Of a DNA stretch of 64,000 nt, positions 1 to 64,000 are shown in pieces. The first letter of the stretch is position 1; every line of letters begins with the position of its first letter. The notes below the pieces were generated by a model. It was not told the DNA's origin, did not search any database, and saw nothing but the letters and a program-made list of their open reading frames with translations. The position numbers were made by a program, and so were the translations under genes. Source of the stretch: Geminicoccaceae bacterium (GTDB lineage: Bacteria > Pseudomonadota > Alphaproteobacteria > Geminicoccales > Geminicoccaceae); NCBI GenBank assembly GCA_025999455.1, contig AP024683.1, positions 1,619,501 through 1,683,500 on the forward strand. Direction: 5' to 3'.

Positions 1-362
1 ATTTCGGCCGTGCCTACGGCTTCGAGGTGCACGGGATCCAGGGGCTCTCGACCGAGAGCGAGGCCGGGCTCGCCGAGATCGAGCGGCTCGTCCGGCTGAT
101 CGTCGAGCGGCGGATCGGGGCGGTGTTCGTCGAGAGCTCGGTCGCCGAGCGCAACGTCCGGGCGCTCGTCGAGGGTGCGGCCGCCCGCGGCCACGAGGTC
201 CGGATCGGCGGCCAGCTCTTCTCCGACGCGATGGATGCACCCGGCACCTACGAGGGGACCTATGTCGGGATGATCGACCACAACGTGACGGTCATCGCCC
301 GGGCGCTCGGGGGCGAAGCCCCGCCGCGCGGCATGAACGGCCGGCTCGCGACGGTCGGCTGA
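1..362 (+). CDS. Metal ABC transporter substrate-binding protein, C-terminal part
   Basis: This is the last ~119 codons of a periplasmic metal-binding protein of the ZnuA/TroA/MntA (cluster A-I) family; the 5' part lies outside the window and the frame is open from base 3. The piece contains GLSTESEAG, which corresponds to the STE/D-E-E segment carrying the glutamate metal ligand of manganese binders such as PsaA, and QLFSD near the end, which matches the C-terminal aspartate ligand region. An ATPase, two permeases and MntR follow on the same strand, so it should deliver Mn(II), or possibly Zn or Fe(II), to that importer. The metal is inferred from the adjacent MntR rather than from the fragment itself. 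Confidence 0.85.
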   Translation, partial: FGRAYGFEVHGIQGLSTESEAGLAEIERLVRLIVERRIGAVFVESSVAERNVRALVEGAAARGHEVRIGGQLFSDAMDAPGTYEGTYVGMIDHNVTVIARALGGEAPPRGMNGRLATVG

Positions 363-369
363 GCGGACG

Positions 370-1173
370 ATGCTCGCGACGACCGACGACGCGGCGGGCC
401 CCGGCGGGCGGACCTTCGGCGATCCCGGAAGCCCACTTTCGGTGCGCGGGCTCACGGTCGCCTATCACGACCGTCCGGTGCTCTGGAACGTCGACTTCAC
501 CGCCCCGCCGAACGGGCTCGTCGCGATCCTCGGGCCCAACGGCGCCGGCAAATCGACCTTCCTCAAAGCGGTTCTCGGCCTCGTGCCGACGCTTTCGGGC
601 GAGGTCCGCTTCTTCGGTCGGCCGCTCGACCGCAAGAGCGGCCTCGTCGCCTACGTGCCGCAGCGCTCGAGCGTCGATTGGGACTTCCCGATCAGCGCGG
701 TCGAGGTCGTCGCGATGGGCCTCTACCACCGGATCGGCTGGCTGCGGCCGGTGCGCCGCCGCCACCTCGAAGCGGCCCGCGCCCAACTCGACCGGGTGGG
801 CCTCGCCGATCTCGCCGACCGGCAGATCGGCCAGCTCTCGGGCGGCCAGCAGCAGCGCGTCTTCCTCGCCCGGGCGCTCGCCCAGGACGCCCGCGTCTAT
901 CTCCTCGACGAGCCTTTGGCCGGGATCGACGCGGCGAGCGAGCGGGTCGTCGTCGATCTGTTGCGCGAGCTCGCCGCCGCCGGCCGGACGGTGATCGTGG
1001 TCCACCACGACCTCGAGAGCGTGGCCGGGATCTTCAGCGAGGCGCTGCTCTTGAACGTCCGCCGGATCGCAGCCGGCCCGGTCGCTCGGGTGTTGACGGC
1101 CGCGAACCTCGCCCGCGCCTACGGTGCCACGCTCGACCTCGAGGCGCGCCGAGCGGTCGCCGTCGCCGGCTGA
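370..1173 (+). CDS. Metal ABC transporter ATP-binding protein (MntB/SitB/ZnuC type)
   Basis: This 267-residue ABC ATPase energises metal import at the inner membrane. Walker A GPNGAGKS lies at residues 55-62, the Q-loop is near YVPQRSSVDWDFP (95-107), the signature LSGGQ at 156-160, Walker B VYLLDEP at 176-182, and an H-loop histidine in VVHHD near 212. The VPQRSSVDWDFP segment is characteristic of the manganese/iron (A-I) importer subfamily. The gene starts 7 bp after the binding-protein stop and is followed 9 bp later by the first permease, which fits one operon. A non-conserved ~20-residue N-terminal extension means a later start is possible. Substrate class is confident; the exact metal is inferred. 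Confidence 0.92.
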   Translation: MLATTDDAAGPGGRTFGDPGSPLSVRGLTVAYHDRPVLWNVDFTAPPNGLVAILGPNGAGKSTFLKAVLGLVPTLSGEVRFFGRPLDRKSGLVAYVPQRSSVDWDFPISAVEVVAMGLYHRIGWLRPVRRRHLEAARAQLDRVGLADLADRQIGQLSGGQQQRVFLARALAQDARVYLLDEPLAGIDAASERVVVDLLRELAAAGRTVIVVHHDLESVAGIFSEALLLNVRRIAAGPVARVLTAANLARAYGATLDLEARRAVAVAG

Positions 1174-1182
1174 CCCGAGCCC

Positions 1183-2124
1183 ATGGAAACACTCGTCGCG
1201 GCCCTGGTGCTCGGCGCGGGCTGGAACAGCGCGGTCGCGACCGTCGGCGCCGCCTTCCTCGGCGCGGCGGGCGGGGTGGTCGGCACCTTCCTGCTCCTCC
1301 GCCGGCGGGTGATGCTCGCCGATGCGGCGAGCCACGCCACGCTGCCCGGCCTCGTCCTCGCCTTCCTCGCCGGCCTCGCGCTCTTCGGCGAGGGCCGGAT
1401 GCTGCCGCTCCTCCTGCTCGGTGCCGGGGCGAGTGCCGCCCTCGCGAGCCTCGCGGTCCAGGCCACGGCCGCCACCCGGCGGATCGGCGAGGATGCCGCG
1501 ATCGCGAGCGTGCTCGCCGTCTTCTACGGCGCCGGCACCCTGCTCTTGAGCTACGTCCAGAGCCTCCCCGTCGGCGGGCGTGCCGGGCTCGAGCGCTTCC
1601 TCTTGGGCTCGGCCGCCGGCACGCTGCGCGCCGAGGCCGAACTCGTCGCCACACTCGCGCTTTTGCTCCTCCTGCTCGCCCTCCTGCTCGGCAAGGAGCT
1701 CCGGCTCCTCTGCTTCGACCCGGGCTTCGCCGAAGCCCACGGCTGGTCGACCGGCCGGCTCGACCTCCTGCTGATCGGTCTCCTGCTCGCCTTCCTCGTG
1801 ATCGGCCTGCAGATCGTGGGGCTCGTCCTCGCCCTCGCGCTCCTGGTCGTGCCGCCCGCCACGGCGCGGCTCTGGACCGACCGGCTCGGCCGGATGCTGC
1901 CGCTCGCCGCCGTGACGGGCGCGCTCGCCGGCTGGCTCGGCGCGGCGTTCTCGGCGGCCCTGCCGCGCCTGCCGACCGGCCCCGCGATCGTCCTCGTGGC
2001 GGCCGCTTTCTTCGTCGCGAGCTTGCTCCTCGCACCGCGCCGCGGGGTCGTGGCCGTGGCCGTCCGCCGGGCCCGGCTGCGGCGGGCGCTCGGACGGGGC
2101 GCCGCGGCGGAACCGCAGCCGTGA
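1183..2124 (+). CDS. Metal ABC transporter permease 1 (ABC-3 family, MntC/SitC type)
   Basis: This 313-residue integral membrane protein of the ABC-3 family forms part of the channel for metal entry. Several hydrophobic segments alternate with short loops. An early LLLRRRVMLADAASHATLPG stretch (about residues 38-57) matches the family's conserved S-H-x-x-L-P-G motif, and LLCFDPGFAEAHG near 180 is the usual cytoplasmic loop before the last helices. The stop overlaps the start of the second permease (GTGA at 2121-2124), implying translational coupling. The C-terminus is basic and unstructured. Two different permease genes in tandem is the SitC/SitD arrangement, so the transporter is probably a heterodimeric permease. 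Confidence 0.9.
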   Translation: METLVAALVLGAGWNSAVATVGAAFLGAAGGVVGTFLLLRRRVMLADAASHATLPGLVLAFLAGLALFGEGRMLPLLLLGAGASAALASLAVQATAATRRIGEDAAIASVLAVFYGAGTLLLSYVQSLPVGGRAGLERFLLGSAAGTLRAEAELVATLALLLLLLALLLGKELRLLCFDPGFAEAHGWSTGRLDLLLIGLLLAFLVIGLQIVGLVLALALLVVPPATARLWTDRLGRMLPLAAVTGALAGWLGAAFSAALPRLPTGPAIVLVAAAFFVASLLLAPRRGVVAVAVRRARLRRALGRGAAAEPQP

Positions 2125-3104
2125 TCGATCTCCAGACCTTCCTGGAGATCGACTTCCCGGCGCTCGCGACCGGGACGCTCGCGGCGCTCGCTTGCGGCCT
2201 GCTCGGCAATTTCCTCGTGCTGCAGCGTCAGAGCCTCCTGGGCGACGCGGTGAGCCACGTCGTCCTGCCGGGGATCGTGCTCGCCTTCCTGTTGACGGGC
2301 AGCACCGGGACCTGGCCCATGATGCTGGGTGCGGCGGCGGCTTCGGTCGCGAGTGTCGTAGCGATCGACCTCGTCCAGCGGGCGGCGCGGATCGAACCCG
2401 GCGCGGCCACGGGTGTCGTCCTCACCACCATGTTCGCCCTCGGCGTCGTCCTGCTCGAGGCGAGCGGGGCACGGGCGGTCCATCTCGACGTCCAGCACGC
2501 CCTCATGGGTTCGCTCGAAGGCATCGTCTGGCTGGGGGCCCGCGACTGGTCGGCCTTCACCGACCCCGAACGGCTCGCCGCGCTCCCCGAGCCGCTCCTG
2601 CGGCTCGTCGTCGTCACGCCGGCGGTCGCGCTGCTCCTCCTGCTCTTCCGCAAGGAACTCGCGATCGCGAGCTTCGATCCCGGCCACGCCACGAGCCTCG
2701 GGATCCCGGCCCGGGCGATCTCGCTGCTCCTCCTGCTCGCGAGCGCGGTCGCGGCGGTCGCGGCCTTCGACGCGGTGGGTGCGATCTTGACGATCGCCAT
2801 GTTCGTCTGCCCCGCCGCCACCGCCCGGATGCTCACCGACCGGCTCGGCCGGCAGATCTTCGCGAGCGCCGTCCTGGCCGTGCTCGCCGGTGTCGGGGGC
2901 TACGCGCTCGCCGCCTGGGCGCCGCTCGCCCTCGGCCTCGAGCGCGGGCTCGGCGCGGCCGGGGCGATCGCCGTCGCCGCGGGCCTCCTGCAGGCCCTTT
3001 CGATCCTCTTCGCCCCGCGCTACGGAGCGCTCGCCCGGGCCCGTGCCCGTGCGCGGGGGCGGCGGTCGGGCGAAGGGGGAACGCCGCGAGGAGAGGGGCC
3101 GTGA
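2121..3104 (+). CDS. Metal ABC transporter permease 2 (ABC-3 family, MntD/SitD type)
   Basis: This is the second ABC-3 permease, 327 residues from a GTG start that overlaps the previous stop by four bases. The reading frame is open far upstream, but homology begins at this GTG (IDLQTFLEIDFPALATG). The hallmark QRQSLLGDAVSHVVLPG at about 35-51 parallels the equivalent motif in permease 1, and the cytoplasmic FDPGHATSLG segment is conserved. About eight transmembrane segments are visible. It ends in a low-complexity Arg/Gly tail whose stop overlaps the mntR start (GTGA at 3101-3104). It should pair with permease 1 in the importer. Confidence 0.9.
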   Translation: MIDLQTFLEIDFPALATGTLAALACGLLGNFLVLQRQSLLGDAVSHVVLPGIVLAFLLTGSTGTWPMMLGAAAASVASVVAIDLVQRAARIEPGAATGVVLTTMFALGVVLLEASGARAVHLDVQHALMGSLEGIVWLGARDWSAFTDPERLAALPEPLLRLVVVTPAVALLLLLFRKELAIASFDPGHATSLGIPARAISLLLLLASAVAAVAAFDAVGAILTIAMFVCPAATARMLTDRLGRQIFASAVLAVLAGVGGYALAAWAPLALGLERGLGAAGAIAVAAGLLQALSILFAPRYGALARARARARGRRSGEGGTPRGEGP

Positions 3105-3541
3105 GGGGCCGGGCCGAACGGGCCACGGCGCGGGCGGCGAGCTTCGATCGGACGCGCGCCGACCACCGCCAGGAGCTGGCCGAGGACTATGTCGAGCTCA
3201 TCGCCGAGCTGATCGAGACGACCGGCGAGGCGCGGGCCGTCGACCTCGCCGGCCGGCTCGGCGTGACCGCCGCCACGGTCGCCAACGCGATCGCCCGGCT
3301 GCAGCGCGACGGCTACGTCAAGAGCGAGCCCTACCGGGCGATCTTCTTGACCGAACGCGGCCGCGAGCTCGCCGCCTATTGCCGGCGCCGACACCGGATC
3401 GTCCTCGCGCTCCTGGCCGCCCTCGGGGTCGACCCGGCGACCGCCGAGCAGGACGCCGAGGGCATCGAGCACCATGTGAGCGAGCCCACACTCGCGGCGA
3501 TCGAACGCTGGCTCCTTCGCCAAGGGGTACGGTTGGATTGA
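3101..3541 (+). CDS. mntR: Manganese-responsive transcriptional regulator MntR (DtxR family)
   Basis: This 146-residue DtxR/MntR regulator consists of a winged helix-turn-helix (about 30-90) and a dimerisation helix pair. All six residues matching the manganese ligands of Bacillus MntR are present: D29 and E32 (EDYVEL), H98 (RRRHRIV), and E120, E123 and H124 (EGIEHH). It lacks the SH3-like third domain of DtxR/IdeR, as expected for MntR. The GTG start overlaps the permease stop, so regulator and importer are co-translated. By family behaviour it should repress the importer when Mn(II) is abundant, giving an autoregulated operon; the operator would lie upstream of the window. Confidence 0.93.
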   Translation: MRGRAERATARAASFDRTRADHRQELAEDYVELIAELIETTGEARAVDLAGRLGVTAATVANAIARLQRDGYVKSEPYRAIFLTERGRELAAYCRRRHRIVLALLAALGVDPATAEQDAEGIEHHVSEPTLAAIERWLLRQGVRLD

Positions 3542-3626
3542 GGCGGGTCGCAGCGCGGGGCTGGGCGCCGGCGGCCGCTTGCGCCATAGTTCCGCCGGGG
3601 GCCGTCGCCCGCGAACGGAGCGGATG

Positions 3627-5024
3627 ATGGCAGGAACGTCGCTGGTCGCCGAGAGCACGCGCAGCCGCGCGAGCCGGCTCGACCAACTCTGGTCCTCGAT
3701 CGCCGATGCCGGGCGCGAGCTCTTGCGGCGACGGCTCGGCCCGCGCCGGCGGGCGGTCGAGCTGCTCTGCCGCGAGCTCCTCTCGGTGCGCGGCGAAGCC
3801 TCGACCCTGGCGCTCGCCCGCGAGCTGGTCGAGACCTGGCGCGGCATGTCGGCCGAGGAGCGGGCCGCGTTCCTGCGCCTCCTGGCCGTCGAATTCGGGC
3901 CCGATCTCGGCGCGGTGCGGCGGGCCGCCGAGGCCTTCGTGCACCAGCCGGGACCGCGCACGCTCGCCGAGCTCCGCCGGGTCGGCGAAGCGCCCAGGGT
4001 CGAGCTCTTCCGGCGGATGAACACGGCACCCGGGGGCACCCGAGCGATCGTCGAGCTGCGCGCCGAGCTGTTGCGGGCGATGGCCGACGATCCCGCGTTC
4101 GCCGAGCTCGATCGCGACCTCTTGGCCCTGCTCGCCACCTGGTTCAACCCCGGCTTCTTGACGCTCACGCGGATCGACTGGGGCAGTCCCGCGGCCCTGC
4201 TCGAGAAGCTCAAGGGCTACGAAAAGGTCCACAAGCTCGACTCGCTCGAAGCCTTCAAGCGACGGCTCGCCGCCGACCGGCGTTGCTTCGCCTTCTTCCA
4301 CCCCGTCCTGCCGGAAGAGCCTTTGATCTTCGTCCAGGTGGCGCTCACCCGCGGGCTCGCCGACCGGATCGGCCCGCTCATCGACCCGAACGAGCCGGTC
4401 GCCGCCCCCTCGGAAGCCGACAGCGCGATCTTCTACTCGATCAGCAATTGCCAAGACGGGCTCAAGGGCGTCACCCTCGGCAACTTCCTGATCAAGCTCG
4501 TGGTCGCGACGATCCAGGCGGACCTGCCGCGGATCTCCCGCTTCGCGACCCTCTCGCCGGTCCCGGGCTTCGCGCGCTGGCTCTCGGCCGAGCTCGAGGC
4601 CGGCACCGCGCCGATCGTCGAGGCCGAGCGGGAGCTCTTGGAAAGGCTCGGCGAACCCGGCTGGCACCTCGACGGCGAGCTCACCGCCGCGCTCGAGCCC
4701 GTGCTCACCGGGCTCTGCGCCTGGTACCTTTTGCGTGCCCGCCGCAACGGTAAGCCGATCGACCCGGTCGCGCGCTTCCATCTCGGCAACGGGGCCCGGC
4801 TCGAGCGGATCAACTGGCTCGCCGACACGTCACCGAAGGGGCTCGCCGAATCGCACGGGCTCATGGTCAACTACGCCTACGATCCGGCGCGGATCGAGCA
4901 GAACCACGAGCTCTACGTCGAAGGCGAGCTCGTCCACGCCCGGGCGGTCGAGCGGCTCTTGGCCGCGCGCGAGCGGATCGTCGAACGGACGCTGCCGGCG
5001 GTCGTCCAAGCGAACGCGTCCTGA
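3627..5024 (+). CDS. Malonyl-CoA decarboxylase
   Basis: This enzyme of about 465 residues converts malonyl-CoA to acetyl-CoA and CO2. It has the MCD family layout, with an alpha-helical N-terminal domain (to ~130) and a catalytic GNAT-like C-terminal domain. YSISNCQDGLKGVTLG contains the serine cluster (271-273) and the CoA-binding loop, and FHLGNGA carries the expected catalytic histidine (385), followed by INWLAD and SHGLMVNY. Two tandem ATGs occur (3624, 3627); CGGAG at 3616-3620 is better spaced from 3627. No malonate-utilisation genes are adjacent, so its role is probably malonyl-CoA homeostasis or malonate use with an unlinked synthetase. Confidence 0.9.
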   Translation: MAGTSLVAESTRSRASRLDQLWSSIADAGRELLRRRLGPRRRAVELLCRELLSVRGEASTLALARELVETWRGMSAEERAAFLRLLAVEFGPDLGAVRRAAEAFVHQPGPRTLAELRRVGEAPRVELFRRMNTAPGGTRAIVELRAELLRAMADDPAFAELDRDLLALLATWFNPGFLTLTRIDWGSPAALLEKLKGYEKVHKLDSLEAFKRRLAADRRCFAFFHPVLPEEPLIFVQVALTRGLADRIGPLIDPNEPVAAPSEADSAIFYSISNCQDGLKGVTLGNFLIKLVVATIQADLPRISRFATLSPVPGFARWLSAELEAGTAPIVEAERELLERLGEPGWHLDGELTAALEPVLTGLCAWYLLRARRNGKPIDPVARFHLGNGARLERINWLADTSPKGLAESHGLMVNYAYDPARIEQNHELYVEGELVHARAVERLLAARERIVERTLPAVVQANAS

Positions 5025-5057
5025 GGCGGCGAGCGACGGCGCCGGAGGTTCGGAGGA

Positions 5058-5134
5058 TGGTCGGAGCGGCGGGATTCGAACCCACGACCCCCAGCGCCCC
5101 ATGCTGGTGCGCTACCAGGCTGCGCCACGCTCCG
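5058..5134 (-). tRNA. tRNA-Pro (anticodon GGG)
   Basis: This is a complete 77-nt cloverleaf on the minus strand. The 7-bp acceptor stem CGGAGCG/CGCTCCG, discriminator A and an encoded CCA end (5058-5060) are present. The anticodon stem CCAGC/GCTGG encloses the loop ATGGGGC, giving anticodon GGG, which reads CCC and CCU proline codons. The T-arm contains GTTCGAATC. It lies between convergent neighbours: malonyl-CoA decarboxylase ends upstream on the plus strand, and the merR gene ends to the right on the minus strand. Confidence 0.96.
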
Positions 5135-5207
5135 ACCGGCCGCCCGAGCGCGAGCGGCGGGCGGACTATAGGGGGTCGGCGAGGGCGCGGCAATCGCCGC
5201 CGGACGG

Positions 5208-5642
5208 TCAGGCGAGTGCGCGACGCAGACGCGTGCGGAGCTCCTCGAGTTCGGCGCGGATCGCGAGCAGACGCTGGCGCGCGCCGCCGCCGAGCTGCAG
5301 GCCGAGATCGCCGCTCGGCCCGGCCGCGGGCTCGCTCGGCCGCGCCGTCCGCGTGCCCGCGCGCGTCGCGCGCAACGCCTTCTGCGCCCCCTTGATCGTG
5401 TAGCCCTCCTCGTAGAGGAGCTTGCGGATCCGCCGCAGGAGCTCGACGTCCTCGGGCCGGTAGTAGCGTCGCCCGCCGCCGCGCTTGAGCGGCCGGACGG
5501 CCGGGAACTTGGTCTCCCAGAAGCGCAGGACGTGCTGCGCCACGCCGAGCTCCTCGGCGACCTCGCTGATCGTGCGGAAGGCGGTCGAGGCCTTGGCCGG
5601 CCGCTCCTCGGACGCTGCCGCGGCGGCCCCGTCCTCGCTCAC
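5208..5642 (-). CDS. MerR family transcriptional regulator
   Basis: This 144-residue protein has an N-terminal MerR winged helix at about 22-90 ([22 protein letters not shown], then [18 protein letters not shown] and [16 protein letters not shown]). A Pro/Ala-rich linker and a short C-terminal helix ([17 protein letters not shown]) complete it. Its GTG start overlaps the ihfA stop (GTGA, 5639-5642). This MerR protein directly after ihfA is a standing arrangement in alphaproteobacteria, and its effector is generally unknown. No metal-binding cysteines are visible, so it is not a classical metal-sensing MerR. Confidence 0.9.
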
Positions 5643-5947
5643 TTGGCCCGCCCGGCGGCCGCGTTGATGCGGTCCTTGAGGACCTGCGAGGCCCGGAAGA
5701 CCAGGACCTTGCGCGGCGGGATCGGGACCTCTTCGCCGGTCTTGGGGTTGCGGCCGACCCGCTTGCCCTTCTCGCGCACGGCGAAAGTGCCGAAGGAGGA
5801 GATCTTGACCGTGCCGGACTTGACCACCGATTCGACGATCTCGTTCAAGACTTGATCGACGAGCTCCGCCGACTCGCTGCGCGACAGACCGACCTCTTGA
5901 TAGACGGCCTCGGCCAACTGGGCCCGCGTCACGGTTTTGCCGGCCAC
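5639..5947 (-). CDS. ihfA: Integration host factor subunit alpha
   Basis: This 102-residue HU/IHF-family DNA-bending protein acts with IHF-beta in nucleoid architecture, transcription and recombination. [19 protein letters not shown] at the N-terminus, [19 protein letters not shown] in the beta arm and [12 protein letters not shown] at the end are the alpha-subunit hallmarks. The open frame extends to 6004, but the GTG at 5947 is preceded by a strong GGAGGAGG and begins exactly where the family begins. The stop overlaps the MerR start. fabH lies 75 bp upstream on the same strand, as in many alphaproteobacteria. Confidence 0.95.
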
Positions 5948-6022
5948 CGCTGCCTCCTCCCCACGTCGACCGAAAAGTCTAAATGAACCAAAGGGTTCCG
6001 TCAATCGGGGCGGGGAGCGAGC

Positions 6023-6994
6023 TCACCAGCGCAGGAGCGAGGCACCCCAGGCGAAGCCGCCGCCCAGCGCGTTGACCGCGACGAGCCGGCCGGGGAGGAG
6101 TCGACCCTCGCTCGCCGCCACGTCGAGGGCCAAGGGGATCGAGGCGGCGGAGGTGTTGGCGTGGCGGTCGACCGTCACGACCGTTCGTTCGGGCGGCAGG
6201 CCGAGCCGTTTGGCGACCGCCTCGATGATCCGGAGATTGGCCTGGTGCGGGACGAGGAGGTCGAGATCCGCGACCGAAAGACCGGTCTCGGCGAGGACCG
6301 CGAGCACCGAATCGGAAAGCCTGGCCACGGCGTGGCGGAACACCTCGCGGCCGTTCATCCGCAGATGGCCCGTCGTGCGGGTCGCCGACGGCCCGCCGTC
6401 GACGTAGAGATCGCCGTAATGCCGGCCGTCGGCCGAGAGCTTGGTGGCGAGGAGCCCGCGATCGGCGAGCGTGCCGGCCTGCCGTTCGGCGCGCAGCACG
6501 AGGGCCCCGGCGCCGTCGCCGAACAGCACCGCGGTCGACCGGTCGGTCCAGTCGAGCAGGCGGGAGAAGGTCTCGGCGCCGATCACGAGGGCGGTGCGGG
6601 CGTGACCCAGGCGGAGGAAGCCGTCGGCCACCGCGAGGGCGTAGGCGAAGCCGGCGCAGACCGCCTGGACGTCGAGGGCGATGCCGGTGGGGGCGCCGAG
6701 CTTGCGCTGGACGGCGGTGGCGGTCGCCGGGAAGGTGTGGTCGGGCGTGCTCGTGGCGAGCACGATCGCCTCGACCGAAGCGGGTGCGAGCCCGGCCCGC
6801 TCGAGCGCCCGCCGGGCGGCTTCGACCGCGAGGTCGGAGGTGAGCTCGTCCTCGGCGGCGATGTGCCGGCGAGTGATGCCGGTGCGCTCGCGGATCCACG
6901 CGTCGGAGGTGTCGAGCCGGGTCGCGAGCTCGTCGTTGTCGACCACGCGGGCGGGCAAATAGGCGCCCACGCCGGCCACGAGGGAGCGGATCAC
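6023..6994 (-). CDS. fabH: Beta-ketoacyl-ACP synthase III
   Basis: This 323-residue cytoplasmic enzyme condenses acetyl-CoA with malonyl-ACP to start fatty-acid synthesis. The catalytic triad is visible: Cys113 in DVQAVCAGF, His250 in VPHQANLRI and Asn280 in [18 protein letters not shown] (159-167) is the conserved nucleophile-elbow neighbour. Length and motif spacing are typical. It lies 12 bp downstream of plsX on the same strand, the usual lipid-synthesis pairing. Confidence 0.96.
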
Positions 6995-7006
6995 CGGGCG
7001 GCCCGC

Positions 7007-8050
7007 TCAGGAGGCGGCGGCGCGCGCGACGGGAGCGAGCGCGTGGGCGACGGCGCGCATCTCCTCGGTGATGCGCGCGTTGGTGCCTTGCCGGACGAGG
7101 TCGGCCGCGACCTTGACGGCCCAGGAGAAGCCGAGCGCGTCGGTGCCGCCGTGGCTCTTCACGACCACCCCGTTGAGGCCCAGGAACATGGCACCGTTGT
7201 AGCGGCGCGGGTCGAACCGTTCGCGCAGGCTCGCGAGCGCCGGCCGCGCGACGAGATAACCGAGCTTGCCGCGCAGGCTCGAGGTGAAGGTCTCTTTGAG
7301 CGCGTCGCGGAACATCCGCGCCACGCCCTCGGCGATCTTGAGGGCGACGTTGCCCGTGAACCCGTCGGTCACCACCACCTCGACCGAACCCTCGACCAGA
7401 TCGGTGCCCTCGACGAACCCGCCGAAGCGGATCGGCGGCGGGCTCGCCCGCAACATGTCGGCGGCCCGGCGCACCACGTCGTCGCCCTTGAGCTCCTCGG
7501 TGCCGACGTTCAAGAGGCCGATGCGCGGCGCCTCGACGCCCAGGATGGCGCGGGCGAAGACCGTGCCCATGACCGCGAACTGGACGAGCGTCTCGGCATC
7601 GCAGGCGACGTTGGCGCCGAGGTCGAGGATCACCACCGGGCGGCGGCGCGAGGGGAACACCCCGCAGATGGCGGGCCGGTCGATCCCCGGGAGCGTGCGG
7701 AGCACGACCTTGGCCATGGCCATGAGCGCCCCGGTGTTGCCGGCCGAGACGGCGGCCGCGGCGCGCCCCTCCTTCACCGCGTCGATCGCGAGGCGCATGC
7801 TGCTCGTGCGGCCCTGGCGGAGGGCGAGCGAGGGCTTGGCGTCGGCGGCGACGAACTCGGCCGTGTGGACGAGCTCGACCGCGGCGCGCAGCTCGGGATG
7901 CCGGTCGAGCAGCGGGCGCAGCCGCGCCTCGTCGCCGAACAGGACGAAGCGCAGGTCGGGATCACGAGCGAGTGCGATCGCCGCGCCCTCGACGACCATC
8001 GCCGGCGCGGCGTCGCCGCCCATCCCGTCGAGCGCGATCGGCAGGCTCAC
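7007..8050 (-). CDS. plsX: Phosphate acyltransferase PlsX
   Basis: This 347-residue protein converts acyl-ACP to acyl-phosphate for phosphatidic-acid synthesis. The N-terminal IALDGMGGDAAP is the diagnostic PlsX motif. SAGNTGALMA and LDLGANVACDAETLVQFA are further family blocks, and FTGNVALKIAEGVA lies in the C-terminal half. The start overlaps the DUF177 stop by four bases (ATGA at 8047-8050), so the two are translationally coupled, and fabH follows closely. Confidence 0.96.
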   Translation of the reverse strand: MSLPIALDGMGGDAAPAMVVEGAAIALARDPDLRFVLFGDEARLRPLLDRHPELRAAVELVHTAEFVAADAKPSLALRQGRTSSMRLAIDAVKEGRAAAAVSAGNTGALMAMAKVVLRTLPGIDRPAICGVFPSRRRPVVILDLGANVACDAETLVQFAVMGTVFARAILGVEAPRIGLLNVGTEELKGDDVVRRAADMLRASPPPIRFGGFVEGTDLVEGSVEVVVTDGFTGNVALKIAEGVARMFRDALKETFTSSLRGKLGYLVARPALASLRERFDPRRYNGAMFLGLNGVVVKSHGGTDALGFSWAVKVAADLVRQGTNARITEEMRAVAHALAPVARAAAS

Positions 8051-8592
8051 GCGCGACCTCCCGGCCCGTGGGACCCTATCCGCCCCGGCTCGCGATCCTC
8101 CCCGTCGGCCTCGGGCGGCTCGACCTCGAGCGTCGCACCCGGCAGACGCGGATAGGGGTCGAGGGCGAGGGCCAATTCCTCGGCCACGATCTCGCCGAGA
8201 TCGAGCCGGTCGCCCGCGAGCGGCTCCGGCTCCTCGGCGAGCGGGTCGACCACGACCTCGCGCGTGGTCGAGGGCACGCCGGGCTGGAAGAGACGCCGGA
8301 GGCTTCCCTCGACGCGCGTCGCGACGGGCTCCAGGGTGACGACGCAGAGCTGCGTCACTTCGGCCTCGAAATGCCCTTCGACCGTGACGAGACCCTCGCT
8401 CGGATCGCCGGTGACGGTGCCGCGCGCCTCGAGCCGGTCGATCCTTTGCACGCGCAACCGTCGCGCGAGGGCCGCGAGCTCGGCGGGCTCGGCCGCGATC
8501 GCGAAGGGCCGCCCGGCGCTCGGGATCCTCGCGATGTCGATCTCGCGGCTGAACTCGCGCTCGGCGACCACGTTGCCCTCGACTGCACCCAC
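8047..8592 (-). CDS. DUF177 (YceD-like) protein
   Basis: This 181-residue DUF177/YceD family protein has a central stretch resembling the family core (VTGDPSEGLVTVEGHFEAEV, CVVTLEPV) and an acidic C-terminal half rich in D/E (FDPLAEEPEPL-like and LDLGEIVAEELALALDPYP). E. coli YceD is linked to accumulation of large-subunit rRNA and sits before rpmF. Here rpmF is absent and plsX follows directly, which is the usual alphaproteobacterial arrangement. DPYPRLPG near the end is also a family feature. The molecular role is not established. Confidence 0.85.
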   Translation of the reverse strand: MGAVEGNVVAEREFSREIDIARIPSAGRPFAIAAEPAELAALARRLRVQRIDRLEARGTVTGDPSEGLVTVEGHFEAEVTQLCVVTLEPVATRVEGSLRRLFQPGVPSTTREVVVDPLAEEPEPLAGDRLDLGEIVAEELALALDPYPRLPGATLEVEPPEADGEDREPGRIGSHGPGGRA

Positions 8593-8722
8593 GATCCGCG
8601 GTGGCGACCCGTTCGTCGCGCCCCCCGTCCCGCCCGGGTCCCTCCGTCCGGTTGCGGCACGTGCGCGCGACGGCCGGCGACCGTAGGCCGGCGAGCCCGC
8701 GGGGTCAACGGCTTTCCCCGCC

Positions 8723-9292
8723 CTACTCGGGGGCGGCGAGGTCGAGCCGGCCGGCCAGGAGGTGCGTCGCCGGCAGTGTCTCGAGCCGGGCGGCGGCCGC
8801 CTCGACCTCGGCGGCGAGCGCGTCGAGCCGGGCCTGCGGGGGTGGTCCTTCGGGGAAGAAGGCGCGGGCGAGCAGGGCTTCGAGTTCGGCGCGCGCGCCG
8901 CGGGCGAGCGCCTCGTCGAGGGCCGCGGCCCGGGCCAGGACGCTCGCCGTCATCCGCTTGACCCATTTGCCGACCGAAAGATCGCCCACCCCCATCTCGC
9001 GCAGATTGCGGTCGAGATCGCCCACCATGACCTCGAGCAGGGCCCGGCCGAGGAGCTCGCCCTCCTCGCCGAGTCGGCGCAGCCGGCGGAGCACGAGCGC
9101 GGTCTCGAGGCCGAGCATCTCGAAGCGACCGTCGGGGGTGTCGGGGATGCCCATCGTGGCGTAGGGCCCCGGTCGTCGGGCGCGGGCCACGACCGCGTGG
9201 TAGAGCGTCCGGGCGGTCGCGGCACGGGCCCGCTCGGCCCGCCGTCGGGCGACCCAGCCGCGCAGACCCCCCGCCTGTTCGCTCGTCGGCAT
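8723..9292 (-). CDS. Ubiquinol-cytochrome c chaperone family protein (CBP3-like)
   Basis: This 189-residue protein resembles the bacterial homologues of mitochondrial Cbp3, which helps assemble cytochrome b of the bc1 complex. ARTLYHAVVARARRPGPYATMGIPDTPDGRFEM contains the conserved core (about residues 23-55). It is followed by a helical segment (LVLRRLRRLGEEGELLGRALLE, MVGDLDRNLREMGVGDLSVGKWVKRM). The frame is open to 9541, but homology starts at the ATG at 9292. It precedes DUF177-plsX on the minus strand and diverges from bamE. The annotation rests on motif recognition, and its direct role in this organism is inferred. Confidence 0.82.
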   Translation of the reverse strand: MPTSEQAGGLRGWVARRRAERARAATARTLYHAVVARARRPGPYATMGIPDTPDGRFEMLGLETALVLRRLRRLGEEGELLGRALLEVMVGDLDRNLREMGVGDLSVGKWVKRMTASVLARAAALDEALARGARAELEALLARAFFPEGPPPQARLDALAAEVEAAAARLETLPATHLLAGRLDLAAPE

Positions 9293-9341
9293 CGCTGCTA
9301 GATCCCCTGCCGTGCGCAAGGCTCGCCCGAGGAGGTCCCCC

Positions 9342-9818
9342 ATGTCGCGGTTCGCCCGGCTCGCCGGCGTCCCGGCGCTCGCCCTCGTCGTCCTGGCTGC
9401 GTGCTCACCCACGATCTCCAACCACGGCCACCGTCTCGACACCACCCGGCTCGAGCAGATCCGCCCGGGTGTCACGAGCCGGGAGGAGGTCCGCCGGCTC
9501 TTGGGTTCGCCCTCGACCATGGCGACCCTCGACGACGGCACATGGTATTACGTGGCGCAGCGGACCGAGCGCGCCAACTTCTACAGCGAGCGGCTGGTCG
9601 AGCAGGAGGTGGTGGCGATCCGCTTCGATGCCCGCGGCATCGTCGAGCGGATCGACCGCAACGGTCTCGAATCCGCGCAAGCCGTGGTCCCGGTCGCCGA
9701 CAAGACGCCGACCCGCGGCAACGAGCTCACCCTGCTTGAGCAGGTCGTCTCGAACATCGGCCGGTTCAACACGCCGACCGACCCGCTCACCCGCCGCCAG
9801 GGCCAGCCGCCGTTCTGA
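9342..9818 (+). CDS. bamE: Outer membrane protein assembly factor BamE (SmpA lipoprotein)
   Basis: This 158-residue lipoprotein is a small subunit of the BAM complex that inserts beta-barrels into the outer membrane. The signal peptide ends in a lipobox (VVLAAC, Cys21). The BamE fold follows, with IRPGVTSREEVRRLLGSP and DDGTWYYVAQ. The start at 9342 is favoured over upstream 9312 by GAGGAGG 6 nt upstream and by the position of the signal peptide. The C-terminal tail (TRGNELTLLEQVVSNIGRFN) is typical of alphaproteobacterial BamE. It is divergent from the CBP3-like gene and convergent with hppA. Confidence 0.92.
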   Translation: MSRFARLAGVPALALVVLAACSPTISNHGHRLDTTRLEQIRPGVTSREEVRRLLGSPSTMATLDDGTWYYVAQRTERANFYSERLVEQEVVAIRFDARGIVERIDRNGLESAQAVVPVADKTPTRGNELTLLEQVVSNIGRFNTPTDPLTRRQGQPPF

Positions 9819-9844
9819 GGCTCGAAACGTAGAGCCGAAAGAAG

Positions 9845-9875
9845 AAGGGGGCCGGTCGGCGACCGGCCCCCTTTT
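9845..9875. terminator. Bidirectional Rho-independent terminator
   Basis: A 13-bp perfect stem (9845-9857 pairing with 9861-9873) has a 3-nt loop, GGC, and a G5/C5 core. It is followed by four Ts on the plus strand and preceded by As, so it can act on both strands. It lies between the convergent bamE and hppA stops. Confidence 0.85.
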
Positions 9876-9887
9876 CGCGTCGTGTGA

Positions 9888-12005
<2,118 letters not shown>

Positions 12006-12178
12006 GCACGATGATCCCGGCTTCGGCGGTCCGGCGGGCGCCCGCGGAGGGGCGCTTCGGCACGCGGCAACGATGGTCGATCGAAGGATGTGACCGCCCG
12101 GCGGGGGCCGAGCGGGCGGCTTCCTTTAACGGCAGGTTCGGAAACTGTCCATGCGGCCGCGGCGTGCCGCCGCGTGCT

Positions 12179-13168
12179 TCAGCGCTCCTGCAACACCCGG
12201 GCGTAGAGATCGGGATCGACGTTGCCGCCCGAGAGCACCACGGCCACCGTCTTGCCGCGGCCATCGATCCGACCGGCGAGCACCGCGGCGAGCGCCACCG
12301 CCCCGCCCGGCTCGACCACCACCTTGAGCTCGGTGAAGGCGAGGGCCATCGCCCGGCGGACCTCGGCGTCGCTCACGACGAGCCCCCCGGCCAGGAGCCG
12401 GCGGTTGATCGCGAAGGTGAGCTCGCCGGGCTCGGGGGCGAGGAGCGCGTCGCAGATCGAGCGCACCCCGGGCGGGTTCGCGACCCGCTCGCCGCGGGCA
12501 AGCGAGCGGGCCGTGTCGTCGTGGCCTTCGGGTTCGGCGGCGTAGACCCGGATGTCGGGGAGGAGCGCGCGCAGCGCGGTGGCGCAGCCGGCGATCAGCC
12601 CGCCGCCACCGCAGCAGACCACGGCGAGATCGGGCACGAGGCCGAGCTCCATCGCCTGCTCGACGATCTCGAGCCCGACCGTGCCCTGACCCGCGATCAC
12701 GGCCGGATCGTCGTACGGCCGGACGATGGCGGCACCGCTCCGTTCGGCGATCGTCGCACCGATCGCCTCGCGCGACTCCCGCACCCGATCGTAGAGCACG
12801 ACCTCGGCGCCGAGCGCCCGGGTGCGCTCCTGCTTGATGCGCGGCGCGTCGGCCGGCATGACGATCGTGGCGCGGCGGCCGAGCAGGGACGCGGCGAGCG
12901 CCACGCCTTGCGCGTGGTTGCCGGACGACCAGGCGACCACGGCGGGTGCCGTCGTCGCCGCGATCGCGTTGTAGGCGCCGCGGAACTTGAAGGAGCCGGT
13001 GCGCTGCAACGGCTCCGCCTTGATCAAGAGTCGGCCGCCCACGAGCCGGTCGAGCGGGGTGTCGTGGAGGAGCGGGGTCCGCACGGCGACGCCGCGCAGC
13101 CGGGCGGCCGCCGCACGGACGTGCTCGAGCGAAACCGGCAGGGGCGTTTCCTCGGCGATCGGCGTCAT
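12179..13168 (-). CDS. PLP-dependent threonine/serine dehydratase
   Basis: This 329-residue fold-type II PLP enzyme carries the Schiff-base lysine K61 in SFKFRGAYNA, the substrate loop SSGNHAQG (81-88), the phosphate-binding glycine cluster CGGGGL (185-190) and the closing SGGNVD. The length fits a single-domain catabolic or serine-racemase-like dehydratase without the regulatory ACT domain of biosynthetic IlvA. Substrate could be L-threonine, L-serine or 3-hydroxyaspartate; the sequence alone does not decide. Its ATG overlaps the preceding HAD gene's stop (ATGA at 13165-13168), giving a coupled transglycosylase-HAD-dehydratase operon. Confidence 0.88.
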   Translation of the reverse strand: MTPIAEETPLPVSLEHVRAAAARLRGVAVRTPLLHDTPLDRLVGGRLLIKAEPLQRTGSFKFRGAYNAIAATTAPAVVAWSSGNHAQGVALAASLLGRRATIVMPADAPRIKQERTRALGAEVVLYDRVRESREAIGATIAERSGAAIVRPYDDPAVIAGQGTVGLEIVEQAMELGLVPDLAVVCCGGGGLIAGCATALRALLPDIRVYAAEPEGHDDTARSLARGERVANPPGVRSICDALLAPEPGELTFAINRRLLAGGLVVSDAEVRRAMALAFTELKVVVEPGGAVALAAVLAGRIDGRGKTVAVVLSGGNVDPDLYARVLQER

Positions 13169-13860
13169 GCGCCCAGGATCCGCGGCAGCTCGGCGAGCGA
13201 AGCGATGCGGTGCGCGGGAGCGCCCGGGAGCGGATCTTCGGGTTGGCCCGTGCGGTCGACGCGGATCGCGAGGAAGCCGTTCCAGGCCGCCCCGTGCGCG
13301 TCCCAGGCGTTGGCGGAAACGAACGCGATCTCGGCCGCCGGCCGTTCGAGGGCGGCGGTGGCGAGCCGGTAGACCTCGGGGGCCGGCTTGAAGATCCCGG
13401 CCGGCTCGACCGAGAGGACGAGGTCGAACCGGTCGCGCAGGCCGGCCGTGGCCAGCGAGGTTTCGAGCATGGCCGGCGTGCCGTTCGACAACACGGCGAG
13501 GTGCAGGCCCGCCGCGCGCAGCGCATCGAGCGTCGCGGCCGCATCCGGGAAGGCGGGCAGCCGCTCGAAGGCGTCGCGGAGCGCGCGGGCGAGGGCGGCA
13601 TCCTCGACGCCGACTGTCGCCATCGCCCAGCCGAGGGCGTCTTCGGTGATGGCGGCGAAGTCGCGGTGGGCGCGCATCAGGCTCCGCAACCAGGAAAGCT
13701 CGAGCTGTTTGCGCCGCCAGAGCTCGCCCAACCGGTCGGCCCGCGCGCCGAGCACGGCACGCGCCGGATCCACGGCTCGGGTGACGTCGAGCAGGGTGCC
13801 GTAGAGGTCGAACACGACCGCACGGGCCCGCGGCGGCCGCGGTGTGTTCGACGGGGTCAT
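13165..13860 (-). CDS. Haloacid dehalogenase type II (HAD superfamily hydrolase)
   Basis: This 231-residue HAD hydrolase shows the nucleophile Asp18 in VVFDLYGTLLDV, motif II SNG (about 116-118, LHLAVLSNGTPAML), motif III lysine in GIFKPAPEVY, and FVSANAWDAHGA. The last two are the S-x-N-x-W-D signature of L-2-haloacid dehalogenases, where Asp attacks the halogen-bearing carbon. True substrates of many such proteins are unknown. The start was placed at 13860, because upstream residues are low-complexity and the ATG overlaps the transglycosylase stop (ATGA at 13857-13860). Confidence 0.87.
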   Translation of the reverse strand: MTPSNTPRPPRARAVVFDLYGTLLDVTRAVDPARAVLGARADRLGELWRRKQLELSWLRSLMRAHRDFAAITEDALGWAMATVGVEDAALARALRDAFERLPAFPDAAATLDALRAAGLHLAVLSNGTPAMLETSLATAGLRDRFDLVLSVEPAGIFKPAPEVYRLATAALERPAAEIAFVSANAWDAHGAAWNGFLAIRVDRTGQPEDPLPGAPAHRIASLAELPRILGA

Positions 13861-15893
13861 CCCCGGTCCTCGCCTTGCGGCTCGAGGCCGGCGGAGGAGA
13901 GCGGCGGGGCGAACGGCAGGGCGGGCGCGCGGCGCTCGGCCAACAGCCAACGGTAGACTTCGGCTCCCTCCAGCACCCGTTGAACGTAATTGCGGGTCTC
14001 GCGGAAGGGAATGGACTCGATCCAGTCGACGAGGGCGTGGCGACCGCGGCCGCGCGGATCGCCGTAGCGGGCGAGCCAGGCCTCGACCCGGCCGGGGCCG
14101 GCATTGTAGGCGGCCAGAGCGAGGGCGGGGTCGCCGAAATTGTCGAGTTGGCGGCCGAGATAACGGGCGCCGAGGCGGAGATTGTAGGCCGGCTCGGCGA
14201 GCAGGGCATGGGGGCGGAAGGCGATCTCGAGCTCGCGCGCGACCGCCCGGGCGGTCGCCGGCATGAGCTGCATGAGCCCGCGCGCCCCGGCCGGGCTCAC
14301 CGCCCGCGGGTCGAACTGGCTCTCCTGGCGGGCCACGGCGAGCAGGAGCGCCGGCTCGGGCCCGCCGTCGGGGCGCAGGAAACCGTCGAGGCGCGGCACG
14401 GGAAAGGCGAGCAGCGGGTCGACCCGGCCCTCGCGCACCGGGGCACGGCCGAGGGCGGTGGCGAGGTCGAGCCGGCCGCAGCGGACCGCGAGCTCGAGCG
14501 TGAGGGTGAGCTCGCCGGGATCGCCCTCCGCGCGTTCGGCGAGGCGGCGGATCGGCGGCCCGGCTTCGGCCGGCAGCCCGGCACCGCAGAAGAGGTCCGC
14601 GAGGCGGACGAGTTCGAGGCGAGCGAAAGCGTCACGCCGGGCCGGCTCGATCGTCGGCGGGTCGGCACCGAGTTGCGGGCGCCGGCCGAGCTCGGCGGCC
14701 GCGAGCTGGCCGTACCAGGTGGTCGGCCAGCGGCTCGCCCGCTCGAACCAGGCGCGAGAGGCTTCCGTTCGACCGACGGCGGCCGCGGCGCGTCCGGCCC
14801 AATAGGCGGCGCGGCTCTTGGTCAAGGGTCCTTGCGCCCGCTCGAACAATCGCTCGAAATGGCCGAGCGCCTCGACCGGCCGACCGAGTCGGCGGAGAGC
14901 GAGCCAGCCTGCGAGCCACTCCGCCTCGGCCATCGCCGGTCCTTCCGAGAGCCGGTGCCCGGCGGCCAACCGGTAAGCGGTGGCCGCGTCGCCGGCATCG
15001 AGGGCGGCGCGCACGTAATGGCCGCGTTCGCCCCACCAGGCGTCCGGTCGGTGAGGCTCCCGGCGCACGGACAGGAGCAGGGCCCGGGCCGTGCCGTGCC
15101 GGCCGCGCTTCCGTTCGAGGCGGATCCGATCGAACAGCACGCCCGGGTCGGCGGCGAGTTCGGCCGACAGGTGCCGGAGCGCCCGATCGGCGGTCTTCCC
15201 GCCGGCTTGGAGCGCCAACCGGGCCTCGGCGATCGCGCGCTCGCGGGCCCCGACGAGCGGCAGCATCCGCCGTGCCGCGCCGGCCGAGCCGTCCCACAAA
15301 AGCCGCTCGAGCCGCTCCTCGTGGTCCCGGCGGGTCAAGAGCCGTCCGTACCGTTGCAGGATGGCCTGCTCGTCGCCGAGCGGGTGATCGTCGCCGATCC
15401 AGCTGCGCCGCAGCGCCGCACGACCTTCGTCGAGGCGGCCCGCGGCGAGCAGCGCTTCGGCGTGGCGCAGCCGGCCGAGACGGGTGCGCGGCGGGCGCTC
15501 GGCGAAGAAGCGCAACACCTCGGCCGCCGGGACGCTCTCGTCGAGGAGCTCCTCGGCGCGGGCCTGGATCCGCGCGGCCTCGGGCCAGTCGGGGTTGGCG
15601 TCGAGGAAGGCGCGGTAGGTCGCGAAATCGGCGGCGTCGCCCTCGCGCAGCCGGCGCCAGGTCACCCAGGTCGCGAGCAGGGGCTCGCCGGTCCGTCGCG
15701 CCGCGGCTTCGGCCGCCGCCCAATCACGCCGTTCGGCGGCCGCCACGACGTCCCGGACCAGGCTACGTTCCGCACGGACCGATCCCGCCTCGACCCGGTC
15801 GGGACCGCTGTCGCCGGCGGCGAGACCGGGCGCGCTGCAGCCGGCGACGACCAGCGCCAAGCTCGCTGCGAGAAGTCGGATCAGCAGCTTCAT
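13857..15893 (-). CDS. Soluble lytic murein transglycosylase (Slt70-like lipoprotein)
   Basis: This 678-residue cell-wall enzyme cleaves the MurNAc-GlcNAc bond to form 1,6-anhydro ends. The signal peptide ends in VVAGC, suggesting a lipoprotein. The long helical U/L-type superhelix spans about 30-490. The C-terminal SLT domain has catalytic Glu524 in ARQESQFDP, SPAGARGLMQLMPATA, and AAYNAGPGRV. The final NYVQRVLEGAEVYRWLL is typical of Slt70. It is the first gene of the coupled minus-strand operon and diverges from dapA. Confidence 0.93.
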   Translation of the reverse strand: MKLLIRLLAASLALVVAGCSAPGLAAGDSGPDRVEAGSVRAERSLVRDVVAAAERRDWAAAEAAARRTGEPLLATWVTWRRLREGDAADFATYRAFLDANPDWPEAARIQARAEELLDESVPAAEVLRFFAERPPRTRLGRLRHAEALLAAGRLDEGRAALRRSWIGDDHPLGDEQAILQRYGRLLTRRDHEERLERLLWDGSAGAARRMLPLVGARERAIAEARLALQAGGKTADRALRHLSAELAADPGVLFDRIRLERKRGRHGTARALLLSVRREPHRPDAWWGERGHYVRAALDAGDAATAYRLAAGHRLSEGPAMAEAEWLAGWLALRRLGRPVEALGHFERLFERAQGPLTKSRAAYWAGRAAAAVGRTEASRAWFERASRWPTTWYGQLAAAELGRRPQLGADPPTIEPARRDAFARLELVRLADLFCGAGLPAEAGPPIRRLAERAEGDPGELTLTLELAVRCGRLDLATALGRAPVREGRVDPLLAFPVPRLDGFLRPDGGPEPALLLAVARQESQFDPRAVSPAGARGLMQLMPATARAVARELEIAFRPHALLAEPAYNLRLGARYLGRQLDNFGDPALALAAYNAGPGRVEAWLARYGDPRGRGRHALVDWIESIPFRETRNYVQRVLEGAEVYRWLLAERRAPALPFAPPLSSAGLEPQGEDRG

Positions 15894-16003
15894 GCCCGCT
15901 CCGCATCGCCGGGGCCGGCCCCGGCCGGCTTGTCGCTCCGGCCGCCGGTCTCTATGGTCGTCGCCCGTTGGTTGACATCCGGTTAACGTCGAGGGCCGAA
16001 ACG

Positions 16004-16879
16004 ATGTTCCGCGGCTCGATCGTGGCGTTGGTCACCCCGTTCCGCAACGGCCAGGTGGACGAACGCGCCTTCCAAGATCTCGTGGAGTGGCATCTCGGCC
16101 AAGGGACGCGGGGCTTCGTGCCGGTCGGGACGACGGGGGAAAGCCCGACCTTGAGCCACGAGGAGCATCGCCGCGTCATCGAGCTCTGCGTCGAGGCGGT
16201 GGCCCGCCGAGCCCCGGTGATCGCCGGCACGGGGTCGAACTCGACCGAGGAAGCGATCGCCCTCACCCGGCACGCCAAGAAAGTGGGCGCCGATGCCGCG
16301 CTCGTCGTCACACCTTATTACAACAAACCGACGCAGGAGGGTCTCTATCGACACTTCGCCGCGATCCACGACGCGGTCGACCTCCCGATCATCATCTACA
16401 ACATTCCCGGGCGCTGCGTCGTCGACATGACGCCCGAGACGATGGGTCGGCTCGCCAAGCTCCCGAACATCGTCGGTGTGAAGGACGCGAGCAACGACAT
16501 CCTGCGCCCGCTCGCCACCCTCGAGGCGTGCGGCCCGGCCTTCTGCCAGCTCTCGGGCGAAGACGCCAACACGGTGGCGTTCCTGGCCCACGGCGGCCAC
16601 GGCTGCATCTCGGTCACCGCCAACGTCGCCCCGGCGCTCTGCGCCGCGGTTCACGAGGCGTGGGCCGCGGGCAAGCCCGCGGAGGCGCTCGCCATCCACC
16701 GTAAGTTGATGCCGCTCCATCGCGCGCTCTTCTGCGAGACCAATCCCGGGCCGGTCAAGTACGCGCTGAGCCGGCTCGGCCGCTGCGCGCCGACGGTCCG
16801 CCTGCCGCTCGTCGAGCCGAGCGAGCGGTCGCGGGCGTTGATCGACGAGGCCTTGGCGGCGGTCGGGCTCGTGAGCTGA
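16004..16879 (+). CDS. dapA: 4-hydroxy-tetrahydrodipicolinate synthase
   Basis: This 291-residue TIM-barrel aldolase catalyses the first committed step of the diaminopimelate/lysine pathway, condensing pyruvate with aspartate semialdehyde. GTTGESPTL (42-50) holds the catalytic threonines, Tyr132 lies in IYNIPGR and the Schiff-base Lys160 in VGVKDASND. The frame is open far upstream, but the ATG at 16004 is where the family begins ([13 protein letters not shown]). smpB follows 4 bp after its stop, the common alphaproteobacterial dapA-smpB pairing. Confidence 0.95.
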
Positions 16880-16883
16880 GCGC

Positions 16884-17369
16884 GTGGCGTCGGCGGGCGG
16901 GGGCGGCCAGCGCCGGGTGGTGGCGGTCAACCGGCGCGCAACCCACGATTACACGATCGAGGAGCGCATCGAGGCCGGGCTCGCCCTCACCGGTAGCGAG
17001 GTCAAGTCGCTGCGCGAGGGGCGGGCGCAGATCGCCGAGGCGCACGCCGGCGAGATGAGCGGCGAGTTCTGGCTCTTCAACGCCTACATTCCGGAATATG
17101 GCGGCGCGAACCGCTTCAACCACGAAGTGCGGCGGCCGCGGAAGTTGCTCCTGCGTCGGCGCGAGATCGAGCGGCTCAAGGGTGCCATCCAGCGCAAGGG
17201 CATGACGCTGATCCCGCTGCAGCTCTATTTCTCGCCGAGCGGTTGGGCCAAGGTCGAGCTCGGCTTGGCGCGCGGCAAGACCCTCTACGACAAGCGCGCG
17301 GCGACCCGCGAGCGCGACTGGCAACGCGAGCGCGAGCGGCTGCTCAAGGGCGATCGACGCGTCGGCTGA
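16884..17369 (+). CDS. smpB: SsrA-binding protein SmpB
   Basis: This 161-residue partner of tmRNA in trans-translation rescues stalled ribosomes. The OB-fold core is clear: [47 protein letters not shown] and [12 protein letters not shown]. The basic C-terminal tail ([20 protein letters not shown]) enters the ribosomal decoding site by family knowledge. GTG start, four bases after dapA. The ssrA gene itself is not in this window. Confidence 0.96.
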
Positions 17370-17450
17370 GGCCGAGAGGCGCGATCCCGCACACGATTCG
17401 TTAACCCTCGTCGTCTAAGGGATCGGCCGAGACGCACGAGGGACCTCCGC

Positions 17451-18329
17451 ATGCTCGCGATCGTCGGGATCGTCGTCGTCTTCGTCATGGTGTTCGGCGG
17501 CTATCTCCTGGCCGGCGGCAAGTTCGGCATCATCGCCAAGGCGCTGCCCTTCGAGCTCATGATGATCGGCGGCGCCGCGGCCGGCACCTTCCTCGTCGCC
17601 AACAACGGGCACGTCGTCAAAGGCGCGCTCGGCGATCTCAAGCGCGTGTTCTCCGGTCCGCAATGGACCAAGGAGGATTATCGCGATCTGCTCTCGCTCA
17701 TGTTCATGATCGTCAAGATCTTGAAGACGAAGGGCGTGCTCGCGCTCGAGCCGCATCTCGAGAAGCCCGAGGAGAGCACGCTTTTCGGCAAGTTCCCCAA
17801 GATCCAGCACGATCACTTCGCCTTGCCGTTCATCGCCGACACCCTGCGCATGATGACCATGAGCATGGACGATCCGCACCAGGTCGAGGACTGCATGCAG
17901 CGTCAGCTCAAGAAACACCATGCCGAGGTGCACGCCCGCGCCGCGGCGCTGCAGAGTGTGGCGGACGCGTTACCGGCGCTCGGCATCGTCGCGGCCGTGC
18001 TCGGTGTGGTGAAAACCATGGCCTCGATCAACGAGCCGGTCGAGGTGCTCGGCAAGATGATCGGTGGTGCCTTGGTGGGAACCTTCCTCGGCGTCTTCTT
18101 GGCCTACGGTTTCTTCGGACCGTTCGCCGCGAAGCTCAACCAGACCTACGAACAGGACGCACAATTCTACGCGATCATCCGCGATTGCCTGGTCGCCTAT
18201 TTGCAGGGTCATTCGGCACAGGTTGCCGTCGAGCTCGCCCGCGGCAACGTGCCGAGCGAGCTGCAGCCGAGCTTCCACGAACTCGACGAGATCCTGGCCG
18301 CGGTGCCGGCCGATCCGCTGGCGGCCTGA
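17451..18329 (+). CDS. motA: Flagellar motor stator protein MotA
   Basis: This 292-residue inner-membrane stator subunit forms the proton channel with MotB. Four hydrophobic segments are visible: residues 1-25, 32-50, about 172-190 and 205-225. The conserved prolines are present in ADALPALGIVAAVLGVV and FGPFAAKLN, and a charged cytoplasmic loop lies between helices 2 and 3 (KTKGVLALEPHLEKPEES). GGGACCTC upstream provides a weak ribosome site. motB starts 3 bp after the stop. No other flagellar genes are in the window. Confidence 0.94.
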   Translation: MLAIVGIVVVFVMVFGGYLLAGGKFGIIAKALPFELMMIGGAAAGTFLVANNGHVVKGALGDLKRVFSGPQWTKEDYRDLLSLMFMIVKILKTKGVLALEPHLEKPEESTLFGKFPKIQHDHFALPFIADTLRMMTMSMDDPHQVEDCMQRQLKKHHAEVHARAAALQSVADALPALGIVAAVLGVVKTMASINEPVEVLGKMIGGALVGTFLGVFLAYGFFGPFAAKLNQTYEQDAQFYAIIRDCLVAYLQGHSAQVAVELARGNVPSELQPSFHELDEILAAVPADPLAA

Positions 18330-18332
18330 GCC

Positions 18333-20465
18333 GTGGCCGCCAAGGGCAAAGCCGGTCCCCGCCCGCTCGTCGTCAAGAAGGTCGTCGAGGCGGGCGGCCA
18401 CGGCCATCACGGTGGTGCCTGGAAGGTCGCCTACGCCGACTTCGTCACGGCGATGATGGCCTTTTTCCTGTTGCTGTGGCTCTTGAGCACCTCGAGTGAG
18501 GAAACGCTCAAGGGACTCGCGGAATATTTCAGCGAATCGGTCGCGCAGGTGGGGCCGCCGGGCGGCGTGGGCGGCTCGCTCCAAGGGCTCTCCGTCGTCC
18601 CGGACACGGTCCCGCGCATCCCCGCGTCGCCGATCGATCTGCAACCGACCATGGAGGCCCGCAAAGGCGAGGGCAGCGACGGGGAGGCGCTGTCGCGGGC
18701 GTCGGCCGCGGCCGGGGAGGCCGCCGAAGAGCTCGACGAGGAGGCGGCCGAGCGCTTGCTCCGTGAGCGCGAGTGGGAGCGCTTCGAGGCCGCCAAGGCG
18801 GCGATCGAGCAGGCCTTGTCGAGCGCCCCGGAGGAACTCCAGCGGCTCAAGGAGAGCTTGATCTTCGACCAGACGCCCGAGGGGCTCCGCATCCAGATCG
18901 TCGACCGGGAACACTATGCGATGTTCCCGCTCGGCAGCGACGAGATGTACCCGCACACTCGCCGCTTGCTCGAAGTCGTGGCGCGCGCGGTGCGGGGCTT
19001 GCCCAACCGGATCTCGATCCGCGGCCACACCGACGCGCGACCCTTCGCGCCGCGCGCCGGCTACGACAATTGGCGCCTGTCGAGCGACCGCGCCAACGCG
19101 ACCCGCCTGGCCCTCGTCGAAGCCGGGCTCGATCCGGCGCGGATCGCCGAGGTGGTCGGCCGTGCCGATTCCGAGCCGCTCTTTCCGGCCGACCCGAACG
19201 ATCCGCGCAACCGGCGGATCTCGCTCGTGCTCCTCCACGACCGCCCGCCGCCCGCCCCCGGTCGCACCCACCGAAGCGGGCCGGAACGCGATGCCGGGCC
19301 GGGGACCGTTCGTCGATGGGGCAGCTCCGCTCGTGGCAGGGCGGGAACGGACGGCCGGGCCGGCTCCGTCGGTTGCGGTGGAGGGCACCTCCCGAGTTCG
19401 TCTCGTCTCCGCAACCGACCTCCGCTAGCAAGGGCGCCGAACAGCGGTCCTCGACCCCGGATGCCCTGGCCCGATCTCGCTGCCGAAACACTCACTTTGG
19501 CCGCGCCGGTCGGACCGTTGCGCGCCGGCCTCGCCCGGCCGCGGCGGCGCGCACGGGGGACGGTGCTCCTGCTCGAGGGCCGGGGCGAGTTCCTCGAAAA
19601 ATATGCGGCCACGGTCGCGAGGCTCGTCGCGGCGGGGTTCGTCGTCTTCGCCTTCGATTGGCGCGGCCAGGGCGGCTCGCCTCGGCTCGTGCCGGGCACG
19701 CCGCGCGGCCACGTCGACGACTTCGCCCATTACCTCGAGGATCTCGAGCTCGTCGTCGCGCGCGCGGTGGAACTCGACCTGCCGCGGCCCTGGACCCTGC
19801 TCGGCCACTCGCTCGGCGGGCACCTGGCGCTGCGCTGGCTCGCGGCCGGACCGCGCCCGGTGTCGCGCGCGGCCCTCGTCACGCCGATGCTCGACATCGC
19901 GCTCGTGCCGCGGCCCCGGCCGCTCGTCCGTCTCCTGGCCGAGGTCGCGGTGCGGACGGGGGCCCGCCGTCGTTACGCGCTCGGCCAGCGCGACCCGCTC
20001 CCGAGCTGCGCCTTCGAGGGCAACCCGCTGACCTCCTGCCCCGAGGGCTTCGCCGCGGCCTGGGAGCTCCGCCGTCGTCACCCCGACCGCCGGGTGGGTG
20101 GTGTGACCTGGGGCTGGCTCGCCGCGGCGCTGCGCTCGATCGAGGCGATCCACGCGGAGGGCGTGCCGGAACGGATCGACCTGCCGGTCCTCCTCGTGCG
20201 CGCCGGCGACGAGCGGATCGTCTGCAACGAGGCGATCGCGCGGTTCGCGCGGCGCTTGCCTCGCGCCCGGCTGGTCGACCTGCCCGGTGCCCGCCACGAC
20301 GTCTTCTTCGAGCGACCTCCCTTGAGGGCGCGTCTCTTCGAGGAGCTCGTGGGGTTCCTCGCGGGCGAAACCGAAGAGCTCTCGCCGGTGGCGCGCCCTG
20401 AACCGGCCGCGACCGATCCCGGAACCGGCGGGCGAGATGCGGCTTCTCTGGTCACGGGTCGATGA
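18333..20465 (+). CDS. motB: MotB stator protein, reading in frame into an alpha/beta hydrolase (710-codon frame)
   Basis: As written, one uninterrupted frame encodes MotB followed by a hydrolase. Residues 1-~302 are a normal MotB: a basic N-terminus, one membrane helix (YADFVTAMMAFFLLLWLL) with the proton-carrying Asp, a plug/linker, and an OmpA-like peptidoglycan domain (ISIRGHTDARPF, NDPRNRRISLVLL). Residues 303-376 are an Arg/Gly-rich linker unlike either domain, and a hydrolase starts at 377. Shifting by one base at the C5 run 19255-19259 gives a more protein-like MotB tail (PTEAGRNAMPGRGPFVDGAA) ending at TAG 19428. Two separate genes and one extra base therefore look likelier than a genuine fusion. 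Confidence 0.8.
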   Translation: MAAKGKAGPRPLVVKKVVEAGGHGHHGGAWKVAYADFVTAMMAFFLLLWLLSTSSEETLKGLAEYFSESVAQVGPPGGVGGSLQGLSVVPDTVPRIPASPIDLQPTMEARKGEGSDGEALSRASAAAGEAAEELDEEAAERLLREREWERFEAAKAAIEQALSSAPEELQRLKESLIFDQTPEGLRIQIVDREHYAMFPLGSDEMYPHTRRLLEVVARAVRGLPNRISIRGHTDARPFAPRAGYDNWRLSSDRANATRLALVEAGLDPARIAEVVGRADSEPLFPADPNDPRNRRISLVLLHDRPPPAPGRTHRSGPERDAGPGTVRRWGSSARGRAGTDGRAGSVGCGGGHLPSSSRLRNRPPLARAPNSGPRPRMPWPDLAAETLTLAAPVGPLRAGLARPRRRARGTVLLLEGRGEFLEKYAATVARLVAAGFVVFAFDWRGQGGSPRLVPGTPRGHVDDFAHYLEDLELVVARAVELDLPRPWTLLGHSLGGHLALRWLAAGPRPVSRAALVTPMLDIALVPRPRPLVRLLAEVAVRTGARRRYALGQRDPLPSCAFEGNPLTSCPEGFAAAWELRRRHPDRRVGGVTWGWLAAALRSIEAIHAEGVPERIDLPVLLVRAGDERIVCNEAIARFARRLPRARLVDLPGARHDVFFERPPLRARLFEELVGFLAGETEELSPVARPEPAATDPGTGGRDAASLVTGR
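19461..20465 (+). CDS. Alpha/beta hydrolase (lysophospholipase/monoacylglycerol lipase-like), probable separate gene
   Basis: This is the hydrolase half of the long motB frame, 334 residues if started at the ATG at 19461. It shows VLLLEGRGEFLEKY (oxyanion region), FDWRGQGGS, the nucleophile elbow LLGHSLGGHLAL, the acid in VRAGDERIV and the catalytic histidine in GARHDVFFE, so the Ser-Asp-His triad is complete. RGEFxEKY and FDWRGQGxS are typical of PldB-type lysophospholipases. No clear ribosome-binding site precedes 19461, so coupling to motB is possible. The C-terminal 30 residues are low-complexity. Membrane-lipid turnover is the family role; the substrate is not determinable. Confidence 0.75.
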   Translation: MPWPDLAAETLTLAAPVGPLRAGLARPRRRARGTVLLLEGRGEFLEKYAATVARLVAAGFVVFAFDWRGQGGSPRLVPGTPRGHVDDFAHYLEDLELVVARAVELDLPRPWTLLGHSLGGHLALRWLAAGPRPVSRAALVTPMLDIALVPRPRPLVRLLAEVAVRTGARRRYALGQRDPLPSCAFEGNPLTSCPEGFAAAWELRRRHPDRRVGGVTWGWLAAALRSIEAIHAEGVPERIDLPVLLVRAGDERIVCNEAIARFARRLPRARLVDLPGARHDVFFERPPLRARLFEELVGFLAGETEELSPVARPEPAATDPGTGGRDAASLVTGR

Positions 20466-21534
20466 AGGGTGGTCCGCCTCGACGCCTCGTCGAGCGGCGT
20501 ATCTTTCCCGGAGCGCGACCGGCTTCGCCGCGCGACCGCGACACGGGGCATCGTCCGCGACGCGCTCCGCGACGAGCCGCGCTGCGGACCGTGCCGACCG
20601 ATCCCGCGCCGGCGACGATCGGCGAAGGCATTCCGGAAAAAACGGGGGAACGCCGGTCGAGCGGCGCGCAGGATCTCTTCGAGATCGGCGAGGGCGCTGC
20701 GGCAACGATCGGGAACGCCGATCGGGCCGCTTCGCGGGCGACCCGACCGGGGCCGGATCCCGTCGGCCGAACACCGCCCGGGCCGTGCCGCTCTCCGCCC
20801 GCCAGCGCCTCGAGCGTTGCGGCGGCCGCGGTCGGGGAACCGGGCGCGTGTGTCGAAGGTGAGCCGGCGCGAGCGCGGTCGTCGGACGGGTCTGCGCGGC
20901 CGTCGGCGTTTTTCGGGAGGAACCGTCGAACGAGATCGGGCCCGTCGTCTCGGCAGCGACGGCCCGACGCGGAGGCGGAGCCGACCCGTCGGATCGCGGC
21001 CCATCGAGCGGGGTCGCATCGTGCGGATCACTCCCTCCGGGTCCGGGCGGGACGCCACCGGCCCGCATCGCGCTACGGGCGCACTGCTCGCGGAGCCGGC
21101 GCGAACGAAATCGAGATCGGGCCCGTCGGTGTCGCGGAGCTCGCCGCGCACGGGCGCCAAGCCGACCGGTGGGCTCGTGGCCCGGCGGGTGGGGTTAATC
21201 GTGCGGGCCAACCCCTTCCGGTCGAGGCAGGACGCCACGGCCTCCACGGTGAGTTCGAGCCACGCCGCGCGCGGAGCACGCGCTCGGGGAAACGACGGCG
21301 CTGGCGCTCGGGACCGACGGGCTTCGACGCATCCCGAGGACGTCGCGCCGCCGATCGGGGTCCATTCGCCCAGCCGGCGTTCCGGGGGCGACATGGCCGA
21401 GCTACAGCGGCGCCGGTTCGCGGCGTGGAGCGGAACGCTTGCGAAGGCGGCGCCACCTCCCGCCGCAGGACGCTTCGTGCCGAACCCGCGTCGGCGCGCG
21501 GGAAGAGAGCTGGGGAGGCCGCGGGCGGTGCCGG
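20466..21534. other. Gene-free 1.07-kb convergent intergenic region
   Basis: No credible gene lies between the hydrolase stop and the NYN-gene stop. Frames are open on both strands only because stops are rare at this GC content. Their translations are Arg/Gly/Pro/Ser-rich without domains, and none has a convincing ribosome site. The region contains the approximate tandem repeat described separately. No insertion-sequence ends, integrase or RNA gene was recognised. Confidence 0.7.
20932..21292. repeat. Degenerate ~180-bp tandem direct repeat (two copies)
   Basis: Blocks recur at a constant offset of 180-181 bases. GAGATCGGGCCCGTCG is found at 20932 and 21113, CCGACC at 20981 and 21162, and a 41-base block at 21018-21058 and 21198-21238 agrees at 32 of 41 positions, both copies ending in GGACGCCAC. 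The outer limits are approximate. On the minus strand both blocks read VAS-x4-(G)-x2-RT, so a decayed repetitive coding element is possible but unproven. Confidence 0.6.
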
Positions 21535-22149
21535 TCAGCCGAGCTCGTCCTCGTCCTCGTCCTCGACGAGATCGTCGCGGTCGGCAGGCGGCTCGACCGG
21601 GCGCTGGCGGGCGATGTAGGCGTGCAGGTCGGCCAGGTCGATGAACTGGTCGGATTGCCGGCGCAGCTCGTCGGCGATCAAGGGCGGCGTGGTGCGGATC
21701 GTGCTGATCGTCGTGACCCGCACGCCCTTGCGCTGGACCGCCTCGACGAGCCGCTTGAAGTCGCCGTCGCCGGTCACGAGCACGACGTGGTCGACGTGCG
21801 GGGCGAGCTCCATGACGTCGACCGCGATGTCGACGTCCATGTTGCCCTTGTATTTGCGGCGTCCCGTCGCCTGGCTGAACTCCTTGAGCGGCTTGGTCAC
21901 CATCGTGTAGCCGTTGTAGTCGAGCCAGTCGACGAGCGGCCGGATCGGTGAATATTCCTGCTCGTCGAGGAGCGCCGTATAATAATAGGCACGAACGAGG
22001 CGCCCGCGGCTCGCGAACACGTCGAGCAGCCGGCGGTAGTCGATGTCGAAAGCGAGGGCGCGTGCGGCCTGGTAGAGATTGGCGCCGTCGATGAAGACGG
22101 CGATCCGCTCCTGCGGGTTGAACCAACGGGCCGGCCCGGCATTGGCCAT
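21535..22149 (-). CDS. NYN domain (LabA/DUF88) PIN-like RNase family protein
   Basis: This 204-residue protein has the NYN fold: RIAVFIDGANLYQAAR (first catalytic Asp), NMDVDIAVDVMELA (acidic cluster) and VVLVTGDGDFKRLVEAVQRKG (the TGDGDF motif). Such PIN-like proteins are predicted metal-dependent RNases. The acidic tail (DEDEDE-type) is common in alphaproteobacterial members. The frame is open to 22266, but homology starts at ATG 22149, with GGAGG about 10 nt upstream. It is divergent from rpoZ. Confidence 0.88.
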   Translation of the reverse strand: MANAGPARWFNPQERIAVFIDGANLYQAARALAFDIDYRRLLDVFASRGRLVRAYYYTALLDEQEYSPIRPLVDWLDYNGYTMVTKPLKEFSQATGRRKYKGNMDVDIAVDVMELAPHVDHVVLVTGDGDFKRLVEAVQRKGVRVTTISTIRTTPPLIADELRRQSDQFIDLADLHAYIARQRPVEPPADRDDLVEDEDEDELG

Positions 22150-22368
22150 GACGAAAAATCCTCCACGATCGCCGGGATCGGAGCCCGGCTCGTTGACGGC
22201 GGCGAAAGGACGGCCCGGTCGGGACGGTCCCGCCACCTCCTTGGCGCGCGCGCGGTGCGCTAGCACGTCGCTGCCGCCCTGCCCAGAGGAGGCGCCCGGC
22301 GACTGGCTTCCACTCGCCGGCTGCGCTACCTACCTCTACCATCGAACTTCGCAGGAGCAACCGAGAAG

Positions 22369-22728
22369 ATGGCCAGGATCACGGTCGAGGACTGCATCCA
22401 GCGCGTGCCGTCGCGCTTCGAGCTCGTGATGCTCGCGGCCCAGCGGGCCCGCGACATCTCCGCCGGCGCGCCGCTCACCGTCGACCGCGACAACGACAAG
22501 AACCCGGTCGTGGCCTTGCGCGAGATCGCCGAGGGGACGATCGATCTCGATCATCTGCGCTACGAGCTCGTCCACGGCCTGCGCCGGCACCTCGACGTCG
22601 AGAGCGAGGAGCCGAGCGATCTCGCCAAGGAGCTCGAGGCGCTCATCCCGCCGCCCGAGGTGGGGGCCGTGGCGCCGATGCCGGCGGGCATCTCTTATGC
22701 GGAGCACGACGTTCCCGACCAGGACTGA
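22369..22728 (+). CDS. rpoZ: RNA polymerase omega subunit
   Basis: This 119-residue subunit promotes beta' folding and RNA polymerase assembly. [28 protein letters not shown] is the family N-terminus (residues 1-28), followed by [14 protein letters not shown]. The C-terminal ~40 residues are a Pro-rich tail. It precedes rsh by 33 bp, a conserved pairing that links omega and ppGpp functions. Confidence 0.96.
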
Positions 22729-22761
22729 GCGCGGCGCGGGCCGGGCGCGGGGGCGGCTCTC

Positions 22762-24984
22762 GTGACGGCGGCGGCCGTCGCACCGGCCGTCGAGCCCGCG
22801 CCGGAAACGGCGCGGGTCCGCCGCGCGCCGCTGCGCCAATACGAGCTCGTCGAGCGGGTCAAGGCCTACGACCCGAGCGCCGACGAGGACCTCCTCAACC
22901 GCGCCTACGTCTTCGCGATGAAGGCGCACGGGGCGCAATTGCGCGCTTCGGGCGACCCCTATTTCCACCACCCGGTCGAGGTCGCCGGGATCTTGACGGC
23001 GCTCCGGCTCGACAGCGCCTCGATCGCGACCGCGCTGCTCCACGACACGGTCGAGGACACGGGCGCGACGCTCGACGAGATCCGCAGGCTCTTCGGGCCG
23101 ACCGTCGCCCGCCTGGTCGACGGGGTCACCAAGCTCAACAAGCTCGAGCTGCAGTCGCCGCGCACCGAGCAAGCGGAGAATTTCCGCAAGCTCCTCTTGG
23201 CGATGTCCGAGGACATCCGTGTGCTGCTGGTCAAGCTCGCCGACCGGCTGCACAACATGCGCACGCTCCATTTCATCAAGGATCCGGGGAAGCGCCGGCG
23301 GATCGCCCTCGAGACCATGGAGATCTACGCGCCCTTGGCCGAGCGGATCGGCATGGAGCGCATGAAGGCCGAGCTCGAGGATTTGGCCTTCGCCGAGCTC
23401 TGGCCGGACGCCCGCGCCTCGATCGTCCACCGTCTCGAACAATTGCGGCCGGCCGGCTCGGCGCTCATCGAGAAGATCGTCGCGGAGCTCCGCGCCACGC
23501 TCGCCGAGGCCGGGATCGAGGCGGAGGTGACGGGCCGCGAGAAGGCGCCCTGGTCGATCTGGCGCAAGATGCAGCGCAAGAACGTCGCCTTCGAGCAGCT
23601 CTCCGACATCATGGCGTTCCGCGTCCTCGTCGACAACGTGAGCACCTGCTACGCCGCCCTCGGCGCGGTGCACGCCCGCTACGCCATGCTGCCGGGCCGC
23701 TTCAAAGACTTCATCAGCACGCCCAAGCCCAACGGCTACCGATCGTTGCACACGACGATCCTGGGGCCCGAGCGGCGCAAGATCGAGGTCCAGATCCGCA
23801 CGCGCGAGATGCACGAGGTGTGCGAGTTCGGCGTCGCCGCGCACTGGGTCTACAAGCAGGAGACCGGGATCACCGAGGGCAAGCGGTACCGCTGGATCCG
23901 CGAGCTCCTCGAGATCCTCGAACACGCTCAAGGCCCCGAAGAATTCCTCGAGCACACCAAGCTCGAGATGTATTCCGACCAGGTCTTCTGCTTCACGCCC
24001 AAGGGCGATCTGATAGCACTCCCGCGCGGCGCCACGCCGGTCGATTTCGCCTATGCCGTGCACTCCGAGGTCGGTGACCATTGCATCGGCGCCAAGGTCG
24101 ACGGCCGACTGGTCCAGCTCCGCCATCAGCTCCAGAACGGCGACCAGGTCGAGATCATCACCGCCCGCAACGCCCATCCCTCGCCGGCCTGGGAGCGGTT
24201 CGTCGTCACCGGCAAGGCGAAGGCGCGGATCCGCCGCTATCTGCGGACCCGCCAGCGCGCCGCCTACGTCGAGCAGGGCCGAGAGCTCTTGACCAAGGCG
24301 GCACGCGCCGAAGGCGTCCAGCTCGGCGAGGCGCGCCTCGAGCGGGCCGCCGAAGCGCTGCGCCAGAAATCCGTCGACGATCTCTTGGCGGCGGTCGGCG
24401 AAGGCACGATCGGCCCGCGCACCGTGCTCGAGGCGATCGAGCCCGAGCTCAAGCGCACGACGGCCGCGCGCCAGCCGGCGAATGCCACGATCCTGCCGCT
24501 CCGCCGTCCGGCGGCACCGGCGCCGGCACCCGTGGGCGACCAGCCGATCCTCGGCCTGCCGGCGGGCGTGGCGTTCCACTATGCGCGCTGCTGCCATCCG
24601 GTGCCGGGCGACCCGATCGTGGGGCTCGTGCGCACCGGCAAGGGGGTGAGCATCCACCGAACGGAGTGCGCCTGGCTCGCCCGCGCCGGCGATCTGCGCG
24701 AGCGCGCCCTCGACATCGGTTGGAACGATCGGGTCGCCGCACCGCGCGCCGTCGCCCGGCTCAACCTCGTGGCCCTCGACAAGCCGGGCTCGCTCGGCAC
24801 GATCTCCACGGTGATCGGCAGCCACCAGGGCAACATCGCCGATCTGCGGATCACCCGCCGCGCCTCCGAGCTCGCCGAGATGTTCGTCGACGTCGAGGTG
24901 AGCGGCCTCGACCATCTCCATCGGATCCTCGCCGCGCTGCGGGCCACGAGCGTCGTCACCTCGGTCGAGCGGGCGAGCCACTGA
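22762..24984 (+). CDS. rsh: Bifunctional (p)ppGpp synthetase/hydrolase (RelA/SpoT homologue)
   Basis: This 740-residue stringent-response enzyme contains an HD hydrolase domain, with FHHPVEVAGIL (His69/His70) and LLHDTVEDT (HD at 94-95). The synthetase domain follows, with RFKDFISTPKPNGYRSLHTT and VQIRTREMHEVCEFGVAAHW. Then come a TGS domain (VFCFTPKGDLIALPRGATPVD), the HYARCCHPVPGDPIVG cysteine motif and a C-terminal ACT domain (LDKPGSLGTISTVIG). Both catalytic halves keep their motifs, so it should make and degrade (p)ppGpp. GTG start downstream of rpoZ. Confidence 0.96.
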   Translation: MTAAAVAPAVEPAPETARVRRAPLRQYELVERVKAYDPSADEDLLNRAYVFAMKAHGAQLRASGDPYFHHPVEVAGILTALRLDSASIATALLHDTVEDTGATLDEIRRLFGPTVARLVDGVTKLNKLELQSPRTEQAENFRKLLLAMSEDIRVLLVKLADRLHNMRTLHFIKDPGKRRRIALETMEIYAPLAERIGMERMKAELEDLAFAELWPDARASIVHRLEQLRPAGSALIEKIVAELRATLAEAGIEAEVTGREKAPWSIWRKMQRKNVAFEQLSDIMAFRVLVDNVSTCYAALGAVHARYAMLPGRFKDFISTPKPNGYRSLHTTILGPERRKIEVQIRTREMHEVCEFGVAAHWVYKQETGITEGKRYRWIRELLEILEHAQGPEEFLEHTKLEMYSDQVFCFTPKGDLIALPRGATPVDFAYAVHSEVGDHCIGAKVDGRLVQLRHQLQNGDQVEIITARNAHPSPAWERFVVTGKAKARIRRYLRTRQRAAYVEQGRELLTKAARAEGVQLGEARLERAAEALRQKSVDDLLAAVGEGTIGPRTVLEAIEPELKRTTAARQPANATILPLRRPAAPAPAPVGDQPILGLPAGVAFHYARCCHPVPGDPIVGLVRTGKGVSIHRTECAWLARAGDLRERALDIGWNDRVAAPRAVARLNLVALDKPGSLGTISTVIGSHQGNIADLRITRRASELAEMFVDVEVSGLDHLHRILAALRATSVVTSVERASH

Positions 24985-25071
24985 ACGGCGCTCGGCGGCT
25001 CTTCCCCGGGGCTGGCAACTTCCGCCTAGGTTGATAAGCTGCGTCAGCTCCTCTCTTGTCGGGAGAGTGCC

Positions 25072-26628
25072 GTGACGCGCAGCGACAGCCGGGCCCCGAC
25101 CCTGACCATGGCGCGGGTCCGTTCGATCGCCTTCGTCGGCATGGACACGGCCGAGGTCGAGGTCCAGGTGCAGGTCGGCTCGGGCCTGCCCGCCTTCACC
25201 CTCGTGGGCCTGCCCGACAAGGCGGTCGGCGAGAGCCGCGAGCGGGTCCGCGCCGCCCTCGCCGCCTTGGGCCTCGCCCTGCCGCCGCGGCGCGTCACGG
25301 TGAACCTCGCCCCGGCCGACCTCCTCAAGGAGGGGAGCCATTTCGATCTGCCGATCGCCCTCGGTCTCCTGATCGTGACGGGCGTGTTGCCCGCCGATCT
25401 CGTCGACGGGCGGATCGCGCTCGGCGAGCTCGCGCTCGACGGCTCGATCCAGCCGGTGGCCGGGGTGCTCGCCGCGGCGATCGCCGCGGCCGGCAAGGGC
25501 CGCGGCCTGATCTGCCCGGCCGCCTGCGGCGCCGAGGCCGCCTGGCTCGCGAGCGAGATCGAGATCTTGGCCGCGCCGAGCCTCTTGGCGCTCATCGACC
25601 ACGCCCGCGGCACGACGATCCTGGAGCCACCCGAGCCGCGGGCGATCGAGGAGCCGGCGATCTTCGCCGACCTCAAGGACGTCAAGGGCCAGGAGACGGC
25701 CAAGCGGGCGCTCGAGATCGCCGCCGCGGGTGGCCACAATCTCCTCATGATCGGTCCGCCCGGCGCCGGCAAATCGATGCTCGCCGCGCGCCTGCCCGGG
25801 ATCCTGCCGCCGCTCGACCCGGCCGAGATGCTCGAGGTCGGCATGATCCACAGCCTCGGCGGCCGGCTCGCCGAGGGGCGGCTCTCGCGCCGGCGGCCGT
25901 TCCGCGCCCCGCACCACGCCGCCTCCACCGCGGCCATGGTGGGCGGCGGTCCGCAGGCCCGGCCGGGCGAGGTCTCGCTCGCCCACAAGGGCGTGCTGTT
26001 CCTCGACGAGCTGCCGGAGTTCCAGCGCCCGGTCCTCGAAGCGCTGCGCCAGCCGCTCGAGACCGGCTGCGTCCAGGTCGCGCGCGCCGCCGCCCACGTC
26101 ACCTGGCCCGCCCGCTTCCAGCTCGTCGCGGCGATGAACCCCTGCCGCTGCGGCCATCTCGACGATCCCGCGCTCGCCTGCCCGCGCGCCCCGCGCTGCG
26201 CCGCCGACTATCAGAGCCGCGTGTCGGGGCCGCTCCTCGACCGGATCGACCTCACGATCGAGGTGCCGGCCGTCCGCACCGCCGACCTCGAGCTCCCGCC
26301 GCCCTCGGAGGGCTCGGCCGAGGTCGCGGCCCGGGTGGCGGCCGCGCGCGCCGTCCAAGCCGACCGTTTCCGCGCGCTCGACCGGTCGGATCTGCGGACC
26401 AACGCCGAGGCCGAGGGCGAAGTGCTGGAGCGGATCGCGCCGCTCGACGCCGGCTGCCGGGCGCTCCTGCAGCGGGTGAGCGAGGCTTTTCGTCTCTCCG
26501 CCCGCGGCTGGCACCGGCTGATCCGGGTCGCCCGCACGATCGCCGACCTCGACGGTGCCGAGACGATCCGCAAGGCGCATCTGGCCGAGGCGATCGGCTT
26601 CAGGAGGCGGCCACCGGCGCGCCCTTGA
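25072..26628 (+). CDS. comM: YifB/ComM family Mg-chelatase-like AAA+ ATPase
   Basis: This 518-residue protein has an N-terminal Lon-protease-like domain (LVGLPDKAVGESRERVRAAL, FDLPIALGLL), Walker A GPPGAGKS at 228-235, Walker B VLFLDELPEF, and the C-terminal Mg-chelatase region (AMNPCRCGH, YQSRVSGPLLDRIDL). ComM is a hexameric helicase promoting branch migration during natural transformation. The GTG at 25072 with GGGAGA upstream was preferred over ATG 25108, which lacks a ribosome site. It occupies the place between rsh and acpS where many alphaproteobacteria have pdxJ. Confidence 0.94.
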   Translation: MTRSDSRAPTLTMARVRSIAFVGMDTAEVEVQVQVGSGLPAFTLVGLPDKAVGESRERVRAALAALGLALPPRRVTVNLAPADLLKEGSHFDLPIALGLLIVTGVLPADLVDGRIALGELALDGSIQPVAGVLAAAIAAAGKGRGLICPAACGAEAAWLASEIEILAAPSLLALIDHARGTTILEPPEPRAIEEPAIFADLKDVKGQETAKRALEIAAAGGHNLLMIGPPGAGKSMLAARLPGILPPLDPAEMLEVGMIHSLGGRLAEGRLSRRRPFRAPHHAASTAAMVGGGPQARPGEVSLAHKGVLFLDELPEFQRPVLEALRQPLETGCVQVARAAAHVTWPARFQLVAAMNPCRCGHLDDPALACPRAPRCAADYQSRVSGPLLDRIDLTIEVPAVRTADLELPPPSEGSAEVAARVAAARAVQADRFRALDRSDLRTNAEAEGEVLERIAPLDAGCRALLQRVSEAFRLSARGWHRLIRVARTIADLDGAETIRKAHLAEAIGFRRRPPARP

Positions 26629-26751
26629 GCGCGCTCGGCGAGGCGCCCGAGGCCCGCGTCGAACGGCGATTGACCGGCCGGGTGCGAGGTCCTTTCTTGC
26701 CGCCGCGGGCGCCGGGGTCGGGCGCTCGCCGGAGCCGGGAGCGGGTCACGG

Positions 26752-27246
26752 GTGATCTTGGGGATCGGCAGCGATCTCGTCGACATCCGCCGGGTGGCGC
26801 GCACCCTGGAGCGGTTCGGCGAGCGCTTCACCAGGCGCTGTTTCACCGAGATCGAGCGGGCCCGCTGCGATGCGCGCTTCGCCCGTGCAGAAGGCTACGC
26901 CCGGCGCTACGCCGCCAAGGAAGCTTGTGCCAAGGCCCTCGGCACCGGCTTTTCCCGGGGCGTGTTCTGGCGTGACATCGGGGTCGTGAACCTGCCGGGC
27001 GGGCAGCCGACGCTCGTCCTCACGGGTGGGGCGGCGGCCCGGCTCGCCGCGATCACCCCGCCCGGCATGCGCGCCCTGATCTCGGTGAGCTTGACCGACG
27101 AGCCGCCGCTCGCCCAGGCGATCGTGGTCATCACGGCCGTGCCGGAGGAATCCCTCGCGAACTTGTCGCCTCCGGCCGCCTCCGCTAATGTCGCGACGTT
27201 GCGAGCCGACCGGCCCGGTCCGGGCGCACGGACCGGCCGGAGTTGA
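26752..27246 (+). CDS. acpS: Holo-[acyl-carrier-protein] synthase
   Basis: This 164-residue enzyme transfers 4'-phosphopantetheine from CoA to acyl carrier protein. [14 protein letters not shown] contains the metal-binding Asp8, [14 protein letters not shown] the catalytic Glu/Lys pair, and [14 protein letters not shown] the end of the fold. The family normally stops near residue 130, so about 30 low-complexity residues extend it toward lepB and may be dispensable. GTG start. The acpS-lepB-rnc-era order is conserved in alphaproteobacteria. Confidence 0.94.
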
Positions 27247-27301
27247 TCCGACGACAGCCGTGCAACGGGCCGCTTCCCGGAGTCGCGGAGTGAGCGGATC
27301 G

Positions 27302-28054
27302 ATGCACGAGCCCATCGCGATGCCCCAGCGCCGAAGCGGTAGCCTGCTCGAGACCGTCAAGACGCTGGTCTACGCGGTCGCGATCGCGCTCTTCGTCCGG
27401 ACCTTTCTCTACGAACCCTTCAACATCCCCTCGGGTTCGATGAAACCGACCCTGCTCGTGGGCGATTATCTCTTCGTCTCGAAATTCGCCTACGGCTACA
27501 GCCGCTATTCCTTGCCGTTCAGCTTGCCGCTCTTCGAAGGTCGGCTCTTCGCGAGCTTGCCCGAACGCGGCGACGTCGCGGTCTTCAAGCTGCCCTCCGA
27601 CAACCGCACCGATTACATCAAGCGCATCGTCGGCCTGCCCGGCGACAAGATCCAGGTCAAGGAAGGGGTGCTCTACGTCAACGGCGAACCCGTCCGCCGC
27701 GAACCGGCCGGCAGCTTCGTCGAGGACGTCGACGGCCGCGGCATTCCGGTGCCGATCCTGGAAGAAACCTTGCCGGGCGGCCGCTTCTACATGACGATCG
27801 ACATCGCCCGCCAAGGCCCGCTCGACAACACGCGCGTCTACGAGGTGCCGCCGGGCCACGTCTTCGCGATGGGCGACAATCGCGACAACTCGCTCGATTC
27901 CCGAGTCGACCACGTGGGCTTCATCCCGCTCGAGAACCTGATCGGCCGGGCCGAGATCATCTTCTTCTCGGTCAACGGCTACGGCTCTCTCTTCGAGCCT
28001 TGGAAATGGCCGTGGAGCATCCGCTACGACCGGCTGTTGAGCCGGATCCGCTGA
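27302..28054 (+). CDS. lepB: Signal peptidase I
   Basis: This 250-residue inner-membrane peptidase removes Sec/Tat signal peptides. One N-terminal membrane helix (VKTLVYAVAIALFVRTFLYE) precedes catalytic Ser in FNIPSGSMKPTL and catalytic Lys in YIKRIVGLPGD; MGDNRDNSLDSR is the conserved box E. An alternative GTG at 27290 has GGAG seven bases upstream and would add four residues; ATG 27302 has a more distant GGAG. The region from 27188 to the start is low-complexity and not expected in the protein. Confidence 0.95.
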   Translation: MHEPIAMPQRRSGSLLETVKTLVYAVAIALFVRTFLYEPFNIPSGSMKPTLLVGDYLFVSKFAYGYSRYSLPFSLPLFEGRLFASLPERGDVAVFKLPSDNRTDYIKRIVGLPGDKIQVKEGVLYVNGEPVRREPAGSFVEDVDGRGIPVPILEETLPGGRFYMTIDIARQGPLDNTRVYEVPPGHVFAMGDNRDNSLDSRVDHVGFIPLENLIGRAEIIFFSVNGYGSLFEPWKWPWSIRYDRLLSRIR

Positions 28055-28785
28055 GCACCTCCGGACGCACCGCGGCGCGCGCGGCCTTCGAGGACCGGCT
28101 CGGTTACCGCTTCCGCGACCCCCGCCTCCTCGCCCAGGCGCTGATCCACGAGAGTGCCGCTGCCGGTGCGCGCGGCCGCGCCCGACCGCGCCCGACCGAT
28201 CGCCGATCGAACGAGCGGCTCGAGTTCCTGGGTGACCGGGTGCTGGCCCTCGTCGTGGCCGAACTCCTCCTCGAGCGCTTCCCGGAGGCGAGCGAGGGCG
28301 AGCTCACCCATCGCCTCGTCGCCCTCGTCAAGAGCGACACGCTCGCCGAGATCGGCCGAGCGCTCGGCATCGACGAGGTCCTGGTGATCGGCGGGCGGCA
28401 CGGGCGGGCCGCGGCCGATCGACGCCATCCCTCGCTCCTCGGCGACGCGCTCGAGGCGGTGTTGGGTGCCGTCCATCTCGACGGCGGGCTCGGCGCGGCG
28501 CGGGCGGTGATCGAACGGCTCTGGGGCGAGCGTTTGACGCGGACGGCCCCGCCCGCCCGCCACCCGAAGCAGGCCCTGCAGGAGCATCTGGCGGCCGAGG
28601 GCCGGCCCTTGCCGGTCTACGAGGCGGTCGGGCGCGAGGGGCCGGACCACGCGCCGCGCTTCACCGTGAAGGTTTCGGTCGAAGGGGTGGGCGAGGCGTT
28701 CGGCGAGGGCGGCTCGAAACGGCTCGCCGAGGAGGCCGCCGCCGCCGCGCTCCTCGCCCGGCTCACCGGGGAGCGTGCGGCATGA
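28000..28785 (+). CDS. rnc: Ribonuclease III
   Basis: This double-strand RNA endoribonuclease matures rRNA and regulates mRNAs. The catalytic signature NERLEFLGDRVLALV is intact, with HPSLLGDALEAVLGAVHLDGG supplying the second acidic pair, and a dsRNA-binding domain follows (HPKQALQEHLAAEGRPLPVYEAV, FGEGGSKRLAEEAAA). An Arg/Pro-rich insertion (ARGRARPRP) precedes the signature. The start is uncertain. ATG 28000, ATG 28006 and GTG 28012 all lie inside lepB, while homology begins near residue 26. A CTG at 28051 overlapping the lepB stop is the only start-like codon at the boundary. era overlaps by 4 bp. Confidence 0.9.
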   Translation: MEMAVEHPLRPAVEPDPLSTSGRTAARAAFEDRLGYRFRDPRLLAQALIHESAAAGARGRARPRPTDRRSNERLEFLGDRVLALVVAELLLERFPEASEGELTHRLVALVKSDTLAEIGRALGIDEVLVIGGRHGRAAADRRHPSLLGDALEAVLGAVHLDGGLGAARAVIERLWGERLTRTAPPARHPKQALQEHLAAEGRPLPVYEAVGREGPDHAPRFTVKVSVEGVGEAFGEGGSKRLAEEAAAAALLARLTGERAA

Positions 28786-29693
28786 GCCCCTCCGAGCCCA
28801 CCCGGGCCGGCTTCGTCGCCATCCTGGGCGCACCCAATGTCGGCAAGTCGAGCCTCTTGAACCGGCTCGTGGGCGCCAAGGTCTCGATCGTCACGCCCAA
28901 GGCTCAGACCACCCGGCGGCGGATCGTCGGCATCACGATCCGGGGCAACGCCCAGCTCTGCTTCGTCGACACGCCGGGCATCTTCGCGGCCGCCGGCAAG
29001 CTCGAGCGGGCGATGGTCGAAGCGGCGTGGAAAGCGGCGGCGGATGCCGATCTCGCGATCTTCGTGCTCGACGCCAAGCGCGGCCTCGACGGACGGTCGC
29101 GGGCGGTGATCGAGGGGCTGAAGCAGGTGCGGATCCCGGTCCTGCTCGCGATCAACAAGATCGATCTCGTGAAGCCGCCGGCGCTCCTGCCCCTCACCGC
29201 CGCGGCCAACGAGCTCCACCCCTTCGCCGAGACCTTCTACGTCTCGGCCGAGACGGGCGAGGGGATCGAGGAGCTGCTCGACGCGGTGGCCAGGAGGCTG
29301 CCCGAGGGTCCCTGGCTCTATCCCGAAGACCAGCTCTCGGACCTTTCCAACCGGGCGACCGCGGCCGAGATCACCCGCGAGAAGATCTTCTTGCAGCTGC
29401 GCCAGGAGGTCCCGTACGCGACGACCGTCGAGACCGACCAGTGGGTCGAGAGCCCGGACGGCAGCGAGGTCCGGATCGACCAGACGATTTACGTCGAGAA
29501 GCCCGGCCAGAAGGCGATCGTGATCGGCAAGGGTGGGTCCCGGCTCAAGGCGATCGGCGAGGCGGCACGCAAGGATCTCGAGGCCCAGCTCGGCCAGCGC
29601 GTGCACCTCTTCCTGTTCGTCAAGGTGCGAGAGGATTGGCGCGAGGACGCCGAGCGCTGGCGCGAGATGGGTCTCGAGCCGAAGCGACGCTGA
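28782..29693 (+). CDS. era: GTPase Era
   Basis: This 303-residue ribosome-assembly GTPase binds 16S rRNA. G1 is GAPNVGKS (16-23), G2 lies in TPKAQTTRRR, G3 is DTPGIF, G4 NKIDL and G5 SAETGEG. The C-terminal KH domain contains VIGKGGSRLKAIG and FLFVKVREDW. ATG start overlapping the rnc stop. recO normally follows era; here an AhpD-like gene on the opposite strand separates them. Confidence 0.97.
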   Translation: MSPSEPTRAGFVAILGAPNVGKSSLLNRLVGAKVSIVTPKAQTTRRRIVGITIRGNAQLCFVDTPGIFAAAGKLERAMVEAAWKAAADADLAIFVLDAKRGLDGRSRAVIEGLKQVRIPVLLAINKIDLVKPPALLPLTAAANELHPFAETFYVSAETGEGIEELLDAVARRLPEGPWLYPEDQLSDLSNRATAAEITREKIFLQLRQEVPYATTVETDQWVESPDGSEVRIDQTIYVEKPGQKAIVIGKGGSRLKAIGEAARKDLEAQLGQRVHLFLFVKVREDWREDAERWREMGLEPKRR

Positions 29694-29697
29694 AAGC

Positions 29698-30003
29698 TCA
29701 GCGGGGCAAGAGGTGCGGCCCGTGCGCGACCGCGCCGCCCGCCCGCATCGCCGCCGCCACGAACACGGTCTCGGCGATCTCGGCCTCGCTCGCGCCGGCT
29801 TCGACCGCGGCCTTGCGATGGACCTCGAGGCAATAGGGGCATTGCGTGGTCAGGGCCACCGCGAGCGCGATGAGCTCCTTCTGCTTGCGCGACAGCGCAC
29901 CCTCGGCGAAGGCCGCCTGGTTGAAGGCGACGAAGGCCTTCCACGCCTCGGGTGCCTTGGCACCCAGGTCCGGCAGCTTCTGGAAGAGGTTCGGATCGTA
30001 CAT
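29698..30003 (-). CDS. Carboxymuconolactone decarboxylase/AhpD-like family protein
   Basis: This 101-residue all-helical protein has the AhpD-type redox motif C55-PY-C58 followed by His62 (TTQCPYCLEVH) and a preceding Glu in KELIALAVA. Single-domain members with CxxCxxxH act as peroxidase or thiol-disulfide reductants, though specific partners are unknown. It lies antisense between era (convergent, 4 bp away) and recO (divergent, 140 bp), which suggests insertion into an older era-recO unit. Confidence 0.88.
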   Translation of the reverse strand: MYDPNLFQKLPDLGAKAPEAWKAFVAFNQAAFAEGALSRKQKELIALAVALTTQCPYCLEVHRKAAVEAGASEAEIAETVFVAAAMRAGGAVAHGPHLLPR

Positions 30004-30143
30004 GTCGGTCTCCCCCGTCGAGCCTGTCGCGACGGCCGAGGGCCGCGCGCCGGGTGGAATATCAGTGATCGCTCAAGCACAGCGCAACCGCCCGCCGCGA
30101 TCCGCGGATCGGCCATGCGCGCGGTGCGGGTCCGGAGGAACCC

Positions 30144-30881
30144 TTGGAGTGGCGTGACGAGGGGATCGTCCTCGAGGTACGGCCGCTCGGTGAGCGCGAC
30201 CTCGTGGTCTCGGCGCTCACCTTCGAGCACGGCCGCCACGCCGGCCTCGTGATCGCCGGGCGCTCGCGCAAACGCGCCCCGTTCCTGCAACCCGGCAACC
30301 GGCTCGATCTCGTCTGGCGGGCCCGGCTCGAGAGCCAGCTCGGCCGGTTCACGGTCGAGCCGCGGCGGCTCTACGCCTCGATCCTGGTCGAGGATCCGCT
30401 CCGCCTCCAAGCGCTCGCCGCCGCCACGGCACTCCTCGAGGCGAGCCTGCCCGAACGCGAGCCGCACCCGCGGCTCTACGCCGGTCTCTCGGCCCTGCTC
30501 GGCCGGCTCGCGGCCGACGAGGATTGGCGCGAGGCCTATGTCCGGTTCGAGCTCCTGCTGCTCGCCGAGCTCGGCTTCGCCCTCGAGCTCGACCGTTGTG
30601 CCCTCACCGGTGCCACGGAGGATCTCGTCTGGGTCTCGCCCCGGACCGGCCGGGCGGTGAGCGCCCAAGCGGGGGCCCCCTGGGCCGGGCGGCTCCTGCC
30701 GCTCCCCGCCTTCTTGACCCGGGGCGGGCCCGCCGATCCCGAGCAGATCGCCCAGGGGTTGCGGCTTGCCGGCCATTTCATCGCCCGGCATATCCTGGCC
30801 CCGGTCGATCGGCCGATGCCGGCCGCCCGCGAGCGCCTTGCGGCGCTCCTCGCCCCCGCACCGAAAACGGAGCCCGCATGA
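30144..30881 (+). CDS. recO: DNA repair protein RecO
   Basis: This 245-residue recombination mediator loads RecA with RecR. The N-terminal OB fold ([42 protein letters not shown]) and the helical C-terminal domain ([25 protein letters not shown]) are clear. The zinc cysteines of some RecO proteins are reduced here to one. The start is TTG at 30144, fixed by GGAGG ending about 8 bases upstream; no ATG or GTG is suitable. It overlaps parC by 4 bp. Confidence 0.92.
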
Positions 30882-33112
30882 GCCGCAAAGAGGCCGCCCA
30901 GCGGATCGAACCGATCGATTTCGGTCGGGCACTCGGCGAGCGCTACCTCGCCTACGCCCTCTCGACGATCACCGCGCGCTCGCTCCCGGACCTGCGCGAC
31001 GGCTTGAAGCCGGTCCAGCGGCGGCTCTTGTGGGCGATGCTCCAACTCCGCCTCGACCCCACGTCGGGCTTCAAGAAATGCGCCCGGGTGGTGGGTGACG
31101 TCATCGGCAAGTTCCACCCGCACGGCGATGCCGCGGTCTACGAAGCCCTCGTCCGCCTGGCCCAGGACTTCGCCCAGCGCTACCCCCTGATCGAGGGCCA
31201 GGGCAATTTCGGCAACATCGACGGCGATGCCGCGGCGGCGATGCGCTACACCGAGGCGCGCCTCACGCCCGTCGCCATGGCGCTCCTCGACGGGATCGAC
31301 CAGGACACGGTCGACTTCCGGCCGACCTACGACGGCAGCGAGCAGGAGCCCGTGGTCCTGCCCGCGGCCTTCCCGAACCTGCTCGCCAACGGCGCCACCG
31401 GCATCGCGGTCGGCATGGCGACCTCGATCCCGCCGCACAATGCGGGCGAGTTGTTCGACGCGCTCGCCTGGATGCTCGGCCGTCCGGCCGACGCCCCGCC
31501 GCCCACGGCCGAGGAGCTCGTCCGCTTCGTCAAAGGGCCCGACCTGCCGACCGGCGGCGTGATCGTCGAGCCGCCCGAGGCCTTGATCGAAGCCTACCGG
31601 ACGGGCCGCGGCGCGCTCCGGCTCCGGGCGCGCTGGGAGAAGGAAGACCTGCCCTACGGCCAATACCAGATCGTCGTCACCGAGATCCCCTGGCAGGTGC
31701 AGAAGAGCCGCCTCGTCGAGCGGCTGGCCGAACTCCTGGCCGCCAAGCGGCTGCCGCTCTTGGCCGATCTGCGCGACGAATCGACCGAGCAGGTGCGCCT
31801 CGTGCTCGTGCCCAAGAGCCGTGCGGTGCCGCCCGAGGCGCTCGTGGAGCAGCTCTTCAAGGTGAGCGAGCTCGAGGTCCGGCTGCCGATCAACATGAAC
31901 GTGCTCGACGCCCGCGGCGTGCCGCGGGTCATGAGCTTGGCCGAGCTCCTCGAGGGCTATCTCGCCCACCGCATGATCGTGCTCGAGCGGAAGAGCCGCT
32001 TCCGCTTGCGGCAGATCGCCGACCGGCTCGAGCTCGTCGAAGGTTATCTCAAGATCTTCCTCGACATCGACCGGGTGATCCGGATCATCCGCGAGGAGGA
32101 CGAGCCCAAGCCCGCGCTCGTCGCGGCCTTCGCGCTGACCGACCGGCAGGCCGAGGCGATCTTGAACCTGCGCCTGCGCAACCTCCGCCGGCTCGAAGAA
32201 GAGGGGCTGCGCAAGGAGGCCGAGGAGCTTCGCCGCGAGCGCGCCGAGCTCGAGGAGCTGTTGGCCGACGAGGGAGCGCGCCGGCGCAAGCTCCGCGCCG
32301 AGATGCTCGAGGGCAAGAAGCGGTTCGGCACGGGCCCGCTCGGGGCGCGCCGGACCCGGCTCGAGGGCCCACCCGCGCGCACCCCCGAGATCGTCGAGCT
32401 GCCGGTCGAACGCTGGCCCGTGACCGTGCTCGTCTCGGAGAAGGGCTGGGTGCGCGCCCTCAAGGGGCGGCTCGAGCCCGGCTCGGAGGTCCGCTACAAG
32501 GAGGGCGATGCCGGCCGCTTCGTCCTCGAGGGCCTGAACACCGACCGGCTCTTGATCCTGACCGCCGACGGCAAGGCCTACACGGTGCCGGTCGACAAGC
32601 TGCCCGGCGGCCGCGGCACGGGCGAGCCGCTCTCGCTCTTCCTCGACCTCGCCAAGGGTGTCGAGATCGTGACCGCCCGGATCCACCGGCCGGAGGGTAA
32701 GCTCCTGCTCGCCACCCGCAACGGGCTCGGCTTCGTCGCACCCGAAGCGGCGCTCGTCGCCCAGACCCGCGCCGGGCGGCAGGTCGTGAACCTCGGCGAG
32801 GGCGACGCGCTCGCCTTGGCCGTGCCGGTCGAGGGCGACCTCGTGGCGGTCGCCGGCACCAACCACAAGATCCTGATCTTCCCGGTCGCCGAGCTGCCCG
32901 AGCAGGCCAAGGGCAAGGGCGTCACCTTGATGCGCTTGAAGGACGCGACGCTCGCCGATCTCGTGACGACCACGGCGGAGCGCGGCCTCGCTTGGCGGGT
33001 GGGCGAGAAGCTCCGGAGCTTCGAGGGTTGGCAGGGTTACCGCGGTCGGCGCGGCGGGGCCGGGCGGCTCGCCCCGCGCGGCTTCCCCAAGGACCACCGC
33101 TTCGGCCTCTGA
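30878..33112 (+). CDS. parC: DNA topoisomerase IV subunit A
   Basis: This 744-residue subunit of the type IIA topoisomerase decatenates daughter chromosomes. [41 protein letters not shown] and the catalytic Tyr124 in MRYTEARLT are intact. A coiled-coil region (about 420-480, [18 protein letters not shown]) and C-terminal beta-pinwheel repeats follow. It is called ParC rather than GyrA from length and from the lack of a clear GyrA box. The ATG overlaps the recO stop. parE is not in the window. Confidence 0.93.
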
Positions 33113-33274
33113 CGGCCTCGCCGGTCGCCGGGGAGGCGAGCGGGAACACCGTCGCCCCTCGACCGTGCGGCCGGGCCCCGCCATAGTCGGGCGCGGGACG
33201 AACAGGGGAGGAGAGGGGATGCGGCGAGCCCCGCCGGGCCGTGCCCGCGCGCCCCGGTCCGGGTCGGGTCCGCG

Positions 33275-34216
33275 ATGCTCGGGCTGATCCTGCGGCGGCT
33301 CGGCTCGACCGCGATCGTCATGGCCGTCGTGGCCCTCTTCGTCTTCGCCATGCTGCACCTCGCCCCGGGCGATCCGGCGGCGATCATCGCCGGCGACATC
33401 GCGACGCAAGAGGACATCGCCCGGATCCGCGCCAAGCTCGGCCTCGATCGGCCGCTCGTCGAACAGTTCCTCGTCTGGCTCGGCCACATCCTGCGCGGTG
33501 ATCTCGGCCGCTCGATCTTCTCCGACCGGCCGGTCGCCGAGCTCATCCTCCAACGCATGGAGCCCACCCTCGCGCTCGCCACGACGACCATCGTCTTTTC
33601 GGTCGTCGTGGCCGTGCCGCTCGGGATCGTCGCCGCTTGGCGGGCCGGCTCGTGGGTCGACCGCTTCGTCATGAGCTTCGCGGTCCTGGGCTTTTCCGTG
33701 CCGGTCTTCGTCTTCGCCTACGTCTTGATCTTGATCTTCGCCGTCAACCTCAAATGGTTGCCGGTCATGGGTTACGTCTCGTTCCGCGAGGATTTCGGCG
33801 GCTTCTTGAAGAGCCTCGCCATGCCGACCCTCGCCCTCGGCGTCACCTACGTGGCGCTGATCGCCCGCATCACCCGTGCCTCGATGCTCGAGGTCATCCA
33901 CCAGGACTACATCCGCACGGCCCACGCCAAGGGGCTCGCTTTGGCGCCGATCCTCCTGCGCCACGCCTTGAAGCCCGCCTCGGTGCCGATCGTGACGACC
34001 ATCGGCATCGGCATAGCACTCCTGATCGGTGGGGTCGTCGTGACCGAGAGCGTCTTCGCGATCCCCGGCCTCGGCCGGCTCACGGTCGATGCCATCCTGC
34101 GCCGCGACTATCCGATCATCCAGGGGGTCATCTTGATCTTCAGTGGTGTCTACGTGCTGATCAATCTCGTGATCGACATCGTCTACACCTTCCTCGACCC
34201 CCGGATCCGTTATTGA
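33275..34216 (+). CDS. Peptide/nickel-type ABC transporter permease (DppB/OppB family)
   Basis: This 313-residue permease has six transmembrane segments. The OppB N-terminal pattern is present (LRRLGSTAIVMAVVALFVFAML, then HLAPGDPAAII), as are GDLGRSIFSDRPV and the EAA-loop YIRTAHAKGLALAPILLRHAL. It starts the transporter operon 162 bp after parC, with dppC-like starting 3 bp later. No substrate-binding protein is adjacent, so the substrate (peptide, glutathione, nickel or opine) cannot be set. Confidence 0.92.
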   Translation: MLGLILRRLGSTAIVMAVVALFVFAMLHLAPGDPAAIIAGDIATQEDIARIRAKLGLDRPLVEQFLVWLGHILRGDLGRSIFSDRPVAELILQRMEPTLALATTTIVFSVVVAVPLGIVAAWRAGSWVDRFVMSFAVLGFSVPVFVFAYVLILIFAVNLKWLPVMGYVSFREDFGGFLKSLAMPTLALGVTYVALIARITRASMLEVIHQDYIRTAHAKGLALAPILLRHALKPASVPIVTTIGIGIALLIGGVVVTESVFAIPGLGRLTVDAILRRDYPIIQGVILIFSGVYVLINLVIDIVYTFLDPRIRY

Positions 34217-34219
34217 GCC

Positions 34220-35104
34220 ATGGCGGTGGCGCCCCCGATCGCGAGCGAGCGCCGACCGGTCGCGGCCGGTTTCCGGCTCTTCGCCCGCCGCTACCCGACG
34301 GTGGTCGCCGGTGCCCTCATCCTCGCCATCATGCTCGTGATCGCGGTCTTCGCACCCTGGCTCGCGCCCGAGGATCCGGCCCGCATCAACCCCAGGCTGC
34401 GGCTCCGCCCACCTTCGGCCGAGCACTGGTTCGGCACCGACCATCTCGGCCGCGACGTCTTCTCGCGCACGCTCCACGGTGCCCGGGTCTCGCTCTTCGT
34501 GGGCTTCACGGTGGCCCTCGCGAGCACGCTGATCGGTCTCGCGATCGGCCTCGTCTCGGGCTTCTTGCGCCGGCTCGACGCCGTGGTCATGCGGATCATG
34601 GACGGGCTCATGGCGATCCCGGCGATCCTCTTGGCGATCGCCATGATCTCGCTCTCGCGCTCCTCGATCCGCACGGTGATCGTCGCCATCACGATCCCCG
34701 AGATCCCGCGCGTCGTCCGGCTCGTCCGCAGCGTCGTCCTGACGCTGCGCGAGCAGCTCTTCGTCGATGCGGCGATCTCGCTCGGGGCGCGGCTGCCGCG
34801 CATCTTGGCCGTCCACATCATGCCGAACACGCTCGCCCCGCTCGTCGTCCAGGCGACCTATGTCTGCGCCTCGGCGATCATCATCGAGGCGATCCTCTCC
34901 TTCCTCGGCGCCGGGACCCCGCCCGACATCCCCTCCTGGGGCAACATGATGGCCGAGGGCCGGACCTACGTGCTCGTGGGTTGGTGGCTGCTCGTCTTCC
35001 CGGGCCTCTTCCTCTCGCTCGTCGTGCTCGCCGTGAACCTCTTGGGTGACGGCTTGCGCGAGACCCTCGATCCGCGCCTTCGGCGCAGCGCGCGCAACCT
35101 CTGA
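34220..35104 (+). CDS. Peptide/nickel-type ABC transporter permease (DppC/OppC family)
   Basis: This 294-residue permease is the partner of the DppB-like protein. The N-terminal membrane helix is followed by [20 protein letters not shown] (the OppC HWFGTD-x-LGRD hallmark). A later [24 protein letters not shown] is the EAA loop, and [20 protein letters not shown] the family C-terminal block. It begins 3 bp after dppB and ends 5 bp before the fused ATPase, consistent with one transcript. Confidence 0.92.
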
Positions 35105-35109
35105 GCACG

Positions 35110-36948
<1,839 letters not shown>

Positions 36949-36957
36949 AGGAGCGGC

Positions 36958-37653
36958 TCAGTCGGGCACGTGATCGAGCCCGCCGTGGCGGGCCGACCAG
37001 CCGACCGGGTCGGCCAGGAAGGCCTCGACCTCGCCGAGCACCGCGACCGGGAACCGCTCCTCGCTGCGCGCGACGGCGAGCACCTCGCGCCAGGTGCAGA
37101 GATGGTGGAGGGTCACGCCGAGCTTCTCGATGGTCGCCCGGGCGTGCGGGAAGACGTCGTAATAGAAGACGACGAAGGCGTGTTCGCAGCTCTGGCCGGC
37201 ATCGCGGAGTGCTCCCACGAAGCCGACCTTGCTGCGCCCGTCGGTCGCCAGATCCTCGACGAGGAGGGTGCGCCAGCCTTCCTTGACCGCCCCCTCGATC
37301 CGGGCGTTGCGGCCGAACCCCTTGGGCTGCTTGCGGACATATTGCATGGGCAGCATGAGCCGCTCGGCGAGCCAGGCGGCGAACGGGATGCCGGCGGTCT
37401 CGCCGCCCGCCACCACGTCGAGCCGCTCGTGACCGATCGCGTGGAGGATCGTCTTCTCGGCGAAGTCGAGGAGGGTGCGGCGAAGGCGCGGATAGGAGAT
37501 GAGCTTGCGGACGTCGATGTAGACCGGGCTCGCCCAGCCCGAGGTGAACAGGAAGGGCGGGTCGGGCCGGAAGGCGACCGCCTCGACCTCCCAGAGCATG
37601 CGGGCCACGGTCGAGGCGATGAAGGAACGATCGAACGCGGTCATGGTCGCCAC
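36958..37653 (-). CDS. pyrE: Orotate phosphoribosyltransferase
   Basis: This 231-residue pyrimidine-synthesis enzyme joins orotate and PRPP to orotidine 5'-phosphate. The PRPP-binding loop TLLVEDLATDGRSK is present, as are FTSGWASPVYIDVRKLISYP near the N-terminus and YVRKQPKGFGRN, the conserved RKxxKxHG-like catalytic loop in its alphaproteobacterial variant. The ~231-residue form is the longer alphaproteobacterial type. It is divergent from the sbtA-like gene across a 68-bp spacer. Confidence 0.93.
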   Translation of the reverse strand: MATMTAFDRSFIASTVARMLWEVEAVAFRPDPPFLFTSGWASPVYIDVRKLISYPRLRRTLLDFAEKTILHAIGHERLDVVAGGETAGIPFAAWLAERLMLPMQYVRKQPKGFGRNARIEGAVKEGWRTLLVEDLATDGRSKVGFVGALRDAGQSCEHAFVVFYYDVFPHARATIEKLGVTLHHLCTWREVLAVARSEERFPVAVLGEVEAFLADPVGWSARHGGLDHVPD

Positions 37654-37721
37654 CTCGCTGGGCCCGTGCTAGCGGCTCGCCGCACCCCGCGGAAGGGGCG
37701 CCGCCGCACCGGGACGCCGCT

Positions 37722-38690
37722 TTGGACGCCGCCCTCGCCAACCTCCTCTCGCCACCCGTCCTCTGCTTCCTGCTCGGCCTCGCAGCCGGGATCGTCCGCT
37801 CGGATCTCGAGATCCCGGAAGCCGTGGCGCGCGCCCTCGCCCTCTATCTGATCTTCTCGATCGGCTTCAAAGGCGGGGTCGAGCTCGCCGGCAACGGCGA
37901 CCTGCCGGGGCTCCTGCCGCCGCTCCTCGTCGCGGCCGGGCTCAGCTTGCTCCTGCCCCTGCCGGCCTACGGCCTCTTGCGGCTTTTGACCCGGGTGAGC
38001 CGGGTCGATGCCGGGGCGATCGCCGCCCATTACGGCTCGGTCAGCATCGTGACCTACGTGGCCGCCACGAGCTTCCTGCAGAGCCGCGGCATCCCTTACG
38101 AAGGCTTCCTCGCGGCCGTGGTCGCGGTCATGGAGACCCCGGCGATCCTCACGGGCCTCCTGCTCGCGCGGCGCGGCGAGCGCGCCGGCCTCGACGCCCG
38201 GCGGCGGCGCGAGCTCGCCCACGAGATCCTCGCGAACGGCTCGGTCGTCCTGTTGCTCGGCAGCTTCGCGATCGGCCTCCTCACCGGTGCCGAGGGGATG
38301 CGTCGGCTCGAGCCCGTGGTCGCGTCCGGCTTCCAGGGTGTGCTGTGCTTCTTCCTGCTCGACATGGGGCTGCTCGTGGCACGCCGCTTCGCGGGCTTCG
38401 CGACGATGAGGGCGGGGCTCCTCGCCTTCGGTCTCCTGATGCCGCTTTTGGGGGCGAGCGCCGGGCTCACGGCCGGCTGGGCGCTCGGCCTCTCGCACGG
38501 GGGTGCGGCGCTTTTCGCGACACTCGCCGCCTCGGCTTCCTACATCGCCGTGCCGGCGGCGATGCGTCTGGCGCTACCGCGCGCCAACCCCTCCCTCTCG
38601 CTTTCCTTGGCGCTCGGCATCACCTTCCCCTTCAACCTCGTGGTCGGCATCCCGCTCTACGTGGCGATGGCCGGCCGGCTCGTGGGCTGA
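37722..38690 (+). CDS. sbtA: SbtA-like sodium-dependent bicarbonate transporter
   Basis: This 322-residue membrane protein of the SbtA family has about ten hydrophobic segments arranged as two inverted halves. The SbtA blocks LALYLIFSIGFKGGVEL, AAHYGSVSIVTYVAA and FATLAASASYIAVPAAMRLALP are recognisable. In cyanobacteria SbtA imports HCO3- with Na+ for CO2 fixation. Start TTG at 37722; no ATG is suitably placed. It is followed 12 bp later by an SbtB-like PII protein, the same pair as in cyanobacteria. No carboxysome or RuBisCO gene is in the window, so bicarbonate may feed carboxylases or pH control. Confidence 0.85.
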   Translation: MDAALANLLSPPVLCFLLGLAAGIVRSDLEIPEAVARALALYLIFSIGFKGGVELAGNGDLPGLLPPLLVAAGLSLLLPLPAYGLLRLLTRVSRVDAGAIAAHYGSVSIVTYVAATSFLQSRGIPYEGFLAAVVAVMETPAILTGLLLARRGERAGLDARRRRELAHEILANGSVVLLLGSFAIGLLTGAEGMRRLEPVVASGFQGVLCFFLLDMGLLVARRFAGFATMRAGLLAFGLLMPLLGASAGLTAGWALGLSHGGAALFATLAASASYIAVPAAMRLALPRANPSLSLSLALGITFPFNLVVGIPLYVAMAGRLVG

Positions 38691-38702
38691 GGGGAGGCGG
38701 GG

Positions 38703-39014
38703 ATGCAGACCCACAAGCGCAAGCGGCTCGAGATCGTGGTCGAGAAGCGCCGCGCACCGGCGGTGCTCGAGTTGTTGGACCGCGAGCCCGGGATCACGGG
38801 CTGGACGATGTTGCCCTGCATCGGCGGTCGCGGGCACACCGGGACACGTTTGCCGGAGGGTGCGACCGACGCGCTCGACACGGTCCTGATCCTGGTCGTG
38901 ACGAGCGAGGAGGTCGCGCACCGGACGATGGCGGCCGTGCTCGAGCTCCTCGAGGAGTTCGTGGGTGTCGTGCTCATGGGCGACGTCGAGGTCGCCCGCC
39001 CGGCTCATTTCTGA
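38703..39014 (+). CDS. sbtB: SbtB-like PII-family signalling protein
   Basis: This 103-residue protein has a ferredoxin-like PII fold: KRLEIVVEKRRAPAVLELLD, GITGWTMLPCIGGRGHTG and LDTVLILVVTSEEVAHRTM. SbtB binds adenyl nucleotides, including cAMP, and controls SbtA in cyanobacteria. The short loop in place of the long GlnB T-loop and the missing uridylylation tyrosine fit SbtB rather than GlnB/GlnK. GGGGAGG upstream gives a strong ribosome site. Its last 10 bases overlap the convergent DUF4344 gene. Confidence 0.82.
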   Translation: MQTHKRKRLEIVVEKRRAPAVLELLDREPGITGWTMLPCIGGRGHTGTRLPEGATDALDTVLILVVTSEEVAHRTMAAVLELLEEFVGVVLMGDVEVARPAHF

Positions 39015-39886
39015 GCCGGTTCGACCTCGGGCACGGCCTCGTCGCGGGCGAGCCGGTCGAAGGCCTGGACGAGCTCCCAGCAGATCACGATGCGCCGCTC
39101 GGCCGGCAGCCAACGGGCGTTCTCTTCCCCGCAGCTCGTCAAGCGCACCGTGAGGGTCCGCGGCAGGACGAAGGTCGAGACGATCTCGGCCGCCGCCGCC
39201 TCGAGCACGCCCGACTCGCGCAGCCGCTCGGCGAGCGGCCGGAAGGCCGGGACGTCGTCGTAGACGATCCGGATCGTGCCGCCGCGGGCGCGCCGTCGCT
39301 TGCCGCGGGCGTGCGGCTCCAGGAGCTGGGTCCAGCTCGCGAGCACGCGATCGTATTCCTCCACGCAGCGCTCGACGTCGGCGGGCTCGAAGCCGAGCTC
39401 CTCGCCGAGATCGGCGAAGGCGGTCGGATCGCTGCCCACGAGCAGGCAAGCGAGCCGGGCGAAGCGCTGCTCGTCGACCCCGTGCATCACCCAATAGACC
39501 GGCTCCTCGGGCTCGCCGCGACGATCGGCGGCCATCGCCCAGCCGTCGGCCGCGGCGCGCACGAGCTCGTCGCGCTGGGGGTCCGGCTCGGTCGGCAAGA
39601 GCAACAGAAGGGCGAGCTCGTCGACCGCTTCGAAGGCGAGGCCGGGCGGGTCGAGGTCGAGCTCGGCGATCAGCGCGCGGGCGAGCTCGGTCGTGAGAGT
39701 GGCGAGCGTGTTGCCGAGGACAAAGATCTCGACCGCCACCTCGTCGTCCTCCGCGGTCTCGATCTCGGGGGCTTCGAGGGCCACCGGTGGCTCGACGGCG
39801 ACCGCCGCCGTCCCGCGCGGCAGTGCCGCCCAGACGAGCACGAAAAGGAACACCGTCCGAACGAGGGTGGTCGAAGGCGCGATCAT
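39005..39886 (-). CDS. DUF4344-like protein with a degenerate metallopeptidase motif
   Basis: This exported protein of about 293 residues resembles the DUF4344 putative metallopeptidases. A signal-like N-terminus (VRTVFLFVLVWAALPRGTAA) is followed by an acidic linker. IFVLGNTLATLTTELARALIAEL (53-75) aligns with the family's HExxH helix, but the two histidines are replaced by Thr66 and Arg70 while Glu67 remains. The C-terminal CGEENARWLPAERRIVICWEL is also a family signature. A zinc peptidase would need those histidines, so it is probably a pseudoenzyme. It lies 52 bp downstream of the flippase-like gene on the same strand. Confidence 0.7.
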   Translation of the reverse strand: MIAPSTTLVRTVFLFVLVWAALPRGTAAVAVEPPVALEAPEIETAEDDEVAVEIFVLGNTLATLTTELARALIAELDLDPPGLAFEAVDELALLLLLPTEPDPQRDELVRAAADGWAMAADRRGEPEEPVYWVMHGVDEQRFARLACLLVGSDPTAFADLGEELGFEPADVERCVEEYDRVLASWTQLLEPHARGKRRRARGGTIRIVYDDVPAFRPLAERLRESGVLEAAAAEIVSTFVLPRTLTVRLTSCGEENARWLPAERRIVICWELVQAFDRLARDEAVPEVEPAQK

Positions 39887-39938
39887 CGCTACCGGCTCGG
39901 CCGGACGCACGGGCGGTTCACCCGGGTCCCGGCGTCGC

Positions 39939-41207
39939 CTATGTGGCGATCGCCGGGCAGCCGGCAACGGGCTTTCGCTGCACCGCGGCGAAGATCCGTC
40001 GCGTGGCGCGCGCGAGCACCAACAGGCGCGCGACCTCGGCGAGGCTGCGGGCGAGCGCGCAGCCGATCGTCGAGCCGGCGGCGAGGGCGGGGGCGAGCGC
40101 CGCGGCGAAGACGAGCGCCATGGCGAGGTTGCCCGCGAGCAGCGGACGCTGGCCGCGCGCCGCGGCCAAGGCGCCTTGGAGCACCGCGCTCGGATGTTGG
40201 AGGACGAGCCAGGGAAGGAGCGCGAGGAAAACGGGCACGGTCTCCGCGAACGCCGGGCCGAACAGCAGCGGAACGAGGACCGGACCGAGGAGCGCACCCG
40301 CGAGCGCCAGAGCGAGGCCGAGGCCGGTCCCGGTCGCGAGCTGGCGGGCGAGCTCCGCGCGGGCGGCGCGCGGATCGGCCCGTAGCGCCCCGGTCCGGGC
40401 GAGGGCCGCCTGGTTCGCGGCATTCGCGAGCACGAGCCCGGCCACGACGAGCGAGGTCGCGAGGTAATAGGCCCCGGCCCGCTCGGCGCCGAGCAGCAGG
40501 CCCACGAGGAAAAGGTCGGCTGCGAGGAGACCCTGGTTCGAGAGCGTGACGAGGGCGAGCGGCAGGCCGAGCCGGAGCATGCGCGAGGCCGAGAGGGGTG
40601 GGGCCCCGGCCGCGGGTGGGGGTCCCGCCGCCTTCAAGAGCGGCCAGGAGGTGAGTGCGGCGAGCGCCCAAGCGAGGGCGAAGAGGGCGGCGAGCCGGTC
40701 GAGGCCGAGCGGGCTGCCGGCGGCTACGAGCAACAGACAAAAGGCGGCCGGGCGGACGAGCAGGAGGGCTCCCGCGAGCACCGGCCGATCGTCGACCAGC
40801 GCCAGCCAATCGAGCTGGAGCGCGATCGCGAAGAGGCTCGTGAGGACGAGCGCCAGGGCCGGCACGGTCTCGGGGGCGAGGACCGAGGCCCCCGCCAGGA
40901 GGAGCGTGCTCACGAGGCTCGCGAGCAGGAGGCGGGTGCCGAGATAGACCGGCAGCAGCCGACGCGGGCCGCCGGCGGTCGTCGCCCCTTCGGCCGTGAC
41001 GACCGAGCGCAGGCCGCATTCGGCCAGGTGCAGCGCCCAGCCCTGCACGGCGAGCAGCATCGACCACTGGCCGAGCACGGCGGGCCCGGCGGCGGGGGCG
41101 AGCTGGAGCGTGGCCAGAAAGCCGAGAGCGGCGGCGAGTGCGCGCGCGCCGCCCAGGGCCGCGAGGCGGAGGAGCCCGCGGCGGGCTTCGGCCGTCGTCG
41201 CGCTCAC
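39939..41207 (-). CDS. Wzx/polysaccharide flippase-like integral membrane protein
   Basis: This 422-residue protein has roughly 12 hydrophobic segments and the loose MOP/Wzx-like organisation of O-antigen or exopolysaccharide flippases. No strong sequence motif is visible. The assignment rests on topology, a length near 420 residues, and its position at the end of a glycosyltransferase operon. The GTG start overlaps the preceding glycosyltransferase stop (GTGA at 41204-41207). It may translocate the lipid-linked repeat unit; a polymerase (Wzy) is not seen in the window. Confidence 0.72.
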   Translation of the reverse strand: MSATTAEARRGLLRLAALGGARALAAALGFLATLQLAPAAGPAVLGQWSMLLAVQGWALHLAECGLRSVVTAEGATTAGGPRRLLPVYLGTRLLLASLVSTLLLAGASVLAPETVPALALVLTSLFAIALQLDWLALVDDRPVLAGALLLVRPAAFCLLLVAAGSPLGLDRLAALFALAWALAALTSWPLLKAAGPPPAAGAPPLSASRMLRLGLPLALVTLSNQGLLAADLFLVGLLLGAERAGAYYLATSLVVAGLVLANAANQAALARTGALRADPRAARAELARQLATGTGLGLALALAGALLGPVLVPLLFGPAFAETVPVFLALLPWLVLQHPSAVLQGALAAARGQRPLLAGNLAMALVFAAALAPALAAGSTIGCALARSLAEVARLLVLARATRRIFAAVQRKPVAGCPAIAT

Positions 41208-42313
41208 CCCGAGGCGAGCCGACGGTAGAGGCCCAAGAGCCGGTCCATGATCGCGGTCTCGTCGAGGGCGGCCGGGTCGGGGCAGCGGTAGCGGCCGCTC
41301 GCCACGAGGGCGCTCGCGCGACGGACGCCGTCGGCGAGCTGTTCGACCTCGGCCGGCCGGACGAAGCCCGTGACCCCTTCCTCGAGCCAGTCGGCGACGT
41401 CGCCCACGTCCGTCGTCACGACCGGCCGGCAGGCGCGGAGCGCCTCTTTGACGACGGTCGGCGAGGCCTCGTAGCGGCTCGTGACGAGCAGGATCCCGTG
41501 CTCGGCCAGAAGCTGCGGGACCCGGTCGTGTGGCTGGCGGCCGAGCCAGCGGATCCGCTCGCGGGCCGGGCTCGTGGCGATCCGCCGGACGAGCTGGCGG
41601 GCGTCCTCGCCGTCGCCGGCGATCGTGAGGGTGTAGTCGCCACCCTCGGCGACGAGACGCTCCAGGACCGAGACGGCGAGCGGCACGTTCTTCTGGTGGC
41701 TGATCCGGCCGAGGAAGAGGAGGCGGCCCGCGAGCTCGGGCGGCGGCGGGCCGACCGGTGCGGCGGCGAAGAGGCGCGCATCGAAGCCCGCCGGGATCAC
41801 GGTCGCGCGCGCGAAGGGGCCGGGCTCGACCGCCCGCGCGAGCTCGCGGCGGTCGCGGTCGCTCACGCAGACGATCGCATCGGCCCGCCGCACGACCCGC
41901 CGCTCGAAGAGCAGCATGAGCGCGCGCAGAGGCCGCGCGAGCCGGCCGAGCTTGCCCTCGAGCACCCTTCCCGTGACGTTGTGGTAGCTCACGACCACCC
42001 GGCCGCGGCGCGGTGCGAGCAGAAGCTTGGGCCAGGCCGCGTAATTGCGGTGGAAATGGAGCACGTCGCCGGGCTCGATCACGTGGCGGTTTCGCCAGAA
42101 CCAGACCCAGAGGCGGAGCCAGAAGCGCAAGAAATTCGAGCCCTCGGAAATGTAGACGACGCGCGGGTCGGCGCGTTCGCGCTGCAGCCGGCAGCCCACG
42201 AGCCGGAAGGGCTCGCCCGAACGGTCGAGAGCGCGAAAGAGGCCGCGGAAATGCTCCGCGCCACCACCCAGGTCCTGGGCGAGCGGGTCGTTGTTGTAGA
42301 AGACGTAGATCAC
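41204..42313 (-). CDS. Glycosyltransferase family 4
   Basis: This 369-residue GT-B glycosyltransferase has an N-terminal acceptor domain (FYNNDPLAQDLGGGAEHF, LHFHRNYAAW). Its C-terminal GT4 domain contains RLLFLGRISHQKNVPLAV and the E-x7-E region SRYEASPTVVKEALRACRPVV, where the sugar nucleotide binds. GTG start overlapping the upstream fusion gene's stop by 4 bp. It probably adds one sugar to the lipid-linked surface polysaccharide; donor and acceptor are unknown. Confidence 0.88.
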   Translation of the reverse strand: MIYVFYNNDPLAQDLGGGAEHFRGLFRALDRSGEPFRLVGCRLQRERADPRVVYISEGSNFLRFWLRLWVWFWRNRHVIEPGDVLHFHRNYAAWPKLLLAPRRGRVVVSYHNVTGRVLEGKLGRLARPLRALMLLFERRVVRRADAIVCVSDRDRRELARAVEPGPFARATVIPAGFDARLFAAAPVGPPPPELAGRLLFLGRISHQKNVPLAVSVLERLVAEGGDYTLTIAGDGEDARQLVRRIATSPARERIRWLGRQPHDRVPQLLAEHGILLVTSRYEASPTVVKEALRACRPVVTTDVGDVADWLEEGVTGFVRPAEVEQLADGVRRASALVASGRYRCPDPAALDETAIMDRLLGLYRRLASG

Positions 42314-44133
42314 GGCGTCCCCGAAAGTTCGGCGCGGCCGCTCGCCACGGCCTCGAGCACGGCTTCGACGGTCGCCTCGATCGGGCCGTCGTTCTCCACG
42401 ATCGGCAGGCCGAATCGGTCGGCGAGGCGGCGGTAGAGGGCGCGGCGGCGGGCGAAGTTGCGGTCGGCCAGGGCATCCGGCCGGCTCGCGGCGACCAGGG
42501 CCGGGCTGCGCTCGAGCACGATCGCCGCCGCCGGCCGCGGCAGGAGGGCCAGGATCCGGGGGCCCAGCCGGTCGAAGACGAGCTCGTCGAGCCCCGTGTC
42601 GACGGCGAGGTCGACGAGCGTGTCGAGCGGGCAGCGGTCGGCCAGGATCGGACCCGGCCCGCGGAACCGGACGAGCGTGTCGAGGGCGAGATCGACGGCT
42701 TGGAGGGCGAGGAAGGGGCGCGCCCAGAGCGTGCCGCGGAACTCGTGGTAGCCGATCGTGAAGCCGGGATGGCGTTCCTTGCGATTGTGGCCGGTCACCC
42801 GCGCGGCCGCCAGGAGCGGCTTCGAGAGATAGTTGCGGAACCGGCTCCAGAGGTGGCGCGTCGCGATCCCCTCGACGGCGAGACGAGCGCGCAGCCGGTC
42901 GAGCAGGAAGGTCTTGCCGGCCCCGTCGACGCCGCAGATCGCGAGGAGTCGGAGCCGGGCGAGGGGATGGGAGGGGGCGAGGAGCGGTTCGACCGCGCGC
43001 TCCCAGTTCGTCCAGCCGGCCGGATCGGGGGGCGGGCCGACCGGCCGGCGCAGCGCGTGCAGAAGCGCGTGCGGCAGATCCTCCGGGCGTGCGGCCACGA
43101 TCCCGCCGAGGGCCGCGGCGTACTCGCTCACCCCCGGGGCGTCGAGGACGACGACCGGGCGACCGGTGAGCGCCGCCTCGACGACCACGAGCGGGACCTC
43201 GGAGACCGGTGCGCGGAAGGGCAGGAGGAAGGCGTGGCAGCGGGCGAGGCGAGCGCGCAGCTCGTCGGGGGCGAGCATCCGGGTGTCGAGCTCGATCCGC
43301 TCGCGCTCGGGGCTCGCGGCGATCCGGCGCTCGAGCCAGGCGAGGGCCCGCGGCCCGCCGTCGGGGCGGATCAGGAGCTCGAGCCGGAGCTCGACGCCGA
43401 GCGCACGGACCCGCTCGAAGGCCTCGATCGCGAGATCGACGCCGCGCAGCGCCAGCGCCGGGCCGAGATAGGTCACCCGCGGCGGGCCCGAGGGAGGCGG
43501 CAGGCCCGTGCAGAGCGCGGCCTCGACCTGCGGCCTCAGGAGCCGGCCGGCGGGCAGGCCGAGGGCGCCGTAGCGCTTCCGTGCCGCCTCGCTCAGATAG
43601 AGGAGGTCGTCGACACCGGATCGGGCGAAGCCGCGGCGCAAGAGGAAGCCCGGCAGGAGCGCGTTGACGAGCGGGAGGAGCGCCACTTCGCGTTCGCGCC
43701 ACAATCCGCCGAGCCCGACCGACAGGAGCTCACGCGGCCGGGCGCGGGGGCTCGCGAGCAGGATCGTCAGGGGTGCGGCGAGCCCGAGCCGGCGCATCCG
43801 GGCGAGGCCGAGCGCACCGCTCACGAGGAAGATCCGCTCGAACCGGCCGGCGGTCAGGACGGCCCGGAGCGCCTCACTCGCGCGGCCGCGCTCCAGAAGG
43901 CGCGGCACGGTGACGACCTCGAGACCCGGCTCGCGAGGCGGGTCGCGGGCGTCGGTCACGAGCGTCACCCGGGCACCCCGTGCGGCGAGGCCGCGGGCGG
44001 CACCCAGCGCCACGTGCCAAGGCTGGCGACGGACCCGGTCGCGCTCGAGACCGAAGCAGACGATCGCGAAGCGGCGCTCGGGTACCGCGGCGGCTGCCGG
44101 CTCGGCGCGCGGGCGGGCAAGCGCGGCGCTCAT
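42310..44133 (-). CDS. Glycosyltransferase fused to thymidylate-kinase-like P-loop domain
   Basis: This 607-residue two-domain protein begins with a GT4-type glycosyltransferase (FAIVCFGLERDRVRRQPWHVA near the N-terminus, then ALRGVDLAIEAFERVRALG, and PVSEVPLVVVEAALTGRPVVV at the sugar-nucleotide site). From about residue 395 a P-loop kinase follows, with Walker A ICGVDGAGKTFLLDRL (GVDGAGKT at 401-408), ILADRCPLDTLVD in the DRY-motif position and an AAIVLERSPALVAASRPDAL lid-like segment, as in dTMP kinases. The kinase may phosphorylate a small or sugar substrate; that is unknown. It overlaps both neighbours by 4 bp. Confidence 0.82.
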   Translation of the reverse strand: MSAALARPRAEPAAAAVPERRFAIVCFGLERDRVRRQPWHVALGAARGLAARGARVTLVTDARDPPREPGLEVVTVPRLLERGRASEALRAVLTAGRFERIFLVSGALGLARMRRLGLAAPLTILLASPRARPRELLSVGLGGLWREREVALLPLVNALLPGFLLRRGFARSGVDDLLYLSEAARKRYGALGLPAGRLLRPQVEAALCTGLPPPSGPPRVTYLGPALALRGVDLAIEAFERVRALGVELRLELLIRPDGGPRALAWLERRIAASPERERIELDTRMLAPDELRARLARCHAFLLPFRAPVSEVPLVVVEAALTGRPVVVLDAPGVSEYAAALGGIVAARPEDLPHALLHALRRPVGPPPDPAGWTNWERAVEPLLAPSHPLARLRLLAICGVDGAGKTFLLDRLRARLAVEGIATRHLWSRFRNYLSKPLLAAARVTGHNRKERHPGFTIGYHEFRGTLWARPFLALQAVDLALDTLVRFRGPGPILADRCPLDTLVDLAVDTGLDELVFDRLGPRILALLPRPAAAIVLERSPALVAASRPDALADRNFARRRALYRRLADRFGLPIVENDGPIEATVEAVLEAVASGRAELSGTP

Positions 44134-45260
44134 GCCGCCCGCTCCGCGCGCTCGCGGTAGACCGCGGCGAGCTCGGCCGCGATCCGCCCCCAATCGAACC
44201 GGGCGCGCACGAGGGCCTGGGCGCGACGGGCCCGCGCCGCCGCGGCTTCGGGATCGGCGAGCACGGCTTCGAGACCGGCTGCAAGCGCTTCGGGCGTGCG
44301 CTCGACGACGAGGAGCGGCGGGTCCTCGCCGAACTCGGCGACGAGGCCCGTGCGGGTCGAGACGAGAGGCGTGCCGGCCGCCATCGCCTCGAGCAGGGTC
44401 AAAGGTCCGCTCTCGTAATCGGCCGGGTTGACCGCGACCGCGGCGCGGGCGAGGCGGGCGCGCACGCCCTCGCGGTCGAGGAAACCCGCGAGCTCGAGCC
44501 GATCGGCGATGCCGAGGCCGCGGGCGCGGACGAGGAGCTCGCGCTTCAAGGGGCCCTCGCCCACGAGCACGAGGCGGCGGGCCAACCCTTCGGGCAGCCG
44601 GGCGAAGGCCTCGAGCAAGCGGTGCAGGCCTTTGCGCCAGCTCAATCGACCCACGAAGAGGACCTCGCGCTCGCGCGGGACCGCCGGGGTGGCCGCGAAG
44701 AAGTCGGCATCCACACCGTTCGTGAGGACGAGCGGGGTGCGGCCGCGCAGGCGGTAGAGGGCGGCGAGCTCGTCGCGCACGCCCGTCGAGACGGTGATCA
44801 CGCGGTCCGCGCGGTCGAGCCAGCGCTGTTCGCAGAGGCTGCTGAAGAGCTTGGCGTAGGCTTTGAGGGCGAAGGGCTCGAGGCCGCGTTCGGGGATCGC
44901 CGCGCTGTCGGCGAGCATCGGGCTGTGGACCGTCACGACGACCGGCAAGCGGGTGCGCAGCGGCGGGACGAGCGGCAGGTGGACGTGCAGGAGCTCGACG
45001 CCCTCGCCGCCCCGGGCGAGCCAGCGCTCGAGGACGCGGCGGGCGCGGGCGTGGCAGAGGGGCGGCGGCCCGGACCAGGCAACGAGGCGGACCGGGATCC
45101 CGTCGAGCTCGCTCGGCCCGGGCGGGGTCGCGGGCGGCGCCCGGCCGATCAGGAGCGGCTCGACCCCGTGCGCCGGCAGGCGCCGGGCGAGCTCGACCAG
45201 GTGGCGACCGATTCCCTCACGCGGGGGGAGGAGATTGTTGGTGACGAGCGCCACGCGCAC
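44130..45260 (-). CDS. Glycosyltransferase family 4
   Basis: This 376-residue GT-B enzyme has an N-terminal MRVALVTNNLLPPREGIGRHL with the glycine loop of retaining GT4 enzymes, and a C-terminal LFVGRLSWRKGLHRLLEAF. The donor-site motif is NPADYESGPLTLLEAMAAGTP (E-x7-E type). GTG start 12 bp after the GT2 gene's stop; its own stop overlaps the next gene's ATG. Surface-polysaccharide assembly is inferred from the cluster. Confidence 0.88.
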   Translation of the reverse strand: MRVALVTNNLLPPREGIGRHLVELARRLPAHGVEPLLIGRAPPATPPGPSELDGIPVRLVAWSGPPPLCHARARRVLERWLARGGEGVELLHVHLPLVPPLRTRLPVVVTVHSPMLADSAAIPERGLEPFALKAYAKLFSSLCEQRWLDRADRVITVSTGVRDELAALYRLRGRTPLVLTNGVDADFFAATPAVPREREVLFVGRLSWRKGLHRLLEAFARLPEGLARRLVLVGEGPLKRELLVRARGLGIADRLELAGFLDREGVRARLARAAVAVNPADYESGPLTLLEAMAAGTPLVSTRTGLVAEFGEDPPLLVVERTPEALAAGLEAVLADPEAAAARARRAQALVRARFDWGRIAAELAAVYRERAERAA

Positions 45261-45272
45261 CGCGCGTCTCCC

Positions 45273-46241
45273 TCAACGGCCCGCGGCGGCGCGCACGAGG
45301 CTCGGCGCCTCCTCGCCCCAGAAGAAGTCCTGGCCGGAAAGACGCCGGGCGAAGCCCGCCGGCAGATGTGCGGCGAGCCGGCCCGTCCGGTACCCCAGGA
45401 GGCGGACCGCGGTGTCGAGCAGCGCCCAGGGGAGGAGGTGCGGTGCTTCGGCGAGCACGGCGCGGACGAGCCCGCGGGTGTAAGCGATTCCTCTCGCCTC
45501 GTCGGCGCCGCGGGCGAGCAGGAGGTGGCGCCAGGTCTCGCGCGTCCAGCCGATGTCGAACTGGCGGCGGAAGCTGTCGAGGAGGCGGGTCGGGTGGCTG
45601 TGCTCGACGACCGCCTCGGCCACGTAGGCGATCCGCCCGCCGGCCTCGAGCAGCTCGCAGACCGCGATCGTCTCCTCGCTCACGAGCGTGGGCTTGAAGC
45701 CGCCGATCCGGTCGAGCGCGTGGTTCGACCAGGCGGCACAGGCGTTCGAGCAGAAATGCACGGCACTGCCGAGCCGGGCGGCGTCGGCGGCGCTGCGGAT
45801 CTCGGAACGCTCGGGGTAGCAGAAGGCGCGGCCGAAGCGGGCCAGGATGTCGGCGTCGGCGGCCGCCACCTGGCGGGCATAGGCGACCTCGGCCCGGCCG
45901 TTCGCGATCGGCTCGACGAGCCGCTCCAGGAAGTCGGGCGAGCGGGCGAAGCAGTCGGGGGTGAGCATCACGACGATGTCGGTCGCGAGCTTGCGGCGCG
46001 CGGCTTCGCGGGTGAGCCCGTGGTTGAAGCTCCGGCGCGGGATCACCCAGGTCCGTGCCCCGAGCGCGCGGGCGAGCTCGACCGTGCCGTCGTTCGAGGA
46101 GGAGTTGACGACCAGCACCTCGGGGCGGAGCGGGGACGCCATGACCGGCGCCAGGCAGCGCTCCAGTATCGCGCGGGCCCGGTAGGTGATGACCACGACG
46201 CCCACCGACGGCGACCAACGGCGCGCGCTCGTCCCGCTCAC
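45273..46241 (-). CDS. Glycosyltransferase family 2 (rhamnosyltransferase-like)
   Basis: This 322-residue inverting GT-A enzyme has VGVVVITYRARAILERCL at its start, VLVVNSSSNDGTVELAR and FNHGLTREAARRKLATDIVVMLTPDC, a DxD-like acidic region. EETIAVCELLEAGGRIAYVAEAVVEHSHP fits rhamnosyltransferases. The frame is open to 46334, but GTG 46241 has GGGAGG six bases upstream and sits 12 residues before the fold, while upstream candidates TTG 46334 and ATG 46304 have no ribosome site. A candidate promoter at 46303-46330 would also exclude the upstream starts. Confidence 0.87.
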   Translation of the reverse strand: MSGTSARRWSPSVGVVVITYRARAILERCLAPVMASPLRPEVLVVNSSSNDGTVELARALGARTWVIPRRSFNHGLTREAARRKLATDIVVMLTPDCFARSPDFLERLVEPIANGRAEVAYARQVAAADADILARFGRAFCYPERSEIRSAADAARLGSAVHFCSNACAAWSNHALDRIGGFKPTLVSEETIAVCELLEAGGRIAYVAEAVVEHSHPTRLLDSFRRQFDIGWTRETWRHLLLARGADEARGIAYTRGLVRAVLAEAPHLLPWALLDTAVRLLGYRTGRLAAHLPAGFARRLSGQDFFWGEEAPSLVRAAAGR

Positions 46242-46302
46242 GGCCTGCCTCCCGCCCGTCGCCGGCGGACGGGCTTCCTCCGAGGTCGACGGTGCACCAT
46301 CC

Positions 46303-46330
46303 ATGGTAGGGACGATCGGCAAAAATTCAA
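46303..46330 (-). promoter_or_regulatory. Candidate sigma70-type promoter for the glycosyltransferase genes
   Basis: On the minus strand TTGAAT (46330-46325) and TACCAT (46308-46303) are separated by 16 bases, each matching four of six consensus positions. They lie in an AT-rich island that is unusual for this DNA. The -35 overlaps the reductase stop codon. A transcript from here would begin near 46296, upstream of the GTG at 46241. Confidence 0.35.
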
Positions 46331-47295
46331 CCAAAAATTGAGTCGTGGACCGGCTGCGGTGCGCGATCTTCGGGGTCGAGGCCCCGGGCGAGCGCGTCCC
46401 AGAAGCGCTCTTCGTCCCAATCGGGGGCGAACGCGCGCAGCGGGTCGGCCCCGACCCGGGCCGGCGGCTCGTCGGTGGGCTCGGGTGGGTCGACGAGCCG
46501 GAGCGCGCAGGCGAGGCCGGTGCGCCGGCCGATCGCGGCGGCGAGCCTGCGGGCGAAGGCCCCGACCGTCTCGGGCCAATGGCTCGGCGTGAGCCGGATC
46601 GCTCGCGCCTCCTCGACGAGCCGGCGGGCGGTCTCGGCGTAAGCCAGGGCGAGTGCGTCGACCGGCAGGAAGTCGCGGACGAGCTGCGGCCGGCGGATCC
46701 GCCCCGGCTCGCCGCGGCACCAGGCGGCGAGGAGCTCGGGGACCAGGCCCGGCTTGTCGAGCGGGCCCAAGGGATGGGCGATCGTGACCTTGCCGAGGAG
46801 GAGGCCGCGGCGCTCGACCTCGAAGCGGATCGTCTGCCAGATCAGGGTCTTGGCGAGGCCGTAGGGGTTGAAGGCGCGGCGCGGCTCCGGGCCGCTTCCC
46901 TCGTCCGCCTCGAAGATCGAGCCCGTCACCAGCACCGCCCGCCCGCCGGCCTCGGCGAAGCGGTCGAGGAGCGGGCCGAGCCCGGCGGTCGTGGCGAGGA
47001 GGGATCCGACCACGTCGAAGCTCGGACTCCGGTGGTCCCCGACCTCGGCCCCGTGCAGGCAGAGGAGGTCGAACCGCTCGCGGTCGAGAAGGGCCGTAAC
47101 CTCCGGGCTCGCGAGCCCCGGCAGGCGGACGAGCCGCACGCGGCCCTCGAGCCGGGCGAGCCGGCGGCGGGCGAGCGGGGGATAGGCGTCGAGCGGCCGG
47201 CGATGGACCGCCGTCACGGCGAAGCCGCGGCCGGCGAGGGCGGACGCGAACCAGGTGCCGGTGAAGGAGGACGCGCCGGTCAGGAGCGCGCGCAT
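46327..47295 (-). CDS. NAD(P)-dependent epimerase/dehydratase family (SDR), probable nucleotide-sugar 4-reductase
   Basis: This 322-residue extended SDR protein contains the dinucleotide motif TGASSFTGTW (6-15) and the catalytic set Ser126 (TGSIFE), Tyr145 and Lys149 (YGLAK). It follows a CDP-glucose 4,6-dehydratase, a cytidylyltransferase and a 3,5-epimerase, so reduction of the 4-keto group of a CDP-4-keto-6-deoxyhexose is the likely step; other SDR reactions are possible. It begins 7 bp downstream of the epimerase stop and ends in the AT-rich island. Confidence 0.83.
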   Translation of the reverse strand: MRALLTGASSFTGTWFASALAGRGFAVTAVHRRPLDAYPPLARRRLARLEGRVRLVRLPGLASPEVTALLDRERFDLLCLHGAEVGDHRSPSFDVVGSLLATTAGLGPLLDRFAEAGGRAVLVTGSIFEADEGSGPEPRRAFNPYGLAKTLIWQTIRFEVERRGLLLGKVTIAHPLGPLDKPGLVPELLAAWCRGEPGRIRRPQLVRDFLPVDALALAYAETARRLVEEARAIRLTPSHWPETVGAFARRLAAAIGRRTGLACALRLVDPPEPTDEPPARVGADPLRAFAPDWDEERFWDALARGLDPEDRAPQPVHDSIFG

Positions 47296-47302
47296 CGCGG
47301 CC

Positions 47303-47851
47303 TCAGGCGGCGAGGTGGAAGGCCGGAGCGAAGTCCGGGTGCGTGCGGTCGCGCTCGCTCAGGATCCGCGGCTCGAAGGGCCACGTGATCGCGAAGGTCG
47401 GATCGTTCCAGCGCACGCCGCGCTCGCGGGCCGGGTCGTAGGCGGCCGAGACGAAGTAGAGGACGAGGCAATCGGGGACGAGGGTCAAAAAGCCGTGCGC
47501 GCAACCGGGCGGCACGAGCATGGCGCGATGGTTCGTGGCCGAGAGCTCGGCCGCGGCCCAGCGGCCGAAGCTCGGCGAATCGGGGCGCAGATCGAGCACG
47601 CAATCCCAGATCGCCCCCTCGAGGCAGAGGACGAGCTTGGTCTCGGCCGAGGGCGGGAGCTGGTAGTGGAGGCCCCTGAGCGTGCCCCGGCCGTGCGAGC
47701 GCGAGAGGTTGGCCTGGACGACGGGCAGATCGATCTCGAGATCGGCGAGCGTCGTCCGGCAGAAGGCGCGGGCGAAAAAGCCGCGCTCGTCGAAGCGCGG
47801 GGCGAGCTCGAGCAGCCGCACGCCCGGGAGCGGCTCGTCCAGGGCGCGCAT
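47303..47851 (-). CDS. rfbC: dTDP-4-dehydrorhamnose 3,5-epimerase-like protein (RmlC family)
   Basis: This 182-residue cupin epimerase of the RmlC family has the catalytic His62 in LRGLHYQ, the substrate loop QANLSRSHGRGTLRG and the C-terminal YFVSAAYDPARERGVRWNDP, diagnostic of the family. RmlC proteins epimerise C3 and C5 of a 4-keto-6-deoxy sugar nucleotide. Because rfbF and rfbG are adjacent, the natural substrate is more likely a CDP- than a dTDP-linked sugar. The ATG shares its first base with the rfbF stop (TGATG). Confidence 0.9.
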   Translation of the reverse strand: MRALDEPLPGVRLLELAPRFDERGFFARAFCRTTLADLEIDLPVVQANLSRSHGRGTLRGLHYQLPPSAETKLVLCLEGAIWDCVLDLRPDSPSFGRWAAAELSATNHRAMLVPPGCAHGFLTLVPDCLVLYFVSAAYDPARERGVRWNDPTFAITWPFEPRILSERDRTHPDFAPAFHLAA

Positions 47852-48666
47852 CAAGGTGCCCCCGGCCCCTGCCAGGGGGCGGCGCCGGACTCGCAGAGCG
47901 CGTGCACGCGGTCGCGGTCCTTGAGCGTGTCGACGCAGGACCAGAAGCCGCGGTGCCGGAACGGGCGGAGCTGCCGTTCGGCGGCGAGCCGGCGCAGAGG
48001 CTCGCCCTCCAGCACGCAATCCTCGTCGGTCGAGAGATAGTCGAGGAAGCGTCGGCGGAAGAAGAAGAACCCGCCGCTCGCCCACATCTGCGCGAGCATC
48101 GGCTTCTCGACGAAGCCCGCCACCTCCTCGTCCTCGTCGAACTCGAGATGGCCGAACTGGGAGACCGGGTTGACGGCGAGGACCGTGCCGATCCGGTCGT
48201 GCGAGAGGTGGAACGCGAGTTCCTCGGCGAGATCGACGTCGGCGAGCCCGTCGCCGTAGGTGACCGCGAAATGCTCGGCGTCGCCCAGATAGCGGGCGGC
48301 GGCGCGGGCGATCCGGGCACCGGTCATGGTATCGGCGCCGGTGTGCGCGACGGTCACCTGCCAATCGGGCCGCGGGCCGCTCTGGTGGAAACTCACCTCG
48401 CCGGTCCGGGTGTCGATCGTGAAGTCCTCGGTCATCGCCCGGAAGTCGAGGAAGAAAGAGGCGATCACCTCGGATCGCCAGCCGGTGCAGAGCACGAAGC
48501 GGCGGAAGCCGGCCCGGGCGTAGCTCTCCATGATGTGCAGGAGGATCGGCCGATCACCGACCTCGACCATCGGCTTCGGCCGGCGGGCGCCGATTTCGCC
48601 GAGACGGGTGCCGCGGCCACCGCACAAGACGAAGACGGGAACCTCAGCCGGACGTGGACAGAGCAT
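47851..48666 (-). CDS. rfbF: Glucose-1-phosphate cytidylyltransferase
   Basis: This 271-residue nucleotidyltransferase makes CDP-glucose from CTP and glucose-1-phosphate. VFVLCGGRGTRLGE is the signature loop, with RRPKPMVEVGDRPILLHIM, TYGDGLADVDL (metal-binding aspartates) and GFVEKP; the WSCVDTLKDRDRVHAL C-terminus is RfbF-specific. It overlaps rfbG by 23 bp and joins rfbC in TGATG, so the three sugar genes are tightly coupled. Confidence 0.94.
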   Translation of the reverse strand: MLCPRPAEVPVFVLCGGRGTRLGEIGARRPKPMVEVGDRPILLHIMESYARAGFRRFVLCTGWRSEVIASFFLDFRAMTEDFTIDTRTGEVSFHQSGPRPDWQVTVAHTGADTMTGARIARAAARYLGDAEHFAVTYGDGLADVDLAEELAFHLSHDRIGTVLAVNPVSQFGHLEFDEDEEVAGFVEKPMLAQMWASGGFFFFRRRFLDYLSTDEDCVLEGEPLRRLAAERQLRPFRHRGFWSCVDTLKDRDRVHALCESGAAPWQGPGAP

Positions 48667-49774
48667 GGCGAACCTCCGGATCGAGCTCCGCCGGGGCCGA
48701 GACCGGACGGGGTTCGCGCGCGCCGAGCCGGTCGCCGTAGCGCCGGATCTGGTCGCGGAGCCAATCGGCTCGCCCCGTCTCCAAAAGCTCTTTGTAGCCG
48801 TCGACGGTCCACGCTACCGCCTCGGCGGTGGACAAGAGCGGGCGCCAGCCGAGCCGCTTCTTGGCGCGCTCGATCGACAGCCGCTGCAAGGGGGCTTCGA
48901 CGGGCGAAGGTTGGGGCTCGGTCTGCCAGGGTCCGGCGCCGAGCCGGCGGGAGACCGCGGCGGCGATCTCCGCGACGGTCCACTCCCCACCCGGCTCGGG
49001 GCCGAAGTTCCAGGCCCCGGAAAACCGCGTCGGGTCGGTGAACAGCGCCTGGGCGAGGCGGAGATAGCCCCCGAGCGCGTCGAGCACGTGCTGCCAGGGC
49101 CGGATCGCCCCCGGCCGGCGCAGCACGGGTGTCCGCCCCGAGGCGAAGGCGCGCACGAGGTCCGGGACCAGCCGGTGGGCCGACCAGTCGCCGCCGCCGA
49201 TGACGTTGCCGGCTCGGGCGGTGGCGATGCCGATGCCGGCGCGCGGCGGCAGATAGGTGTTCCGCCAAGCCTGCACGACGATCTCGGCGCAGGCCTTACT
49301 CGCCGCATAGGGCTCGTCGCCGCCGAGCGGATCGTTCTCGCGACAGGCCTGGTGCGGCTCGCGGTAGCATTTGTCGCTCGTGACGATCACGAGAGCCCGC
49401 ACCCCCGGGGTCGCGCGGACCGCCTCGAGCAGGTTCACCGTGCCCATGAGGTTCGTCTCGAGCGTGCCGAGCGGGTCACGATAGGCCTCGAGGACGATCG
49501 GCCGGCCGGCCAGGTGGAAGATGATCTCGGGCCGCGCGGTGGCCAGCGCTTCGGTGAGGGCGGCGCCGTCGCGCACGTCGCCCTCGATCGCGGCCGGGCC
49601 CTTCGCGAAGCCGATGAGCTCGAACAGGGACGGCGTGTAGCGCGGGGGGTGGCCGAAGCCGGTCACCTCGGCGCCGAGCTCCTGGAGCCAGGCGCAGAGC
49701 CAGGTGCCCTTGAAACCGGCATGGCCGGTGACCAGCACCCGACGACCCTGCCAGAAACCCGCATCCGGCTGCAT
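48644..49774 (-). CDS. rfbG: CDP-glucose 4,6-dehydratase
   Basis: This 376-residue extended SDR converts CDP-glucose to CDP-4-keto-6-deoxyglucose. VLVTGHAGFKGTWLCAWLQ holds the NAD site (TGHAGFKG at 16-23). TSDKCY carries the catalytic Thr/Asp region, EPYAASKACAE the Tyr-Lys pair, and GDWSAHRLVPDLVRAF is specific to this dehydratase. It is the first gene of the polysaccharide operon and starts 158 bp left of the cytochrome gene stop, with an AT-rich segment between them. Confidence 0.94.
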   Translation of the reverse strand: MQPDAGFWQGRRVLVTGHAGFKGTWLCAWLQELGAEVTGFGHPPRYTPSLFELIGFAKGPAAIEGDVRDGAALTEALATARPEIIFHLAGRPIVLEAYRDPLGTLETNLMGTVNLLEAVRATPGVRALVIVTSDKCYREPHQACRENDPLGGDEPYAASKACAEIVVQAWRNTYLPPRAGIGIATARAGNVIGGGDWSAHRLVPDLVRAFASGRTPVLRRPGAIRPWQHVLDALGGYLRLAQALFTDPTRFSGAWNFGPEPGGEWTVAEIAAAVSRRLGAGPWQTEPQPSPVEAPLQRLSIERAKKRLGWRPLLSTAEAVAWTVDGYKELLETGRADWLRDQIRRYGDRLGAREPRPVSAPAELDPEVRHALSTSG

Positions 49775-49932
49775 CGCGCCTCCGTCCCCCGCCCCGGGGG
49801 CGTCCGGCGCCCTCCCTAGCGGGTTTCTACTCTAGCGTTAGTGACATTTCACATACTTACCGAAAGCGCGAGCAGCAAGCGGCCCACCGCGAGCGCGCGC
49901 TCGTGGCACGGCGCGGAGACCGGGCGGGTCGT

Positions 49933-50784
49933 TCAGCGCGGCGGCAGCGAGAGCAGGAACTCGACGATCGCCTCGCGATCGGCTTCGGGCAGCTTGGCCG
50001 TGCCGTTGCGCACGACCTTGGCCATGTCGCCGCCCACGAAATCGCCGTCCGGCTTGATGCCGATCACGAGCAGCCCGCGCAGATCGCCGGCGGTCCAGCG
50101 GCCGATCCCCTTTTCGGGATCGCTGGTGATGTTGGGGATCACCTCTTTGCCGAGCCGGCCACCGGCGAAGGCGCGGCTGTCGTCGAGGGCGCCGTACCAG
50201 GTCCGCGGCGTGTGGCATTCGGCGCAGTGGCCGGGCCCGAGGACGAGATAGGCACCGCGGTTCCAGGCCTCGCTCTTGGTCGGGTCCGGCCGAAACGGGG
50301 CCGGATCGTGGAACGCCCATTGCCAGAGCAGGAGGCCCCAACGGACGTTGTAGGGAAAGCCGAGCTCGTGCTCGCGGTTCGGCCGGCGAACCGGCGGGAT
50401 CGTGTCGAGATAGGCCTTGAGCGCCCGGAGATCGGCCTCGCTCATCTTGGCGTAGGAGGTGTAGGGGAAGGCCGGGTAATAGGGCGCGCCCGAGGGCGAG
50501 CGGCCCTCGCGCATGGCGCGCAGGAAGTCGGCCTCGCTCCAGCGGCCGATGCCGGTCTCCGGATCCGGCGTAATGTTGGGCGCGTAAAACCTGCCGAACG
50601 GCGTTTCGAGCGGATCACCGCCGGCGAGCAGCGGCCCGCCCTCGGCGGTGTGGCAGTTCGTGCAGCCGCCGATGTGGAACAAGAGCTCGCCCCGGGCGAG
50701 CTCCTCGGGCGAAGCGGCGGCCGCCGCCCCGGCACCGAGGAAAAAGCCCAGGGCGAGCGCGAGCGTCGCGCCGCCTCGGCTCAA
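49933..50784 (-). CDS. Diheme cytochrome c
   Basis: This exported cytochrome of about 283 residues has an N-terminal signal segment (ATLALALGFFLGAGAAAAA) and two heme sites, C41-TN-C-H45 and C187-AE-C-H191. Two repeated blocks (FYAPNITPDPETGIGRWSEADF and VIPNITSDPEKGIGRWTAGDL) show the duplicated domain typical of alcohol/aldehyde dehydrogenase cytochrome subunits. The start TTG 50784 overlaps the cytochrome c' stop (TTGA at 50781-50784). The partner dehydrogenase is not local, and transport to bc1/oxidase acceptors is inferred. Confidence 0.88.
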   Translation of the reverse strand: MSRGGATLALALGFFLGAGAAAAASPEELARGELLFHIGGCTNCHTAEGGPLLAGGDPLETPFGRFYAPNITPDPETGIGRWSEADFLRAMREGRSPSGAPYYPAFPYTSYAKMSEADLRALKAYLDTIPPVRRPNREHELGFPYNVRWGLLLWQWAFHDPAPFRPDPTKSEAWNRGAYLVLGPGHCAECHTPRTWYGALDDSRAFAGGRLGKEVIPNITSDPEKGIGRWTAGDLRGLLVIGIKPDGDFVGGDMAKVVRNGTAKLPEADREAIVEFLLSLPPR

Positions 50785-51233
50785 TTCTGCGGCCGGCGAT
50801 AGGGCTGGTGGCAGCCGCCGCAGCCCTCTTGGCCGAGCTTGCCGAAGGCCTGGGCGGTGGCCGCCTGGTCGCCGCTCTTGGCGGCCACGACGAGCGCCTG
50901 GGCGAGGCCCTGGGCGTTCTTGGCCTTGGCCTCGAAGTCGGCGAAGTTGAGCCAGATCTCGGGCAGCGCCCGGGTCTCGCCCTTGTCGCTGCCTTCCGGG
51001 AACCAGGAGGGGATCTGCGGGATCTTGCCGGCCAGATACTCGGCGTGGCCGGCCACGTCGGCGAGCGTGCCGCCCTTCTTGTCGATCACCGTGTCCTTGA
51101 TGGCGCCCATCCGCTTGCCGAACTCCTTGAATTCGGCCTGGCGGGCCTTGATCGGATCCTGCGCCGACGCCACTCCCAGGATCATCGGGGCACCGAGCAC
51201 GGCGCCGATCGCGACGAACCACTTTCCTCTCAT
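50781..51233 (-). CDS. Cytochrome c' (c-556 type)
   Basis: This 150-residue periplasmic four-helix cytochrome has a signal peptide (KWFVAIGAVLGAPMILGVASA) and a single C-terminal heme site, CGGCH at 138-142, the class II signature. The open frame reaches 51443, but GGGAGGGGAAAG precedes the ATG at 51233 and the signal peptide starts there. Physiological roles in this class include NO binding or electron transfer. It is coupled to the diheme gene that follows. Confidence 0.9.
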   Translation of the reverse strand: MRGKWFVAIGAVLGAPMILGVASAQDPIKARQAEFKEFGKRMGAIKDTVIDKKGGTLADVAGHAEYLAGKIPQIPSWFPEGSDKGETRALPEIWLNFADFEAKAKNAQGLAQALVVAAKSGDQAATAQAFGKLGQEGCGGCHQPYRRPQN

Positions 51234-51503
51234 CTTTCCCCTCCCTTCGGCCTCCGCCGAGACGCGGCCACCCGCCGCGGGCTTCCGCCCGTCACCTTCT
51301 ACGACCATGGCGACGAACGGATGATCCCGGAACGCGCCGCGCAGGATACACACCGTCGCCGGACCGGCAACGCGGGCCGCGGGCGCGGAAGGTCGGGGGC
51401 GGGGCCGGCGCCCTTGCCCGACCGGCGGCCGTGCGTCGAACATCCCTCCGCGCGGCCGCTACGGACGTCGAAGGGCGCCCGCGCCGGGGAAGGGGGAAGC
51501 TCG

Positions 51504-52238
51504 GTGCCGATCCGCGCCATCCTGTTCGACAAGGACGGCACGCTCGTCGATCTGCGCGCGACCTGGGTGCCGCGCTACCGCGCCGCGGCACTCGCCCTCG
51601 CGCGGGCCGCCGGCCGGCCGGAAGCGTTCGCGGTCGAGCTCTTGCGCCGGCTCGGCTGGGATCCCGTGGCCGGAACCCTCGCGGCCGACAGCCCGCTCCT
51701 CTGGGCCACGAACCGGACGATCGCCGAGCGCTGGGCGGCCGAGCCCGAGCTCTCCCGGCTCACCGGGAACGGGGTCGATCCCGTGGCGCTGGCGCTCGCC
51801 GAGCTCCAGGACGAGGAACGCCATCCGCCCCGGCCGCTCGGCGACGTCGAGGGCCTGCTCGCGCGGCTCGCCGGCCGCGGCTTGCGGCTCGGCCTCGCCA
51901 CCATGGACGGCGAAGCGGCCGCCCGCCGGACCGCCGAGCGGCTCGGCTTCGCCCGCCATCTGGCCTTCGTCGCGGGCTGCGATTCCGGGCACGGCACCAA
52001 GCCCGAGCCGGGCATGGCGCTCGCCTTCTGCGCCGCGGTCGCCGTGCCACCGAGGGAGGTCGCGCTCGTGGGTGACAGCCCGGCCGATCTGGCGATGGCA
52101 CGGGCGGCCGGCTTGGGCCTCGCGATCGGCGTGCGTTCGGGAGGCGGTGCGGCCCGCGCCTTGGCGCCGCTCGCCGACCGGCTGCTCGAGAGCGTGCACG
52201 AGCTCGAAGGGCTCCTCGACGAGCTCGCGGCGATCTGA
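51504..52238 (+). CDS. HAD family phosphatase (phosphoglycolate phosphatase-like)
   Basis: This 244-residue HAD hydrolase has nucleophile Asp9 and Asp11 in ILFDKDGTLVD, motif II threonine in LRLGLATMDG, motif III lysine in GTKPEPGMAL and motif IV GDSPADLAMARAAG, so the catalytic set is complete. An alpha-helical cap (C1 type) lies after motif I. Similarity is to Gph-like phosphatases, but the substrate is uncertain. GTG start with a purine-rich AGGGGGAAG upstream; the open frame extending further left is low-complexity. Confidence 0.85.
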   Translation: MPIRAILFDKDGTLVDLRATWVPRYRAAALALARAAGRPEAFAVELLRRLGWDPVAGTLAADSPLLWATNRTIAERWAAEPELSRLTGNGVDPVALALAELQDEERHPPRPLGDVEGLLARLAGRGLRLGLATMDGEAAARRTAERLGFARHLAFVAGCDSGHGTKPEPGMALAFCAAVAVPPREVALVGDSPADLAMARAAGLGLAIGVRSGGGAARALAPLADRLLESVHELEGLLDELAAI

Positions 52239-52262
52239 GCCGGGCCCTTCTCGACTCGGGGC

Positions 52263-52808
52263 TCAGCCGGCGCGTTCGTTCTCGCGCAGCCGCGGAATGA
52301 GCTCGGCGAAATTGCAGGGCCGGTGGCGGATGTCGAGCTGGAAGGCGAGGATCTCGTCCCAGCCGTCCCGGCAGGCACCGGGCGAGCCCGGCAGGCAGAA
52401 GATGTAGGTCCCCTTGGCGACCCCCGCATCGGCCCGGCTCTGCAGGCAGGAGGTGCCGATCTTGGCGTAGGAGAGCATCCGGAAGAGCTCACCGAAGCCC
52501 GGGATCCGCTTGTCGACCACACGCTCGAGCGCTTCGGGGGTGACGTCGCGGCCGGTCACGCCGGTGCCGCCCGTGCTGATCACGACCTCGACGTTCGGAT
52601 CCTCGATCCAGGCGCGGAAGCGGGCGGCGATGAGCTCGAGCTCGTCCTTGACGATCGCCCGGTCGACGAGCTCGTGGCCGGCGCTGCGGATCCGCTCGGC
52701 CAAGAGATCGCCCGACCGGTCGGTCGTCGGATCGCGCGTGTCGGAGACCGTGAGCAGCGCGATCTTGAGCGGGCGGAACGGGATCGTCTCGTCAATTCGG
52801 CCGGGCAC
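52263..52808 (-). CDS. moaB: Molybdenum cofactor biosynthesis protein B (MoaB/MogA family)
   Basis: This 181-residue molybdopterin-binding-fold protein adenylylates molybdopterin before molybdate insertion. LLTVSDTRDPTTDRSGDLLAERI, VVISTGGTGVTGRDVTPEA and FRMLSYAKIGTSCLQSRADAG are the family blocks, and IFCLPGSPGACRDGWDEIL the C-terminal one. It overlaps the following transglycosylase gene's end by 17 bp and is convergent with the HAD gene, with a 24-bp gap. Confidence 0.94.
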   Translation of the reverse strand: MPGRIDETIPFRPLKIALLTVSDTRDPTTDRSGDLLAERIRSAGHELVDRAIVKDELELIAARFRAWIEDPNVEVVISTGGTGVTGRDVTPEALERVVDKRIPGFGELFRMLSYAKIGTSCLQSRADAGVAKGTYIFCLPGSPGACRDGWDEILAFQLDIRHRPCNFAELIPRLRENERAG

Positions 52809-54375
52809 GGGACGGCTCCGCGGGGTCGAGCCTCTGGAGCACGGGCCAGCGGTTCTCGGCCAAGGCCAGGAGCTCGACGTTCGGCTGGCCGAGTCGGGCC
52901 CGGTAGACCCAGAGGTTGGTCAACACCTTCTTGATGTAGCCGCGCGTCTCGCTCAGCGGAACACTCTCGACGAACAGGAGCGGATCGTCGCGGGTACCCT
53001 TGAGCTCCTGCTGCAGCCACGCCGCCACCCGGTTGGCCCCGGCATTGTAGGCGGCCAGGACGTGGATCAGGCTCCTGCCGAGCTGCCGGTTCTGGCTGAG
53101 CTGAATGAGCTTGTGCTGGCCGAGCTCGATGTTGATGTCGGGGTCGAGCAGCATGTGCGTGCCGGCATAGGCGATCTGGGCCCGGCGGGCGACCTCGCGC
53201 GCCGTCTCCGGCATGACCTGCATGACCCCGAGCGCGCCGCGCGGGCTGCGGGCGTCGACGTCGAAGCGGCTCTCGGCCCGGATCACCGCGTAGACCAGCG
53301 CCCGATCGACCCGGAAGCCGCGCGGCGGGCTCCAGCGCGGCACGGGGTAGAGCGCACCGTCGTGCCGGCGGCCATCCAAGAGGCGCATCCGTTGGGCGAC
53401 CTCGAGCTGGGCGCCGGGGAGGCCCGCGGCCTCGGCGAGCGCGATCAGGGCGTGGCCGAGCTCGAGTCTTGCCTTGTCGGCGAGCAGGACGATCTCGGCC
53501 TCGGCGAGCCGCGGCTGGCCCACCTGGGCGAGCGCGAGGGCGCGGCGGGAGCCCGGATAGCGCACCAAGAGGTCGACCATCTCGGCCCTGAGGCTGGGTT
53601 CGTCCCACTCCCAGCTCATCGGCAGGCCGAGCACGGTCTGCGCCAAGAGGCCGTAGAAATCGCGGCTCGAGCCGGCGGCGAGGCGGAGATAGCGGCCCAC
53701 CTGCTGCGGCCGTCCGGCCGCCAGATGCGCCCGGGCGGCCCAGAAGGCGGCAGCCGCCACCTCTTCGCCGTCGGCGCCTTCCCGGTTCGCGAGCGCGCCC
53801 AAGAGCTCGGCCGCCCGGTCGAACTCCCGCCGGCGCCAGGCCCCGAGCGCCTCTTCGAACTTCCGCCGCGGCGGCCCCGAGGCTTCGCCCCGCCGCGACT
53901 CCTCCGAGCTCGCCCAAGCGGCCCGGGGGTCGGGCGGCAGGCGCGCGCCGTCCGGTCGCTTCGAAAGCGCCAAGCGGTGGATGCGCGGCGCCTGGGGAAG
54001 GTCGCCGTAGCGCTCGAGCCAGTCGACGAGCTCTTCGTAGGTCGTGACGTAATGGCGGCCGAGATAGCGCTCGGCGAGGACGTGGCCCATGAGGATCCGG
54101 CTGCCGAGCTCGGCAAGGCGCGCATCGGCCTCGGCCGTGCGACCCTGGGCCTGCAAGGCGAAGGCGTCGCGGTAGCGGGCGATGTCGTCGTAGCCGAGCG
54201 GGCTCGGCACCACCCACCCGGCGCTCGGCCGGTCGAGCGGCTGCAGGCGTGCCGTCTGGATCGGGATCGGCTCGGCCCGCGCGAGCCCGCTCGAGGCGAG
54301 GCCGCACAGGCCGACGGCGAGAGCCAGACCCGCGGGACCGCGGGCGGCACGGAGTGTGGGGCCGAGTATCGTCAA
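52792..54375 (-). CDS. Lytic murein transglycosylase (second copy)
   Basis: This 527-residue periplasmic enzyme resembles the Slt family but is shorter than the one at 13857. A signal-like N-terminus (AGLALAVGLCGLASSGLARA) and a helical N-terminal domain precede the SLT domain, which has catalytic Glu in IRAESRFDVDARSPRG, LGVMQVMPETA and LAAYNAGANRVAAWL. The C-terminal LSETRGYIKKVLTNLWVYR is family-typical. TTG start at 54375 with GAGAGG about nine bases upstream; no ATG or GTG is available. Confidence 0.88.
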   Translation of the reverse strand: MTILGPTLRAARGPAGLALAVGLCGLASSGLARAEPIPIQTARLQPLDRPSAGWVVPSPLGYDDIARYRDAFALQAQGRTAEADARLAELGSRILMGHVLAERYLGRHYVTTYEELVDWLERYGDLPQAPRIHRLALSKRPDGARLPPDPRAAWASSEESRRGEASGPPRRKFEEALGAWRRREFDRAAELLGALANREGADGEEVAAAAFWAARAHLAAGRPQQVGRYLRLAAGSSRDFYGLLAQTVLGLPMSWEWDEPSLRAEMVDLLVRYPGSRRALALAQVGQPRLAEAEIVLLADKARLELGHALIALAEAAGLPGAQLEVAQRMRLLDGRRHDGALYPVPRWSPPRGFRVDRALVYAVIRAESRFDVDARSPRGALGVMQVMPETAREVARRAQIAYAGTHMLLDPDINIELGQHKLIQLSQNRQLGRSLIHVLAAYNAGANRVAAWLQQELKGTRDDPLLFVESVPLSETRGYIKKVLTNLWVYRARLGQPNVELLALAENRWPVLQRLDPAEPSRARPN

Positions 54376-54406
54376 GACTGGATGCCTCTCGTCGTTGTCG
54401 GGTCGA

Positions 54407-55312
54407 TCAGGACGGTTGCTCGACGGTGGCTCCTCCTCGCGGCAGGTAACGGGGCGGACCGGTCTCGATCCCGAGCCGGCGCAGCTCCTCGGCGAGCTGC
54501 AACAGATCGCGCCAGGCGAGCCGCTTCTGCATCGGCTGGCGCAACAGGTAAGCGGGGTGGAAGACGACGAAGGCGGGAATGGCCGGTCGGCCGCCGCCCG
54601 GCTCGTAGCGGAAGCGGCGCCCGCGCAGACGGGTGACGCCCTCGTTGGCGCCCAACAACGCCTTGGCCGCGATGCCGCCCACGAAGACGAGGAGGGCGGG
54701 CTGCAACAGCTCGATCTGCCGCTCGAGGAAGGGCAGGCAGGTCGCGAGCTCGAGCGCGGTGGGCGCGCGGTTGCCGGGTGGCCGCCAGAAGACCGTGTTG
54801 GTGATGTAGACCCGCGTGCGGTCGAGGCCGATCGCAGCGAGCATCCGGTCGAGCAGCTTGCCCGACGGCCCGACGAAGGGCTTGCCCTGGCGGTCTTCCT
54901 CGACCCCGGGGGCTTCGCCCACGAGCATCACGCGCGCGGCGGGGTTGCCGTCGCACAAGCAGAGCCGCGTGGCCGTGGCCTTGAGCGGGCAGAGCTCGAA
55001 CGCTTCGAGCGCCCGGGCGAGCTCGTCGAGGGTCCGGCAGCGCCGCGCGAGCTCGCGCGCGCCGACGACGGGAGCGGCATCGGCGAGGCGGCCGACCGGC
55101 GAGGACCGCATCGCGGGCGCGGGTTCGGGCTCGACCGACGCGGCCGGCGCCTCGGCGACCGTGGCGACGGCCTCCCGGGATCGCGCCGCCTCGAGGCAGC
55201 AATCGACCCCCATGGCCGCCTGCCAGTCGAGCCACGCCGCGACACCCCGGGTCACCGCCGATCGATCGGCGAGGGGATCGTGCGACGACGCGCTCGCACC
55301 TGTGCCGGTCAT
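54407..55312 (-). CDS. Uracil-DNA glycosylase, family 4
   Basis: This enzyme of about 301 residues removes uracil from [23 protein letters not shown] carries motif A (GEAPG), [11 protein letters not shown] the substrate-binding region and [10 protein letters not shown] motif B. Scattered cysteines ([27 protein letters not shown]) are consistent with the iron-sulfur cluster of family 4. About 120 residues of low-complexity sequence precede the domain. The ATG at 55312 was chosen over GTG 55435, because the upstream residues look non-coding. Confidence 0.88.
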
Positions 55313-55544
55313 GTCGTTCGGGCCCGCATGGCCCGCGTTCCCTCCCGCGAGGCTCGGCCGGTCGAGCGGCCTGGTTCGGCGACAGGGCCCGTCGGTGCGG
55401 CAAGCGACGGCGAGCCCGCCACCCACCGGCTCCACTCACGGGCGCACAACTCGCCCCGACGTCACCAATGACGCACGGGGCGCCGATTTATTCCGGATCG
55501 CGATCGAGGGATCGCCGCGAGCTCGGCCGGCCCCGCGGCGCGGC

Positions 55545-55748
55545 TCAGATCTCGCGATAGGGGATCGGCCGGCCGTCGGGCCCGGTCACGAGCTTGCCGC
55601 TCTCGTCTTGCGCCGCTATGTAGCGACCGTGCCCGACCGCGGTCCCGACGTAGAGGGCCGGCTTGACCTTCTTGCCCTCGAACGTTTTCGCCTGCTGGGC
55701 CGGCCCGCGCGCCGTGGGGTCGTTCTTGCTCTTGGACGTCTTGAGCAT
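55545..55748 (-). CDS. Small conserved hypothetical protein
   Basis: This 67-residue basic/charged protein reads MLKTSKSKNDPTARGPAQQ, then KVKPALYVGTAVGHGRYIAA and VTGPDGRPIPYREI. It has no membrane segment, cysteine or recognised motif. I recall similar short proteins with a V-GHGRY-A and D-GRPI-P pattern in other alphaproteobacteria, but cannot confirm this here. The GGAGATCTCACG upstream gives a plausible ribosome site. It lies alone, 232 bp upstream of the UDG start. Confidence 0.7.
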   Translation of the reverse strand: MLKTSKSKNDPTARGPAQQAKTFEGKKVKPALYVGTAVGHGRYIAAQDESGKLVTGPDGRPIPYREI

Positions 55749-55851
55749 CGTGAGATCTCCAACCGATCTGGAGCCGCCGGCGCCGCCGGGTCCGGCTCGG
55801 CCGAGCGGCAGGCTACTTGGCCGCCTCCGGCGATTCCGTCAAGCCGACCCG

Positions 55852-57588
55852 ATGCGCGGCACGCCGCGCCGTGGCCCGAGCCGGCTCGTCGTCCTCTTGC
55901 TCGCCGCGAGCCTCGTCTCCTGTACCGGCGGCTCGCCCGGCTGGCGCGAGGGTGGTTTCGCCAATGCCGAGGAGTTCGGTCAGGGCCGCTCGCCGGCCGC
56001 GGCCTACCTGGCCGGCCGGCACGCCCTCGAGCTCGGCCGGGTCGAGGAAGCGGCCCGCTATTTCGAGCGCGCCTCGGCGGCCGACCCGCTCAACCTCGAG
56101 CTCAGACGCCAGGCCTTCCTGCTCACCGTCGCAGCCGGTGAGATCGACCGCGGTGTCGCCCTCGCCCGTCAGCTCCTGGAGCTCGACGGCACGGCCGAGG
56201 AAGCCCGCCTGCTGCTCGCCGTGGTCGAGGCCAAGGCCGGCCGTTTCCAAGCGATGCGCGAGCAGGTCGCCCGGCTCGGCGGGCGCGGCCCCTTGGGCGG
56301 CATCGCCCCGGCGCTGCGCGCCTGGGCGCGGGCCGGCACGGGCGATCTCGACGCGGCGCTCGAGCTCCTCGAGCGCGGCGGGCGCGACGACCCGTTCGCC
56401 CTCCTGCGCGGCTACCATCGGGCGATGATCCTCGCCTATGGCGGCCGGCTCGGTGAGGCGCGGGCCGCGCTCGCCGCCCTCGACCGCGGCGACGAGCCCG
56501 TGCCGTTGCGGCTCCTCTTCGCCCAGGCGGCGCTCGACGTCCGCGCCGGAGAGCGCGAGCGGGCGCTCGTCCGGCTCGACGCCTATCGCAAGCGGGCGGG
56601 TGATCCGGCCTCGGTCGTCGCCGTTCGCGAGCGGATCGCCCGGGGCGAGGAGGGGTGGCTGCCGGCCGCCGATCCGGCGAGCGGGGCCGCCGATCTCCTG
56701 CTCGGCCTCGCCGAACTTTTGCGCGAGCAGCGGGTCGGGGCGCAGGCCCTCGTCTACGCCCGGCTCGCCGCCCATCTCACGCCGGAGGCCGGCGACGTTT
56801 GGCTCGCGATCGGTCGGATCGCCCAGCTCCAAGACGATCACGCGGGCGCGATCCGCGCCTACGAGCGGGTGGCGGAGACCTCGCCCTTCCATTGGGAGGC
56901 GCAGCTCGCCAAGGCCTCCGCTCTGAAGGACCAGGACAGGGACGAAGATGCGATCGCGCTCCTGCGCGAGCTCGCCCGCCGCCGGCCCGAGCGGATCGAC
57001 GCGCTCGTCCAGCTCGGCGATCTGTTCCGCGCCGAAGAGCGCTTCGCCGAGGCCGGCGAGGCCTACGGCGAGGCGATCGCCCGGCTCGGCGAGCCGCAGC
57101 GGCAGCATTGGCGGCTCTTCTACGTGCGCGGGATCGCCCTCGAGCGGACCAAGCGTTGGCCGGAAGCCGAAGCGGCCTTCTTGAAAGCGCTCGAGCTGCA
57201 GCCCGACCAGCCCTTCGTCCTCAACTATCTGGGCTATTCCTGGGTCGAGCAGGGCACGAACCTCGAGCGCGCCAAGGCGATGCTCCATCGCGCCGTCGAG
57301 CTGCGGCCGCAGGATGGCTTCATCGTCGACAGCCTGGGCTGGGCCTATTTCAAGCTCGGCGAGTACGACAAAGCGGTCGAGTATCTGGAGCGCGCGGTCG
57401 AGCTCGAGCCCGGCGATCCGACGATCAACGACCATCTGGGCGATGCCTATTGGCGGGTCGGCCGGCATCGCGAAGCCCGCTTCCAATGGCAGCGCGCCCT
57501 CGGGCTCAAGCCCGAGGAGGACGCCTTGGCGGCGATCAACGAAAAGCTCGAGAAGGGCCTCCCGGAGCCCGATGCCCGACGGGGGTGA
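55852..57588 (+). CDS. TPR-repeat lipoprotein
   Basis: This 578-residue protein has a lipobox (VVLLLAASLVSC) after a basic N-terminus and a chain of tetratricopeptide repeats through most of its length, for example AAAYLAGRHALELGRVEEAA, HAGAIRAYERVAETSPFHWE and NYLGYSWVEQGTNLERAKAM. Similar proteins precede ispE in many alphaproteobacteria. TPR lipoproteins usually scaffold envelope complexes; a specific partner is not indicated. The ATG at 55852 was selected over the longer open frame because the signal peptide begins there. The last 17 bp overlap ispE. Confidence 0.88.
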   Translation: MRGTPRRGPSRLVVLLLAASLVSCTGGSPGWREGGFANAEEFGQGRSPAAAYLAGRHALELGRVEEAARYFERASAADPLNLELRRQAFLLTVAAGEIDRGVALARQLLELDGTAEEARLLLAVVEAKAGRFQAMREQVARLGGRGPLGGIAPALRAWARAGTGDLDAALELLERGGRDDPFALLRGYHRAMILAYGGRLGEARAALAALDRGDEPVPLRLLFAQAALDVRAGERERALVRLDAYRKRAGDPASVVAVRERIARGEEGWLPAADPASGAADLLLGLAELLREQRVGAQALVYARLAAHLTPEAGDVWLAIGRIAQLQDDHAGAIRAYERVAETSPFHWEAQLAKASALKDQDRDEDAIALLRELARRRPERIDALVQLGDLFRAEERFAEAGEAYGEAIARLGEPQRQHWRLFYVRGIALERTKRWPEAEAAFLKALELQPDQPFVLNYLGYSWVEQGTNLERAKAMLHRAVELRPQDGFIVDSLGWAYFKLGEYDKAVEYLERAVELEPGDPTINDHLGDAYWRVGRHREARFQWQRALGLKPEEDALAAINEKLEKGLPEPDARRG

Positions 57589-58456
57589 GCCGGTCGTCGT
57601 CGAGGCGGCGCGGGCCAAGCTCAACCTCGATCTGCTCGTCACCGCCCGCCGCCCGGACGGCCGGCACGAGCTCGACAGCCTCGTCCTCTTCTGTGACCTC
57701 GCCGACCGTGTCGAACTCCGGCCGGCTGAGGGGCTGACCCTCACCGTCGAGGGGCCGACCGCCGAGGGTGTGCCGAACGATGGCGGCAATCTCGTGCTGC
57801 GCGCCGCGCGGGCCCTGGCCGAGGCCGCGGGCGTGGCCCCGCGCGCCGCGATCCGTCTCGTCAAGGAGATCCCGGTGGCGGCCGGGCTCGGCGGGGGGTC
57901 GAGCGACGCGGCCGCGACCTTGCGCGGGCTGCGCCGGCTCTGGGGCCTCGCGATCGACGACGAGCGGCTGCGCGACATCGGCCTTTCGCTCGGCGCCGAT
58001 CTGCCGGTTTGCCTCTACGGCCGGCCCGCCCGCATGCGCGGCATCGGCGAGCGGCTCGACCCGGTCCGCGGCCTGCCCGATCTCCCGCTCCTCTTGGTCA
58101 ATCCTGGCCGACCGCTCGCCACCGGGCCGGTCTTCCGCGCGCTCTCGGGGCCGTTCCGCGCCGCCGCCCGGCCGCCGCTCTCGCCCGGGCCGAGCCTCGT
58201 CCGCTTCGCCGTCTGGCTGGCCGAGAGCCGCAACGACCTCGAGCCCCCGGCGCGTCGGCTCGAGCCCGAGATCGGTCGCGTGCTCGAGGAACTGAACGCG
58301 CTCTCGGGCTGCCTCTTGGCCCGGATGAGCGGCTCCGGTGCCACCTGCTTCGGGATCTTCGGCGACCGCGGCGAGCTCGAGACCGCCGCCCTCCTGCTGC
58401 GCCGCAAGCATCCCCATTGGTGGATCCGGCCGACCTTCGCACGGGGTGGACATTGA
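57572..58456 (+). CDS. ispE: 4-diphosphocytidyl-2-C-methyl-D-erythritol kinase
   Basis: This 294-residue GHMP kinase of the MEP isoprenoid pathway has an AARAKLNLDLLVTARRPDGRHELDS N-terminal block (residues 12-37), the glycine-rich ATP motif PVAAGLGGGSSDAAA (110-125), and the C-terminal LARMSGSGATCFG. All three GHMP motifs are present. Its start lies inside the TPR gene and its stop overlaps the next start, TTGA at 58453-58456. No other MEP gene is in the window. Confidence 0.94.
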   Translation: MPDGGEPVVVEAARAKLNLDLLVTARRPDGRHELDSLVLFCDLADRVELRPAEGLTLTVEGPTAEGVPNDGGNLVLRAARALAEAAGVAPRAAIRLVKEIPVAAGLGGGSSDAAATLRGLRRLWGLAIDDERLRDIGLSLGADLPVCLYGRPARMRGIGERLDPVRGLPDLPLLLVNPGRPLATGPVFRALSGPFRAAARPPLSPGPSLVRFAVWLAESRNDLEPPARRLEPEIGRVLEELNALSGCLLARMSGSGATCFGIFGDRGELETAALLLRRKHPHWWIRPTFARGGH

Positions 58457-59184
58457 TCCTCTTGCTCACCGATTTCGGCCTCGCCGGCCCCTATGTCGGC
58501 CAGATGCATCTCGTGCTGCGCCGGCTCGCCCCCGAGGTACCCGTCCTCGACCTGCAGCACGATCTCCCGGCCTTCCGGCCGGACCTCGCGAGCCCGCTCT
58601 TGGCCGCCCATCTCGACTTCGCGCAGCCGGGCGACGTCGTCGTGGCCGTGGTCGACCCCGGCGTCGGCACCGAGCGGCGACCGCTTGCGCTGCGGCTCGA
58701 CGGGATCTGGCTCGTGGGCCCCGACAACGGCCTTTTCGAGGCGGCTCTCAGGCGGGCCCGAGCGGTCGAGAGCTACGCGATCGTCTGGCGGCCCGAGCGG
58801 CTCTCGGCGAGCTTCCACGGCCGCGACCTCTTCGCGCCCGTGGCCGCCCGGCTCGCCCGCGGCGACCGTTCGGACCTGGTTCCGGCCGAGCCCACCCGCT
58901 TTCCCGATCGGCCGGACGATCTGCCCTCGATCGTCCACGTCGACGCCTACGGCAACGCCTGGACGGGGCTCCGCGCCGCCCGCCTGCCGATCGGCGCCCG
59001 GCTGCGTGCCGCCGGCCGGATCCTCGAGCGGGCCCGCACCTTCGGCGAGGTGCCGCCCGGTACCGCCTTCTGGTACGAGAACAGCTCAGGCTTCGCCGAG
59101 ATCGCGGTCAACGGTGGGAGCGCCGCCGCGACGCTCGGCCTGCGGCTCGGCGATCCCGTCGAGCGCGTCGACGGCGATTGCTGA
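58453..59184 (+). CDS. SAM hydroxide adenosyltransferase family protein (DUF62)
   Basis: This 243-residue protein of the S-adenosyl-L-methionine hydroxide adenosyltransferase family contains LLTDFGLAGPYVGQM (N-terminal aspartate), VAVVDPGVGTERRPLAL, LVGPDNGLFEAAL and, at the end, ENSSGFAEIAVNGGSAA. The family cleaves SAM to adenosine and methionine or uses halides. The start is TTG overlapping the ispE stop (TTGA); no ATG or GTG is nearby. tRNA-Gln follows 33 bp later. Confidence 0.88.
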   Translation: MILLLTDFGLAGPYVGQMHLVLRRLAPEVPVLDLQHDLPAFRPDLASPLLAAHLDFAQPGDVVVAVVDPGVGTERRPLALRLDGIWLVGPDNGLFEAALRRARAVESYAIVWRPERLSASFHGRDLFAPVAARLARGDRSDLVPAEPTRFPDRPDDLPSIVHVDAYGNAWTGLRAARLPIGARLRAAGRILERARTFGEVPPGTAFWYENSSGFAEIAVNGGSAAATLGLRLGDPVERVDGDC

Positions 59185-59217
59185 AGAGGGGCTCCCGGCT
59201 CTATACCGGCGGCGGAT

Positions 59218-59292
59218 TGGGGCGTCGCCAAGCGGTAAGGCAGCGGACTTTGGATCCGCCATCCGGTGGTTCGAATCCACCCGCCCCAGCCA
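59218..59292 (+). tRNA. tRNA-Gln (anticodon TTG)
   Basis: This is a full cloverleaf with acceptor stem TGGGGCG/CGCCCCA, discriminator G and encoded CCA (59290-59292). The anticodon loop CTTTGGA gives TTG, read as Gln. The T-arm contains GGTTCGAATCC. It sits between the SAM-enzyme gene and the dihydropyrimidinase-like gene on the same strand and could be co-transcribed. Confidence 0.96.
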
Positions 59293-59319
59293 CCTCTCGC
59301 AAGCTCCGGGAGGACCGGC

Positions 59320-60783
59320 TTGAGCCCCTTCGATCTCGTGATCCGCGGCGGCACGGTGGTGACCGCGACCGATCTCTACGCCGCCGACATCGGGGTGCGC
59401 GACGGCCGGATCGTGGCGATCGGCGAGGATCTGCCGGCCGGCCGCGAGGAGCTCGACGCCCGCGGCCTGCTCGTCCTGCCGGGCGGGGTCGACAGCCACT
59501 GCCACATCGAGCAGCTCGCCGCCACGGGGCTCGTGAACGCCGACACCTTCGAGACCGCCACGGCCTCGGCGGCGCTCGGCGGGACCACGACGGTGATCCC
59601 CTTCGTGGCGCAGCATGTCGGCACCTCGCTCGCCGCCGTGGCCGAGGACTATCATCGCCGCGCCGAACGCGGCGCGATCGTCGACTACGCCTTCCACCTC
59701 ATCCTCGCCGATCCACGGCCCGAGATCTTGAAGGACGAGCTGCCGCCGCTCGTGCGCGCGGGCCACGCCTCCTTGAAGGTCTTCTTGACCTACGATCGGC
59801 TCGTGATCGACGACGAGCAGCTCCTCGACGTCCTCGAAGCGGCCCGCAGCCACGGCCTCATGGTCTGCGTGCACGCCGAGAACCACGGCATGATCCGCTG
59901 GATGGGCCGCCGGCTCGTCGAGCGCGGCTTCACCCATCCGCGCTTCCACGTGCCCTCGCACCCGCGGATCGGCGAGGTCGAGGCGATCCACCGGGCGATC
60001 GCCTGCGCGGCCTTGCTCGACCAGCCGATCATGATCTTCCACGTCTCGACCGCCGAAGGTGCCGCCACGATCCACCGCGCCCGCGGCGAGGGCCGCAAGG
60101 TCTGGGGCGAGACCTGCACGCAATATCTCACCTTAACCTCGGCCGAGCTCGACCGGCCGGGGATCGAGGGCGCGAAGTGGATTTGCTCACCACCCCTGCG
60201 CGACCCCGCGGACCAGGAGGCGCTCTGGTGGGCGCTCGAGGTCGGGACGCTGCAATGCGTCTCCTCCGACCACGCACCCTACCGGATGGACGCGACCGGC
60301 AAGCTCGCCAAGGGCCCGAACCCGTCCTTCAAGGAGATCGCGAACGGCATGCCCGGCCTCGAGCTCAGGCTGCCGGTCCTGTTCGACGCGATGGTGAGCC
60401 GCGGCCGGTTGGGTCTCAAGAAGTTCGTCGAGCTCACCGCGACCGCACCCGCCGCGATCTACGGCCTGCACCCCAGGAAGGGAACGATCGCGCCCGGTTC
60501 GGATGCCGACCTCGTCCTCTGGGATGCCGAGCGCAAGGTGACGATCGAGGATGCGCCCCGCACCGATCGGGCCGGCTACACGCCTTACGCCGGCCGGACG
60601 GTGAAGGGCTGGCCACGCCACGTGCTGCTGCGCGGCCGGCCGATCGTCCGCGACGGCACGCTTTTGGGCACACCCGGCGAGGGTCGCTTCCTGCCGCGGC
60701 GGGGTGGCTGGGCCGCGGTGCCGACCGGCCGACCGGCCCCGGAGTTCGATCCGGCGCGCAATTTCGGGGCGCGGCTCTGGTGA
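59320..60783 (+). CDS. hydA: Dihydropyrimidinase/hydantoinase-like amidohydrolase
   Basis: This 487-residue amidohydrolase has a TIM barrel with the binuclear-zinc set intact: His60, His62, Lys153 (carboxylated in the family; SLKVFLTY), His185, His241 and Asp317 (SSDHAPY). Dihydropyrimidinases and hydantoinases share this layout and hydrolyse cyclic ureides. TTG start with GGGAGG six bases upstream, after the tRNA. It is the first gene of the coupled catabolic operon, but pyrimidine-catabolism partners (PydA, beta-ureidopropionase) are absent, so the ring substrate is uncertain. Confidence 0.9.
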   Translation: MSPFDLVIRGGTVVTATDLYAADIGVRDGRIVAIGEDLPAGREELDARGLLVLPGGVDSHCHIEQLAATGLVNADTFETATASAALGGTTTVIPFVAQHVGTSLAAVAEDYHRRAERGAIVDYAFHLILADPRPEILKDELPPLVRAGHASLKVFLTYDRLVIDDEQLLDVLEAARSHGLMVCVHAENHGMIRWMGRRLVERGFTHPRFHVPSHPRIGEVEAIHRAIACAALLDQPIMIFHVSTAEGAATIHRARGEGRKVWGETCTQYLTLTSAELDRPGIEGAKWICSPPLRDPADQEALWWALEVGTLQCVSSDHAPYRMDATGKLAKGPNPSFKEIANGMPGLELRLPVLFDAMVSRGRLGLKKFVELTATAPAAIYGLHPRKGTIAPGSDADLVLWDAERKVTIEDAPRTDRAGYTPYAGRTVKGWPRHVLLRGRPIVRDGTLLGTPGEGRFLPRRGGWAAVPTGRPAPEFDPARNFGARLW

Positions 60784-61316
60784 GCGCGGTCGATTGGAGC
60801 GAGGGCGCGCACCGGGCGATCGCCCGGGCCGGCATCCGCCTCCTCGCCCACGTTCCCGATGCCGGGCTTTCGCCCCTGCTCGCCCGCTGCGGTCGCGATC
60901 CCGCGATCCGACTCGTGGGCCTCGCCGACGAGCGCGAGGGCCCGGCGCTCCTGGCCGGCGCCTGGCTCGGCGGGCTCCCGGGCCTCCTCGCTTGCCAGTC
61001 GAGCGGGGTCGGCAACCTCGTCAACATGCTGGGCCTTTCGGCGGTCGGCCGGTTCCCGCTGCCGATCCTCGTCACGATGCGCGGCGAGTGGGGTGAGCAG
61101 AACCCCTGGCAGGTGCCGATGGGCCAGGCCGTGCCCGCGGTTCTCGCGGCGATGGGCGTGCGCCTCTTCTCGCTCGAGCGGGCGGAGGAGGCCGAGGCCG
61201 TGCTCGACGGTGCCCTGGGCCTCGCCTTCGGCTCGGAGCAGATGGTGGCCGTCCTCGTCCGCCAACGGCTCTTGGGTGCCAAGCGCTTCCGCGCCGCCCG
61301 GGCGAGCGTGCCTTGA
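60780..61316 (+). CDS. Thiamine-diphosphate enzyme, alpha (PYR-type) subunit, ComD-like
   Basis: This 178-residue protein resembles the N-terminal PYR domain of sulfopyruvate/phosphonopyruvate decarboxylases (ComD). GLPGLLACQSSGVGNLVNMLGL matches the conserved substrate/PYR contact region. It has no thiamine-binding motif of its own and must pair with the next gene. GTG start and TTGA end overlap its neighbours on both sides. The substrate of the decarboxylase is not visible. Confidence 0.82.
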   Translation: MSAVDWSEGAHRAIARAGIRLLAHVPDAGLSPLLARCGRDPAIRLVGLADEREGPALLAGAWLGGLPGLLACQSSGVGNLVNMLGLSAVGRFPLPILVTMRGEWGEQNPWQVPMGQAVPAVLAAMGVRLFSLERAEEAEAVLDGALGLAFGSEQMVAVLVRQRLLGAKRFRAARASVP

Positions 61317-61903
61317 GCGCGGGGCTCGACCGTCGCGCGCTCGTCGCCGCCCTCGTGGCCCGGCGCGGCTCGGCGCTGCTCCTGGCCGGGCTCGGCTCGC
61401 CGGCTTGGGATCTCGCCGCCGCCGGCGACCATCCGCAGCACGTACATCTCTGGGGCGGCATGGGCGGGGCCTTCGCGATGGGCCTCGGGCTCGCGCTCGC
61501 CCGCCCGGACCGGCGCGTCGTGGTCCTCACGGGTGACGGCGAAGCGCTCATGGGCCTCGCTTCGCTCGCCACGATCGCCGCGCAGAAGGTGCGGAACCTC
61601 GCGCTCCTCGTCCTCGACAACGGCGTCTACGGCGAGACCGGCGGCCAGCCGACCGCGACCTCGGCCGGGGTCGACCTCGCCGGCATCGCGGCCGCCGCGG
61701 GCTTCCCCACAACACGCCGACTCGAGAACCCGGAGCAGGTGCAGGCGACGGTCGATCTCCTGCTCGAAGCCCCGGGCCCGGTCCTGGTCCAGGCCCGGGT
61801 CGAGCATCGCCCCCTGCCGCTCGTCCTGCCGCCCGAGGACGCGGTCACCGAGAAGCGCCGCCTGCGCGCCGCCCTCGGCGTCGGCGAGGCGGGCGCACGA
61901 TGA
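61313..61903 (+). CDS. Thiamine-diphosphate enzyme, beta (PP-type) subunit, ComE-like
   Basis: This 196-residue PP-domain protein carries the thiamine-binding motif GDGEALMGLASLATIAA followed ~25 residues later by LDNGVYGETGGQ, the GDG-x(n)-N pattern, and LWGGMGGAFAMGLGLAL before it. It matches the ComE half of two-subunit decarboxylases and sits directly after the alpha half, with a TTGA overlap, so the two probably form one active decarboxylase. The stop overlaps the next ATG (ATGA). Confidence 0.85.
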   Translation: MSAGLDRRALVAALVARRGSALLLAGLGSPAWDLAAAGDHPQHVHLWGGMGGAFAMGLGLALARPDRRVVVLTGDGEALMGLASLATIAAQKVRNLALLVLDNGVYGETGGQPTATSAGVDLAGIAAAAGFPTTRRLENPEQVQATVDLLLEAPGPVLVQARVEHRPLPLVLPPEDAVTEKRRLRAALGVGEAGAR

Positions 61904-63582
61904 GCGAGGCCGCGCGCCCCGGTTCCCGTTGGCTCGCCGAGGCGCTGGCCGGGGCCGGGGTGAGCCACGTCTTCTTCGTCGACGCCATCCTCCGCCGCAC
62001 GCTCATCGAGCTCGAAACGCTCGGCGTGCGCCGCGTCCTCGCCCATGCCGAGAAGGCCGCCGCCTACATGGCCGACGGCTATGCGCGCGCGGCCGGCCGT
62101 CCGGGCGTCTGCCTCGCCCAGTCGGTGGGGGCCGCCAACCTCGCCGCCGGCCTGCAGGACGCCTTCCTCCACCGGAGCCCGGTGATCGCGCTCACCGGCC
62201 GCAAGCCCGCCGCCTTCCAGTACCGCAACGCCTATCAAGAGATCGACCACGACGGCCCGTTTTCGGCCGTGACCAAGGCCCGCGCCCGGGTCGAGACGCC
62301 CGAGGAGCTGCCGCATCTTTTGCGGCTCGCCTTCCGCGAGGCGTGCGAGGGCACACCACGGCCGGTCCATCTCGACCTGCCCGGGCTGCAGGGCGAGCTC
62401 GTCGAGACCGCGACGATCGCCGAGCCGCCCCGGATCCCGCCGCAACACCGGATGGTGCCGGCCCGCCGACCGCCGCCCGATCCCGACGAGATCGAGGCCG
62501 CCGCCCGCGCGCTCGCCGCCGCCGAACGACCGGTCCTCGTGGCCGGTGCCGGTGCGGTGCTCGCGGGCGCGCATCGAGCCTTGCGTACACTCGCCGAGGC
62601 GGGACCCGTGCCGGTCGCCACTTCGCTCGGCGGTCGGGGGATCCTCCCGACCGACCATCCGCTCCACCTCGGGGTCGTCGGCACCTATTCCGCGCCACCC
62701 GCCAACCGGCTCGTCCACGAGGCCGACCTCGTCCTCTTCGTGGGCTGCCACACGGGCGATCAGCCGACGCAGAACTGGACGGTCCCACCGCGCGACCGAC
62801 CGGTCGTCCAGATCGACGTCGAGGCGCGCGAGCTCGGCCGCTCCTACCCCGCTGCCCTCGGCGTCCTGGCCGATCCGGCCCGTGCCCTCGAAGCGCTCGC
62901 CGCCTCGCTCCGGCCGCGACCCTCCTGGAAAGCCTGGGCCGAGCGGGTGGCCGCCGAGGTCGGGGCGTGGCGGGCGCACATCGCACCGCTCCTCGCTGCC
63001 GACGCCGTGCCGATCCGGGTCGAGCGGCTCTGCGCCGAACTCTCGGCGGTCTTGCCCGAGGAGGCGATCCTGGTCGCCGACACGGGCTATTCCGGGATCT
63101 GGACGGGCACGCTCGTCGAGCTGCCGTCACCCGAGCAGCGTTATCTGCGCGCCGCCGGCTCCTTGGGCTGGGCTTTTCCGGCGGCGATCGGCGCCAAGTG
63201 TGCCGCACCCGATCGGCCGGTCGTCTGCTTCTGCGGCGACGGCGCCTTCTATTATCACCTGGGCGAGCTCGAGACCGCGCGCCGGCTGGGCCTGCCGCTC
63301 GTCGTCGTGGTGAACGACAACTCCGCCTTCGGCCAGGGGCTCGTCAACGTCCACCGCCTCCAAGGCGATCGACCCGGCAACCCGGACGACATCGTCCGCT
63401 TCGGCCCGACCGACTTCGCCGCCGTGGCGCGCGCCTTCGGGGTCGAGGGGATCCGGGTCGAGCGGCCCGAGGCGATCCGCCCGGCGCTCGAGCGGGCCTT
63501 GGCCGCGTCCGGCCCCGTGGTCGTCGACGTCGTGACCGACCCCTGGCCGCGCGCCCCCGAACCTTGGATTCCACCGCCTTGA
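61900..63582 (+). CDS. Thiamine-diphosphate-dependent enzyme (acetolactate synthase-like)
   Basis: This 560-residue full-length ThDP enzyme consists of a PYR domain with catalytic Glu51 in LAHAEKAAAYMADGYARA, a central domain (PVLVAGAGAVLAGAHRALR, DQPTQNWTVPPRDRPVVQIDV), and a PP domain with GDGAFYYHLGELETARRLGL and VVNDNSAFGQ. The overall pattern is that of the acetolactate synthase/benzoylformate decarboxylase group, but the absence of the regulatory subunit gene argues against branched-chain synthesis. Its ATG overlaps the beta-subunit stop. It probably acts in a catabolic lyase/decarboxylase step. Confidence 0.85.
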   Translation: MSEAARPGSRWLAEALAGAGVSHVFFVDAILRRTLIELETLGVRRVLAHAEKAAAYMADGYARAAGRPGVCLAQSVGAANLAAGLQDAFLHRSPVIALTGRKPAAFQYRNAYQEIDHDGPFSAVTKARARVETPEELPHLLRLAFREACEGTPRPVHLDLPGLQGELVETATIAEPPRIPPQHRMVPARRPPPDPDEIEAAARALAAAERPVLVAGAGAVLAGAHRALRTLAEAGPVPVATSLGGRGILPTDHPLHLGVVGTYSAPPANRLVHEADLVLFVGCHTGDQPTQNWTVPPRDRPVVQIDVEARELGRSYPAALGVLADPARALEALAASLRPRPSWKAWAERVAAEVGAWRAHIAPLLAADAVPIRVERLCAELSAVLPEEAILVADTGYSGIWTGTLVELPSPEQRYLRAAGSLGWAFPAAIGAKCAAPDRPVVCFCGDGAFYYHLGELETARRLGLPLVVVVNDNSAFGQGLVNVHRLQGDRPGNPDDIVRFGPTDFAAVARAFGVEGIRVERPEAIRPALERALAASGPVVVDVVTDPWPRAPEPWIPPP

Positions 63583-64000
63583 CCACCTTCGCCGACGTCG
63601 CCGTCCTGGGTGCCGGGACCATGGGCCACGCGCTCGCGCTCGTGCACGCCCTCACGGGCGCGCGGGTTCGGCTCTTCGACGTTCGGCCCGAGGTGGTCGA
63701 CCGCGCCTTCCAGCTGATCGACGCGGCCCTCGCGACGCTTCGCGAGGCCGGCGAGGTCGAGGCCGACGCTGCCGAGGCGGCGCGCGCCCGGATCACGCCC
63801 GCGGCGACCCTCGAGGCCGCCCTCGCCCGTGCCGAGCTCGTCGTCGAGACGGTGGTCGAGGACCCCGAGGTCAAGCGCGCGGTCTTCGAGGCGGTGGCAC
63901 GGGCGGCACCCGCGGGGGCGATCGTCACGTCCAACACCTCCTACCTCGACGTCTTCCCGCTGATGCCGGAGGCGCTCGGGCCCCGGGCGGCGATCGCGCA
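63579..64000 (+). CDS. 3-hydroxyacyl-CoA dehydrogenase, NAD-binding domain (start only)
   Basis: This gene begins at TTG 63579, overlapping the upstream stop (TTGA), and runs out of the window. The N-terminal Rossmann motif VAVLGAGTMGHALAL and LVVETVVEDPEVKRAVFEAV, with IVTSNTSYLDV, match the FadB/HbdA/crystallin-type dehydrogenases. About 140 residues are visible. A final NAD-dependent oxidation of a hydroxyacyl-CoA or hydroxy acid would fit an amidohydrolase-decarboxylase-dehydrogenase route. Confidence 0.85.
   Translation, partial: MTTFADVAVLGAGTMGHALALVHALTGARVRLFDVRPEVVDRAFQLIDAALATLREAGEVEADAAEAARARITPAATLEAALARAELVVETVVEDPEVKRAVFEAVARAAPAGAIVTSNTSYLDVFPLMPEALGPRAAIA

Follow-up and report, generated by a model that had tools for sequence, protein, structure and literature searches.

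Gene organization of the locus

The window, a stretch of 64,000 nucleotides from a Geminicoccaceae bacterium (contig AP024683.1), closes with five forward-strand genes (59320–64000) joined by four overlaps of four bases each (GTGA, TTGA, ATGA, and TTGA), with reading frames and junctions as the first-pass annotation had described them. The first gene, amh (59320–60783, TTG start), matches models for D-hydantoinases (dihydropyrimidinase family, PRK13404 type). It is followed by ThN (60780–61316) and ThC (61313–61903), for the N-terminal (PYR) and C-terminal (PP) subunits of a putative split ThDP decarboxylase; by ThL (61900–63582), for a full-length three-domain ThDP lyase or carboligase of the acetolactate-synthase superfamily that falls in no named subfamily; and by HAD (63579–64535), for a dehydrogenase of the 3HCDH fold, which the window end at 64000 cuts. 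A tRNA-Gln(TTG) gene found by ARAGORN on the same strand (59218–59292) ends 27 bases before amh and sets the 5' limit of the unit. Extension past 64000, which had been proposed as a check, shows a longer unit than was noted: a fifth 4-base overlap joins HAD to a sixth gene, SDR (64532–65296, numbered as for an extended window), and a convergent D-erythronate dehydrogenase gene lies downstream of it.

Purifying selection acts on all six genes (dN/dS 0.09–0.34 for the window genome versus three congeners). The same gene order recurs with 4-base overlaps at five of five junctions in G308 and at four of five in G310; taken with the dN/dS values, this recurrence of order and overlaps shows that the arrangement is not due to chance, and co-transcription of the string in the window genome is likely. 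In the upstream neighbor, the IspE pair, a 4-base overlap is likewise a possible reading, and such overlaps are thus a sign of transcriptional coupling and no proof of a common pathway. Genes in relatives were called by codon composition only, which makes their start positions approximate, and the calls leave out the ThL neighborhoods of G102 and G229.

The hydantoinase and its partners

We assign amh as a D-hydantoinase with an intact zinc set. It scores 703.7 bits against NF009941 (cut-off 647) and 552.7 bits against TIGR02033 (cut-off 393.25), and the D-hydantoinase 1nfg is its best solved match. The protein carries HxH at 60/62, K 153, H 185, H 241, and D 317, which we take to be the binuclear zinc ligand set, and the first-pass reading of that set as complete stands. 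It is improbable that amh is instead a dihydropyrimidinase of reductive pyrimidine catabolism, with the remaining operon genes incidental. The description of TIGR02033 is indeed dihydropyrimidinase, and the window genome has a gene of the M20 hydantoinase/carbamoylase family; however, an M20 gene occurs at just 1 of 24 amh loci, and the orthologues of amh cluster with a racemase and a CN hydrolase. The genome also encodes a second dihydropyrimidinase, with the omega-aminotransferase AptA nearby, that does better than amh on TIGR02033 (593.5 bits) and reaches 415 bits against the PRK13404 cut-off of 647; this enzyme disfavors a pyrimidine role for amh.

Using proteins of the window genome as queries, we compared 24 orthologous amh loci from outside the genus with 19 control regions. 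A CN hydrolase was present at 17 amh loci (absent from 7/24), a hydantoin racemase likewise at 17 (absent from 7/24), and both at 16, versus 0/19 controls for each. Neither was found at the six amh loci searched within the genus. The window genome encodes both the racemase and a carbamoylase-type CN hydrolase, unlinked to amh and 58% and 55% identical to proteins of the G015 cluster. Thus, the lack of usual partners that the first-pass annotation had remarked upon holds for the string, which has none from the pyrimidine, sulfopyruvate, or acetolactate pathways, but not for the genome, where the usual hydantoinase partners are encoded elsewhere. The racemase gene itself sits with flavin reductase and DHDPS-like genes; a DHDPS-like gene occurs at 7 of the 24 amh loci and a flavin reductase at 6, the latter without significant enrichment (6/24 versus 1/19 controls).

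Clusters of the hyu type (racemase, D-hydantoinase, and D-carbamoylase) are known from Rhodobacter, Bradyrhizobium, and others, according to one report (PMC3546935). Orthologues of amh sit in such clusters, and the window genome has the partners; unlike in those clusters, its partners are unlinked and amh is joined to ThDP and dehydrogenase genes.

Two ThDP enzymes

As judged from its sequence, ThN–ThC belongs with the two-subunit ThDP decarboxylases such as ComDE and RhiEF. Adjacent genes encode the PYR and PP subunits, a catalytic-type Glu is found in ThN and in ThL, and the GDG...N motif is found in ThC and in ThL; these residues presumably serve the catalytic and ThDP-binding motif roles. 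Profile and structure matches bear out the families that had been named at first pass, a split ComDE-like decarboxylase and a full-length ThDP enzyme. Neither subunit reaches the level of sulfopyruvate decarboxylase ComDE (ThN 91.7 bits against TIGR03845, cut-off 147.95; ThC 124.7 bits against TIGR03846, cut-off 221.5). The phosphonopyruvate decarboxylase model TIGR03297 gives 54.8 bits for ThN and 114.5 for ThC, the model being of a single-chain enzyme whose cut-off of 312.5 is unreachable for one subunit. ThC also matches PF02775. The best solved chains are 9u8q_A/9u8r_A and then 9iz3_A for ThN, and 9iz3_B for ThC, 9iz3 being RhiEF (PMC12141560). ThN–ThC shares with ComDE (sulfopyruvate), RhiEF (phosphonopyruvate), and LumK/LumL (quinoxaline carboxylate) the separate subunits of ∼20 kDa, the adjacent genes, the catalytic-type Glu, and GDG...N, the comparison with LumK/LumL being by description and not by sequence. 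It differs from ComDE and RhiEF in scoring below the ComD, ComE, and phosphonopyruvate decarboxylase cut-offs, and the neighbor genes of all three pathways are missing from the window string.

Two-subunit ThDP decarboxylases are called rare in a 2025 paper, which names two earlier cases (PMC12746152), yet we find strong ThN matches (E ≤ 1e-30) in 57 of the 289 sampled genomes of the class, the window genome included. The 2025 paper also reports LumK to be insoluble in the absence of LumL. No neighbor family is enriched around ThN–ThC (46 loci versus 19 controls), and ThL is nearby at 1/46 loci versus 1/19 controls. Of 35 matching plasmid records, 11 were examined as annotated regions, and in 9 of these 11 an aldehyde dehydrogenase lies in the stretch. 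The aldehyde dehydrogenase and CoA-activation partners that the plasmids suggest are not enriched in the genome loci (aldehyde dehydrogenase 3/46 versus 1/19; CaiB 6/46 versus 1/19), and we do not generalize from them. The family and the plasmid sample together suggest that ThN–ThC may act as an aldehyde-forming decarboxylase.

ThL has the PF02776/PF00205/PF02775 domains, and the best 25 of its 54 NCBIfam matches all fall below their own cut-offs. It scores too low for acetolactate synthase (TIGR00118, 313.8 versus 538.35; PRK06112, 356.4 versus 673) and for glyoxylate carboligase (246 versus 791), although its three-domain ThDP architecture is that of both enzymes and of cyclohexane-1,2-dione hydrolase. 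In contrast to acetolactate synthase, there is no small regulatory subunit gene among the six; in contrast to glyoxylate carboligase, which we understand to lack it, ThL keeps the catalytic-type Glu. ThL has no plasmid match at 1e-120.

A dehydrogenase that is probably CoA-independent

The first-pass annotation called HAD a 3-hydroxyacyl-CoA dehydrogenase. Its profiles confirm the two-domain 3HCDH fold (PF02737, 149.3 bits; PF00725, 55.7 bits); the cofactor part of the name probably does not apply. The motif HWYTPPYxxDLVD is present in 12/12 aligned HAD orthologues, with Asp replacing the canonical catalytic Glu that is found in all five solved enzymes shown. Compared with 9fbd, both KGK lysines are missing and the Asn of the GMNHPMG loop aligns with Gly, residues that seem to correspond to Lys56 and Asn221 of PMC10470551; HAD thus has neither the His–Glu dyad nor the CoA-contacting Lys and Asn of a 3-hydroxyacyl-CoA dehydrogenase. 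Because Asp replaces Glu in all 12 orthologues and the CoA-side lysines are missing, HAD is probably CoA-independent and would act on a free 3-hydroxy acid.

We regard as unlikely the alternative of a beta-oxidation-like route in which HAD would be a genuine CoA-dependent 3-hydroxyacyl-CoA dehydrogenase. The 3HCDH Pfam domains of HAD lie well over cut-off, and from the catalytic set it retains Ser, His, and Asn, which would suit such an enzyme; but besides the replaced residues, all 22 NCBIfam matches listed lie under their own cut-offs, the six genes include no CoA ligase or thiolase, and both HAD in G312 and the CoA-independent TfD are paired with a beta-keto acid cleavage enzyme. The latter, CsTfD, is the (S)-3-hydroxy-5-oxohexanoate dehydrogenase of phloroglucinol degradation, which is annotated as a 3-hydroxyacyl-CoA dehydrogenase and uses free acids (PMC10470551). 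We liken it to HAD by description and not by direct sequence comparison: genes for an SDR and a beta-keto acid cleavage enzyme accompany that of CsTfD, as they do HAD in G312. The window unit differs in encoding a ThDP enzyme but not a beta-keto acid cleavage enzyme, and HAD has Asp for Glu in the dyad. The second-best solved match of HAD, lambda-crystallin (presumably an L-gulonate 3-dehydrogenase by activity), shares the PPY and GLG(L/M)R segments, but at only ∼120 bits and with Glu where HAD has Asp. HAD has no plasmid match at 1e-40, and at 1e-60 it matches in 3 of 398 phylum-wide sample genomes, its own included.

Separability of the modules among relatives

A search for the same gene order, as had been recommended, does find it, and within one genus only among the genomes sampled. 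Even there, two of six genomes lack ThN (E ≤ 1e-20), and two of the four carriers have unrelated genes between ThC and ThL (a DarT/NADAR pair or a regulator cassette). G233 has amh–HAD, and its genome shows neither ThN nor ThL at E ≤ 1e-110; G309 has amh–cassette–HAD, and its genome shows no ThN at E ≤ 1e-20. In other relatives, ThL–HAD–SDR stands alone (G311, whose locus holds a LacI-type regulator and TctC/TctA transporter genes but none of amh, ThN, and ThC), ThL–HAD occurs in G182, and HAD–SDR in G312 and G293. Neither amh nor HAD was found near ThN–ThC at 46 loci, and none of ThN, ThC, ThL, HAD, or SDR near amh at the 24 loci outside the genus.

The carriers form one group, with support of 100/100 for the split in a tree of five genes and of 97/98 in an amh tree rooted by an outgroup. 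The cassette of G309 and G310 lies at the same boundary, yet the exact ATGA junction is common to G000 and G308, which argues for an old fusion; the two observations do not point to one order of events. Open forks in the trees of HAD, SDR, and ThL make the age of ThL–HAD–SDR uncertain.

A composite operon or a single pathway

We favor reading the string as a genus-level composite operon joining three independent catabolic modules, to which we give a probability of roughly 0.6. In the first module, the D-hydantoinase would yield an N-carbamoyl-D-amino acid by ring opening of a 5-substituted hydantoin or a similar cyclic ureide, with the racemase and carbamoylase-type hydrolase of the 'hydantoinase process' supplied from elsewhere on the chromosome. 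In the second, the heteromeric ThN–ThC would release CO2 from a 2-oxo acid, or from a heterocyclic analogue of one, and leave a product at the aldehyde level; a 2-oxo acid from a deaminated D-amino acid is a possible substrate. In the third, HAD may act on a free hydroxy acid that carries no CoA, oxidizing its 3-hydroxyl, ThL may form or break the C–C bond adjoining the carbonyl, and SDR may handle the remaining carbonyl or alcohol. Counter to this reading, the six genes overlap perfectly in the window genome and G308, and the set is kept under selection in four species, which would fit one shared function.

The first-pass annotation had proposed one linear pathway for a cyclic substrate, a proposal that the comparison with relatives does not support: each of ThL–HAD(–SDR), HAD–SDR, ThN–ThC, and the hydantoinase is found there with the others absent. 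Separate transcripts with unrelated conservation, which it had named as telling against that pathway, are largely what the relatives display; the string in the window genome is likely a single transcript. A dedicated pathway could still be drawn that starts with ring opening of a cyclic ureide by the hydrolase; ThN–ThC would then decarboxylate the product or its imine or heterocycle equivalent, and the rest would fall to ThL with HAD and SDR. For this speak the six overlapped genes in two genomes; the chemical precedent of lumichrome catabolism, where ring opening of the pyrimidine by hydrolases precedes decarboxylation of the heterocycle by LumK/LumL, a split ThDP enzyme (PMC12746152); and G226, in which a full-length ThDP gene directly follows the amh orthologue within a racemase/CN-hydrolase cluster (1 case among 14 amh loci with gene calls). 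We nevertheless consider it quite unlikely, given that the modules separate freely in relatives, that a DarT/NADAR pair or regulator cassette stands mid-string in half of the carriers, and that amh and HAD persist without ThN in two congeners. After the congener comparison, a single pathway argued from operon structure alone was rejected as the main reading. More doubtful still is a broader version, in which the six genes and the unlinked racemase and carbamoylase make one undescribed route that runs from hydantoin-type ring opening through split-ThDP decarboxylation of the derived carbonyl acid to rebuilding or cleavage of the carbon skeleton by ThL–HAD–SDR, with a CoA-free His–Asp dehydrogenase. 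If it were true, such hydantoinases, whose natural role the literature describes as unclear, would gain a physiological carbon substrate.

On the favored composite reading, tightly overlapping operon genes in a single genome can be the product of joined modules and need not mean one pathway. We found no paper on such a gene combination in a literature search that covered few subscription journals, nor a description of two units: a 3HCDH-type dehydrogenase clade with a His–Asp signature, probably CoA-free and paired with a ThDP lyase, and a split ThDP decarboxylase without recurrent neighbors. As to substrates, we considered two candidates, both of them possible but with too little support to be adopted. 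One is sugar-acid catabolism, in view of the D-erythronate dehydrogenase next door and the LacI protein of G311, which is gluconate-regulator-like. The other is carnitine-like substrates, in view of a FAD/GcvT demethylase-like gene near HAD in G300 and the genus and of a choline-dehydrogenase-like gene in G107.

Organization of the gene string

The window spans bases 1619501-1683500 of a 3.76-Mb, single-contig genome. Geminicoccaceae MAGs (Alphaproteobacteria) are its near relatives among named records. In this genome, a tRNA-Gln gene ends 27 bases ahead of a string of six genes, which are, in window coordinates, amh, a D-hydantoinase-like gene (59320-60783); ThN and ThC, the N- and C-subunits of a split thiamine-diphosphate (ThDP) decarboxylase (60780-61316 and 61313-61903); ThL, a full-length ThDP enzyme (61900-63582); HAD, a 3HCDH-fold dehydrogenase that runs past the window edge (63579-64535); and an SDR lying past that edge (64532-65296). 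The overlapping string described in the first-pass annotation, which covered five genes, is borne out, with 4-base overlaps at all five junctions of the six-gene string, and the extension past 64000 that it called for completes HAD and adds the SDR. The convergent gene that follows encodes D-erythronate dehydrogenase (profile score 414.7 against a cut-off of 325), and beyond it are an FAD/GcvT demethylase-like gene and a formate-THF-ligase-like gene, the latter named from its sequence (together at window positions 65306-70806, L009:8307-13807). In each of the six genus genomes, HAD has D-erythronate dehydrogenase and the demethylase-like gene beside it.

All six genes have dN/dS of 0.09-0.34 (G000, the window's genome, against G307, G308, and G310), similar to the adjacent DenD and IspE. 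Metal ligands, including the hydrolase zinc set already claimed as intact, ThDP motifs, and nucleotide-binding motifs are all intact, under the residue roles that we take these motifs to have. The genes appear functional.

Conservation and breakage within the genus

Among the six genus genomes sampled (G000, G233, G307, G308, G309, and G310), the full set occurs in G000, G307 (split over two contigs), G308, and G310. These four carriers group together in a midpoint-rooted five-gene tree (split 100/100) and in an amh tree with outgroups (support 97/98). G233 and G309 have amh and HAD; genome-wide search found ThN in neither (E <= 1e-20) and found no ThL in G233 (E <= 1e-110), where the amh-HAD gap is 40 bases. 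Upstream housekeeping genes are conserved in order along with the string, so that gene order common to the genus says little about a shared function.

The ThC/ThL boundary is a break point. In G309, genes for a response regulator, a kinase-like protein, a small protein, and cytochrome b561 lie between amh and HAD (L101:9301-12308; Pfam identifies the regulator and cytochrome, and the other two products were assigned from their sequences), and a similar cassette separates ThC from ThL in G310 (L044:9175-12241). The two cassettes occupy the same boundary in congeners that belong to different branches, and the cassette kinase has no match in any other genus genome (E <= 1e-40). In G307, two opposite-strand genes, encoding a DarT-type ADP-ribosyltransferase and a NADAR antitoxin, come between ThC and ThL (L042:9054-10973). 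Either an ancestral cassette may later have been lost, or the boundary may have been struck more than once; the exact ATGA junction that G000 has in common with G308 speaks for an old fusion.

Separate occurrence of the modules

The string appears to be a composite of several ordinary catabolic modules that came together in a single genus. Its modules (amh; ThN-ThC; ThL-HAD-SDR) occur separately in other genomes, which makes the single combined pathway for a cyclic substrate the weak part of the first-pass annotation; the search for the same order that it proposed returns the full set in the four carriers and the modules apart elsewhere. HAD is present in 10 of 31 family genomes (E <= 1e-60, genus included). 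In G311, a LacI-type regulator gene, ThL, HAD, and SDR run in the same direction, with TctC and TctA genes divergent, and amh, ThN, and ThC were not found at this locus. G182 has ThL-HAD, G293 has HAD-SDR, and in G107 HAD accompanies a choline-dehydrogenase-like GMC gene. The G312 locus (L103:1251-11175) comprises a PuuE-like gene, a GntR regulator, a beta-keto acid cleavage enzyme (scoring 558.2 bits where the 3,5-dioxohexanoate family cut-off is 430), branched-chain-type ABC transporter genes (assigned from sequence), HAD, and SDR; it may be related to the phloroglucinol route.

ThL is rare (9 of 289 class genomes, E <= 1e-110). At opened loci, a beta-hydroxy-acid dehydrogenase of varying family adjoins it in the genus, G311, G182, G286, G075, and G208; in G217 such a gene lies on the opposite strand at a distance of about 4.5 kb, none was seen at the G114 ThL locus, and the loci of G102 and G229 were only partly readable in the neighbor comparison.

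ThN is found in 9 of 31 family genomes (E <= 1e-20, genus included) and in 89 of 289 class genomes at E <= 0.001, a set whose weaker matches include single-chain relatives; 57 of these matches reach E <= 1e-30. Neither amh nor HAD was found near any of 46 ThN-ThC loci, and none of 13 neighbor families was enriched there relative to 19 control regions. In a selected sample of plasmid regions, an aldehyde dehydrogenase gene lies inside the stretch in 9 of the 11 opened, and MmgE/PrpD, CaiB, MaoC, and CoA-lyase genes are recurrent; these were not confirmed as general ThN-ThC partners by the chromosomal test. G210 has two tandem ThN-ThC pairs with an adjoining aldehyde dehydrogenase (L047, about 8600-11600). 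Known two-subunit relatives are ComDE and RhiEF (PMC12141560) and LumK/LumL, which works in lumichrome catabolism once hydrolysis has opened the pyrimidine ring (PMC12746152).

Nature of the dehydrogenase

The gene families originally assigned were nearly correct; HAD had been called a 3-hydroxyacyl-CoA dehydrogenase. Its catalytic-His segment reads HWYTPPYxxDLVD in all 12 aligned orthologs, the window's own included (G464 was left out of the alignment), with Asp where the five solved relatives shown carry Glu and Thr where they carry Asn; a distant G286 protein, the thirteenth row, has Glu at the Asp position. In the alignment HAD also lacks three residues of 3-hydroxybutyryl-CoA dehydrogenase 9fbd, namely both KGK lysines and the loop Asn. 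The characterized enzyme CsTfD, annotated as a 3-hydroxyacyl-CoA dehydrogenase and encoded alongside an SDR and a beta-keto acid cleavage enzyme, uses free 3-hydroxy acids and lacks the CoA-contacting Lys56 and Asn221 (PMC10470551), to which we infer that the aligned HAD positions correspond. Because of the catalytic-segment substitutions, the missing lysines and loop Asn, and the CsTfD precedent, we read HAD, with moderate confidence, as CoA-independent.

The hydrolase and its partners

The amh product scores 703.7 against the PRK13404 cut-off of 647, also passes the TIGR02033 cut-off, and has D-hydantoinase 1nfg as its best solved match. We searched 24 amh loci (the best-scoring, one skipped, of 52 places listed outside G000 and G233) using query proteins taken from the window's genome. 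A CN hydrolase occurs at 17 of the 24, a racemase at 17, both at 16, and a DHDPS-like gene at 7, and each of the three at none of 19 control stretches, which are 19.5 kb each, from ThN-bearing genomes, as compared to 9-16 kb for the test loci; flavin reductase (6/24 versus 1/19) did not differ significantly. The family and structure matches, together with the racemase and CN hydrolase at relatives' loci, therefore assign amh most likely to the hydantoinase process known from hyu clusters (PMC3546935), with its partners unlinked in the window's genome. There, a carbamoylase-type CN hydrolase at about 1372 kb overlaps ureD at the head of a urease operon in a simple gene call (L169:3968-8976), which suggests coupled use of ureide and urea nitrogen, and the hydantoin racemase lies at about 2845 kb with flavin reductase and DHDPS-like genes (L170:8185-12000). 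The latter locus resembles part of the cluster around amh in other Alphaproteobacteria. A second dihydropyrimidinase lies at 58-63 kb, close to the omega-aminotransferase AptA. G226 has a hydantoin cluster (L150:6994-11733) in which an amh ortholog precedes genes for a full-length ThDP enzyme, a PuuE-like protein (assigned from sequence), and a creatininase-family protein.

Proposed chemistry

From its family function, amh would open a hydantoin to an N-carbamoyl-D-amino acid. ThN-ThC would most likely decarboxylate a 2-oxo acid or equivalent heterocycle. In the third module a free hydroxy acid would be oxidized, ThL would form or cleave the adjacent C-C bond, and the SDR would supply a second redox step. 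Two pieces of the string are worth an assay. A link from the first module to the second through the D-amino acid and its 2-oxo acid would be chemically natural; it draws only on adjacency in one genus and on one independent case, the G226 hydantoinase beside a full-length ThDP enzyme.
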